Shown: positions 1 to 38,672, numbered from the stretch's first letter. The stretch is DNA of 38,672 nt from Ignavibacteriota bacterium (GCA_016218085.1 JACREY010000002.1:1-38672); one strand, 5' to 3'. Notes: generated by a model from the letters alone, not told the origin. Program-made: numbers and translations.

Positions 1-213
1 TAGAGTTCCTGATGAAAGATATTTAATTGTAAGGAAATCCCCGTTTGAAAGTCCCGTTAAATATACATTCCCTTGTCCGTCAACAGCCATATCATTGACT
101 CGGTCACTGTAATTTCCCGGGGAATTATATCTTTGCACCCATTCTGTGATAGGCTGGGCTTTCGCGGAAATGGTAAAAAAGGAAAACAATATTAATATTA
201 TTAATTTTCTCAT
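1..213 (-). CDS. Secreted SBBP-repeat (beta-propeller) protein, N-terminal part only
   Basis: The gene starts with ATG at 213 on the minus strand and runs off the left edge, so only 71 residues are visible. A signal peptide (MRKLIILILFSFFTISAKAQ) is followed by WVQRYNSPGNYSDRV and then DMAVDGQGNVYLTG, which is the hallmark SBBP beta-propeller repeat (D..G..Y.TG). Such proteins in this bacterial group are usually long, exported, and often end in a T9SS sorting tag; that end lies outside the window. The start is supported by the signal peptide and by the AT-rich promoter-like DNA upstream. Function beyond an extracellular propeller is unknown. Confidence 0.8.
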   Translation of the reverse strand, partial: MRKLIILILFSFFTISAKAQPITEWVQRYNSPGNYSDRVNDMAVDGQGNVYLTGLSNGDFLTIKYLSSGTL

Positions 214-523
214 TTATTAATTAAAGTAATAATATTAACGTATTCCATTAATTTATGTTGTTTTGTTTGGTGCGTTTCTTATTGCAAAATATTGACATTT
301 TATTTAAATGTCAAGCTACATTCGGTAATTAACGAATTATTCAATTGTAAAAAAAAAAAAAACGGTAAGGGTAAATTATCGCTTATAATATTGTTAATAT
401 AGTATATTAACCGGTTTTTTAGAAATGTAATAAAGAATGAATATGCATTTTAAAAATTAAATATTTCAACTGAAAAAAGAGGTATAAATCCGTTAGTAAT
501 TTACAGTATATACAGATATAAAT
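214..523. other. AT-rich intergenic region upstream of the SBBP gene
   Basis: About 310 very AT-rich bases with a long poly-A run near 348-361. It must carry the promoter of the minus-strand SBBP gene. I see no ORF, RNA gene or clear operator here. Confidence 0.5.
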
Positions 524-557
524 AAAAAAAATCCTCCCGGTCAGAGAGGATTTTTTT
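524..557 (-). terminator. Intrinsic terminator of the M28 peptidase gene
   Basis: The stem ATCCTC/GAGGAT is extended by flanking A and T runs (524-536 with 546-557), which gives a U tract when read on the minus strand. A second small palindrome, ccctcaaatgaggg at 565-578, lies between it and the stop codon. Confidence 0.85.
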
Positions 558-602
558 ATTTCATCCCTCAAATGAGGGTTTATTATTTTATTGTGGTTTT
601 TC

Positions 603-2687
603 CTATTTAATCACCATCATTCTCATTGTCTTTTCAAATGTACCGGCTGTGATTTTGTATATATATGCACCGCTCGAAAGTGTAGAAGCATCGAAATCAT
701 ATGCATAATATCCCGCTTCCATATTTCCGTTTACCAGCGAAGCTACTTCCCTTCCGAGAATATCGAAAACCTTCAGTGTTACAAAACTTGCTTTCGGAAT
801 TTCGTAATTGATTTTCGTTACAGGATTGAACGGATTCGGATAATTCTGCTTCATATCAAACTTGGTCGGAAGACCAACTGTCTGATTGCTTGTACCTGTT
901 GAAGTTGTAAGGTATAAAGAAATATTCGGCCTTAATGTCTGTGCCGCTCCGCTTGTCATTGTGCAGCCCGATGAGTTATCAGTATAATATCCCCAGGTTT
1001 TTCCTGCATTCGAAGTTGCATAAACGGGTGAATAGCTCGTGTAGCTTGAATTATCATAACAGACTTCTACAAGCAGGTTTCCTGTGCCCGCATACTGAAG
1101 CGGTGTCTGCATGTCAATGTACTGTATTCCCGTTCCCGGAACAGTATAAGTTCCGCTGTAGCAGGTTGTCCAGCCCGATGTTACCCATCCCGTAAGAGAG
1201 GTTGCTGAGGTTATCTGCATTTTTACCGTGAACCCGCTCATTGCCTGTGATGAATTGCTCACTACATTAAATCCTAATTTAGAAATGTATCCCGTTGCAT
1301 TCGGATTGTCGGCATTTATTTCGCTTGCAAGATAAAGCATCTGCGTCCTGCCGTCCATCCAGTATGTCGTGAAAGGATAATTTGATGATGATGTTCCGTT
1401 TCCGATATTAATGATATTAACGTTTGCTACCTGATATTCGAATGTCGTAGTCGGAGCTGTTGTTCCGGGAGGGTTAACACCGCTTCCGCCCGATGGCAGC
1501 GTGGCAACAAGCGAACCCGCCGAATCCTGTGCCGCAATGTAATACTTAACCGTTGTTCCGATTACCTGACCGGGAATTGTAAATTTCACTGTATCGAGAT
1601 TGGTGTAGGATGGCGTCAGATAATTAAATGAACCGTTGTTGACTTTATAATATAATCTCGGCACGTTGCTTCCCATTCCGAGCCTGTAAGATGATTTAAT
1701 AACCGCCGTTGCAATCCTGGGCGCAGTGCTTGGTCCCGTCGAAAGCGGAGTGTGATTAATCGTGATTTTATAATCTCCCGCAATCGTTACAAGTGCCGCT
1801 ATACCCGCCTTTATCATCTTCACAAAATACGGCTTGTTCAAAGACAAATAATTATCGTTTACTGTATGATAATACGGGGTAAAGTCACTATTGTCCTCGA
1901 TAGCAAGTATTGCCTTGTAACCTTTTTGCTGGAATGGCTGGTGGTCACTTCCGCCGTTTAATGATGTTGTTACCTGCGGTACCAGTGTCGGCTGGTATAA
2001 ACTTACTATCTGAGCATATTCATTTGCAAGCGGCATCGAGGCAGTGTTTGTATTTACATCGAGCGCTCCGTCGTTGTTTCCGTCGTATGCTATCATATCA
2101 AAATTCAGGACTGCTATTATAGAATCGCCTCTGTTATATGCAGAGTCTGCATATGCCGTGCTTCCGTAAAGACCTCTTTCTTCCTCGTCCCACGCCGCAA
2201 AAATTATTGTATATGGAAGATTTACGTTCTTAAGAAGTCTCGCCGCCTCGAGTACGCATACCGTACCCGACGCATTATCATCTGCTCCGGGAGCAGTAGT
2301 GCCCGAAGGCATATCGTCATAATGCGCGCATATGATTACATACTGGTTGGGATATTTTGTTCCGGTTTTTTTCGCAAGAACATTTATATCCGTTGAAGTG
2401 ATATTCTGGTACCACGGGGATAAGCCGTAGCTTAAGAACTTTTCGTAAATGTACTGCGATGCTTTGATGTTTCCCGTCTGTGCATAATGCCTTGTCGAAA
2501 TCGTATAAGGGCTTCCTCCAATCATGCATACCGTATCACCGCAAAGATGCCTTTCAAACTTGTAAACCGAATCAGCGCTTACCTGATTCATAATGGATGC
2601 CACGAAAGTATTGTAAGATACCTGGGCAAAAACTGTTGTTGATAAAAATAACAGAAAGAATAATGTAAAGAATTTGATTTGTTTCAT
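603..2687 (-). CDS. Secreted M28-family zinc aminopeptidase with T9SS sorting domain
   Basis: A 694-residue exported peptidase. Residues 1-21 are a signal peptide. Residues about 75-300 form the M28 (aminopeptidase Y/Q type) catalytic domain with every expected metal or catalytic residue: H122 (ICAHYDD), D136 (GADDNASG), E169/E170 (EERGLYGS), D197 (NFDMIAYDG) and H274 (YYHTVND); H249 lies in the common SDHQPF loop. A beta-sandwich region follows (about 310-600). Residues 610-694 are the type A T9SS sorting domain (NYPNPFNPVTKINY), which predicts transport across the outer membrane by type IX secretion. It probably removes N-terminal residues from extracellular peptides. It stands alone, with its own terminator downstream. 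Specificity cannot be read from the sequence. Confidence 0.93.
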   Translation of the reverse strand: MKQIKFFTLFFLLFLSTTVFAQVSYNTFVASIMNQVSADSVYKFERHLCGDTVCMIGGSPYTISTRHYAQTGNIKASQYIYEKFLSYGLSPWYQNITSTDINVLAKKTGTKYPNQYVIICAHYDDMPSGTTAPGADDNASGTVCVLEAARLLKNVNLPYTIIFAAWDEEERGLYGSTAYADSAYNRGDSIIAVLNFDMIAYDGNNDGALDVNTNTASMPLANEYAQIVSLYQPTLVPQVTTSLNGGSDHQPFQQKGYKAILAIEDNSDFTPYYHTVNDNYLSLNKPYFVKMIKAGIAALVTIAGDYKITINHTPLSTGPSTAPRIATAVIKSSYRLGMGSNVPRLYYKVNNGSFNYLTPSYTNLDTVKFTIPGQVIGTTVKYYIAAQDSAGSLVATLPSGGSGVNPPGTTAPTTTFEYQVANVNIINIGNGTSSSNYPFTTYWMDGRTQMLYLASEINADNPNATGYISKLGFNVVSNSSQAMSGFTVKMQITSATSLTGWVTSGWTTCYSGTYTVPGTGIQYIDMQTPLQYAGTGNLLVEVCYDNSSYTSYSPVYATSNAGKTWGYYTDNSSGCTMTSGAAQTLRPNISLYLTTSTGTSNQTVGLPTKFDMKQNYPNPFNPVTKINYEIPKASFVTLKVFDILGREVASLVNGNMEAGYYAYDFDASTLSSGAYIYKITAGTFEKTMRMMVIK

Positions 2688-3048
2688 AACAATTTATTAG
2701 TTTATCTTTAAAAATATACTATTATATTTAAAAGTAAAACATAATTACTTTTCATATTTCAAAATTTGCTGAAAAAATCAATTTTTGGGGAACTTTAAAT
2801 ATCCTTTTTTCGGATTTTCAAAAATCTATTTCTGCTTTATCCGGGAACAAAATCCTCCCCTGTGAGTAGAAAAAATTGTACTTTATCTTTTTATACGTTT
2901 TGCAGCATTTTTGAGTTGCAGCTTGATTAACATAAAAAAGTAGATATTTATGTATTTATTAATTGTTTATATTGTTTAGTGGAACTTGATTCTTAAAATT
3001 AATTGTTATAAATTATTTATTATCATTATTAACCTAAAAAAACACATT

Positions 3049-3456
3049 ATGAAAAAAACCTTATTAGTTATTTTGTTTGCTTTCATGGCGCTTTTCCTGA
3101 TGGGAAAAACTGCTTCAGCACAGACATTGTACTTCTGTGAAGGCGTAACCGATGCAGGAAAACCGATTACACCAAGCAGCACATTCAATATCCCCTCCGG
3201 CGGCGGATATTTCTATCTCCTCGTTAAGTTACCCTATGAAGTCGGCTGCTACAGTGTTGATTATGTTATCTATAAAGAAAACAGCCGCGGTAAAATGATA
3301 TACAATACTACTATCACTCAGGATGATATGCAATCAAGCTGGACCTGGTTCTGGAAAAAAGTTACGTTCTACGAAACAGGATATTACAGGGTAGACGTTG
3401 TCGACTGCTATTCAAACACCCTCACTTCAAGCTACCTTACCGTAAACTGGCAGTAA
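3049..3456 (+). CDS. Small secreted protein of unknown function
   Basis: I place the start at 3049 rather than at the upstream in-frame ATG (2986), because translation from 3049 begins with a clean signal peptide (MKKTLLVILFAFMALFLMGKTASAQ). The mature part is about 110 residues, rich in Tyr, Trp and beta-type sequence, with three cysteines (FCEGV, VGCYS, VDCYS). The pattern GGGYFYLLVKLP...YYRVDVVDCYSN suggests one Ig-like or beta-sandwich fold. I do not recognise the family. It has no T9SS tag and no lipobox, so it is probably periplasmic. It is monocistronic, with a strong terminator at once downstream. Confidence 0.75.
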   Translation: MKKTLLVILFAFMALFLMGKTASAQTLYFCEGVTDAGKPITPSSTFNIPSGGGYFYLLVKLPYEVGCYSVDYVIYKENSRGKMIYNTTITQDDMQSSWTWFWKKVTFYETGYYRVDVVDCYSNTLTSSYLTVNWQ

Positions 3457-3476
3457 AATACAACAGAGATAATTTT

Positions 3477-3502
3477 AAGCCCGCCTCTGGCGGGCTTTTT
3501 TT
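3477..3502 (+). terminator. Intrinsic terminator after the small secreted protein gene
   Basis: Perfect 9-bp stem AAGCCCGCC/GGCGGGCTT (3477-3485 with 3489-3497), three-base loop, then a T run. Confidence 0.92.
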
Positions 3503-3717
3503 ATTCCAAAAATTTTTAATTGTTTAATAATATTTATTAACTTAATTTAGCCTGTGGGAGAACTCCGGGTTATTTTTCCACTTCCCGGATTTGTTTTAAT
3601 TAATTTATAATTCGTTTAAGTTTTTTTAACATTGTAATTCTAAATTAGAGTTATTCAGCTTTTATCTTTAGCAATATATTCTTTAATATTTTTTGTTAAT
3701 TTAAAACACGAGGAACA

Positions 3718-6672
3718 ATGAAAAAAAAGCTTCTCTTTCTTTTTTGTTTTGCCCTGATTGCTTCTTTTGCTTTCTCTCAAACCTATACCGTTAGTGGTAC
3801 GGTTACAGGTCCCGACGGCAAAGAGTATATCACCGGAGCTACGGTTGCCTTAAGCCCGGGCGGGTACGGAACAATCTCCGGCAAATCAGGTGAGTTTACT
3901 GTTAAGGGTGTGAATAAAGGAACCTACACCCTGAAAGTGGATTTCATCGGCTATTCAACTTACTCAAAAGAAATTACCGTAAACGGTGATTTGAAAATCG
4001 ATGTTTCCTTGCAATCGGGAAACATCACTACCGAAGTAATCGAAATTAACCGCGCTATCGACAGGGAAACCCCTGTTGCATTCACGGACATCGACCAGAA
4101 AACTATCGAAAAAAGAATGCAGGGTCAGGATGCTCCGCTTCTTTTGAGAAATGTTCCCGGATTCTATGCCTATTCAACAGACGGTGTTGGAAACGGCGAA
4201 GGAAAACTCCTTATCCGCGGATTCAATCAGAACTATGTTCAGGTACTTATCAACGGAATCCCGACTAATGACCCTGAATCAAACTCTGTCTACTGGTCAA
4301 ACTGGGGCTCGGTTTCTGCAAACGCCCAGTCAATCCAGATTCAGAGAGGCGCCGGCTCCTCACTCTATGGCTCAGGCTCCTTCGGCGGCTCTTTTAACAT
4401 TATGACCGAAACACCCGGACTCACCCGCTTCCTTGGACTAAAAGGAAATATCGGCGACCCGAAAAATACTATGTATGGTGTTACCCTTTCTTCCGGTCTT
4501 CTCGGAAAATTCTCGGGAACTCTTAACATCGAAAGGAAAATTGGAGAAGGCTCCAGAACAAGCGGAAGATACGAAGGATTAAACTATTACCTCTCACTTG
4601 CATTCCTTCCATCGGCAAGCCAGACTCTGAAACTCGTGCTTCACGGTGCTCCGCAGTCGCACGGATATTCGTTCAGCAATGATATCGGATATTTCAAGAA
4701 GTTCGGATACACTGCAAACTCCGCTCCCTTCATTACAAGGGATATTGCAAACCAGTGGGATGCAAAATATAATGCAAGCCCTGATTTTAACAGCCAGTAC
4801 AGAAGCATCTCCGACGGCGTGAGGGAACTTGCCGACGATAACTTCGTGAACCTCTCTCACAATATGTTCCATAAGCCTCAGGTTGAACTTCACTGGACAT
4901 ATAACCTGCCCGATAACTCAACTTTCCGAGCTACAGGTTTCTGGTCAGCAGGTAGAGGCGGCGGCTCGAGCATTAACTCCGCAGGTACAGTATGGGGATG
5001 GAAAAACGGATTGGGGTTAAACGGAATCAGAATCGATACCCTGACCACTAATAAATACGGACCCGAAGGGTATATCAACAGCTTCGGCGTTTTCGATACA
5101 GTCTATTCAAAAACAGGTTATCAGAGAAACAGCTACTCGATTCATAACCAGACCGGTATACTCGCAAGTTATGAAAGAAGTTTGAATAAAAACTTAAGAG
5201 TTACCGGCGGTGCTGAATTCAGATACTGGACTGCAGACCATCCTGGATATTTTACAAATATGTTCGGTAAAACAGCTACTACATCTACAAAAATATATCA
5301 AAGATATGCCTTGAGAGACACGGCAGGAAAAGTAACCGGTGCAACATTCAGCAGACAGGTTTATCAGGGCGATATAAACGGACCCGACTATGACTGGGGT
5401 CCCGATATATTCGGATGGAAATCAGATAACGACCCGACATATAGGTCTCAGTATAGAAATTACCTCGGCGAAACTCCGCAGATGACTATCTTCGCTCAGG
5501 GAAATTATGTAATTGACAAATTGAACATTATGGGTTCTCTTCAGTATGTATGGTATAAATACAAACTCACAGAAAATATGCCAAGCGAAAATGCAATCGG
5601 CCAGAAACTCACTGTCGCCGAAGCCAGCGCGCTTAACCTCCAGAACGAAGGACCCGTTGGAGATAAATTCTATATGAAAGGTACAGACAGCAGATGGTAT
5701 CAGTTCGACCTCGTAAGGGCAGACCGCTCACGCGGATTCTTCCAGCCGAAAGTCGGATTGAACTATAATGCAACTCAAAACCTGAATATCTTTGCAAACT
5801 TCTCACACGTCGAAAGATTTGTTGACCTCGGTGTCTATTACAACCAGGGCAGAATCAACCTCGATGCCGAAGACGAAAAATCCAATCAGTTCGAACTCGG
5901 CCTCGGATGGAATTCCGAACTCTTTACCTCCAAACTGAACGGCTACTATATGCTGTGGGATAATAAATCCGCCAGCGTCCAGGACCAGTCAAAAGCAGGT
6001 GAACCAGGTTACGACAGAAACGGTTTCAGAACCGAATTAATTGGTACTTCAAGACATATGGGCGTGGAACTCGAACTCGGATATTCGTTCAATAAAATCC
6101 TCCCCTGGAAAGGCTTCGGAATAAAAGGTGCCGTTTCCTTTATGGATAATACCTGGCAGTCTGTACTCGAAAGCGTGCTCAAAGACCCGATTACCGGTAA
6201 ACTAAGAGCATTTAATGCAGGCGCTCTTAATCAAAACGGAAATGTCGATACACTGTACTTCAGCGAACTCGAAGGCACACCCGTTGCAAGCGGTCCGCAG
6301 TTTATGTCAAGTCTCAGCCTGACATATGATAATTACGGTGTGTTCGGCTCCTTCGATGCAAGCTTCTTCGGAAAAGATTATATTCTCGACGGCGGCTCCT
6401 ATACAGCTGTCAATGGTAACTGGATTGGATTCGACAGCAAAGGAAGAGAATTGTTCCAGAGTGAATTCGATAACCAGCTTCCGACAAGGATTCTGTTCGA
6501 CCTTAACCTCGGATATAATTTTAATTTCGGAAAACAGCTTCCTCTCAGAGGAACAATCACCGGCCAGATTCTTAACATATTCGATACCGAATATCTAGCT
6601 TCGGCAGACAGGTTCGGTGTAATCCCGGGTATGAAAAGAGCATTCAGACTTAATCTGTCCTTAGGTTTTTGA
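3718..6672 (+). CDS. TonB-dependent outer-membrane receptor with carboxypeptidase-regulatory-like domain
   Basis: A 984-residue outer-membrane transporter. Residues 1-20 are a signal peptide. Residues about 22-98 are a carboxypeptidase-D regulatory-like beta-sandwich (VSGTVTGPDGKEYITGATV ... GTYTLKVDFIGY). Residues about 115-225 are the plug (LLRNVPGF, LLIRGFNQNYVQVLINGIP, IQRGAGSSLYGSGSFGG). The rest is a beta-barrel, with typical receptor motifs (FANFSHVERF, GYNFNFGK) and a terminal aromatic residue (LNLSLGF) of the kind needed for barrel insertion. The family imports siderophores, vitamins, metals or oligomers using TonB-ExbBD energy. No SusD-like lipoprotein is adjacent, so a glycan SusC role is not supported, and the substrate is unknown. 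It is monocistronic. Confidence 0.95.
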   Translation: MKKKLLFLFCFALIASFAFSQTYTVSGTVTGPDGKEYITGATVALSPGGYGTISGKSGEFTVKGVNKGTYTLKVDFIGYSTYSKEITVNGDLKIDVSLQSGNITTEVIEINRAIDRETPVAFTDIDQKTIEKRMQGQDAPLLLRNVPGFYAYSTDGVGNGEGKLLIRGFNQNYVQVLINGIPTNDPESNSVYWSNWGSVSANAQSIQIQRGAGSSLYGSGSFGGSFNIMTETPGLTRFLGLKGNIGDPKNTMYGVTLSSGLLGKFSGTLNIERKIGEGSRTSGRYEGLNYYLSLAFLPSASQTLKLVLHGAPQSHGYSFSNDIGYFKKFGYTANSAPFITRDIANQWDAKYNASPDFNSQYRSISDGVRELADDNFVNLSHNMFHKPQVELHWTYNLPDNSTFRATGFWSAGRGGGSSINSAGTVWGWKNGLGLNGIRIDTLTTNKYGPEGYINSFGVFDTVYSKTGYQRNSYSIHNQTGILASYERSLNKNLRVTGGAEFRYWTADHPGYFTNMFGKTATTSTKIYQRYALRDTAGKVTGATFSRQVYQGDINGPDYDWGPDIFGWKSDNDPTYRSQYRNYLGETPQMTIFAQGNYVIDKLNIMGSLQYVWYKYKLTENMPSENAIGQKLTVAEASALNLQNEGPVGDKFYMKGTDSRWYQFDLVRADRSRGFFQPKVGLNYNATQNLNIFANFSHVERFVDLGVYYNQGRINLDAEDEKSNQFELGLGWNSELFTSKLNGYYMLWDNKSASVQDQSKAGEPGYDRNGFRTELIGTSRHMGVELELGYSFNKILPWKGFGIKGAVSFMDNTWQSVLESVLKDPITGKLRAFNAGALNQNGNVDTLYFSELEGTPVASGPQFMSSLSLTYDNYGVFGSFDASFFGKDYILDGGSYTAVNGNWIGFDSKGRELFQSEFDNQLPTRILFDLNLGYNFNFGKQLPLRGTITGQILNIFDTEYLASADRFGVIPGMKRAFRLNLSLGF

Positions 6673-6698
6673 TAGTTAATTAACACCTGAAATAAAAT

Positions 6699-6734
6699 AC
6701 AGTTCCGCCCGAAAGAGCGGAACTGTTTTTTTTA
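6699..6734 (+). terminator. Intrinsic terminator of the TonB receptor gene
   Basis: 10-bp stem ACAGTTCCGC/GCGGAACTGT (6699-6708 with 6717-6726), loop CCGAAAGA, eight-T tail. Stem and loop are base-for-base the same as the terminator at 11168. Confidence 0.95.
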
Positions 6735-6862
6735 GTATGCAGACTATAGCAAATATAGTTTAATATTAATTCTTTATTTATCGGTTGACAATAAATAACG
6801 CATAAATTAAATTATGAGTATAATATCATATTTAATATTGAATTATTTAATGGGGGTAATGT

Positions 6863-8863
6863 TTGATATTACAAAAAAAATATTCATTTCTAATTTTATT
6901 CTTTTTAGCTTTACTTATCTCTCCGATAAGCGCACAAAAATCAATGATACCCAAAGACTTTGGGTTAAAATTAACTCACGGCCGTATCGATAGGTCTGCA
7001 ATTACCAAAACACAAGCCGACACCATTGTTATCGGTATGTTTAACTTCGAAGATTACCTCGAAGATGTTGCAGTTTTATATAAATCGAAAAACAGTATTG
7101 TTATTTACAGAAACGAAGGAAACGGCTCTATGTCAGAGTACAGAAAAATAGATGCAGCGGACAATAAAAAACTCCTGCGTATTGAAAAAGTAAAACCCTC
7201 TGATCTGAAAGAAAATCCCAATCAAAGAAACGGCATTAAGCTTTATTACGCAGACGGGACAGAAAAGCTCATCAAAGACAGGGAAATCCTGCTTGGAGAG
7301 GAAAAAGCAAACTCTAAATCTCCCGAAAGAGATTTTTTTTGTGATGCAAAAGCATTCCTCTACGGACTAAACTGGGTGGAGCAGTGGAGAAGCGAAAGAA
7401 ACGGAGGTCCTTCACCCTGGGTTGAAGTCGGAGACTTTGACAGAGACGGCAAGGTCGAAGCCGTATATACATTCTGGCCAATGAGCGGACAGCCTTTCCC
7501 TACACATATGGTGGTTTTCGAATGCATTAACCAATATCAGTACAGGATAGAATGGGACACAACTTTTGCAAACGGAGGATATAATATAGATTTTCCTATG
7601 ATGGATTTTGATAAAGACGGCAATAAAGAGTTTTTTGCCTGGAATAGAAATTTTATAGGTGAACTTAATCTTGGTTTATACGAGTGTACGGGAGACGGAA
7701 AATACAAATTTAAAATGGGAACATTTTTAAATCAAAAACTTCCAATGAGTATTGACTATAGTGACTCGGTTAAGATGAGCGGTTACACAGGACCCGGTAT
7801 GTGGATAGTATTTTCGGATTGGGGTGGCGGTTGGGAATCTACTGAAATTCAAAAATACAGGTTCATTCAAAAATATCCTAACTACTATAGTTTTGAACTA
7901 TATTTTAAAAATGCGTGGCCCAAAGCAAACTGGTTTTGCTATTCAATCGCAGGATGTGATATAGATAAAGACGGAAAAGAAGAGGTTGTGCTTGGCGATA
8001 CGCAATGGGATACTGATTACATAACTTATTTCGATTCCACGGGGGTCAGTTCAAATTTAGGTTACGAGCATAAAGAAATCATTCCCAATGCGCCAATATC
8101 GGGAGGCTATATCGTAAGCAAAGACCTTGATAACGATGGGTATAAAGAGATTACGGTTTGCGGAATAGGCAATCATTCCGGCTCGATAGGTACGGTTAAG
8201 CACACCGGCTCACCCGGGCAAAATCAATTTATTACCGTTTGGTTTGACAGCACCAGTGTTGTGGCTATGCCTAATATGGGTATCGATACAGGTAGCATCG
8301 ATAATATCTATTCGGTTTTGTTTCCGACAGTAGCTTCTAAACCGGGACCAATTGAATTTCTTTGTCTGTATACTTATTCAAGAAATGGAGTATTCACATT
8401 TAACCAAACTACAAATATGAATAAGGATTCTTTAGGGTTTATCGGAGCAAAATTATACGATATGGATAACGACGGTAAACAGAATATAATTACTCCGTTT
8501 GGTTGGTATTTATCTTCGGGAAATTATTATCTGGGTCTGATGTCAATGGAGCAGGTCGGAACAATAGGCATACACAATATCAGTTCCGAAGTACCAAAAG
8601 ACTATAAGCTATACCAGAATTATCCTAACCCGTTTAATTCTTCGACAAATATCAAATATCAGATAACAAATAACAAATTTATTAAATTAAAGATATTTGA
8701 TATACTTGGAAAAGAAGTTGGAATTTTAGTAAACAAATTTCAGAAAGCGGGTACATATGAAGTAAATTTCAATGCAAATAACTTATCCTCAGGAGTTTAT
8801 TTTTACTCGTTATTTGCAGATGATAAAAGAATAGATACAAAAAAAATGTTGATGATTAAATGA
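6863..8863 (+). CDS. FG-GAP/VCBS-repeat surface protein with T9SS sorting domain
   Basis: A 666-residue secreted protein. The start codon must be TTG at 6863: an in-frame TAA sits at 6857, and the next in-frame ATG would remove the signal peptide (MILQKKYSFLILFFLALLISP). A purine run (GGGGG, 6852-6856) lies just upstream. Several FG-GAP/VCBS-type calcium-loop blades are visible: DFDRDGKVEAVYTF, DFDKDGNKEFFAWN, DIDKDGKEEVVLG, DLDNDGYKEITVCG and DMDNDGKQNIITPFG, which suggests an integrin-like beta-propeller. The last ~80 residues are a T9SS type A tag (NYPNPFNSSTNIKY ... LSSGVYFYS). Its role is probably binding or adhesion at the surface; no catalytic motif is seen. The stop codon lies inside a hairpin. 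Confidence 0.88.
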   Translation: MILQKKYSFLILFFLALLISPISAQKSMIPKDFGLKLTHGRIDRSAITKTQADTIVIGMFNFEDYLEDVAVLYKSKNSIVIYRNEGNGSMSEYRKIDAADNKKLLRIEKVKPSDLKENPNQRNGIKLYYADGTEKLIKDREILLGEEKANSKSPERDFFCDAKAFLYGLNWVEQWRSERNGGPSPWVEVGDFDRDGKVEAVYTFWPMSGQPFPTHMVVFECINQYQYRIEWDTTFANGGYNIDFPMMDFDKDGNKEFFAWNRNFIGELNLGLYECTGDGKYKFKMGTFLNQKLPMSIDYSDSVKMSGYTGPGMWIVFSDWGGGWESTEIQKYRFIQKYPNYYSFELYFKNAWPKANWFCYSIAGCDIDKDGKEEVVLGDTQWDTDYITYFDSTGVSSNLGYEHKEIIPNAPISGGYIVSKDLDNDGYKEITVCGIGNHSGSIGTVKHTGSPGQNQFITVWFDSTSVVAMPNMGIDTGSIDNIYSVLFPTVASKPGPIEFLCLYTYSRNGVFTFNQTTNMNKDSLGFIGAKLYDMDNDGKQNIITPFGWYLSSGNYYLGLMSMEQVGTIGIHNISSEVPKDYKLYQNYPNPFNSSTNIKYQITNNKFIKLKIFDILGKEVGILVNKFQKAGTYEVNFNANNLSSGVYFYSLFADDKRIDTKKMLMIK

Positions 8864-8881
8864 CGAGGCAGTCATTTAATC
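8854..8881 (+). repeat. 11-bp inverted repeat over the stop codon
   Basis: GATTAAATGAC (8854-8864) pairs perfectly with GTCATTTAATC (8871-8881) around a six-base loop; the TGA stop (8861-8863) is inside the left arm. A closely similar hairpin closes the gene ending at 23827. Confidence 0.8.
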
Positions 8882-8883
8882 GA

Positions 8884-8901
8884 AACCCGCTGTGGCGGGT
8901 T
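8884..8901 (+). terminator. GC hairpin after the FG-GAP gene, no U tract
   Basis: Stem AACCCGC/GCGGGTT with loop TGTG. It lacks a T run, so it may be an mRNA-stabilising or repeat-type hairpin rather than a true terminator. The 13-base word GTTGATGATTAAA occurs both before (8848-8860) and after (8899-8911) this element. Confidence 0.45.
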
Positions 8902-8911
8902 GATGATTAAA

Positions 8912-9047
8912 CAATTAGAAAGGGGGAGAAAATGAATATACCACCATAATAAGTTAAAAGTTAAAGGTTATAAAGTTAAAAGTTTAAAGCTATATAAAAG
9001 AAATCAATATAGAAATAATTAAAGATAAGTAAATATAGGTTTTTTAA
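8912..9047. other. AT-rich spacer with simple-sequence tract
   Basis: Contains loosely repeated AAAGTTAAA words (about 8952-8990) and no ORF. It probably holds part of the promoter for the gene at 9218, but I could not assign promoter boxes. Confidence 0.4.
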
Positions 9048-9165
9048 TAAAGAGCTTAACACCGTTTTTTCGATTAAATCAGCCGTTGGAAGCATTTTTT
9101 TCGAAAATAAAATACATTTTAGTGTAGAGACTACACCTTTTGCATTTTAAGGTGTAAGCTCTTTA
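9048..9165 (+). promoter_or_regulatory. Structured leader or MITE-like element with long terminal inverted repeats
   Basis: TAAAGAGCTTAACACC (9048-9063) pairs with GGTGTAAGCTCTTTA (9151-9165): 15 base pairs with one bulged A. Inside are two mutually exclusive hairpins, GTGTAG/CTACAC (within 9122-9137) and TACACCTT/AAGGTGTA (9132-9139 with 9149-9156). The second one also competes with the outer stem. It ends about 50 bases before the ATG at 9218. It could be a switching leader RNA or a small non-autonomous insertion with terminal inverted repeats. Confidence 0.55.
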
Positions 9166-9217
9166 GGTTTTAATTTACAACTAAATAACAAAATTAAAAA
9201 TTTAAATAAAAATCACT

Positions 9218-11140
9218 ATGAAAAAAACGTTAGTTTTAGTAACGCTACTTATTGCGTTTATAATATATAATAACGGAATATCACAGGACTTAACGAATTA
9301 TTTTAACCCATCAGGAAAGACTTATATTTTAAGTGTTCCTTTGGGTAACTGTGCTTCCGGGACTGCTAACTTTGATTTTTCTGAAATATCGACAAATCGC
9401 CTCGATGTATCCACGACTGTGCATTTACAACCTTTTCAAATATCGCTTGGTTACTATCAGGAATTAAGCTACTGGAATCAAAACAATGGAAGCGGAAACT
9501 TTGGAAACAGTAATCAGTTTTATTCTACTAACATAGTTTATGATTTAAACGAAACACAAAAAATAGTGGGTCCGGTTTTTATGAAACTAAGAGATAACTC
9601 CGATAAAAAAGATGCTGTGCTTGTGAGTAGAACAGGGATTAGGGTTCACCAGAATATTAATAACGCCATATCGAGCACTTTATTTGAAGGAATAAGTGCC
9701 AGCGGTAGCAGTTTTGGTAATTCTTATGATGCAGGGTGTTTTGATTTATGGGATACAAGAGAAGATTTAATTGTATCAAATGGAAGTAATTCATTTATTT
9801 ATAGAAATTTGGGAAATGGAAATTTGGATCCTAATTATTATCCTTTCTCTTTCAGCGGAACCAAAGTAAAATTAAAACAATTAACAGATAAAAATGACAG
9901 GCTCGCACAATATTATCCTCTTGACAGGGATGAAATAATAGTTTATTCCGGTTCTACGATCACAGTTTATAGAAATAACAACAGCAACGGATTCGATGCC
10001 TCACCATATTACAGCGTAAACGTAGGATACACAATATCTGATATAGATGTTTCCGATGTAAATGGAGACGGGTATAGTGATATTCTGGTATGCGGCGGTT
10101 CATATCCGAATTATAAAGCACAGGCATATATGAACGGGCACGGAGGTTTTATTAATCCATTTCCTTCCTGGGACGTTACAAGCAGCAGCTTAGGCAGTCA
10201 ATGCCTGATTGCAACAGCAGATCTTGATAAAGACGGAGGAAACGAAATAATATTAATGGGATACGAAGGCGTAACAAATGTTTATTTAAGCAAATATCTT
10301 TTTAATACTCCTCAAACCCCGACACAAACCTTCACCGCGTCTTACTCCGGGCATTCTATCAAAAATATTAAAGCTGTTGACCTGTACAATACAGGTGGAA
10401 TATCACTTGTCGCTTCGAGCAGTTATACAGATGTTTATAATAATGGCACATATAATATTTTTGTAATACCTCCGGTAACGGCAGACCCCGCGCCAGCACC
10501 ACCGCAAATAACAGCCGGATTATATCCGGATGGAAGCGTATACAGACCTAAAATCAATATTTACAAAAAAGGAGACAGAGATTTCAATCATTTCCAGATT
10601 TGGAAATATAAAAACGGTTGGAGCGGATATGTAAAAATAGCGGATAATTATACTTCAGATTATTATATAGACTATAGCGAATATATTTACGGTGGAGGGG
10701 ACGAAGATAATACTTATCATAATTGTTTCTACTATGTAAACTCTGTCGATAATTCAAATTATGCTTCAATTAATTCTAATCAGCTTGGATATTCTGTAGG
10801 AATACCATCTTGCATTGGCTGTCAGGAAGATGGAAATGGTGACAATCCGGGTAAAGGAAAAAATACAGCGATATTACCTCAAAATTATTCGGTTACAAAT
10901 TTCCCAAATCCTTTTAACCCCGTTACAAAAATAGTTTATGCATTACCGAAAGCTGGAAATGTTAATATTACCGTATATAATTCATTAGGGCAGATTGTAA
11001 AAGCTCTATTAAACGAATACAAAACTGCGGGCTCTTACCTTGTAGAATTTAATGGAAGTAATTTATCTTCCGGAATGTATTTTTATAAAATCACCTCACA
11101 AAATTACAGCGAAGTAAAGAAGATGATGTTGATAAAATAA
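9218..11140 (+). CDS. FG-GAP/VCBS-repeat surface protein with T9SS sorting domain
   Basis: A 640-residue secreted protein beginning with a signal peptide (MKKTLVLVTLLIAFIIYNNG). VCBS/FG-GAP-type calcium loops are clear at DVSDVNGDGYSDILVCGG and TADLDKDGGNEIILMG; weaker blades surround them. A proline-rich linker (PPVTADPAPAPPQ) leads to a second beta region with a CIGC motif and a glycine/asparagine-rich stretch. The last ~80 residues are the T9SS tag (NFPNPFNPVTKIVY ... LSSGMYFYK ... KKMMLIK). It resembles its neighbour at 6863 in architecture but not closely in sequence. It is probably a surface binding protein. It has an unusually long, structured upstream region and shares a bidirectional terminator with the convergent gene at 11224. 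Confidence 0.88.
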   Translation: MKKTLVLVTLLIAFIIYNNGISQDLTNYFNPSGKTYILSVPLGNCASGTANFDFSEISTNRLDVSTTVHLQPFQISLGYYQELSYWNQNNGSGNFGNSNQFYSTNIVYDLNETQKIVGPVFMKLRDNSDKKDAVLVSRTGIRVHQNINNAISSTLFEGISASGSSFGNSYDAGCFDLWDTREDLIVSNGSNSFIYRNLGNGNLDPNYYPFSFSGTKVKLKQLTDKNDRLAQYYPLDRDEIIVYSGSTITVYRNNNSNGFDASPYYSVNVGYTISDIDVSDVNGDGYSDILVCGGSYPNYKAQAYMNGHGGFINPFPSWDVTSSSLGSQCLIATADLDKDGGNEIILMGYEGVTNVYLSKYLFNTPQTPTQTFTASYSGHSIKNIKAVDLYNTGGISLVASSSYTDVYNNGTYNIFVIPPVTADPAPAPPQITAGLYPDGSVYRPKINIYKKGDRDFNHFQIWKYKNGWSGYVKIADNYTSDYYIDYSEYIYGGGDEDNTYHNCFYYVNSVDNSNYASINSNQLGYSVGIPSCIGCQEDGNGDNPGKGKNTAILPQNYSVTNFPNPFNPVTKIVYALPKAGNVNITVYNSLGQIVKALLNEYKTAGSYLVEFNGSNLSSGMYFYKITSQNYSEVKKMMLIK

Positions 11141-11167
11141 TTTTGTATTTATTTGAATAATATAAAA

Positions 11168-11201
11168 ACAGTTCCGCCCGAAAGAGCGGAACTGTTTTTT
11201 T
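11168..11201. terminator. Bidirectional intrinsic terminator
   Basis: Same 10-bp stem and loop as the terminator at 6699, flanked by A and T runs on both sides. It sits between two convergent genes and can serve both. Confidence 0.93.
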
Positions 11202-11223
11202 GTTCCTTATTAATTAATTACTA

Positions 11224-11613
11224 TTATCTCCTGGGATGTTTCTTCTTCTTCATCCCGTGCTTTTTCTTCATCATCTTTTTCATCTTGTCCTTCTGCTTGT
11301 CGGTCAGGGTGCTCTTGATTCCTTCGCGGAATTCCTTTTGCTTTGATTTGACTTCGCTTTTGGAAATTAAATCCTTATCCTTTAATTCCCTTTTGTATTT
11401 TATGTTGTCGGTGTAGAGCTTTTTTACTTTGTCGTATTGCTCCGGCGTTAGGTCCAGATGCTTGTTAAGCTTGTCCGTGATAATCTTTGCCTGCTCTTCG
11501 GGCGTGTTTTTGTATTTTCCGGATTCGGTTTTCTCATCCTGGGAATATACAGCCCCGCTCAAAAGAACCATAGCAAATATTAATAATACGGCTGCAAATT
11601 TGGTTTTTCTCAT
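11224..11613 (-). CDS. Spy/CpxP-like periplasmic protein
   Basis: 129 residues: signal peptide (MRKTKFAAVLLIFAMVLLSGAVYSQ), then an all-helical, highly charged domain with an LTPEQYDKVKKLY motif of the LTxxQ type (residues about 53-66) and a second LTDKQKDKMKKM repeat about 50 residues later. This is the layout of Spy/CpxP-family periplasmic chaperones or stress sensors, which form helical cradles. The tail (KKKHGMKKKKHPRR) is extremely basic and His-containing, which is unusual and could bind metal or anionic polymers. The fold family is fairly clear; the exact function is inferred. It is monocistronic and convergent with the T9SS gene at 9218. Confidence 0.75.
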   Translation of the reverse strand: MRKTKFAAVLLIFAMVLLSGAVYSQDEKTESGKYKNTPEEQAKIITDKLNKHLDLTPEQYDKVKKLYTDNIKYKRELKDKDLISKSEVKSKQKEFREGIKSTLTDKQKDKMKKMMKKKHGMKKKKHPRR

Positions 11614-11671
11614 GTTTTTATTTTTTACTTAACTTTTAGACAAAACTGATTAGCTTTGGGTTTAATTAAAA

Positions 11672-11712
11672 ATAAAAAAGGCGGAAATATATAATATTTC
11701 CGCCCAAAAAAA
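11672..11712 (-). terminator. Intrinsic terminator of the DPSL gene
   Basis: Perfect 11-bp stem GGCGGAAATAT/ATATTTCCGCC (11680-11690 with 11694-11704) with A/T runs on both sides. Read on the minus strand it ends in a U tract. Confidence 0.93.
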
Positions 11713-11726
11713 TTTCTGCTGTGAAT

Positions 11727-12227
11727 TTACTTTCCCCTGCTCAACATCAGTTCGAGGTCTTCCTTCAGCGAACTTAAATCTTCCTCGTGCTCCACTTCTT
11801 GCGAAAGAATCGTCAGTATAATATTATACGTAACAGGATCGCCCTCCCTTGTAATATCAAGCAGTTCACTGTAAGTTTTAATCGCGCATTGCTCACCCTT
11901 GATGTTCTGCTCCAGAACAACCTCCACATAAGGATTTACGGGTGCATCATAAGCGCAGTTGGAAATCTTAGTCCACTCGTCCGGACTTAGCACCGGCGTA
12001 CCGCCAAGCTGAATTATTCTCGTGCTGATTAATTCGGCGTGGCTCAATTCCTCTGTTGCGTGAAGCGTTAGTTCCGCAATTACGGCATCCTTCATAGGAC
12101 CTTTTACCACCTTCGCCCCTATCCAGTACTGGTAATACGCAAGCCATTCATCGGCAAGCGCTTTGTTTAATAACGTGAGAAGTTCATCCACGTTCATCTT
12201 AACTATTTCACGCCCTTTTTGTCCCAT
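11727..12227 (-). CDS. Dps-like ferritin-superfamily protein, thioferritin (DPSL) type
   Basis: 166 residues forming a four-helix ferritin-like bundle. Di-iron ligands are in the expected order: E27 (ADEWLAYY), E60-x-x-H63 (EELSH), E106 or E112 (LEQNIKGEQ) and E144-x-x-H147 (EVEH). Two cysteines, C91 (SNCAYDAP) and C114 (GEQCAIKTY), lie 23 residues apart beside the metal site. A cysteine pair of this spacing class marks the DPSL or 'thioferritin' group known from Bacteroides and Sulfolobus, rather than bacterioferritin or true Dps. DPSL proteins oxidise iron with peroxide and protect against oxidative stress. Met11 is an alternative start. The upstream region is shared with the divergent gene at 12495 and carries a TCTCA-N3-TGAGA palindrome. 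Confidence 0.8.
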   Translation of the reverse strand: MGQKGREIVKMNVDELLTLLNKALADEWLAYYQYWIGAKVVKGPMKDAVIAELTLHATEELSHAELISTRIIQLGGTPVLSPDEWTKISNCAYDAPVNPYVEVVLEQNIKGEQCAIKTYSELLDITREGDPVTYNIILTILSQEVEHEEDLSSLKEDLELMLSRGK

Positions 12228-12365
12228 AACTTTTGTGATTTGTTGAATAGAATTTATTAAGAAATTTAATAAAAATTAATACAAAATAAATACCTAATCA
12301 ATTTGTTTCGAAAAACAAAAAAACGAATAATCGAATTAGCCTCAAGTATTAAAACCGGATTTTTA

Positions 12366-12380
12366 GTCTCATATTGAGAG
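12366..12380. promoter_or_regulatory. Candidate regulator-binding palindrome TCTCA-N3-TGAGA
   Basis: GTCTCATATTGAGAG lies between the divergent DPSL and LamG genes. The same motif family occurs at 17506 and 17561. The form resembles enhancer sites bound by NtrC-family activators, but no protein evidence is in the window. Confidence 0.4.
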
Positions 12381-12494
12381 TGTTTCCCGTTTTTATATTC
12401 GTTTTCCTTTCAAAAATCCTTTATTTTAATGTATTTAGCATATAATAACAGGCATAAGAATTGTAATATATTATACAAAGTAAAAAACAAAAAA

Positions 12495-14588
12495 ATGAAA
12501 AAGAATTATTGTGCCATTTTATTAATAACTATTGTATTCACGCTGATAATTAATAAATATTTATATTCCCAGGATGGGAATAAATCTTTATTTCTCGATA
12601 ATACTAACTGGTTATATTCCGGAGACTATGTTGATTGCGGAATTCCTCAATTTCCGGTTACAGATAAAATTACCGTTTGCGCATGGGTTAAAGAAATTTA
12701 CAAAAACGGTACCGACCTGCACGAAGGCGGATACAAATGGGCAACTATAGCTACGCTTGATAATCATGCAGCACGTGATAACGGACAGTTTTGGCTGCAA
12801 CATAACTCTGACGATACACGCTTTGAATGGGCTGTTTACAGTAACTCAAGACAATATATTTTCTCAACAACAAATCCTTCTCTGAATAAATGGTACTTCG
12901 TTTGCGCTGTTTACGACGGGAGCAATTCGCCAAGAATGAGATTGTATGTAAATGGTGTTCTTGAATCCACTTCGGATGCCACATCAGGTAATATAAGAAA
13001 TGTTGACCCGACAAAATATATGCTTAATATCGGCAGAATGCCTTCTTCATACAGATTTCTTTCGGGATATATAGACGATTTAAGAATTTACTGGGGTACA
13101 GCTCTCACTACCGACCAGATTAGACAACAAATGTATTCTAAAAGCACAATCGTTAATACAAATCTCGTAAGATATTATACTTTCGACCAAACATCAGGCA
13201 TTGGAGTAATTGATAGTGCAAATAGCGGAATTATAAACGCTACTTATTATTCTGCAATAGTAGATGTTCACGGTACAGTCGGTTCAAATACAGGCTTTGA
13301 TAGAAACTTAAAAATAATTCAGGATGGAGAAAAAACCTGGGCTGATAATGTTTGGGTAGGAAAAACACTCGTTACTGTTGCTGGTAGAGGTTTCGGAGTC
13401 AATGTCGACAGGACAATTGTTTCAAATTTATTTACAAATCAACTAACACTTGATACATGGGTAAACAGTAATTCAGCATATGATCCTATTTCTGATATTC
13501 CCGGCACTAATCCTCCCAATATGACTTACTTTGCCGTTAAAGATGTTAATGCTGTAGAACAATGGTCGAATTCAACAGCACCTTTGTGCAATAACTGGAA
13601 CTATATCAAAACCCAAACTCCGACTACAGTAGGTCCCGCGGGAGGCAATATCACAGGTACGATAACTACAACTCCAAACGATGCAAATAATATTGCTCTC
13701 TACCAATGGGGAACAACTACCGGCGACCCTGTTACAACTGGCGAAACTTTTCCCGGAGTTGTAAATAAACGCTCAAATATTGTGTGGGGAATTCAGAAAT
13801 GGGGTACTGTTACGACAAACCTGGTTTTTGATTTTTCTGCGATAGGAGGACTCAGCTCAAATGTAAGATTATTAAGACGTACACGAGATGATACGGCGTG
13901 GATAGACGTTACCGCTTCAGCTTCATTAAATTTTTCTCAAAGTACTTTTACGCTTAATAATGTTACGGCAAGTTATGAATTTGCACTCGGCGAAGACGAA
14001 AACAGCCCAATGCCTGTAGAAATTAAAACTTTTTACTCTAATATTATTGAAAATAATATTGAACTAAACTGGATAACTTCATCAGAAATAAATAACTCCG
14101 GTTTTGAAGTCCAAAGAATGATTAATAATCAGCCCTGGCAATTTGTCGGTTTTGTTAAAGCAATGGGCAGTGAACAATGCGGATATTCTTACAAATATTT
14201 TGATAATTTTTTGCAACCCGGCATTTATAAATACCGCCTGAAACAAATCGATTTAAATGGTAATTTTAAATATTATTACCTGAACTCTGATGTTGTCTTA
14301 TCTCAACCAAAACACTTTGAATTAAAACAAAATTACCCTAATCCTTTTAATCCCGAAACTAAAATAGAATACTCTGTTCCTGACAAAGGTATAGTCGATA
14401 TCATAATCTATGATATAACAGGAAAAGAAATCAGTCATTTGATTAATAAAAAATATAGAGAAGCCGGATATTACTCCGCTAAATTTGAAGGCAATTCCCT
14501 TCCCGCAGGTGTTTATTTTTATAAATTTTATTTTAAATCCGGCAGCTCGACTTTCTCTTCAACTAAAAAAATGGTTTTATTAAAGTAA
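12495..14588 (+). CDS. LamG-domain surface protein with T9SS sorting domain
   Basis: The start is placed at 12495 (697 residues), because translation there begins with a signal peptide (MKKNYCAILLITIVFTLIIN), while the upstream ATG at 12429 adds a charged, non-signal leader. Residues about 30-220 are a LamG/concanavalin A-like lectin sandwich (DYVDCGIPQFPVTDKITVCAWV, LNKWYFVCAVYDGS, MRLYVNGVLESTSD, GYIDDLRIYWGTAL). A middle beta region follows, then an FN3-like module (MPVEIKTFYSNIIENN, NWITSSEINNSGFEVQR) and the T9SS tag (NYPNPFNPETKIEY). LamG domains usually bind carbohydrate or protein ligands outside the cell. No catalytic site is seen. The FN3-like-plus-tag end is a paralogue of the end of the protein at 20759. 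Confidence 0.9.
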   Translation: MKKNYCAILLITIVFTLIINKYLYSQDGNKSLFLDNTNWLYSGDYVDCGIPQFPVTDKITVCAWVKEIYKNGTDLHEGGYKWATIATLDNHAARDNGQFWLQHNSDDTRFEWAVYSNSRQYIFSTTNPSLNKWYFVCAVYDGSNSPRMRLYVNGVLESTSDATSGNIRNVDPTKYMLNIGRMPSSYRFLSGYIDDLRIYWGTALTTDQIRQQMYSKSTIVNTNLVRYYTFDQTSGIGVIDSANSGIINATYYSAIVDVHGTVGSNTGFDRNLKIIQDGEKTWADNVWVGKTLVTVAGRGFGVNVDRTIVSNLFTNQLTLDTWVNSNSAYDPISDIPGTNPPNMTYFAVKDVNAVEQWSNSTAPLCNNWNYIKTQTPTTVGPAGGNITGTITTTPNDANNIALYQWGTTTGDPVTTGETFPGVVNKRSNIVWGIQKWGTVTTNLVFDFSAIGGLSSNVRLLRRTRDDTAWIDVTASASLNFSQSTFTLNNVTASYEFALGEDENSPMPVEIKTFYSNIIENNIELNWITSSEINNSGFEVQRMINNQPWQFVGFVKAMGSEQCGYSYKYFDNFLQPGIYKYRLKQIDLNGNFKYYYLNSDVVLSQPKHFELKQNYPNPFNPETKIEYSVPDKGIVDIIIYDITGKEISHLINKKYREAGYYSAKFEGNSLPAGVYFYKFYFKSGSSTFSSTKKMVLLK

Positions 14589-14609
14589 GACTCGTTGAAT
14601 TAATAATTT

Positions 14610-14645
14610 AACCGGTGTGTAATGGAATTACTCACCGGTTTTTTG
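14610..14645 (+). terminator. Intrinsic terminator of the LamG gene
   Basis: Stem AACCGGTG/CACCGGTT (14610-14617 with 14633-14640), with an inner GTAAT/ATTAC stem, followed by a T run. Confidence 0.9.
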
Positions 14646-14668
14646 TATATTTAAGAAAATTTTATTTT

Positions 14669-15406
14669 ATGAAAAAGTTATTAATTGTTTGTTCAATGCT
14701 GTTTTCGGTAGTACTCTTTTCTCAGGAAAATAAAGACTTTATAGACGGCTATGACTTCACCTGCTTTGGCACCGAGCCGTTCTGGGATGTCAAAATAAGC
14801 GAAGGAAGGGATATATCCTTCGATATTATGGGTAATCAAGTTAAATTTACAACGGGAATACCCGAATATCAGGAAACAGGAAAAGATGAATTCTCCTACT
14901 CCGCCTCATCAGATAAATATTCCATTAAAGTTGCAATTAAAAAATCAGAATGCGGAGACGGTATGTCGGATAATATCTATCCTTATACCGTAACTGCTGA
15001 TGTCAAAGAAATAGCAACCGGAAAAATTACCCAATACAATGGCTGCGGCCAGTTTACCTTTGATTACCGCCTCGATGATATCTGGGTGCTGGATAAAATT
15101 AAAGACAAACAGTTTTCTAAAACTGACTATCAAACCAGACCTTATATGGAATTGAAAGTCAGGGACAGCAGAATATACGGTAATGCCGGCTGTAATACCT
15201 TCCTGGGAAAAATTGAAATCAAAGGACGAAAAATTGTATTTTCTAAAAATTTGAATATGACTAAAATGGCCTGCGACAGGATGGGACTAGAAATCGAATT
15301 TATTAATGCAATCGCAGGAAAAACACTTGAATATAAAGTGGATAACGGAAGATTCCACCTGTATGAAAAAAGCTCAAAAATCCTTCAGTTTTATCACACA
15401 GACTGA
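14669..15406 (+). CDS. Exported META-domain (HslJ-like) protein with COG3650-like N-terminal domain
   Basis: The start at 14669 gives a signal peptide (MKKLLIVCSMLFSVVLFSQ); the longer frame reads back through the terminator of the gene before, so it is rejected. Two domains follow. Residues about 25-135 carry GTEPFWDVKI, the cysteine motif SECGDGMSDNIYPYTV and NGCGQF, which match the COG3650-type domain, probably a disulfide-bonded beta fold. Residues about 140-245 are a META domain (WVLDKI, YMELKVRDSRIYGNAGCN, GRKIVFSKNLNMTKMAC), as in HslJ, a heat- and novobiocin-linked envelope protein of E. coli. The combination is known in several phyla. It probably supports envelope stress resistance; the molecular action of the family is not established. 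Confidence 0.85.
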   Translation: MKKLLIVCSMLFSVVLFSQENKDFIDGYDFTCFGTEPFWDVKISEGRDISFDIMGNQVKFTTGIPEYQETGKDEFSYSASSDKYSIKVAIKKSECGDGMSDNIYPYTVTADVKEIATGKITQYNGCGQFTFDYRLDDIWVLDKIKDKQFSKTDYQTRPYMELKVRDSRIYGNAGCNTFLGKIEIKGRKIVFSKNLNMTKMACDRMGLEIEFINAIAGKTLEYKVDNGRFHLYEKSSKILQFYHTD

Positions 15407-15435
15407 TTTTTAATAAAAAAACAACGTTTTTTATT

Positions 15436-15471
15436 AGGCAGAATGTATTGCTATTTAATTCTGCCTTTTTT
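15436..15471 (+). terminator. Intrinsic terminator of the META-domain gene
   Basis: Perfect 9-bp stem AGGCAGAAT/ATTCTGCCT (15436-15444 with 15458-15466) plus T run. An AT-only hairpin (AATAAAAAA/TTTTTTATT) precedes it at about 15410-15435. Confidence 0.9.
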
Positions 15472-15489
15472 ATTTTTATTGAAACTTTT

Positions 15490-15506
15490 TACCCCCTTGG
15501 GGGGTA
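15490..15506. promoter_or_regulatory. CsoR-like palindrome TACCCCCTTGGGGGGTA
   Basis: A compact G/C-tract palindrome, about 30 bases before the lipoprotein ATG, in otherwise AT-rich DNA. Its form (TACCCC...GGGGTA) is that of operators bound by CsoR/RcnR/FrmR-family repressors. It could instead be a short 5'-UTR hairpin. Confidence 0.45.
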
Positions 15507-15534
15507 TAAAAAATAGAAAATAAAAGGAGCGGTT

Positions 15535-15942
15535 ATGAAAAAATATAAGTACTTGCTGGCAATTCTTGGACTTGCATTCATCTTCGGCGGATGCGACTAT
15601 ATGATAACGCCGAGAAACCATTACGTGAGCGTTTATAATGCCGAATATGACAAGTATATAACTTCAGTCTATTACAAGCCCGCAGGATATTACGATGAAT
15701 ATTGGAGTAAAAATATGATATGTGATTTCATTTACCCGAATGAGACATTCGATATGATTGTCGCGGAAGGTACTTATGACTTTAAAGTATTCGCGGAAGA
15801 TGATTATTATTCTTATGAAGCGGATATCTATGACGTTTACGTCTATGAAAATGTGGAAATTGACTTCTGCCTCGACTGCGACCGTAAGAAAGAAAATATT
15901 AAAATTACCAAAACCCCGAAAAAAACAAACACGGCAAAATAA
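15535..15942 (+). CDS. Small acidic, tyrosine-rich lipoprotein
   Basis: 135 residues with a lipoprotein signal (MKKYKYLLAILGLAFIFGGC; lipid on C20). The mature part is rich in Tyr, Asp and Glu, with beta-type repeats (YITSVYYKPAGYYDEYW, VAEGTYDFKVFAEDDYYSY, DIYDVYVYENVEIDF) and a CLDCD motif near residue 115. The tail is basic (KITKTPKKTNTAK). It looks like one beta-sandwich domain of the transthyretin or carboxypeptidase-regulatory-like type. I do not recognise a named family. An AAAGGAG sequence lies at Shine-Dalgarno distance, and a CsoR-like palindrome is upstream, so metal-controlled expression is possible. It shares a terminator with the convergent gene at 16014. Confidence 0.8.
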   Translation: MKKYKYLLAILGLAFIFGGCDYMITPRNHYVSVYNAEYDKYITSVYYKPAGYYDEYWSKNMICDFIYPNETFDMIVAEGTYDFKVFAEDDYYSYEADIYDVYVYENVEIDFCLDCDRKKENIKITKTPKKTNTAK

Positions 15943-15960
15943 AATCTATATATAACAAAA

Positions 15961-15996
15961 AAAAAATGTATAACCCTAAGGGTTATACATTTTTTT
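15961..15996. terminator. Bidirectional intrinsic terminator
   Basis: Near-perfect palindrome AAAAAATGTATAACCC/GGGTTATACATTTTTT with a TAA loop, between convergent genes ending at 15942 and 16014. Confidence 0.94.
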
Positions 15997-16013
15997 GTTT
16001 ATTTGATTTGTTG

Positions 16014-17381
16014 CTATTTGATAAGCATCATCTTCTTGACTGACTTGAATTCGCCGGCTTCCATTTTGTAGATATATATGCCGCTTGCAAGATTCGATGC
16101 ATTAAATTCAACTGCGTGAGTTCCTGCATTCAATATTCCGTTAACAAGTACTTTCACTTCCCTTCCGAGCAAATCATATACTTTTATCTTAACAAACGTG
16201 TTCTTTGCTATCGTGAATCCGATTTTTGTTACAGGGTTGAACGGATTCGGGTAATTGTTCAGCAACTTGGTATCACTCGTTGCATCACTCTCAAAAAGAG
16301 AGTGCCCCTTTGTAGAGAATGTATAAGGTTCTGCATATGGACCGCTTCCGTTCGTGTTGACGCCGCAAACAGTCCAGGTATATGAGCATTCGTTGTCAAG
16401 TATTCCTTCAGGCACCCTGAATTTAAGATCTTCGGTATAAATATCAAGCACAGTTACATTTTCAGGCAGTTTTGCAATAACCAACCTGTACATATTCGCC
16501 ATTTCAACCGCATCCCAAATCAAATCTGTAACCAGAGGAACGTTTGTGTTATTGTTTGCAGGGGAAATCAGAACAGGTGAATATTCCGGCTCACCTGCCC
16601 TGTCTTTATTTCCTTTCAGAATTTTATAGAAAGATCCCGTTAAACTGTGCTCGGTAGTCGTAAATGAATAGTATTCCGACCAGGGACCATATCCGTATTC
16701 ATTGTGACCGCTGACCCTCCAGTAATATGTCGTGTTAAGCGAGAGATATCCTTCCTGAATTCTGAACTTGTTATCCGTTATAAGCGTGTCCATCAGCACT
16801 GCCGGACCGCTTTTTATCAATACATTGAATTCTAACCTGTAACCTGTTACGCCTTCCATATTTGCCCAGATAAGGTCAGGAGTCAAAATAACCGATGTTG
16901 TATTGTTTTCAGGCAGTAAAAGCTCCGGTGCTAATTCGGGCTGCCCGCCTTTAATTCCGTTTGAATTTGTTTCGTAACTTAAAATGAAACTGTGCTCCGT
17001 GGTTGTAAAAATAAATTCATCTGACCACGGACTCCCGCCGAATTCATTATACGCCATTACTCTCCAGCTGTATAACGTGCTCACCCTTAGTAATGCCTCG
17101 GTTAATGTTACTTTTGTGTCATTTATAAACTCATCATATACGACCTCCCAGGACGGCCCGGCAGACTTTGATATTTCAAGCCTGTAATATGTGGCTCCCG
17201 ATACTTCACCCCATTTAATGTCAGGTGTTAATGATACTTCTGTCGAACCGTGCTGCGGTTCCGATAAAATTGGTGAAAACTGCGGCGGCTCACCAATTAT
17301 CTTTGCAAAAGATACTGAGCATAAAACCAAATACAGAATCATTGCAAATACTGCGGTTGTGTAAAGTTTTTTGTTTCTCAT
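16014..17381 (-). CDS. Triple fibronectin-III surface protein with T9SS sorting domain
   Basis: The start is placed at 17381 (455 residues), where a signal peptide begins (MRNKKLYTTAVFAMILYLVL); the longer frame from 17438 adds 19 residues with no signal character. Three FN3-like modules of roughly 110 residues follow, each with the same plan: 'P.Y.P.L..P.....V.LTPDL.W..V....YRL', then 'YSWRV.A.NE.G..PWS...FTTTEHS'. The FTTTEHS linker recurs almost word for word between modules 1-2 and 2-3, which shows internal duplication. The C-terminus is the T9SS tag (NYPNPFNPVTKIGF ... LASGIYIYK ... KKMMLIK). It is probably a spacer or binding protein on the surface, with no enzymatic motif. An imperfect sigma-54-like box lies upstream. 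Confidence 0.9.
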   Translation of the reverse strand: MRNKKLYTTAVFAMILYLVLCSVSFAKIIGEPPQFSPILSEPQHGSTEVSLTPDIKWGEVSGATYYRLEISKSAGPSWEVVYDEFINDTKVTLTEALLRVSTLYSWRVMAYNEFGGSPWSDEFIFTTTEHSFILSYETNSNGIKGGQPELAPELLLPENNTTSVILTPDLIWANMEGVTGYRLEFNVLIKSGPAVLMDTLITDNKFRIQEGYLSLNTTYYWRVSGHNEYGYGPWSEYYSFTTTEHSLTGSFYKILKGNKDRAGEPEYSPVLISPANNNTNVPLVTDLIWDAVEMANMYRLVIAKLPENVTVLDIYTEDLKFRVPEGILDNECSYTWTVCGVNTNGSGPYAEPYTFSTKGHSLFESDATSDTKLLNNYPNPFNPVTKIGFTIAKNTFVKIKVYDLLGREVKVLVNGILNAGTHAVEFNASNLASGIYIYKMEAGEFKSVKKMMLIK

Positions 17382-17435
17382 TTTGATTATAATTAAATTA
17401 TTAAAATTTTCAATGGTCATACAGTTACCTATTGT

Positions 17436-17453
17436 CAAACAAAAACAATGCCA
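17436..17453 (-). promoter_or_regulatory. Weak sigma-54-like promoter candidate
   Basis: Read on the minus strand, TGGCATTGTTTTTGTTTG shows GG-N10-GT with TTG just before, one base off the GG-N10-GC sigma-54 consensus. It lies about 55 bases before the start at 17381 and 50-60 bases from the palindrome at 17506. The T-rich context makes chance likely. Confidence 0.3.
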
Positions 17454-17726
17454 AAAAAGAAAATTGAAAATTTATCTAAAACGCAAACATTACGGTTTTT
17501 ATAGTGTCTCATAATGAGTGGGGTAGTTTCAAAGATGGACTCGGGCGACAAAATGGGGCGACTCATTTTGAGACTTTTTGAGGATTCAGTTTCCCCTTTT
17601 TAACTTAATTATTATTAATTTTATTAAAAAGAAATTAAAACAACATTAATATTTTGTAATATCAATATGTTAATTTATGAAAAAATAGCTCTTAATATGG
17701 CAATTGAAAATTATGGACTGAAATTT
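17454..17726. other. Intergenic region with two TCTCA-N3-TGAGA-type palindromes
   Basis: GTCTCATAATGAGT (17506-17519) and ACTCATTTTGAGAC (17561-17574) are each near-palindromic and are inverted copies of each other with 13 of 14 bases matching. They flank a GC-richer 41-base stretch, and a T-rich sequence follows. This could be a pair of activator sites or a large stem-loop. The rest is AT-rich, with no ORF. Confidence 0.45.
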
Positions 17727-18452
17727 TTACTCGATAATCTGAGTTAAGACAACTCCTATGAAAAGTATAAATGTGATATAGCTTAAAACAATTACCAAAA
17801 TGGACTTTGATATAGTTTTAAAATTTGATGTTTTAGAATACTGAACAATTGCAAATGTAAGAAAAATCAGGTTTATTACAATCCTGATGTTTCTGATTCG
17901 CACATCTAAAAATGACAGGGACATCAAAATAATCCCGAATACAAGCGTTGTTCCTATCCAGTAAAATGCGCAGGCAATGCTCTCCGCATAATTTATTCCA
18001 AGCTGCTTTTTGAAAAACAAATAAAAATATAATGCAAAAAAAAGCGGCATAAAGTAATTAAAATAATTTATGTATGAATTTATAATCTGCTGATAGCGCG
18101 CAAATTCACTGTGTAATGCGCTTTGAGGCGTAAAAGATAAATTTATAAATGCGAAATACTTCCCGCTTGTCCAGTGAAATAAAATTACGAAAATTGTTTG
18201 TAAAAAAATAAAATATGAAAATGGCTTCATGTATGACTTGCGTATTCCTGACACATAATTTTTTGCCGTCGTTCCGGGATATACCAATAGCAGTCTGAAC
18301 ATATTTAATATCGAATTTTCCCAGTGCAATATTCCGTGTGTTACATCCTTGATAATAGTTTTTACCTCAAGGCGCTTTACGCTTATTTCCTGACCGCAGG
18401 CTGGACAGAATTTATCGGTTGATTCAACCCCGCAATTCACACAGCTTTTCAT
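17727..18452 (-). CDS. DUF3667 membrane protein with N-terminal zinc ribbon
   Basis: 241 residues. The N-terminus carries a four-cysteine zinc ribbon (SCVNCG ... KFCPACGQ: C4, C7, C16, C19). Then comes the DUF3667 signature: a helix around GILHWENSILNMFRLLLVYPG, the basic loop NYVSGIRKSYMKPF, and about five hydrophobic segments (roughly 77-97, 127-147, 157-176, 186-204 and 215-238). DUF3667 proteins are common in Bacteroidetes and relatives and have no established function. The gene follows the unknown gene at 18473 by 20 bases on the same strand, so the two are probably co-transcribed. Confidence 0.85.
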   Translation of the reverse strand: MKSCVNCGVESTDKFCPACGQEISVKRLEVKTIIKDVTHGILHWENSILNMFRLLLVYPGTTAKNYVSGIRKSYMKPFSYFIFLQTIFVILFHWTSGKYFAFINLSFTPQSALHSEFARYQQIINSYINYFNYFMPLFFALYFYLFFKKQLGINYAESIACAFYWIGTTLVFGIILMSLSFLDVRIRNIRIVINLIFLTFAIVQYSKTSNFKTISKSILVIVLSYITFILFIGVVLTQIIE

Positions 18453-18472
18453 ATTATTATTTTTATTTAATA

Positions 18473-18997
18473 TTATTGAATTTGTCTGACGATTTTTTCC
18501 ACTATATAAAACGCTCTGTTCTGTGGGTCAATTTTATTGAACTTCATTTTTACGCTTGCCCCTTCTGCCATCACTCTCACTGTGTTTGTGCCCTGAGAAT
18601 AAAATCTTCCCGATTTGAAATCAATTGCGAATATCTGCTGAATTTCCCCTCCTATCACACTCCTCGTGTTCCTTTGTGCAAACTCAATTATATCCCCTGT
18701 TACGAATTCCTGTGAATAAAATACGGAAGCAATATTCGGCACCGTGAACCTCAGCGCTTTCGGCATCTTGTATAAACTGTTTACAAAATCCCTTGCCTCC
18801 CGGTGAAGTCTGATAACCAGATTCAAATCAATCTTCCGCTTGTCAATATCGTGAAAAAAGAAATAATCCCTCCGAGGAAAAACAAAATTTTTCCCCTTCC
18901 TGTGTGCAAACAAATCTACATATACAGCTCTAAAACTGTAATCCCTCTTTGTTTCAAAATCTTCCTGCTTTAAAATAAATTCGATTTTATTTGTCAT
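18473..18997 (-). CDS. Cytoplasmic protein of unknown function
   Basis: 174 residues with no signal peptide and no membrane segment. It has mixed alpha/beta composition and many basic and aromatic residues (FVFPRRDYFFFHD, LVIRLHREARDFVNSLYKM, YIVEKIVRQIQ). I do not recognise the family. It lies directly upstream of the DUF3667 gene with a 20-base gap on the same strand, which suggests an operon. Uninterrupted coding over the full length and this spacing are the reasons to accept it as real. An opposite-strand frame within it is a shadow. Confidence 0.7.
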   Translation of the reverse strand: MTNKIEFILKQEDFETKRDYSFRAVYVDLFAHRKGKNFVFPRRDYFFFHDIDKRKIDLNLVIRLHREARDFVNSLYKMPKALRFTVPNIASVFYSQEFVTGDIIEFAQRNTRSVIGGEIQQIFAIDFKSGRFYSQGTNTVRVMAEGASVKMKFNKIDPQNRAFYIVEKIVRQIQ

Positions 18998-19206
18998 ATT
19001 TGTTAATATTTTCTATAAAAACTCTTATTTTCCTGTTTTCCATAAATTAAATTACCAAAATTATAAATATGATTTAATAGCTTTATTTCTGAATATTTAA
19101 GAAGTAAAATAATAAGTATTGAATAATAAGTTGAATTATTTTTATAAAATCGGTAAATTCAAAGTCCGAAAATAGTTCTTTAGATTATTTATATGATTTC
19201 CAATAT

Positions 19207-19279
19207 GGACAGGTAGCTCAGTTGGTAGAGCAACGGCCTGAAAAGCCGTGTGTCGCCGGTTCGATTCCGGCCCTGTCCA
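19207..19279 (+). tRNA. tRNA-Phe (anticodon GAA)
   Basis: Complete cloverleaf: acceptor GGACAGG/CCTGTCC, D stem GCTC/GAGC, anticodon stem ACGGC/GCCGT with loop CTGAAAA (GAA at 19240-19242), T stem GCCGG/CCGGC with loop TTCGATT, discriminator A. The CCA end is not encoded. Confidence 0.97.
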
Positions 19280-19312
19280 CTTTTCCTTTTATTGCCGTTC
19301 TTCCCTCTTGCC

Positions 19313-19365
19313 CTTATTCACAATTGACGTTTCCCGTTTCACTTATTCACGATTCACGTTTCACG
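19313..19365. repeat. Degenerate TTCACG tandem tract
   Basis: Repeated words of the form TTCAC, GATTCACG and TTTCACG run from after tRNA-Phe into the end of the CapA-like gene, where they encode its last residues (DVKRES). Confidence 0.6.
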
Positions 19366-20480
19366 TCTTTATTACTCATTAAAAATATCCTTCCATCCTC
19401 CCTTATTTCCAGCCCCGTCTCCGGAAAATCCTTCTCAGTCAGATTAATTATCGTATTTACAACCGCATTACTCTCATCATAAACAGGAAACCCCCTTCGC
19501 ACCTGCTTCACAGGAATTATCTCTCCTTCTAAAAATTCACCTTTTTTATTCACATATACTTTTAATATCGGAGCTAACCCCATTTGCCCGTTCAGCCCGA
19601 ATTTCCCGTAAGTGCAGAAATTCCCGAGACTGTATGCAATTATCCTTCCCTTGTATTTCTCTATCGCGCGCGTTACGTGCGGACCGCTCCCGAAAACCAC
19701 ATCCGCTCCCGCATCTATCACGGCGTGAGAAAACTCCACAACGTTCCCTCTTTTCTCTCCAAGATACATTTCGTCCCGTCCCGTTACTCTTTGTGCAGAT
19801 AAGCCCTCCGCTCCGCCGTGAAAAAACACAATCACAATATCGCATTTCTTTTTCAAATCCTCCACTATCTCCGCTGCCTTATCTAAATTCAAAATGCTCA
19901 CCGTGCCAGTATTCGGAGCAAACCCCGCAAAACCGTATTTCACCCCGTCCTTCTCCATCACTGCAGTCGGATACTCAATCGTACCTGCAAATTCAATTTC
20001 AAATTTCTCCAGCGTCTCATAAGTGCTCTCTCTTCCTTCTCCGCCCATATCCCCGCTGTGATTATTCGCAAGACTCAGAAAATCAAAACCCGCATCCGCC
20101 ATGTATCCTGCATATCTCGTCGGAATCCTGAATGAGTGGCAGTTGCCCGATGAATCCCTGCACTTCTTCGGAGTCCCGCCCCTGTCCAACAACGTCCCCT
20201 CGAGGTTTCCGCAGGTCACGTCCGCATCCTTGAGGTATTCTCGCACCCCGTCAAAAATATATTTCCCGTCATACGGCGGAAGTGACTCCGCACCCGGATA
20301 ATTGCTCCCCGGCATAATATCCCCTACTCCGATAATGGAAAACATTTCCCTTTCTTTGGTTAATTCTATATTACCTGATTTAGTTGTATCGGTTGCACTA
20401 CCTGTTTGCTTTTCAGTCCTGCATCCTGAAATCAAAAGAATTACCAGAAGGAATTTTGAATATTTTAATGTTTTATTCAT
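19347..20480 (-). CDS. CapA-family metallophosphatase-like lipoprotein
   Basis: 377 residues with a lipoprotein signal (LLVILLISGC, lipid on C20). Residues about 48-310 are the CapA/PgsA poly-gamma-glutamate-synthesis-type domain, a calcineurin-like fold with its motifs in order: GVGDIMPG (D54), GNLEG (about 91-95), SLANNH (N139, N140, H141), FFHGG (H220), GSGPHV (H267) and YSLGNF. CapA proteins act with PgsB/PgsC in capsule polymer export in Bacillus, but lone CapA homologues like this one are widespread and their substrate is mostly unknown. No pgsBC genes are near. The last six residues come from a simple-sequence tract. No terminator is seen before tRNA-Phe on the other strand. Confidence 0.88.
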   Translation of the reverse strand: MNKTLKYSKFLLVILLISGCRTEKQTGSATDTTKSGNIELTKEREMFSIIGVGDIMPGSNYPGAESLPPYDGKYIFDGVREYLKDADVTCGNLEGTLLDRGGTPKKCRDSSGNCHSFRIPTRYAGYMADAGFDFLSLANNHSGDMGGEGRESTYETLEKFEIEFAGTIEYPTAVMEKDGVKYGFAGFAPNTGTVSILNLDKAAEIVEDLKKKCDIVIVFFHGGAEGLSAQRVTGRDEMYLGEKRGNVVEFSHAVIDAGADVVFGSGPHVTRAIEKYKGRIIAYSLGNFCTYGKFGLNGQMGLAPILKVYVNKKGEFLEGEIIPVKQVRRGFPVYDESNAVVNTIINLTEKDFPETGLEIREDGRIFLMSNKDVKRES

Positions 20481-20758
20481 TAGTAAAAATATATCAAATA
20501 ACTAAAATAATTAAAACTCAATACAATAATTATTTACAAAATAATTACAATTAATTAACCTCTTTTTATGTTTGGTTTCTTTATTTTTGTATGGGGGTAA
20601 ATCTTTGTAAAATGTTTTGACTTGTGCAGTCTGCGGCTGCAATAGTTGTTTGTGCTTTAACGAAAAAACTCTTTTATTTTTCAGCATTTCACACACGCAT
20701 TTCACAGGATTTAACAATCGTTATAACTATTTAAAACTTTTTTAGATTCAAACTTATT

Positions 20759-23700
20759 ATGAAAAAACTTCTAATTCTTTTTTTGTTTCTTTTCTCTTCA
20801 TTTTATTTAAACACCTCTGCTCAGACTCCCTATCTTATGTCATCGGGAAATTACCTCGAACAGTTTGGTGATATTGCAAGCTGGGGCGCAAACTTTGCTT
20901 CGGGTACCGGTGCAAGCTGCTACGGAAAAGTTACAGCAGGAACATATCCGCTGCCTACTCAGACAACCGTGTTTAGCACAAGTACTTCAGGCGGTGTGCA
21001 GAAAGGAACCTTAAATATCGTCCTTCTTGCTACCGGCTCTACGGATAATTCAAATGCTGCTGCGTTCGACCTGTATCTTAATTTTTCGGGGAGAAATGCA
21101 GGAACTATCTCTCTGGATTGGGCCTGCGTGTTTAATTCAACAGGAAACAGGATTTCAACTTTTACAATACAGACCAACACCGGAGCAGGAGGCACTTTTG
21201 TTGACCTTGCTGGCTCATCTGTAAGTGTTACTAATAATGTCGCTTCAAGCGGTTCACTTACAAATATTACTCTGCCCGCAGCTTTCAATAATCTCAGCAC
21301 TGCGGTTATTAGATTCTATATAAAAAACGGTTCCGGTGGCACTACAGGCTCAAGACCGAAAATCAGCCTGGACAATATAGCTGTGACCGGCACTTCGTCT
21401 GCTCTGCCGAATATTGTAGTAAATAGTTCATTGACCTCTTTCACTACCAATACAGGTACACCTTCTGCTTCACAGTCATATACGGTTTCCGGTACTAACT
21501 TAACTGATAATATTGTCATTACTCCGCCGGCTCCTTTTGAAATCTCACCGGACAATTACTCCTGGACAGGAAGCACAGGCTCTATTTCGATTACCCCGTC
21601 AGGTGGAACGGTTTCTTCTACAACTATCTATGTCAGGTATAACCCTGTTACTTCAGGATTGCATAGCGGAAATATTACCCACATAAGCACCGGCGCTACA
21701 ACACAAAATGTTACCGTCAGCGGCGGCTCTTACGGTTATTACTATTATGCGGGAAGCGGAGACCTTACTTCACCCGGAAACTGGGGTACCGACCCGTCAG
21801 GTTCCGGCTATTCTCCGTCAGATTTTATTTCTGATTTTCAGATTTTTATAGTTACTAATACAAGTCAGGTCACATTATCTTCAGATTGGGAAGTTTCGGG
21901 TACAAATTCGAAAATTATTCTCGGCAACTCTACCGACCCAACGGAATTAATCATTTCTTCTGCAAATACTTTAACAGGAACTATTGACCTGGCATCAAGA
22001 GGAACTCTTACACTTCAGAATTCAACCATAGCGCATACATACGGCACTGTCAATTCCGGAAGCACTGTAAACTACGCACAGACAGGTACATTCGTTATAC
22101 CTTTAATGACATACGGAAACCTCACGCTTACAGGAGGAACGAAAACATTCGCAGGTAATACAACTACAATTGCAGGAGATTTAAAAGTAGATAATGTTAC
22201 GGGATTCTCAGGAAACAGCGCATCACCTTTTTCCACGGTAAACCTTGCGGGAAACTTCACTTTATTAAACGGTACCACCTTTGGTCTCGCGGCCAGCGGA
22301 TTTACGCTCGTCTGCAACGGAGCTAATGGCCAAACCCTTACAGGGAATAACAACGATTTTTCACTGTTCAGACTCACCGTTACAAATTCTAACGGTGTTG
22401 TCCTCTCAAATACAGGAGGAACAAGCAACCTGACAGTCGGTAATGCAAGCGGTGGCGGTTACACGCTGACCTCCGGAAATCTTACACTTAATAATAATAC
22501 GTTTTCGTTTTATACAAACGGAAAAGGGGTTATCGGCTCAGGTACAGGAACACTTACCTGCAGCCCGAATTCGAATATAAATATCAGCGGAAACGGAACA
22601 GTAAATACCGGCTCGCTGAAGTTCACCGCCGGCAGCGAAACATTTAACAATCTTACGGTTAATATTTCCTCGGGAACGTATAATTACGTTTCACTCGGCT
22701 CAGCGGCAACCTTGAATGGCACTTTAACCCTTACAGGCGGCGTTCTTTCTCTCGGCTCAAATAATCTTACGCTTGGAAATTCCGCCATCATTTCGGGTAC
22801 GCTTTCATCTGCAAATATGATTGATGCTACCGGAACAGGACAGCTTATAAAATCATTCAGCGGAACAGGTTCATTTACTTTCCCGGTCGGAAACAACGGT
22901 GCATCTGCGGTTTATTCACCGGCTATACTTAATTTTACTTCGGGCTCTTTCAGCTCCGCTAAAGTCGGAGTGAATGTATCCGCTTCAAAACACACATCGA
23001 ATACCAGCGTTACGGATTATCTTAATAGAAACTGGACTGTCACGCAAACTGGAATCACGGGATTTACCTGCGATGCTTCATTCCTGTATGCTGTGTCCGA
23101 TGTAGTTGGAACAGAATCGAATATCTATGTCGGAAAATACTCGGGCGTCTTCTGGGAACTCCTCGGACAGACTGACTATACAAACCATAAACTCGATGCC
23201 GTCGGCATCTCAAGCTTCTCAACCTTCACCGGAGGCGAACTCAGCGCTATGCCCGTAAATATGACATCGTTCAGTGCATACGTTTCAAAGCAAAATGTAA
23301 AACTAAACTGGATTACTGCAACAGAACTTAATAACGCGGGTTTCGAAATCCAGCGCTCAGCTTCGGAAAATGAAAACTGGTCAACTGCAGGTTTTGTAAA
23401 AGGAAACGGAACGGTAAATACTCAGACCGCTTACTCGTTCGAAGATAAAAATCTTTCTGCGGGGAAATACAGCTACAGACTGAAACAGATCGATAACAAC
23501 GGAAATTTCACGTACCATAACCTGAACACACTCGTCGAAGTCGAAACTCCGGAAAAATTTGAACTGGGACAGAACTATCCTAACCCGTTCAACCCTTCGA
23601 CTAAGATAGATTATTCACTACCGCTAAACGGAAAAGTCACTATGATTATTTATGATATCCTCGGAAAAGAATTGCTCAGGCCTGTCAGCTCTGAACACAA

Positions 23701-23827
23701 AGCCGGATACTATACCGTGGAAATCTCCTCGGGTATGCTTTCCAGCGGAGTGTATTTCTACAGGCTCATTGCAGATATGAACGGGAAATCGCAAACCCTG
23801 ACCAAAAAAATGTTGATAATTAAATAA
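20759..23827 (+). CDS. Large beta-rich surface protein with T9SS sorting domain
   Basis: 1022 residues. Signal peptide (MKKLLILFLFLFSSFYLN). Residues about 25-210 are a jellyroll-like module ending in PKISLDNIAVTG. Residues about 217-325 are an Ig-like module (FEISPDNYSWTGS ... TTIYVRYNPVTSGLHSGNI) common in surface proteins of this phylum. Residues about 330-830 are a long Thr/Ser/Gly/Asn-rich repeat (LTGGTKTFAGNT, LTLTGGVLSLGSNNLTLGN) typical of a beta-helix adhesin. A final FN3-like module (MPVNMTSFSAYVSKQN) precedes the T9SS tag (NYPNPFNPSTKIDY). It is probably an adhesin or matrix-binding protein; no catalytic residues are evident. The stop codon lies in an 11-bp hairpin, with further structure before the terminator. 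Confidence 0.9.
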   Translation: MKKLLILFLFLFSSFYLNTSAQTPYLMSSGNYLEQFGDIASWGANFASGTGASCYGKVTAGTYPLPTQTTVFSTSTSGGVQKGTLNIVLLATGSTDNSNAAAFDLYLNFSGRNAGTISLDWACVFNSTGNRISTFTIQTNTGAGGTFVDLAGSSVSVTNNVASSGSLTNITLPAAFNNLSTAVIRFYIKNGSGGTTGSRPKISLDNIAVTGTSSALPNIVVNSSLTSFTTNTGTPSASQSYTVSGTNLTDNIVITPPAPFEISPDNYSWTGSTGSISITPSGGTVSSTTIYVRYNPVTSGLHSGNITHISTGATTQNVTVSGGSYGYYYYAGSGDLTSPGNWGTDPSGSGYSPSDFISDFQIFIVTNTSQVTLSSDWEVSGTNSKIILGNSTDPTELIISSANTLTGTIDLASRGTLTLQNSTIAHTYGTVNSGSTVNYAQTGTFVIPLMTYGNLTLTGGTKTFAGNTTTIAGDLKVDNVTGFSGNSASPFSTVNLAGNFTLLNGTTFGLAASGFTLVCNGANGQTLTGNNNDFSLFRLTVTNSNGVVLSNTGGTSNLTVGNASGGGYTLTSGNLTLNNNTFSFYTNGKGVIGSGTGTLTCSPNSNINISGNGTVNTGSLKFTAGSETFNNLTVNISSGTYNYVSLGSAATLNGTLTLTGGVLSLGSNNLTLGNSAIISGTLSSANMIDATGTGQLIKSFSGTGSFTFPVGNNGASAVYSPAILNFTSGSFSSAKVGVNVSASKHTSNTSVTDYLNRNWTVTQTGITGFTCDASFLYAVSDVVGTESNIYVGKYSGVFWELLGQTDYTNHKLDAVGISSFSTFTGGELSAMPVNMTSFSAYVSKQNVKLNWITATELNNAGFEIQRSASENENWSTAGFVKGNGTVNTQTAYSFEDKNLSAGKYSYRLKQIDNNGNFTYHNLNTLVEVETPEKFELGQNYPNPFNPSTKIDYSLPLNGKVTMIIYDILGKELLRPVSSEHKAGYYTVEISSGMLSSGVYFYRLIADMNGKSQTLTKKMLIIK

Positions 23828-23873
23828 CGACAGTTATTTAATTAGAAATCCCGATTAGCAAAATGGTTCGGGA
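23818..23873 (+). repeat. Stop-codon hairpin plus second hairpin, related to 8854-8901
   Basis: AATTAAATAAC (23818-23828) pairs perfectly with GTTATTTAATT (23833-23843) over the TAA stop, then TCCCGA/TCGGGA (23849-23854 with 23868-23873). The order and the words (ATTAAAT.AC ... GT.ATTTAAT ... GAAA.CCCG) parallel the element at 8854. Confidence 0.65.
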
Positions 23874-23892
23874 ACAAAATATGGAAGAGAAA

Positions 23893-23936
23893 TTACCGGA
23901 TAACCGGCTCAGCCGGTGTGTGGAGAGGTCCGGTAA
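23893..23936 (+). ncRNA. Nested stem structure of unknown class in the 3' region
   Basis: Outer stem TTACCGGA/TCCGGTAA (23893-23900 with 23929-23936) encloses an inner hairpin ACCGGC/GCCGGT (23903-23908 with 23912-23917) and an unpaired GTGTGGAGAGG strand. It is GC-rich against the AT-rich background and lies just before a terminator. I matched it to no known riboswitch class. It may be a 3'-UTR structure. Confidence 0.4.
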
Positions 23937-23950
23937 CATAATAAAAGGAA

Positions 23951-23982
23951 AACAGCAGTAAAGATCTACTGCTGTTTTTTTT
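23951..23982 (+). terminator. Intrinsic terminator after the large surface protein gene
   Basis: Perfect 10-bp stem AACAGCAGTA/TACTGCTGTT (23951-23960 with 23967-23976), loop AAGATC, then a T run. Confidence 0.94.
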
Positions 23983-24079
23983 ATCTGATAAATCCACTCT
24001 TTGCGTTTAATTCTCATTAAAATAACAATTCATCTAATACAATTGAAAATACTTATGCTTTTATTTAATTTGACATAAT

Positions 24080-25132
24080 TTGGAAAATAAAAATAATACA
24101 AATAACTCCGATACTGTTGCCCGCCTCACCGCACTCTGGGCGCTGAGCGAAGGCTTCCTCGGCGGATTCCTTCATATGGCAAAAATTCCGCTCACGGGTC
24201 TTATGCTCGGAAGCGTAGCCGTCATTTTGATGTCGCTCATTTCTAAGTTTTCCGGAAAAAACGGCTCGATTCTGAAAGCCACACTCATAGTCCTGATTGT
24301 TAAAGGCGTTATAAGTCCTTATACTCCGCTTACTGCTTACCTTGCGGTTTCTCTTCAGGGAATTCTTGGCGAACTGCTCTTCCTTAACAGAAAATTTCCA
24401 TCCGTTTCTTCCGTATTGCTCGGAATTATCGTATCGTTTTTTTCATCCGTTCAGAAAGTCGTTTTTCTTACTATAATATTCGGACAGAACCTGTGGGATT
24501 CCATTGACCAGTTTGCCGTTATAGTCTTTAAAGAATTTTTCGGACTCATAAACTCCGGCATCGCAATAAGCAAAGGGCTCATACTTGTTTATTCCTCCGT
24601 TCACGTGCTCTTTGGTTTACTCGGCGGCATTTATGCCGCAAGGCTTGCGAAAAGAGCTGATTCGCTCCTTCATTCTTACGGCAGAAATCTCTTCGATGTA
24701 AAATCATTCACCGAAGAAAGTATCAAAAAAACAAAAAAATCAAAACATAAACGCTGGTGGTTTAAACCAAGCGGAATATTTTTCTTCGCGGTTACTGTAA
24801 CTGTTTTTGCCTTCTCGTATTATTATCCCGAACTGTCGGGAGTAAAGCAAAACTCCGTTATAATTATGCTCGTCCGCGGAATCCTGCTAATGCTTATATG
24901 GTATAAGTTCGCCTCCCCCCTGCTTATGCTGGGATTTAAAAAAATAATGGAAAAGAAAAAAAACAAGTATACCGGGGAAATCGAAAATGTTGTCGGCTCA
25001 CTGCCGCTGTTCAAAAGCGTAGTAAAATTCTGCTGGCGCGAAACCTCCGCAAGCAAGGGAATAAAAAGAATACACAGATTTTTCTCTCTCGTGCTTTTTA
25101 ATTTATTAACTGTCGAACCCGAAAAAAAATGA
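24080..25132 (+). CDS. Polytopic membrane protein resembling ECF-transporter S components
   Basis: 350 residues. The only usable start is TTG at 24080: an in-frame TGA sits at 24071, and no early ATG exists. Residues 14-200 hold about five hydrophobic segments, opening with ARLTALWALSEGFLGG and IPLTGLMLGSVAVILM, followed by short Gly-rich turns. This pattern resembles substrate-binding (S) subunits of energy-coupling-factor vitamin/metal transporters. A very basic linker (about 217-230, KKTKKSKHKRWWFK) leads to two or three more membrane segments, which may be an added domain. The stop overlaps the next gene's ATG (ATGA), so it is translationally coupled to a THEP1-type NTPase. The ECF assignment is by pattern only; it could be an unrelated small-molecule carrier. 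Confidence 0.6.
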   Translation: MENKNNTNNSDTVARLTALWALSEGFLGGFLHMAKIPLTGLMLGSVAVILMSLISKFSGKNGSILKATLIVLIVKGVISPYTPLTAYLAVSLQGILGELLFLNRKFPSVSSVLLGIIVSFFSSVQKVVFLTIIFGQNLWDSIDQFAVIVFKEFFGLINSGIAISKGLILVYSSVHVLFGLLGGIYAARLAKRADSLLHSYGRNLFDVKSFTEESIKKTKKSKHKRWWFKPSGIFFFAVTVTVFAFSYYYPELSGVKQNSVIIMLVRGILLMLIWYKFASPLLMLGFKKIMEKKKNKYTGEIENVVGSLPLFKSVVKFCWRETSASKGIKRIHRFFSLVLFNLLTVEPEKK

Positions 25133-25599
25133 ACAGCATATATATTCTTACAGGAGAAATCAAAAGCGGCAAAACAACCCGCCTGCAAAAATTTATCGAT
25201 GAAAATTCAAACTGCGATGGAATCATTGCTCCCGAAATCGATGGTTACCGCAACCTTGTGAGAATAAAAAGCGGCGAAACAAAACTCCTCGAATATCTCG
25301 GAGGTGTGCCTTATCCCGCGTTGACTCTTAAGTGCAATTATAAATTTCTTGACTCAGTTTTTGAATGGGGTATGAATGAACTTTATAGTGCATATAAACA
25401 AAATCCTGGGTGGCTCATAATTGACGAAATCGGTCCACTCGAACTCGAATGCAAGGCACTCGATCCCATGGTCAGCAGAATACTGAATGAAGATTCAAAC
25501 AACTCAAATATTATTCTTGTCGTAAGAAAAAATATGCTCGAAGAAGTTATTGAGCACTACAATCTTCACAAGAAAGGATATAAATTTATTAATAAATAA
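25129..25599 (+). CDS. THEP1-type P-loop nucleoside-triphosphatase
   Basis: 156 residues, about the usual size for THEP1/COG1618 NTPases. Walker A is GEIKSGKT (9-16, K15). Walker B with the family signature is WLIIDEIGPLELE (95-107; D99, E100). THEP1 enzymes hydrolyse several NTPs slowly and their physiological role is unsettled. Here the gene overlaps the upstream membrane-protein gene by ATGA and TspO follows 10 bases later. That placement suggests the NTPase works with the membrane protein, possibly to energise or regulate it. An ABC signature (LSGGQ) is absent, so it is not an ordinary EcfA subunit. Confidence 0.85.
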   Translation: MNSIYILTGEIKSGKTTRLQKFIDENSNCDGIIAPEIDGYRNLVRIKSGETKLLEYLGGVPYPALTLKCNYKFLDSVFEWGMNELYSAYKQNPGWLIIDEIGPLELECKALDPMVSRILNEDSNNSNIILVVRKNMLEEVIEHYNLHKKGYKFINK

Positions 25600-25609
25600 T
25601 TCAGATAAA

Positions 25610-26074
25610 ATGAAATGGATTAAATTAATAGTCAGCCTCGCGCTTCCGCAAATCGCAGGAATCATCGGTTCCCTTTTCACGATAAAAAGCATCCCGGCCT
25701 GGTATGCGGCGCTTAACAAGCCTGCGATTAATCCTCCGAACTGGATTTTCGGACCTGTTTGGATTACTCTTTATGTTATGATGGGAATTTCGTTTTATCT
25801 CATATGGATAAAAAAAGATGTGCCTGGTTTCGGATTCCTTTTTTCCGTTTTCATTTTTCAGCTTATCCTGAATGCACTCTGGTCAATCATATTCTTCGGG
25901 CTTAAATCACCCGGCTTCGCTTTTCTGGAAATAATCTTCCTCTGGCTGGCAATACTGATGTGTATTATTTTCTTCTATAAAGTATCGAAGACGGCTTCCT
26001 TGCTTTTATTACCGTACCTCCTCTGGGTTAGCTTTGCTTCGGCGCTGAATTATTTTCTGTGGCAGATGAATTGA
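25610..26074 (+). CDS. tspO: TspO/MBR-family tetrapyrrole-binding membrane protein
   Basis: 154 residues and five predicted membrane helices. The start at 25610 is chosen over an ORF start inside the preceding gene, because it gives the normal TspO N-terminus. Conserved family residues are clear: WY..L.KPA..PP.W.FGPVW (W31, P38, P42-P43, W45, F47, P49, W51) and the C-terminal LLPYLLWVSFASALNYFLW with the aromatic and Asn ligands of helix 5. TspO binds and photo-oxidises porphyrins and affects tetrapyrrole traffic and stress. It follows the NTPase by only 10 bases, so a three-gene operon is likely. Confidence 0.93.
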   Translation: MKWIKLIVSLALPQIAGIIGSLFTIKSIPAWYAALNKPAINPPNWIFGPVWITLYVMMGISFYLIWIKKDVPGFGFLFSVFIFQLILNALWSIIFFGLKSPGFAFLEIIFLWLAILMCIIFFYKVSKTASLLLLPYLLWVSFASALNYFLWQMN

Positions 26075-26083
26075 GTGAAAAAA

Positions 26084-26269
26084 TTATTCGCCCTGGTTTG
26101 CTTTTTTTATTATTCCCGTCCCTATCGCAATATTAATAATACCAATTGCTGTGTAAGGAGTGGTTGCCATTTCCCATTTGAAAATATAATTCAAAGCGCT
26201 TGTGAGTATCATTACAAAACCAATTACAAAAATAATGATTCCTGCAGCCTTCTTTTTATTATTAAACAT
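26084..26269 (-). CDS. Small two-helix membrane protein
   Basis: 61 residues with two hydrophobic segments (about 8-28, AAGIIIFVIGFVMILTSALN; and 38-55, YTAIGIINIAIGTGIIKK) and a charged N-terminus (MFNNKKK). It is convergent with tspO, nine bases apart. I do not recognise the family, but the two-helix layout with a WEM..TPYTA loop is a plausible real small protein. There is no terminator of its own. Confidence 0.6.
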   Translation of the reverse strand: MFNNKKKAAGIIIFVIGFVMILTSALNYIFKWEMATTPYTAIGIINIAIGTGIIKKANQGE

Positions 26270-26293
26270 AATAAAAATATTAAAAATAAAAAA

Positions 26294-26327
26294 AGGGAGC
26301 CACGTTAAACGGGGCTCCCTGAAAAAA
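26294..26327 (-). terminator. Intrinsic terminator of the ornithine aminotransferase gene
   Basis: Stem AGGGAGCC/GGCTCCCT (26294-26301 with 26313-26320) flanked by A runs on both sides, giving a U tract on the minus strand. It sits between rocD and the small membrane protein gene. Confidence 0.9.
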
Positions 26328-26334
26328 ATAAATT

Positions 26335-27534
26335 TTAATTTTCCAGAACTTTTCTCACCTGCTCAACTGCCCAGTCAATTTCTTCCTTTGTTATTACAAG
26401 CGGGGGAGCAAATCTGATTACGTGTTCGTGCGTTTCCTTGCAAAGAACTCCGAGCTTCATCAGTCCTTCGCAGTATTTTCTTGCGCCGCCTGCTTCCGGC
26501 TTTAATTCCACTCCGATAAATAATCCCCTTCCGCGAATTTCCTTTACGTGAGTTGTATTTATCTTGCGAAGCTCTGCCCTGAAATATTCTCCGAATTCAA
26601 ATGATTTTTCAACAAGCTTTTCTTCAATGAGTACTTTCAAGCTTTCCCTTGCTACTGCGCATCCGAGAGGGTTTCCGCCGAATGTTGAGCCGTGGTCTCC
26701 CGGTTTAAAAACACCGAGCACTGCCTTCGATGAAAGCACTGCAGATACCGGATAGCATCCGCCCGATAATGCCTTTCCGATTGTTACCATATCAGGCATA
26801 ATTCCTTCATACTGGAACGCAAAAAGCTTTCCGCTTCTTCCCAGACCCGACTGAATTTCGTCCGTTATTAAAAGTACATTATTCTTTTTGCATAGCTCGG
26901 ATACTTTTTTCAGGTAACCGTCAGGAGGAACGATTACACCACCTTCTCCCTGTATCGGCTCTACGATAAATGCAACCGTATTGGGCGTTATTGCCTTTTC
27001 AAATGAATCCGCATTTCCGTATTCTACAATCTTGAATCCCGGTGTGAATGGTCCGAATCCGTCTTTGTACTGTGCTTCAGTTGAAAAAGTAACTATGGAA
27101 ATTGTCCTTCCGCCGAAGTTGTTCGTGCACGCTATTATTTCCGCCTGTCCTTCCTGAACTCCCTTTACTTTGTATCCCCATTTTCTTGCGGCTTTAAGCG
27201 CCGTCTCAACTGCTTCAGCCCCCGAATTCATCGGAAGCACCATTTCAAATCCTGTCATTTCGCAAAGCTCCTTGCAGAGCAATGGAAGCTGATTGTTCCT
27301 GAATGCGCGGGAAGTCAATGTGACATTGTCTGCCTGGTCTTTCATCGCCTTTATTATTCTCGGATGGCAATGTCCCTGGTTAACCGCTGAATATGCGGCA
27401 AGGCAGTCGAGATATTTTTTCCCGTCAACATCCCATACCCAGACACCCTGAGCTTTTTCAATCACTACATCTAGAGGATGATAATTATGGGCGCCGTATT
27501 TTTCTTCTATTTCAATATATTCTCTTGTGTTCAT
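26335..27534 (-). CDS. rocD: Ornithine aminotransferase (ornithine-oxo-acid transaminase)
   Basis: 399 residues, the normal length of RocD/OAT. It is a PLP-dependent class-III transaminase moving the delta-amino group of ornithine to 2-oxoglutarate, giving glutamate semialdehyde (arginine/ornithine breakdown and proline synthesis). Family features: N-terminal EKYGAHNYHPLDVV typical of OAT, YSAVNQGHCHPRI, the phosphate-binding NSGAEAVETALK (103-114), the FGGRT motif (140-144), the cofactor pair D225-E226 (LLITDEIQSGLGRSGK), the Schiff-base lysine K254 (IGKALSGG) and STFGGNPLGCAVA. The OAT-type N-terminus separates it from acetylornithine transaminase (ArgD) and GABA transaminase. Monocistronic with a strong terminator. 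Confidence 0.94.
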   Translation of the reverse strand: MNTREYIEIEEKYGAHNYHPLDVVIEKAQGVWVWDVDGKKYLDCLAAYSAVNQGHCHPRIIKAMKDQADNVTLTSRAFRNNQLPLLCKELCEMTGFEMVLPMNSGAEAVETALKAARKWGYKVKGVQEGQAEIIACTNNFGGRTISIVTFSTEAQYKDGFGPFTPGFKIVEYGNADSFEKAITPNTVAFIVEPIQGEGGVIVPPDGYLKKVSELCKKNNVLLITDEIQSGLGRSGKLFAFQYEGIMPDMVTIGKALSGGCYPVSAVLSSKAVLGVFKPGDHGSTFGGNPLGCAVARESLKVLIEEKLVEKSFEFGEYFRAELRKINTTHVKEIRGRGLFIGVELKPEAGGARKYCEGLMKLGVLCKETHEHVIRFAPPLVITKEEIDWAVEQVRKVLEN

Positions 27535-27651
27535 AAGGTTAAAATTATTTGATTATGATTTTTTGAAAAGTATTTAAAAATACCAAATTTTAATGTCATA
27601 AGCGACGCAAAAGAAAGGTCCTTCTTGCTAAATATCAGGATATAATTACCC

Positions 27652-28911
27652 TTAAAGCGTTTTGTATACCTCGCGTATCAGTTCTTCGTATTCCCCGGAC
27701 ATTTCTATATGCCTTCTGCCCATTACGATTTTTGCTGTTGACAGCGCTTCTTCAAGCTTGTACCTGACCGGCTCGCTTCCGAGAATATTCCAGGCAAATG
27801 AATCTATCTTTTTATCCGGAAATCCTCCGCCCGCCGTGTTTGAAAAAATTCCCGCAACCGTTCCTGTATTTAGCATTGTGTTTATTCCGAATTTTGAGTG
27901 GTCGCCCGCTATTGTTCCGAGAAACTGCATTCCGGTATTTATCTGTCCGCCGCCTGTCTTTACCCTTACTCTGGAATAATTATTCTTCAGGTTGCTCGTA
28001 ACCGTATCCGCTCCGAAATTTACAAACGGACAGGCATAAGAATTTCCTATGAATCCGTCGTGCTGCTTGTTTACGTTTGCGTGAAATATCGAACCCGATA
28101 TTTCACCCGTAATCTTGCTCCCTGTCCCTATACTGCACGGACCGTAAATTCTTGCCCCCGATTTTATCGTCACATTCTTTCCTATATATACAGGTCCCTT
28201 TATAAATGTAAAAGGCTCTATTACTGAATTCTCGTCAATGTTAATCATCCCTACATCCGCATCCAGAACTACATTCGGAAAAATATTCGCTGATTTTGCA
28301 ATGCGTATTCCTTTTAAGTTAACAACTGAAACCCCTGCATCCGGACTTGCCCTCTTCCTCCCTGCACTTTTAATTTCCAAATCATACTTCAAAACAAATT
28401 CAAAATGCCTTATTACATCCCAGGCATAATGAAAACTAATCACATTATACTTTTCAATCAAACCGGCATCGTTTACAAGTGTAAAGTTGTCGAAATCCCT
28501 CAGGCTTAATGTATTATCGATATTTCTGTTTTCAATTTTGTGCTTTAAGTAGGTAAGCTTGCTTTTCGGAATTTTTGCGCAGACAATCTTTCCTTCGTTT
28601 ATCAGAACCGTATCCCATTTCATTTTCTTAACTGCATACGACAGAAACTCCGCATTCAGTAACGCACTTCCGTTTATCAGCAGATAATCTTCCTTCTCAA
28701 TCGCATTGATTTTTATTCCCGGGTTTTCGGATTCTAATAATGGAAGCAGTAAATTCCTGCAGTGCAGTGACACTTTATATTTTGTTGGGTTGATTTTATT
28801 AAATCTCTCCCTGCTTGTGTAAACTCCCGTAAGTATATCATATACAGGGCGGAGAGTGCTTAACGGCGAGAAGTCTCCGTAAAAATTATCTTCGAAAATT
28901 AAAATGTTCAT
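27652..28911 (-). CDS. GlmU-like putative sugar-nucleotidyltransferase with left-handed beta-helix
   Basis: 419 residues. The N-terminal domain (about 1-180) is a degenerate nucleotidyltransferase fold of the type annotated 'putative sugar nucleotidyl transferase' in Bacteroidetes; it opens with MNILIFEDNFYGDFSPLSTLRPVYDI..G, with the conserved PLS.LRPV region. The C-terminal part (about 205-370) has hexapeptide repeats (SVIEPFTFIKGPVYIGKNVTIKSG, IYGPCSIGTGSKITG), including AGDHSKFGINTMLNTGTV, as in GlmU-type left-handed beta-helix acetyl/acyl-transferase domains. It probably makes an activated sugar for cell-wall or glycan synthesis; the substrate cannot be told from sequence. Confidence 0.85.
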   Translation of the reverse strand: MNILIFEDNFYGDFSPLSTLRPVYDILTGVYTSRERFNKINPTKYKVSLHCRNLLLPLLESENPGIKINAIEKEDYLLINGSALLNAEFLSYAVKKMKWDTVLINEGKIVCAKIPKSKLTYLKHKIENRNIDNTLSLRDFDNFTLVNDAGLIEKYNVISFHYAWDVIRHFEFVLKYDLEIKSAGRKRASPDAGVSVVNLKGIRIAKSANIFPNVVLDADVGMINIDENSVIEPFTFIKGPVYIGKNVTIKSGARIYGPCSIGTGSKITGEISGSIFHANVNKQHDGFIGNSYACPFVNFGADTVTSNLKNNYSRVRVKTGGGQINTGMQFLGTIAGDHSKFGINTMLNTGTVAGIFSNTAGGGFPDKKIDSFAWNILGSEPVRYKLEEALSTAKIVMGRRHIEMSGEYEELIREVYKTL

Positions 28912-29008
28912 TATTTTTTTATTTAATTTTCTAAAAAAATTAATCTTGTAAATCCGCGCTTTTTTGCGTCCCGATGCATTTTATCGGTTTTACAAATCTA
29001 TAAATAAA

Positions 29009-29037
29009 AAAGCCAGCCGAAAAATTCAGCTGGCTTT
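29009..29037 (-). terminator. Intrinsic terminator of the bL31 gene
   Basis: Stem AAAGCCAGC/GCTGGCTTT (29009-29017 with 29029-29037), with a U tract on the minus strand. Confidence 0.9.
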
Positions 29038-29061
29038 AAAATCTTTATTAATTAAAATAAA

Positions 29062-29289
29062 TTATTCTGCAACTTTTTTTGTTGATCCATATTTCTTTAA
29101 GTATTTTTCAACTCTGCCGGCTGTATCTACGATTTTCTGCGTACCGGTGAAAAATGGGTGGCATAACGAACAAATTTCGACCTTTATTTCAGGTACGGTT
29201 GAACGTGTTGTAAACAATACACCGCGATTCTCACCGCAGTTGCAAATTACGTTACATTTATAATATTTCGGATGAAAGTTCTGCTTCAT
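29062..29289 (-). CDS. rpmE: 50S ribosomal protein bL31
   Basis: 75 residues from the ATG at 29289; the in-frame upstream start (29304) adds only MIKVN before the canonical [10 protein letters not shown] and is not preferred. The zinc-binding (C+) form is shown by C16 and C18 (ICNCG) and C40 and C43 ([11 protein letters not shown]). [17 protein letters not shown] is the conserved family core. It is part of the large ribosomal subunit at the central protuberance. In many bacteria the C+ form is replaced by a zinc-free copy when zinc is short; no such second copy is in this window. Confidence 0.97.
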
Positions 29290-29458
29290 ATTTACTTTTA
29301 TCAAATTTCTAATAAGAGACTAAATTAATAAATTAAAACAAAATTTTCAAGGAGAGAATAAATAATAATTGAAACCTGTTTTAATATATACTATTGACAA
29401 ATTGCTAAATTTACATAGTTTAGGTGCTTCAATTCCAACCTTCTTATTAGTAAATAAA

Positions 29459-29486
29459 AAAGGCAGGTTACTTTCCTGCCTTTTTA
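29459..29486 (-). terminator. Intrinsic terminator of the T9SS gene at 29511
   Basis: Stem AAGGCAGG/CCTGCCTT (29460-29467 with 29475-29482) with A/T flanks. Confidence 0.9.
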
Positions 29487-29510
29487 AATATATGTTTATT
29501 ATGTTATTAT

Positions 29511-31307
29511 TTACTTAACAAGTATCATCTTCCTAATTCCGGTGAATTCACCTGCCGTTAGCTTATAAAAATAGACTCCCGAAGCTAATTTTGTCCCGTC
29601 AAAAGTTATCTGATACTCGCCTGAACTAAGATTCTGGTTTACCAGTACCGCAACTTCCTTCCCTACTACATCGTAAACTTTCAGCGTTACTTTATTATTC
29701 CCGGTAATTGCAAAGTTTATTTTTGTAACAGGATTGAATGGATTCGGATAATTCTGCGATAATATATACCTGTCTGGTATAATTCCTGATACTGGTGCAA
29801 TCTCTGTTGTGATATCGGAACCGTTATACCAGATGTTTGAAGGACCGTTTCCTGCGTATACTACACCTGCACCTGCCGTTATTCCGTTAAACATATAGCC
29901 CACTACACAAGGAGCAAGTACTCCTGTTGAAAGATTTACTCTTGAAACTATGGTTCTGCTTGAAAATCCGGATGTAATATCAAATGTATTCATGTAAACA
30001 ACAGTATCAAAACCCGATGATTCGGAACAATAAGCAACCCTGAACGCTCCGGATTGCTGAGGCGTGCTGTGTATATATGAGCGTGTCTCGTTGTTGGACT
30101 GCCCACTCAGCATATTGTGCGTAACCCAGGTAAAACCGTTTGCAGCATATGAATATTTAATATTATAATTAGATGATTCATTTGTTGTGTATGTTACTAC
30201 CATTGCATTGTTTTTCCTGTTTACCGCCAGGCAGGCATTGTATTCGGGAAATGACTCACCCGCAGGATTGAACTGCTTCCAGGACACGTTAGTACCCCAC
30301 GTACCAAGTGCCGTGTACCTTAATCTCAGGTTTTCGTTTGCAGCGGTAAGATTATTGGTAAGTACTACATATATGCTGTCAAAATTGTAATCAATATCAA
30401 GTTCATAATCATTATATGATGAACGGGCCGTATCGTGAAGCCAGGTACTTCCCCAGTTTGGAGTATAAACGCAAGGAACAAAACTCGTTACCCCGGTTGA
30501 TGCATCACAGTTTTGTGCCGCAATGTACCAGTATGTAGACCCGGCAGACCAGTTATATGCATCCGTACAGATTACAGGTCCTATTATCCCCCTGCCTGAT
30601 GCAGGTGTCAGAACTTCAACAGGAGAAAATCCCGCTCCTGTTGCCAGCATATCGGCATAATATACTGTGCCCTGGTATAAATTTGATGTCGGAGCAATAG
30701 ATACAACCATCCCGATTTTAAAACCACCGGTAGAATCCGCTACTGCAAAATCAAAACTGTAGTATTTAAAAAGTGCGCCTGAATATAATCCCTGTATTCT
30801 TGCCCAGGAAGCACCCTTGTTTGTCGAACGGTAAAAAAACAATGAATCCTTGTTTGAATTCATAAACGCCACATAAAGATTTCCCATTGTGTCTGTTTCG
30901 ATTTTTACCTGCCTGTTATATGCATTCGGATTTCCCTGCGATGATGTTCCTACGGAACCGGAAAATATTTTATTTTCACCGTTTGCCCAGTCCGGTAAAT
31001 TGCCAACTTCGACCGGTTGGGTCATTGTCGGCAGAAAATAATCTCTGTTTTCAGGCAGAGGAGTACCCGTGGATACGTTGCCCCTGTTTGAATACTTTGT
31101 TTTTAATTCATTTAAATACCTGTCAAATTCTGCTTTGTTTTCTGATTTTTTCGCATCGGTAAGCTTCTGAACTAAAATTGCAAAATCAGAATTATCGGTT
31201 GTCTGTGTATATTCCGGGTATGCTTCCCTGTATATTTCATCAGGCGTCTGAGAAAATACTGTGTTTATCGCAAATAAAAGTAATGCCAGTAAAATTATCT
31301 GTTTCAA
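29511..31307 (-). CDS. Secreted sialidase-like (BNR/Asp-box) protein with T9SS sorting domain
   Basis: 598 residues. The start is TTG at 31307, supported by an AAAAGGAGA Shine-Dalgarno sequence just upstream and by the signal peptide it opens (MKQIILLALLLFAINTVFSQ). Residues about 95-480 look like a beta-propeller with Asp-box-like motifs (FYRSTNKGASWARI, VYTPNWGSTWLHD), the layout of BNR/sialidase-type proteins; catalytic arginines of true sialidases are not evident, so this is probably a non-enzymatic propeller. The last ~80 residues are the T9SS tag (NYPNPFNPVTKINF ... LASGVYFYKLTAGE). It has its own terminator. A lipoprotein gene lies upstream in the same direction, 78 bases away. Confidence 0.87.
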   Translation of the reverse strand: MKQIILLALLLFAINTVFSQTPDEIYREAYPEYTQTTDNSDFAILVQKLTDAKKSENKAEFDRYLNELKTKYSNRGNVSTGTPLPENRDYFLPTMTQPVEVGNLPDWANGENKIFSGSVGTSSQGNPNAYNRQVKIETDTMGNLYVAFMNSNKDSLFFYRSTNKGASWARIQGLYSGALFKYYSFDFAVADSTGGFKIGMVVSIAPTSNLYQGTVYYADMLATGAGFSPVEVLTPASGRGIIGPVICTDAYNWSAGSTYWYIAAQNCDASTGVTSFVPCVYTPNWGSTWLHDTARSSYNDYELDIDYNFDSIYVVLTNNLTAANENLRLRYTALGTWGTNVSWKQFNPAGESFPEYNACLAVNRKNNAMVVTYTTNESSNYNIKYSYAANGFTWVTHNMLSGQSNNETRSYIHSTPQQSGAFRVAYCSESSGFDTVVYMNTFDITSGFSSRTIVSRVNLSTGVLAPCVVGYMFNGITAGAGVVYAGNGPSNIWYNGSDITTEIAPVSGIIPDRYILSQNYPNPFNPVTKINFAITGNNKVTLKVYDVVGKEVAVLVNQNLSSGEYQITFDGTKLASGVYFYKLTAGEFTGIRKMILVK

Positions 31308-31385
31308 AAGATCTCCTTTTTTTATTTTATATTTTAATGAAATTTAACTTAATATATTTATTAAATCAAGAAAAAATGTGCTTTC

Positions 31386-31844
31386 CTAATCCTTTATTTT
31401 TCTGTAAACTTTCAATGTATCTATTGTAAATCTGTTTGATATCTCGAAGAAAAAATCGAAAATAACCTTTGAATTATAATTTGCGGAAAAATTTGTATCA
31501 ACCCTTCCTGTTATGCTGTCAGGAAAGACACAACTTAAAAACTGATGAGGGTAAGGAAGTTTAATGACATCCATTGAGCATCCGTGATATGAGCGGTAAG
31601 ACAAAAGTATCCTTATTGAATCGCAGCTTCTTAAATCAATAGAGTCAGTAATTATATCATACCAGCACGGAGTAGGCATGCTGCAGTTAAAGGTTCCCCA
31701 GGATTTTTCTTCATAAGCAAGTACCCAGCCGGTTAAAGGAGTAGGAGGATTTGTAATAGTTGACTTGACAGGATCTGAATCCTTACTGCAGCTCTGACAA
31801 ATAAAAAATAACAGCAAAAGTACAAACAGGTATAATTTTTTCAT
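31386..31844 (-). CDS. Lipoprotein of unknown function
   Basis: 152 residues with a lipoprotein signal (MKKLYLFVLLLLFFICQSC; lipid on C19). The mature protein has an unusually high cysteine count for its size (FNCSMPTPCWYD, RSCDSIRILL, YHGCSMDV, FLSCVFPD), which suggests disulfides and a periplasmic or surface position. It appears to be a single beta-sandwich domain (SIRILLSYRSYHG, KVIFDFFFEIS, IDTLKVYRKI). I do not recognise the family. It is just upstream of the T9SS gene at 29511 and could share its transcript; no terminator separates them. Confidence 0.78.
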   Translation of the reverse strand: MKKLYLFVLLLLFFICQSCSKDSDPVKSTITNPPTPLTGWVLAYEEKSWGTFNCSMPTPCWYDIITDSIDLRSCDSIRILLSYRSYHGCSMDVIKLPYPHQFLSCVFPDSITGRVDTNFSANYNSKVIFDFFFEISNRFTIDTLKVYRKIKD

Positions 31845-32255
31845 AAGATTATGTTTATTTTACTTTTATCTATTAAACATATTCACAATTTCTGAATTAA
31901 TCAATGTTTTAATAAATCACGATTTTAGCACCTTAAAAAAGTGCATGGAATTAAATCAAAAAAAAAGATAGTTTTACAATCAGGAGCGAAGAACAGACGT
32001 AGGTTCTGTTGAAAATTTTTCTGCCCGGAAAAATTATTGCCTCACCTTATACCGAAAAAGTTATTTTTAAAAATCCGGAAAAGAACAAAATTTTTATTTT
32101 CTGTTAACATATGAAAATATTTTTATTTCATATTTATTATGTTTATCGGGCTAATAATAGTTATTTGCTCCGTGTGAATAATTTTGCCCGGTTAATTAAA
32201 TTAATTTATATTAATCCAATCAAGTCAGTTAAAATTAATCAATAAAGCAAATTTT
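31845..32255. other. Divergent intergenic region upstream of the redox operon
   Basis: About 410 AT-rich bases between the minus-strand lipoprotein gene and the plus-strand redox operon, so it must hold promoters for both. Visible structure: GCAC...GTGC around 31930-31945, AACAGA/TCTGTT (31992-31997 with 32005-32010) and an ATATGAAA...TTTCATAT near 32109-32133. None is strong enough to name an operator. No ORF or RNA gene is seen. Confidence 0.45.
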
Positions 32256-33197
32256 ATGAAAAATCAAAACAGACGGGATTTTCTCAAAACAGCCGCAGGA
32301 ATCGGTGCCTCAATAGGCATTGCGGGTTCTGTTAAACCTGCAAAAGCTTCCGAGAAAACACTTTCGGATGACCGTTTCGGAATCCTTGTTGATACCGATG
32401 TCTGTGTTGGCTGCCGTCATTGCGAATGGGCCTGCCGCGTGGCTCATAATATTCCGACTCCTGACCTGGATACTTACTCGGATAATTCTGTCTTCAAAGA
32501 ATATAGGCGCACAGATGCATCTTCCTTAACGGTTGTCAACGAGTTTGAAAACGAAAAAAATTCGGCTATGCCTGTTCACGTTAAAACCCAATGTATGCAT
32601 TGCGAGCACCCTGCTTGTGTTTCTGCTTGCATCGTCGGCGCATTTTCAAAGCTCGAAGATGGAAGCGTCGTTTGGGACGGGGATAAATGTATTGGCTGCC
32701 GATACTGCATGGTCGCTTGCCCGTTCCAGATCCCAACCTACGACTATGACAGGTCAATCGATCCGCAAATCAGAAAATGTGATTTATGCTTCGAAAAAAG
32801 AAAAACAGAAAAGCTTCCTGCATGTGTAAACATCTGCCCCAATGAAGCCTTGCTTTTCGGCAAGCGCGATGATATTGTCCGAATTGCAAAAAGCAGAATT
32901 AAAAGAAAATACGACGTTTATATTGATCATATATATGGCGAAAAGGAAATCGGGGGTACTTCCTGGATGTATATTGCAGGCAAGGATTTTGAAAAACTGA
33001 AGCTGCCTAAACTGAACTATTCCCCGGCTCCCGGTATCTCTGAATCCATTCAGCACGGAATCTTTGCATACTTCGTACCGCCTGTAACCCTTTATGCGCT
33101 GCTCGGAACGATTATGTGGATTACAAGAAAAAAGAAAGGCGATGATAGCGAAATAAAAGATGAAACAAATCAGGATAAGAAAGGAGGCGCATTATGA
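32256..33197 (+). CDS. Tat-exported, membrane-anchored ferredoxin with four [4Fe-4S] clusters (HybA/DmsB type)
   Basis: 313 residues. A twin-arginine signal (NRRDFLKTAAGIGAS) sends the folded protein to the periplasmic side. Sixteen cysteines in four groups match four [4Fe-4S] clusters: C50/53/56/60, C113/116/121/125, C145/148/151/155 and C175/178/190/194. A C-terminal membrane helix (about 268-290) anchors it, as in HybA. Family members carry electrons between an NrfD-type quinol-binding subunit and a partner. Here the next gene is that NrfD subunit (ATGA overlap), and a multihaem cytochrome follows, so electrons probably pass menaquinol - FeS - haem or the reverse. No molybdopterin or hydrogenase subunit is present. 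Confidence 0.94.
   Translation: MKNQNRRDFLKTAAGIGASIGIAGSVKPAKASEKTLSDDRFGILVDTDVCVGCRHCEWACRVAHNIPTPDLDTYSDNSVFKEYRRTDASSLTVVNEFENEKNSAMPVHVKTQCMHCEHPACVSACIVGAFSKLEDGSVVWDGDKCIGCRYCMVACPFQIPTYDYDRSIDPQIRKCDLCFEKRKTEKLPACVNICPNEALLFGKRDDIVRIAKSRIKRKYDVYIDHIYGEKEIGGTSWMYIAGKDFEKLKLPKLNYSPAPGISESIQHGIFAYFVPPVTLYALLGTIMWITRKKKGDDSEIKDETNQDKKGGAL
33181..33187 (+). promoter_or_regulatory. Strong Shine-Dalgarno site for the NrfD gene
   Basis: AAGGAGG sits six bases before the ATG at 33194, inside the end of the ferredoxin gene. It supports 33194 over 33197 as the start. Confidence 0.8.
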
Positions 33198-34435
33198 TGA
33201 TACCCTGGCCTGTGAAACACCGCTTCTTAACTCCCGGTGTTTTCGTGTTAATCCTTATTGCCTTAAACGGACTTGTGTTCTTGGGAATAAGATTTATCAG
33301 CGGAATCGGTGCCGTTACAAATCTGAATGACTATACTCCGTGGGGACTCTGGATAGGCGTTGATGTGGGAGCAGGAGTTGCACTTGCTGCTGGTGGATTT
33401 ACTTCCGCTGCTCTCGGACACATTATGCACCGTGAACATTATCACGCAATCGTCCGCCCCGCACTCCTGACCGCAATGCTCGGATATACGTTCGTTGCAT
33501 TCGCGGTTTTTACCGATATCGGTCGCTTTTATTACATATGGCACCCGCTGATAATGTGGAACGGAACGTCTGCTCTGTTCGAAGTAGGTATTTGCGTTAT
33601 GATTTATATGTCCGTTCTCTACATAGAATTCATGCCGATTGTAACGGAAAGATTTATCGGCAGGGTTGACCTTCCGGATTTTATTTCTTTCCTTAATAAA
33701 CCTGTCGATAGATTTTTAAGATATATTGACAGCCGCCTTGCATTAACAATGTTTATATTTATAATTGCAGGTGTTGTCCTCTCAACCCTGCATCAGTCTT
33801 CACTGGGAACCCTGATGGTAATTGCAGGACAGAAGATGCATCCCCTCTGGCAAACACCCATTCTTCCGCTTTTATTCCTGCTTTCCGCAATAGCAGTCGG
33901 TTTTCCGATGATAATGTTTGAATCACTTTTAGCTTCACGCAGTTTCAAAATTAAACCCGAGATGCACATCCTTTCAAGACTCGGTGTTATGATGTCTCCG
34001 ATACTCGGTGTCTATATAGCAGCTAAAATCGGAGATTTATTTATCCGCGAAACTTTCAAATACATTGCCCCGCTCGACGGCACTGCCTGGATGTTTATAG
34101 TCGAAATGGCATTAATAATTATTCCCTTTTTCCTTTTCCTTTCAAAAAAGATTACAAATTCCGTACTCGGATTGTTTATTGCTTCGGCATTTGTAATTGC
34201 CGGGGTGCTGGTAAACAGAATCAATAATTTCGTTGTAGCCTACAGGCCGTTCTTCAACCCGGTCGAATATTTTCCGTCTTTCGGTGAAATTTCGGTTACA
34301 CTCGGATGCATTGCCATGCTCGTGCTCGTTTACAGGGCGATAGTAATGATATTTCCCGTAATTACACAGGACAGGAAAGATGTTTATAACAAAATGATTG
34401 AACTCGATAAATCGGGTCCAAGGAGGTGGATATGA
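33194..34435 (+). CDS. NrfD/HybB-family integral membrane quinol-interacting subunit
   Basis: 413 residues with about nine to ten membrane helices. The N-terminal part carries HybB/NrfD hallmarks: a YTPWGLWIGVDVGAGVALAAGG helix, a HIMHREHYH histidine-rich loop, and later TLHQSSLGTLMVIA, all typical of the HybB branch. The family has no haem or metal of its own; it binds menaquinol in the membrane and couples to an FeS partner. It overlaps the ferredoxin gene (ATGA) and the cytochrome gene (ATGA), so the three are translationally coupled and probably form one complex. Confidence 0.93.
   Translation: MMIPWPVKHRFLTPGVFVLILIALNGLVFLGIRFISGIGAVTNLNDYTPWGLWIGVDVGAGVALAAGGFTSAALGHIMHREHYHAIVRPALLTAMLGYTFVAFAVFTDIGRFYYIWHPLIMWNGTSALFEVGICVMIYMSVLYIEFMPIVTERFIGRVDLPDFISFLNKPVDRFLRYIDSRLALTMFIFIIAGVVLSTLHQSSLGTLMVIAGQKMHPLWQTPILPLLFLLSAIAVGFPMIMFESLLASRSFKIKPEMHILSRLGVMMSPILGVYIAAKIGDLFIRETFKYIAPLDGTAWMFIVEMALIIIPFFLFLSKKITNSVLGLFIASAFVIAGVLVNRINNFVVAYRPFFNPVEYFPSFGEISVTLGCIAMLVLVYRAIVMIFPVITQDRKDVYNKMIELDKSGPRRWI
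34421..34426 (+). promoter_or_regulatory. Shine-Dalgarno site that decides the cytochrome start
   Basis: AGGAGG, inside AAGGAGGTG, is an exact complement to the 16S rRNA tail and lies five bases before the ATG at 34432. It rules out the GTG at 34426. Confidence 0.85.
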
Positions 34436-35631
34436 AAAAAACAATATTAATAATTTCGCCCTTATTAGTCATATGTGCGTTTGCAATATCGACTTTATTT
34501 TCTCAAAATAAACATCAGGGATTAAATGAAACCGTCGATAAATTAAATCGGAATGTCGTTGTTTCCGGCAAAAAGGATGACCCTTTAACAGAGAAAATCA
34601 GTTGCAAGACCTGCCACGTTACAGAGTATCCGACAAGGAAAGACCCTGGTTTAAGAAGCTGCCCCAGAGATAAAATGCTATCGGGTTTTCCTTCATCTAA
34701 AACCGGTCCTGACGTAGTGGTAATTAACGAAATGTCTGAAAACTATTCAGGTGTCAGATTCTCGCACGGATTGCATTCACAGATGTCGGAAATGTCTCTT
34801 GGCTGTGTGGATTGTCACCATTATAATATATCAACAGAAGAAATCTTAAAATGTAGCGATTGCCACAACAAAAATCGTTCACGAGAAGAAGTTTCCGTAC
34901 CCGATTTAAAATCTGCTTTCCACAGGCAATGCATGATGTGTCATAAACAATGGAGCCATGATAACGGATGCAACTCCCAGTGCCACGTAAGAAAAGGACA
35001 GGAAAATAATCTTGTACAAAAAGATTTTACAGGAAAAATTCATCCGAAACAAAAAGAGCCCGAAAAAATGATTTGGGAAACAAATTACGAAAAGGGAAAA
35101 ATCGTAACATTCTTCCATGACGAGCATATCCAGTTGTTTAAGATAAACTGTAAATCCTGTCACGGTAATGATAAGTGTGTGAAATGTCACGATAAACCAC
35201 TACAACCGACTGATTACAGCAAACCTATTCACCGGAAAAAATCGTTTGAAGAACACCACATGCCCTGCTTGAATTGTCACAAGAGTGAAAACTGCCAGAA
35301 GTGTCACAGAGACCAGGAAATGACTCCGTTTAATCACGGCAAGTCAACAGGCTGGATTTTAAAATCATATCACAGCCAGTTGGCCTGCGAAAAATGCCAC
35401 GGCGGACAGATGCCCGTGAAAAAAATAGACAGGAACTGCAGCAGCTGTCACAAGAATTTCCTGCCGGGAAAATTCGAGCACAAAAAGACAGGATTTGTTC
35501 TTTCGGAAACCCATAAAGATATGGAGTGCAAAAGTTGCCACGCAAATAATGACTTTGCAAAGAATCCGGATTGCAAGGAGTGCCACGACGATAAATCTTT
35601 CCCGTCTCAGTTGCCCGGAAAAAGAAAGTAA
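34432..35631 (+). CDS. Periplasmic 13-haem c-type cytochrome
   Basis: 399 residues. The N-terminal hydrophobic stretch (MKKTILIISPLLVICAFAIS) is a signal peptide or anchor. Haem motifs: twelve CXXCH at C58, C125, C141, C167, C240, C249, C279, C288, C319, C336, C366 and C381, plus one unusual CX3CH (CNSQCH at C180), thirteen in all. Many extra His residues (FSHGLHSQ, FFHDEH, FNHGKS, FEHKKT, SETHKD) can serve as distal ligands, so most haems are probably bis-His. The haem spacing resembles Hmc/NrfB/Dsr-type electron wires. It is coupled to the NrfD gene by an ATGA overlap and ends at a strong terminator. It probably passes electrons from the quinol module to periplasmic or outer-membrane partners; the final partner is not encoded here. 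Confidence 0.93.
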   Translation: MKKTILIISPLLVICAFAISTLFSQNKHQGLNETVDKLNRNVVVSGKKDDPLTEKISCKTCHVTEYPTRKDPGLRSCPRDKMLSGFPSSKTGPDVVVINEMSENYSGVRFSHGLHSQMSEMSLGCVDCHHYNISTEEILKCSDCHNKNRSREEVSVPDLKSAFHRQCMMCHKQWSHDNGCNSQCHVRKGQENNLVQKDFTGKIHPKQKEPEKMIWETNYEKGKIVTFFHDEHIQLFKINCKSCHGNDKCVKCHDKPLQPTDYSKPIHRKKSFEEHHMPCLNCHKSENCQKCHRDQEMTPFNHGKSTGWILKSYHSQLACEKCHGGQMPVKKIDRNCSSCHKNFLPGKFEHKKTGFVLSETHKDMECKSCHANNDFAKNPDCKECHDDKSFPSQLPGKRK

Positions 35632-35650
35632 GAACAAAATAAAAAGAACA

Positions 35651-35686
35651 AAAACCCGGTAAAGAATTTTTTTTCCGGGTTTTTTA
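35651..35686 (+). terminator. Intrinsic terminator of the redox operon
   Basis: Perfect 9-bp stem AAAACCCGG/CCGGGTTTT (35651-35659 with 35675-35683) followed by a T run. Confidence 0.93.
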
Positions 35687-35761
35687 TTCATTAATGTGAT
35701 AATAAATTAAATAGGTGGAAAATTTTGAAGATAAAAGTTATTTTCCCCTTTAATCAAAATT

Positions 35762-36349
35762 ATGACTCCGGAACAAATAATTGATGCAGTAATCAGCAAC
35801 AGGCCTCAACCGGGCTGGGGTGTTTTCAATTACAATTATAAATATGCGATTTCCAGAATCGCAGGAAGGTTGTTTTTCCCAATACTCTTTATCCCTGCCG
35901 TTTATATTTTTCTGATGAATTTGGAAAACAGCAGGGAAACCTATCTTATACTTGCGGCTTTTATGGGCTCATTCAGTCTTGCTTCACTTATCTCTATAAT
36001 TCCGGTTGTTATGGAACTGCTTAATTCGAAAAGCAATTTTATTGTTTTTTCTTATGAGGGAGTTGTAAAATCTTTCAAGGGAAAAACCGAATATTTTCCA
36101 TATGACTGCATTACCAGGTTAAGGTTTACAAATCCTTACGGGGCAGGCACTCCGGGGATTGCACGAAATAAATACCAATATTTAGATTTCACTGATGCGA
36201 GAAACAATAAACTTGTCAATCTCGCTAAGAACAGGATTTTTGGACCTCCCGAAAATATTTACAATTTACTGTTAACTAAATTACCTGCTGAACAAACGGG
36301 AACATCAAGCCGGACCTATTCAAATTATTCTAATTTTTTTAATCATTAA
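35762..36349 (+). CDS. Membrane protein with PH-like cytoplasmic domain, unknown function
   Basis: 195 residues. Two hydrophobic segments form a hairpin (about 38-53, LFFPILFIPAVYIFLM, and 61-85, LILAAFMGSFSLASLI). A soluble domain follows (about 90-185), with a beta pattern (NFIVFSYEGVVKSFKGKTEYFPYDCITRLRF ... YLDFTD) like the bacterial PH or YcxB-like domains seen in small membrane proteins, then a polar tail. I cannot assign a function. The next gene begins 14 bases later on the same strand, so the two are probably co-transcribed. Confidence 0.72.
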   Translation: MTPEQIIDAVISNRPQPGWGVFNYNYKYAISRIAGRLFFPILFIPAVYIFLMNLENSRETYLILAAFMGSFSLASLISIIPVVMELLNSKSNFIVFSYEGVVKSFKGKTEYFPYDCITRLRFTNPYGAGTPGIARNKYQYLDFTDARNNKLVNLAKNRIFGPPENIYNLLLTKLPAEQTGTSSRTYSNYSNFFNH

Positions 36350-36363
36350 TTAATTTTAAAAAT

Positions 36364-37098
36364 ATGAATTTAATTTTCAACATCGCTATTTTTGTAGTCG
36401 TTGGCATTGCCATTGTAATAATTTATTTAAAGTTTGGCAACAGAAGCGCCGGCTTGCTTTCAAACCTCGGCGGGACAACTTCATCAGGAGGCAACACATA
36501 CGAAAATAAAATGCCCGAGCTTGCTGCATTCCTCGGACTCAGCTATAAAAATATTGCCCCGCCTTCGGATAAAAAAACTTTTATGAATACAGGTGATAAA
36601 ATTTTCGGGAAGTACAGGGACGTGGAAGTTGAAATAGTGATGAGTGCCACCGCAAGAGAAAGCGACCACACTCCCCTGCTTGCAACTTATGCCTATGATT
36701 TTTCCAGTACAAAATATTTTGCTTTTAAGGTTAATAATTCCGGCAATAAATCTTTTAATATTTTACCGAAAAACAAAAACCTGATTGCAAACCCAACGGG
36801 AATAAACTCTTTCGATTCTTCTCTTTCTTACACAGGTGATGCAATCGTTCCGAAAACTTATCTGGAATTTATCGGAAGTATGAACTGGATGGATTTAAGC
36901 TTAAGAAACAATGTCCTTTTATTTAACGATTCATTCAGCGAGCATATCATAAACACAAAGGGCTCAATGGCAATGATGAGTGCGGTTCATCCGGTATGGA
37001 ATACCTCTGCAAAAAATTTTCAGATAGATTTCAATAACGTAAAGGCGTTCTTGGATAAAATCATTGACCTGATCGAAGAAATGGGAATGAAAGCCTAA
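36364..37098 (+). CDS. N-terminally anchored protein of unknown function
   Basis: 244 residues. One N-terminal membrane helix (MNLIFNIAIFVVVGIAIVII) is followed by a Gly/Ser linker and a soluble domain that starts near residue 50. In it the stretch KIFGKYRDVEVEIVMSA and a long middle beta region (YFAFKVNN ... FNILPKN) are followed by a C-terminal helix (NNVKAFLDKIIDLIEE). I do not recognise the family. It is probably co-transcribed with the PH-like membrane protein gene before it. The following DUF302 gene starts 75 bases later on the same strand. Confidence 0.72.
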   Translation: MNLIFNIAIFVVVGIAIVIIYLKFGNRSAGLLSNLGGTTSSGGNTYENKMPELAAFLGLSYKNIAPPSDKKTFMNTGDKIFGKYRDVEVEIVMSATARESDHTPLLATYAYDFSSTKYFAFKVNNSGNKSFNILPKNKNLIANPTGINSFDSSLSYTGDAIVPKTYLEFIGSMNWMDLSLRNNVLLFNDSFSEHIINTKGSMAMMSAVHPVWNTSAKNFQIDFNNVKAFLDKIIDLIEEMGMKA

Positions 37099-37173
37099 GT
37101 TAAATTTAGCATAGGTGCTATTAGCAACTATTTAAGAGTTGATTTTGTTAGTAATATTAGAAAAATACATATT

Positions 37174-37632
37174 ATGAAAAAATCATTTATATTCTTAATT
37201 CTTTTACTTGCCTCATTAACGGCAAAAGCACAAACAACGGAAATGTTTATTGAATCCGAAAGCAAATTTGGATTTGATGAAACCGTAAGAATACTCTCCG
37301 AAACAATTTTAAACGGAGGATGGAAGATTTCAATCGTACACGACTTGAAGGAATCCATGAAAAAAGCTGATAAGGATGTTCTGCCTGTTAAAGTATTTGA
37401 ACTTTGTAACCCTAAACACTCTTATAAGCTGCTTTCAAAAGACGATGAAAGAATTTATTCCTCGCTTATGCCCTGCAGATTTTCAGTCTATGAAAAATCC
37501 GATGGAAAAGTCTATGTTTCAAGAATGAATTCAATAATGCTTTCGAAGCAAATAGGCGGACTGGTCGAGGAAGTAATGACAGATGCCGGTAATGATACTG
37601 AAACATTTCTGAAATCTGTAATTAACAGGTAA
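37174..37632 (+). CDS. Exported DUF302-domain protein
   Basis: 152 residues with a signal peptide (MKKSFIFLILLLASLTAKAQ). The mature part is one DUF302 domain: ESESKFGFDETVRILSETI, then GWKISIVHDL, VKVFELCNP, YSSLMPCRFSVYEK and VYVSRMN. DUF302 proteins are small and often found with envelope or heavy-metal stress genes; some bind haem or metals, but the family role is not established. This copy keeps a C and an M (LMPC) at the position often occupied by ligands. It has its own terminator and may follow from the operon upstream. Confidence 0.85.
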   Translation: MKKSFIFLILLLASLTAKAQTTEMFIESESKFGFDETVRILSETILNGGWKISIVHDLKESMKKADKDVLPVKVFELCNPKHSYKLLSKDDERIYSSLMPCRFSVYEKSDGKVYVSRMNSIMLSKQIGGLVEEVMTDAGNDTETFLKSVINR

Positions 37633-37663
37633 TCGGAAATAAATTAAAATTTAGCAACCCCCT

Positions 37664-37714
37664 AAAACCTGATTTTTCTTTTAAATTATCTGAAATTTCA
37701 GGTTTTCTTTTTTT
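37664..37714 (+). terminator. Intrinsic terminator of the DUF302 gene
   Basis: Stem AAAACCTGA/TCAGGTTTT (37664-37672 with 37698-37706) with a long AT-rich loop and a T run after it. Confidence 0.8.
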
Positions 37715-37753
37715 GACTAAAAAACTTAATTATCAAAATACTATATCGTGTTC

Positions 37754-37909
37754 TCGGGATGATCACGATTTTATCGGGACGACCTCATAAACTAAAAAAG
37801 ACTGTATTTACAGACAGTCTTTTTTAGTTAGTCGGGATGATCACGATTTTATCGGGACGACCTTATAAAATAAAAAAAGACTGTCATTGCAGACAGTCTT
37901 TTAAGTCAG
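37754..37909. repeat. Two tandem 78-bp units resembling decayed tRNA-Pro 3' ends with terminators
   Basis: Units start at 37754 and 37832 (exactly 78 bases apart); the next unit boundary, 37910, is the 3' end of tRNA-Pro. Each unit opens with tcgggatga, as the tRNA does on this strand, then about 17 bases, then cgacc(t/c)at, which also matches the tRNA, and ends with a GACTGT...ACAGTC terminator-like hairpin. The first 31 bases of the two units are the same. Confidence 0.75.
37875..37902 (-). terminator. Intrinsic terminator of tRNA-Pro
   Basis: Stem AAAAGACTGTC/GACAGTCTTTT (37875-37885 with 37892-37902) with a U tract on the minus strand. A near copy lies at 37794-37826 in the second unit. 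Confidence 0.85.
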
Positions 37910-37983
37910 TCGGGATGACTGGATTCGAACCAGCGACCTCATCGTCCCGAACGATGCGCGCTACCAGGCTACGCTACATCCCG
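37910..37983 (-). tRNA. tRNA-Pro (anticodon CGG)
   Basis: Complete cloverleaf on the minus strand: acceptor CGGGATG/CATCCCG, D arm GCGTAGCCTGGTAGCGC, anticodon stem CATCG/CGATG with loop TTCGGGA (anticodon CGG), T stem GCTGG/CCAGT with loop TTCGAAT, discriminator A. The D loop and acceptor C1 are typical of tRNA-Pro. Confidence 0.96.
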
Positions 37984-38228
37984 ATTGTTTAATAAAAGCT
38001 ATATTTTGCGTAAAAACCGCAGATTTCAGTTAAATTTCGCATCAATTCAAAACATCTTTTTCATTTCCAAAACATTCAAAAATGGTCTAAATTAACCTGG
38101 TTGAAACTTATCTTGCACAAAAAAAGCACAAAAATATTTAACCGGTCAATATAACTTTTCTTAAAATCAGTAACAAATTTATAAAAATATTTATTAAAAA
38201 GGGAGTCAAAAACTTTTTACAATAAAAC
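37984..38228. other. AT-rich region upstream of tRNA-Pro
   Basis: About 245 AT-rich bases between tRNA-Pro (which reads away from it) and the terminator of the right-edge gene. It should hold the tRNA promoter. I see no ORF or other RNA. Confidence 0.5.
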
Positions 38229-38258
38229 AAAGCCGGAAAGTATTACCTCCCCGGCTTT
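38229..38258 (-). terminator. Intrinsic terminator of the right-edge T9SS gene
   Basis: Stem AAAGCCGG/CCGGCTTT (38229-38236 with 38251-38258), U-rich on the minus strand. Confidence 0.85.
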
Positions 38259-38282
38259 GAAAAACCAAATCCGATTTAAAAA

Positions 38283-38672
38283 CTACTTAACCAGCACCAT
38301 CTTCTTCACCGCTGTATATCCTTTTCCTCCTTCTACCTGTATTCTATAGAAATATACTCCACTGGATAAACTCAGGTTATCAAAATTAATTGTAGTCTTA
38401 TAAACACCCGAATTAAGTTCTTTTGAATCAATTACCTTTAATACCTCTCTTCCTAATAAATCATATAATTTAATATTTACAATAGAAGATTTCGGAATCT
38501 CAAATTCTATAGTTGTAGATGAATTAAAGGGATTCGGGTAATTTTGATATAATTTATAACTGTTTGTTATTTGTTTTTTGATAATTGATATTTGAGTAAT
38601 TGGACCTCCTCCATTTATAGTCCTAACAACTAAATTACTCCATGCAAATCCCAATAATGTATCGTAGAAATA
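38283..38672 (-). CDS. T9SS cargo protein, C-terminal part only
   Basis: The frame is open through the right edge (it reads YFYDTLLGFAWSN from the last base), so only the last 129 residues plus stop are visible. They include a short linker and the T9SS type A sorting domain (NYPNPFNSSTTIEF ... LYDLLGREVLKVID ... LSSGVYFYR ... KKMVLVK). The functional domains lie outside the window. The TTG at 38654 is not a credible start, because coding sequence clearly continues upstream of it. Confidence 0.9.
   Translation of the reverse strand, partial: YFYDTLLGFAWSNLVVRTINGGGPITQISIIKKQITNSYKLYQNYPNPFNSSTTIEFEIPKSSIVNIKLYDLLGREVLKVIDSKELNSGVYKTTINFDNLSLSSGVYFYRIQVEGGKGYTAVKKMVLVK

Follow-up and report, generated by a model that had tools for sequence, protein, structure and literature searches.

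Few protein families (CymA, CbcL and ImcH) are known to connect the quinone pool with extracellular electron transfer, and energy coupling in the NrfD-type family is under active study. In hydrogenase-2 (HybOABC), a Tat-exported, tail-anchored four-cluster Fe-S protein, HybA, and the membrane subunit HybB accompany the catalytic subunits HybO and HybC. The Hmc (HmcABCDEF) and Nhc (NhcABCD) systems of sulfate reducers combine an HmcB-like Fe-S protein and an NrfD-like subunit with a multihaem cytochrome, and E. coli NrfBCD comprises cytochrome, Fe-S and NrfD subunits without a Mo enzyme. For Geobacter Cbc4 (CbcSTU), which contains a c-type cytochrome, an Fe-S protein and a membrane subunit, a quinol-cytochrome role has been proposed, and CbcT has been grouped with SirC and DsrO (PMC11434368). 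Within the class studied here, the 2013 genome paper on Melioribacter roseus proposed, in its passages on Mros1572/1571, that an NrfC/NrfD pair without a Mo subunit feeds periplasmic multihaem cytochromes (PMC3534657).

The window analysed here, a stretch of 38,672 nucleotides from an Ignavibacteriota bacterium, carries three genes at 32256-35631 (the trio) for a four-cluster ferredoxin (FeS), an NrfD subunit and a 13-haem cytochrome. As in HybA-HybB, a Tat tail-anchored FeS protein stands beside a HybB-type subunit that keeps the functional residues; unlike hydrogenase-2, the trio has its 13-haem cytochrome in the hydrogenase's place, belongs to a genome without any NiFe hydrogenase, and scores below the HybB and HybA cut-offs. 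With Hmc and Nhc it shares the HmcB-like FeS protein, the NrfD-like subunit and a homologous cytochrome c3 domain, but its cytochrome gene comes last rather than first, its haems number 13 rather than 16 or 9, HmcD-F and NhcD are missing, and its NrfD falls outside the Hmc/Nhc clade; the unusual gene order and haem number noted in the original prediction are thus borne out against these systems. Assignment to Hmc fails on the HmcC cut-off, the clade, a hexadecahaem HmcA in first position and HmcDEF alike; neither a nine-haem NhcA nor placement in the NhcC clade was found, the NF045784 score being 27.6 bits against a cut-off of 640; and QrcD is separate, a Mo-type (QrcB-like) gene being absent from the unit. 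NrfBCD differs in gene order, its pentahaem NrfB and NrfA have no counterpart beside the trio, and E. coli NrfD is only just picked up (34 bits) by the HybB-type profile made for this analysis. Cbc4, compared by its published description only, has three genes of the same kinds, with a name order that puts the cytochrome first. The resemblance to NrfBCD, Dsr/Hmc and Cbc modules that had been proposed holds in part: the cytochrome has a domain close to that of Hmc/Nhc, but the nearest kin of the FeS-NrfD pair are HybA/HybB, and the NrfD matches no Nrf or Dsr profile at E <= 1e-3.

In general, the trio is a distinct but not wholly new respiratory module, which recurs in several phyla as a separate branch of a known family and was compared with Geobacter Cbc through published descriptions. 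It was partly foreshadowed in 2013 by the Melioribacter proposal, whose Mros1572/1571 pair, an Fe-S and an NrfD-like protein without a molybdopterin subunit, is a candidate counterpart; the passages on this pair name no adjoining 13-haem cytochrome (PMC3534657), and metagenome-assembled genomes (MAGs) labelled M. roseus (L099, L103) carry the trio. The genes tabulated in a review of NrfD-like subunits include a few from Bacteroidetes and Chlorobi under the label NhcC (PMC8076601); trio-type copies may be among these. The open-access papers searched gave no description of this gene set, of the 13-haem cytochrome or of the NrfD clade.

Gene layout and expression signals

The gene calls and coordinates of the original prediction proved right, both ATGA overlaps are present, and inspection of the window's ORFs revealed neither a molybdopterin nor a hydrogenase gene. 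A mechanical ORF listing began the cytochrome at GTG 34426; this start was dropped and the ATG at 34432 taken. Among 20 starts checked in the window, a Shine-Dalgarno match of at least 7 nt occurs solely at the NrfD and cytochrome genes, the next best being 6 nt at the start at 15535; the window is SD-poor, and the claim that strong sites are rare in it is correct. An NTGA overlap is kept at the NrfD/cytochrome joint in about 60%, and at the FeS/NrfD joint in about 54%, of 99 related trio loci, in which some genomes are counted twice. Because the overlaps are kept in over half of these loci, the coupling of the genes by overlap is not due to chance. A terminator-like hairpin (Table 1) closes the unit after the cytochrome gene, and a promoter scan gave signals no higher than chance level.

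Table 1. Coordinates of genes, joints, signals and cytochrome domains of the trio
Feature	Position	Strand	Remarks
Tat four-cluster ferredoxin (FeS) gene	32256..33197	+	313 aa
HybB-type NrfD/PsrC-like membrane subunit gene	33194..34435	+	413 aa, about 9-10 TM segments
13-haem c-type cytochrome gene	34432..35631	+	399 aa, Sec signal or N-terminal anchor
ATGA stop/start overlap, ferredoxin-NrfD	33194..33197	+	
ATGA stop/start overlap, NrfD-cytochrome	34432..34435	+	
Shine-Dalgarno AAAGGAGG of NrfD gene	33180..33187	+	within ferredoxin gene, spacer 6
Shine-Dalgarno AAGGAGGTG of cytochrome gene	34420..34428	+	spacer 3
Haem-1 segment CKTCH...PT..DP.L..CPR	34603..34668	+	invariant non-haem Cys77, codon 34660-34662
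Tetrahaem c3 domain (haems 2-5)	34708..34992	+	homologous to last HmcA/NhcA domain
Eight C-terminal haems, cytochrome c7/GSU1996-like	35149..35586	+	profile searches
Intrinsic-terminator-like hairpin 3' of operon	about 35650..35684	+	-16.9 kcal/mol, z = -3.1

Ferredoxin and NrfD subunits and their relatives

The FeS protein, a periplasmic ferredoxin of HybA/HmcB type, has a Tat signal (RRDFLK), exactly 16 cysteines, whose spacing fits four [4Fe-4S] clusters, and a tail anchor near the C-terminus (about residues 269-287). Its best profile match is HmcB (325.7 bits, below the cut-off of 420), and HybA is also below its cut-off (255.3 bits, cut-off 263). The NrfD passes PF03916 (63 bits, cut-off 25.8), which places it in the NrfD/PsrC-like quinone-interacting superfamily. 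At E <= 1e-3 only three family profiles match, all below their cut-offs, namely HybB with the top score (337.8 bits, cut-off 450), HmcC (270 bits, cut-off 550) and QrcD (96.6 bits, cut-off 570); the profiles of the Nrf-complex NrfD and DsrP gave no match at this threshold. Residues D57, R88, Y98, S126, E145 and H200 correspond to D58, R89, Y99, S129, E148 and H184 of E. coli HybB, and all six positions are invariant in an alignment of 13 NrfD sequences. Roles of these HybB residues in quinone and proton chemistry have been described, S129 being non-essential (PMC8076601, PMC13059093). A Foldseek search with a model of a relative (L119) found a fold resembling ActC (6btm_C, TMt 0.65) and PsrC (2vpw_C); a PDB search with the single NrfD sequence gave no match.

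For the phylogeny, reference sequences came from E. coli, plasmid-collection records and Desulfobacterota genomes with HmcC, NhcA or QrcD matches, and a quick tree (120 rows) and a careful tree (79 rows) were built. Trio-type NrfD forms one clade in both (SH-aLRT 100 in the quick tree; bootstrap/SH-aLRT 100/99 in the careful tree), with hydrogenase HybB as its sister (joint clade 100/98). The Hmc/Nhc clade (100/100), which includes the NhcC encoded beside a 650-bit NhcA in L198, and the QrcD clade (100/100) both exclude it, and the careful tree thereby confirms that the trio clusters apart from Hmc, Nhc and Qrc. Likewise, the trio-type clade leaves out the class's own true HybB (L038, L039). 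In Desulfosarcina alkanivorans (G391), HmcC, a QrcD-like protein and trio NrfD coexist in one genome, which makes them paralogous systems.

The trio is conserved in Ignavibacteria and occurs beyond them. Of 391 sampled Ignavibacteria genomes, 222 have an NrfD relative at E <= 1e-20, and 96 of them have a close orthologue at E <= 1e-100, in most cases 61-82% identical; a second NrfD group shows 40-46% identity. The FeS-NrfD-13-haem order holds in almost all of the Ignavibacteria loci examined that have a complete cytochrome gene alongside. A scan of named genomes, picked by NrfD similarity alone, found the same order and a 13-haem cytochrome in MAGs labelled Zixibacteria, Holophagae, Omnitrophota, Bdellovibrionales and Planctomycetota, labels that may be wrong, as 'Desulfuromonadales' L095 has an Ignavibacteria-like copy. 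Haem counts differ in two Calditrichota loci (9 and 11) and in one planctomycete locus (21 plus one CX3CH); viral contigs yielded no relatives. The trio is a candidate further quinone-cytochrome link, present in about a quarter of the sampled Ignavibacteria and in MAGs of several other phyla.

Within the trio-type NrfD clade most members have a 13-haem partner, and some Desulfobacterota have a tetrahaem (L246), an OTR-type (L123; probably also L248) or an Hmc-like 16-17-haem cytochrome (L249, L251). These mixed partners point to a chassis with exchangeable haem modules, and the clade displays one HybAB-like chassis with 13-haem, tetrahaem, octahaem OTR-type and Hmc-like variants. In Desulfobacterota, trio-type NrfD is wired to cytochromes of the octahaem tetrathionate-reductase family (OTR; TIGR04315, 443-531 bits). 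The idea that a 5-haem and an 8-haem ORF there represent a split 13-haem cytochrome was rejected, the 8-haem ORF belonging to the OTR family; the match of 5+8 to 13 is partly coincidence, and the alignment of these ORFs with the window's cytochrome is forced beyond the c3 domain. A natural FeS-NrfD fusion exists (L119, 708 aa, FeS motifs present); in its structure model the FeS half is poor, probably from badly aligned rows. L116 was dropped as a second such fusion, the FeS motifs being absent. Four Desulfobacterota loci (L118, L120, L149, L228) encode NrfD-cytochrome fusions as single ORFs of about 1100 aa; they indicate that a c3-type haem domain adjoins NrfD in a Desulfobacterota subclade where the C-terminal haem domain differs (OTR family).

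The 13-haem cytochrome and its first haem

The cytochrome has 12 CXXCH motifs and one CX3CH (CNSQCH). Profile searches (E about 1e-30) and Foldseek (probability 1.0) equate the region of haems 2-5 with the domain that ends HmcA and NhcA, and by profile and fold searches the C-terminal part is akin to c7-type cytochromes such as GSU1996. Across 41 aligned cytochromes, which were picked for 12-14 haems so that haem number is not independent evidence, exactly 12 non-proximal His are conserved, four in the c3 part (112, 115, 130 and 164) and eight after it (204, 229, 232, 276, 302, 314, 350 and 361). These would serve 12 haems, the four of the c3 domain and the eight C-terminal ones. Haem 1 is left without a conserved distal His. 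In the same 41 sequences Cys77 and Met118 are the sole invariant Cys and Met outside the motifs, and Cys64 and Cys73 are both present in 28 and both absent from 13, a pattern that would be expected of a disulfide. The cytochrome gives a sharp prediction on one unusual haem, namely that haem 1 is ligated by His62/Cys77.

Proposed electron route and alternatives

Sequence and structure comparison, that is, gene content, overlaps, conservation, domains, residues, clade and fusions in relatives, suggests that the three gene products form one inner-membrane complex exchanging electrons between menaquinone and periplasmic multihaem cytochromes, with flow from menaquinol through FeS and haems to periplasmic or outer-membrane cytochromes (probability roughly 60%). 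Menaquinol would bind the HybB-like NrfD near the periplasmic face; electrons would then pass from NrfD along the chain of four [4Fe-4S] clusters in the tail-anchored ferredoxin to c3 haems 2-5, and from the c3 domain through the eight C-terminal haems to the acceptor cytochromes, and the conserved NrfD channel residues would couple electron flow to the passage of protons into or out of the cytoplasm. That the subunits form a single complex is supported by the natural fusions of FeS with NrfD and of NrfD with the cytochrome. On the best reading, this complex would be a menaquinol:periplasmic-cytochrome oxidoreductase that supplies extracellular or periplasmic electron transfer. The periplasmic or extracellular role of the original prediction fits; assembly in this Ignavibacteriota bacterium, the electron route, its direction and the final acceptor are what we infer. 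No outer-membrane conduit lies adjacent to the trio; elsewhere the genome has a cluster of five cytochromes (18, 17, 14, 4 and 4 haems) together with a b561-like protein and a gene of porin size (434 aa), a plausible though unlinked partner.

The same complex may also run in reverse, with extracellular or periplasmic donors reducing menaquinone through periplasmic cytochromes and protons drawn electrogenically from the cytoplasm. This direction keeps a substantial, if minority, probability because the nearest biochemically studied relatives reduce quinone: HybB and HmcC/NhcC/QrcD, the closest membrane relatives, are described as quinone reductases (PMC8076601, PMC13059093), the channel residues with a demonstrated part in this reaction are invariant in the NrfD alignment, and the c3 domain is of HmcA/NhcA type. 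However, the genome has no NiFe hydrogenase, across the class the trio is not associated with one (odds ratio 0.78, p = 0.61, a NiFe hydrogenase being present in 11 of the 96 trio genomes), and the wiring of Desulfobacterota NrfD to OTR-family cytochromes suggests that electrons flow out to periplasmic acceptors. The hydrogenase data also bear on whether the trio is the HybA-HybB membrane arm of an uptake hydrogenase with catalytic subunits encoded elsewhere, which is very unlikely and largely refuted by the absence of hydrogenase from the genome and the lack of trio/hydrogenase co-occurrence across the 391 genomes. The only PF00374 match genome-wide covers profile positions 1-79 in a 502-aa ORF, a pattern pointing to complex-I NuoD rather than hydrogenase; and the NrfD, although HybB is its best profile and hydrogenase HybB its sister clade, stays below the HybB cut-off, in a clade without the true HybB of the class.

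SoxA, TsdA and DsrJ are examples of sulfur enzymes with His/Cys haems, and a rather improbable reading is that the cytochrome is itself a terminal enzyme, haem 1 being a His/Cys or open site for a small, perhaps sulfur, substrate. The excess of 13 haems over 12 conserved non-proximal His, the invariance of Cys77 and Met118 alone among non-motif Cys and Met, and the loss of Cys64 and Cys73 only together agree with it; but Cys77 could be structural, the second ligand of haem 1 could instead be Met118 or a non-conserved His, and the cytochrome matches no catalytic family profile. A wider proposal, tentative at best, is an unnamed cross-phylum respiratory complex in which a HybAB-like quinone module has its catalytic partner replaced by a 13-haem cytochrome with one His/Cys haem, and which in many relatives would also signal redox state via neighbouring sensor kinases of haem-c type and response regulators with a fused lipoyl (GcvH) domain.

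As to gene neighbourhoods, the trio is followed in many relatives by a histidine kinase with a haem-c-type periplasmic sensor and by response regulators that carry a GcvH fusion, the sensor domains containing CXXCH in 48 of 48 kinases and CX4CH in 47 of 48. Such a kinase stands neither beside the window's trio nor in the examined loci from its organism's family. The window's genome also keeps the locus of a second NrfD paralogue, minus the FeS and NrfD genes; in relatives this paralogue has an FeS partner without a Tat signal, and its neighbours are a GcvH-like membrane protein, a similar kinase and a sigma-54 regulator.

Cytochrome partners of the trio-type NrfD

Trio-type NrfD is the HybB-type subunit encoded with a Tat four-cluster ferredoxin and a 13-haem cytochrome. 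Cytochrome partners are exchanged within its clade, since a 16-17-haem Hmc-like cytochrome precedes the NrfD gene in two loci (L249, L251). In four further loci, NrfD, a c3-like haem domain and an octahaem tetrathionate-reductase-family domain (profile-checked in L118) are joined in single ORFs. Downstream of the fusion ORF in L228 lie genes for a Tat protein of 730 aa and a further FeS protein, and genes similar in size to this pair are present in L118 and L120.

Features of the trio relatives and of the window's own genome (G000)
Feature	Coordinates	Contig
Trio followed by sensor kinase	L046:3-3872	
Second NrfD paralogue locus	L031:878-7727; L067:911-7922; also L040, L036	
Own-genome version of that locus	L063:6966-11457	G000:C14
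NrfD-haem fusion ORFs	L118:1756-5070; L120:5986-9309; L149:5977-9240; L228:4616-7861	
Hmc-like cytochrome with trio-type NrfD	L249:2758-6628; L251:2654-6741	
Second NrfD-family gene, own genome	L061:9234-12990	G000:C8
Multihaem cytochrome cluster	L232:8696-17603	G000:C8

Haem-c kinases and the second paralogue

Downstream of the trio, L046 and 14 other relatives (L041, L042, L044, L045, L047, L050, L067, L068, L072, L073, L075, L079, L112, L127) encode a sensor histidine kinase bearing a periplasmic domain of the c-haem type, together with response regulators carrying fused GcvH/lipoyl domains; this combination suggests a redox-sensing tie to the quinone-cytochrome module. In the relatives' sensor domains, CXXCH (48/48) precedes CX4CH (47/48).

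The second-paralogue locus encodes a GcvH-like membrane protein, an FeS protein, NrfD, an unknown protein, a haem-c kinase and a sigma-54 regulator. Its FeS protein has no Tat signal, and therefore probably lies on the cytoplasmic side. The own-genome version lacks the FeS and NrfD genes and retains the other four, its kinase carrying CIMCH and CYTSECH.

Other loci and reference records

The own genome's second NrfD-family gene adjoins genes for an FeS protein and for a Tat protein of 737 aa, the latter resembling a Psr-like molybdopterin oxidoreductase. The multihaem cluster (18-, 17- and 14-haem and two 4-haem cytochromes, a b561-type protein and a 434-aa porin-sized gene) is likely an electron conduit, and perhaps a partner of the trio. 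Among the plasmid-collection records, H8, H9, H10 and H13 are 4-5 Mb, contain hyb genes and look like chromosomes filed as plasmids.
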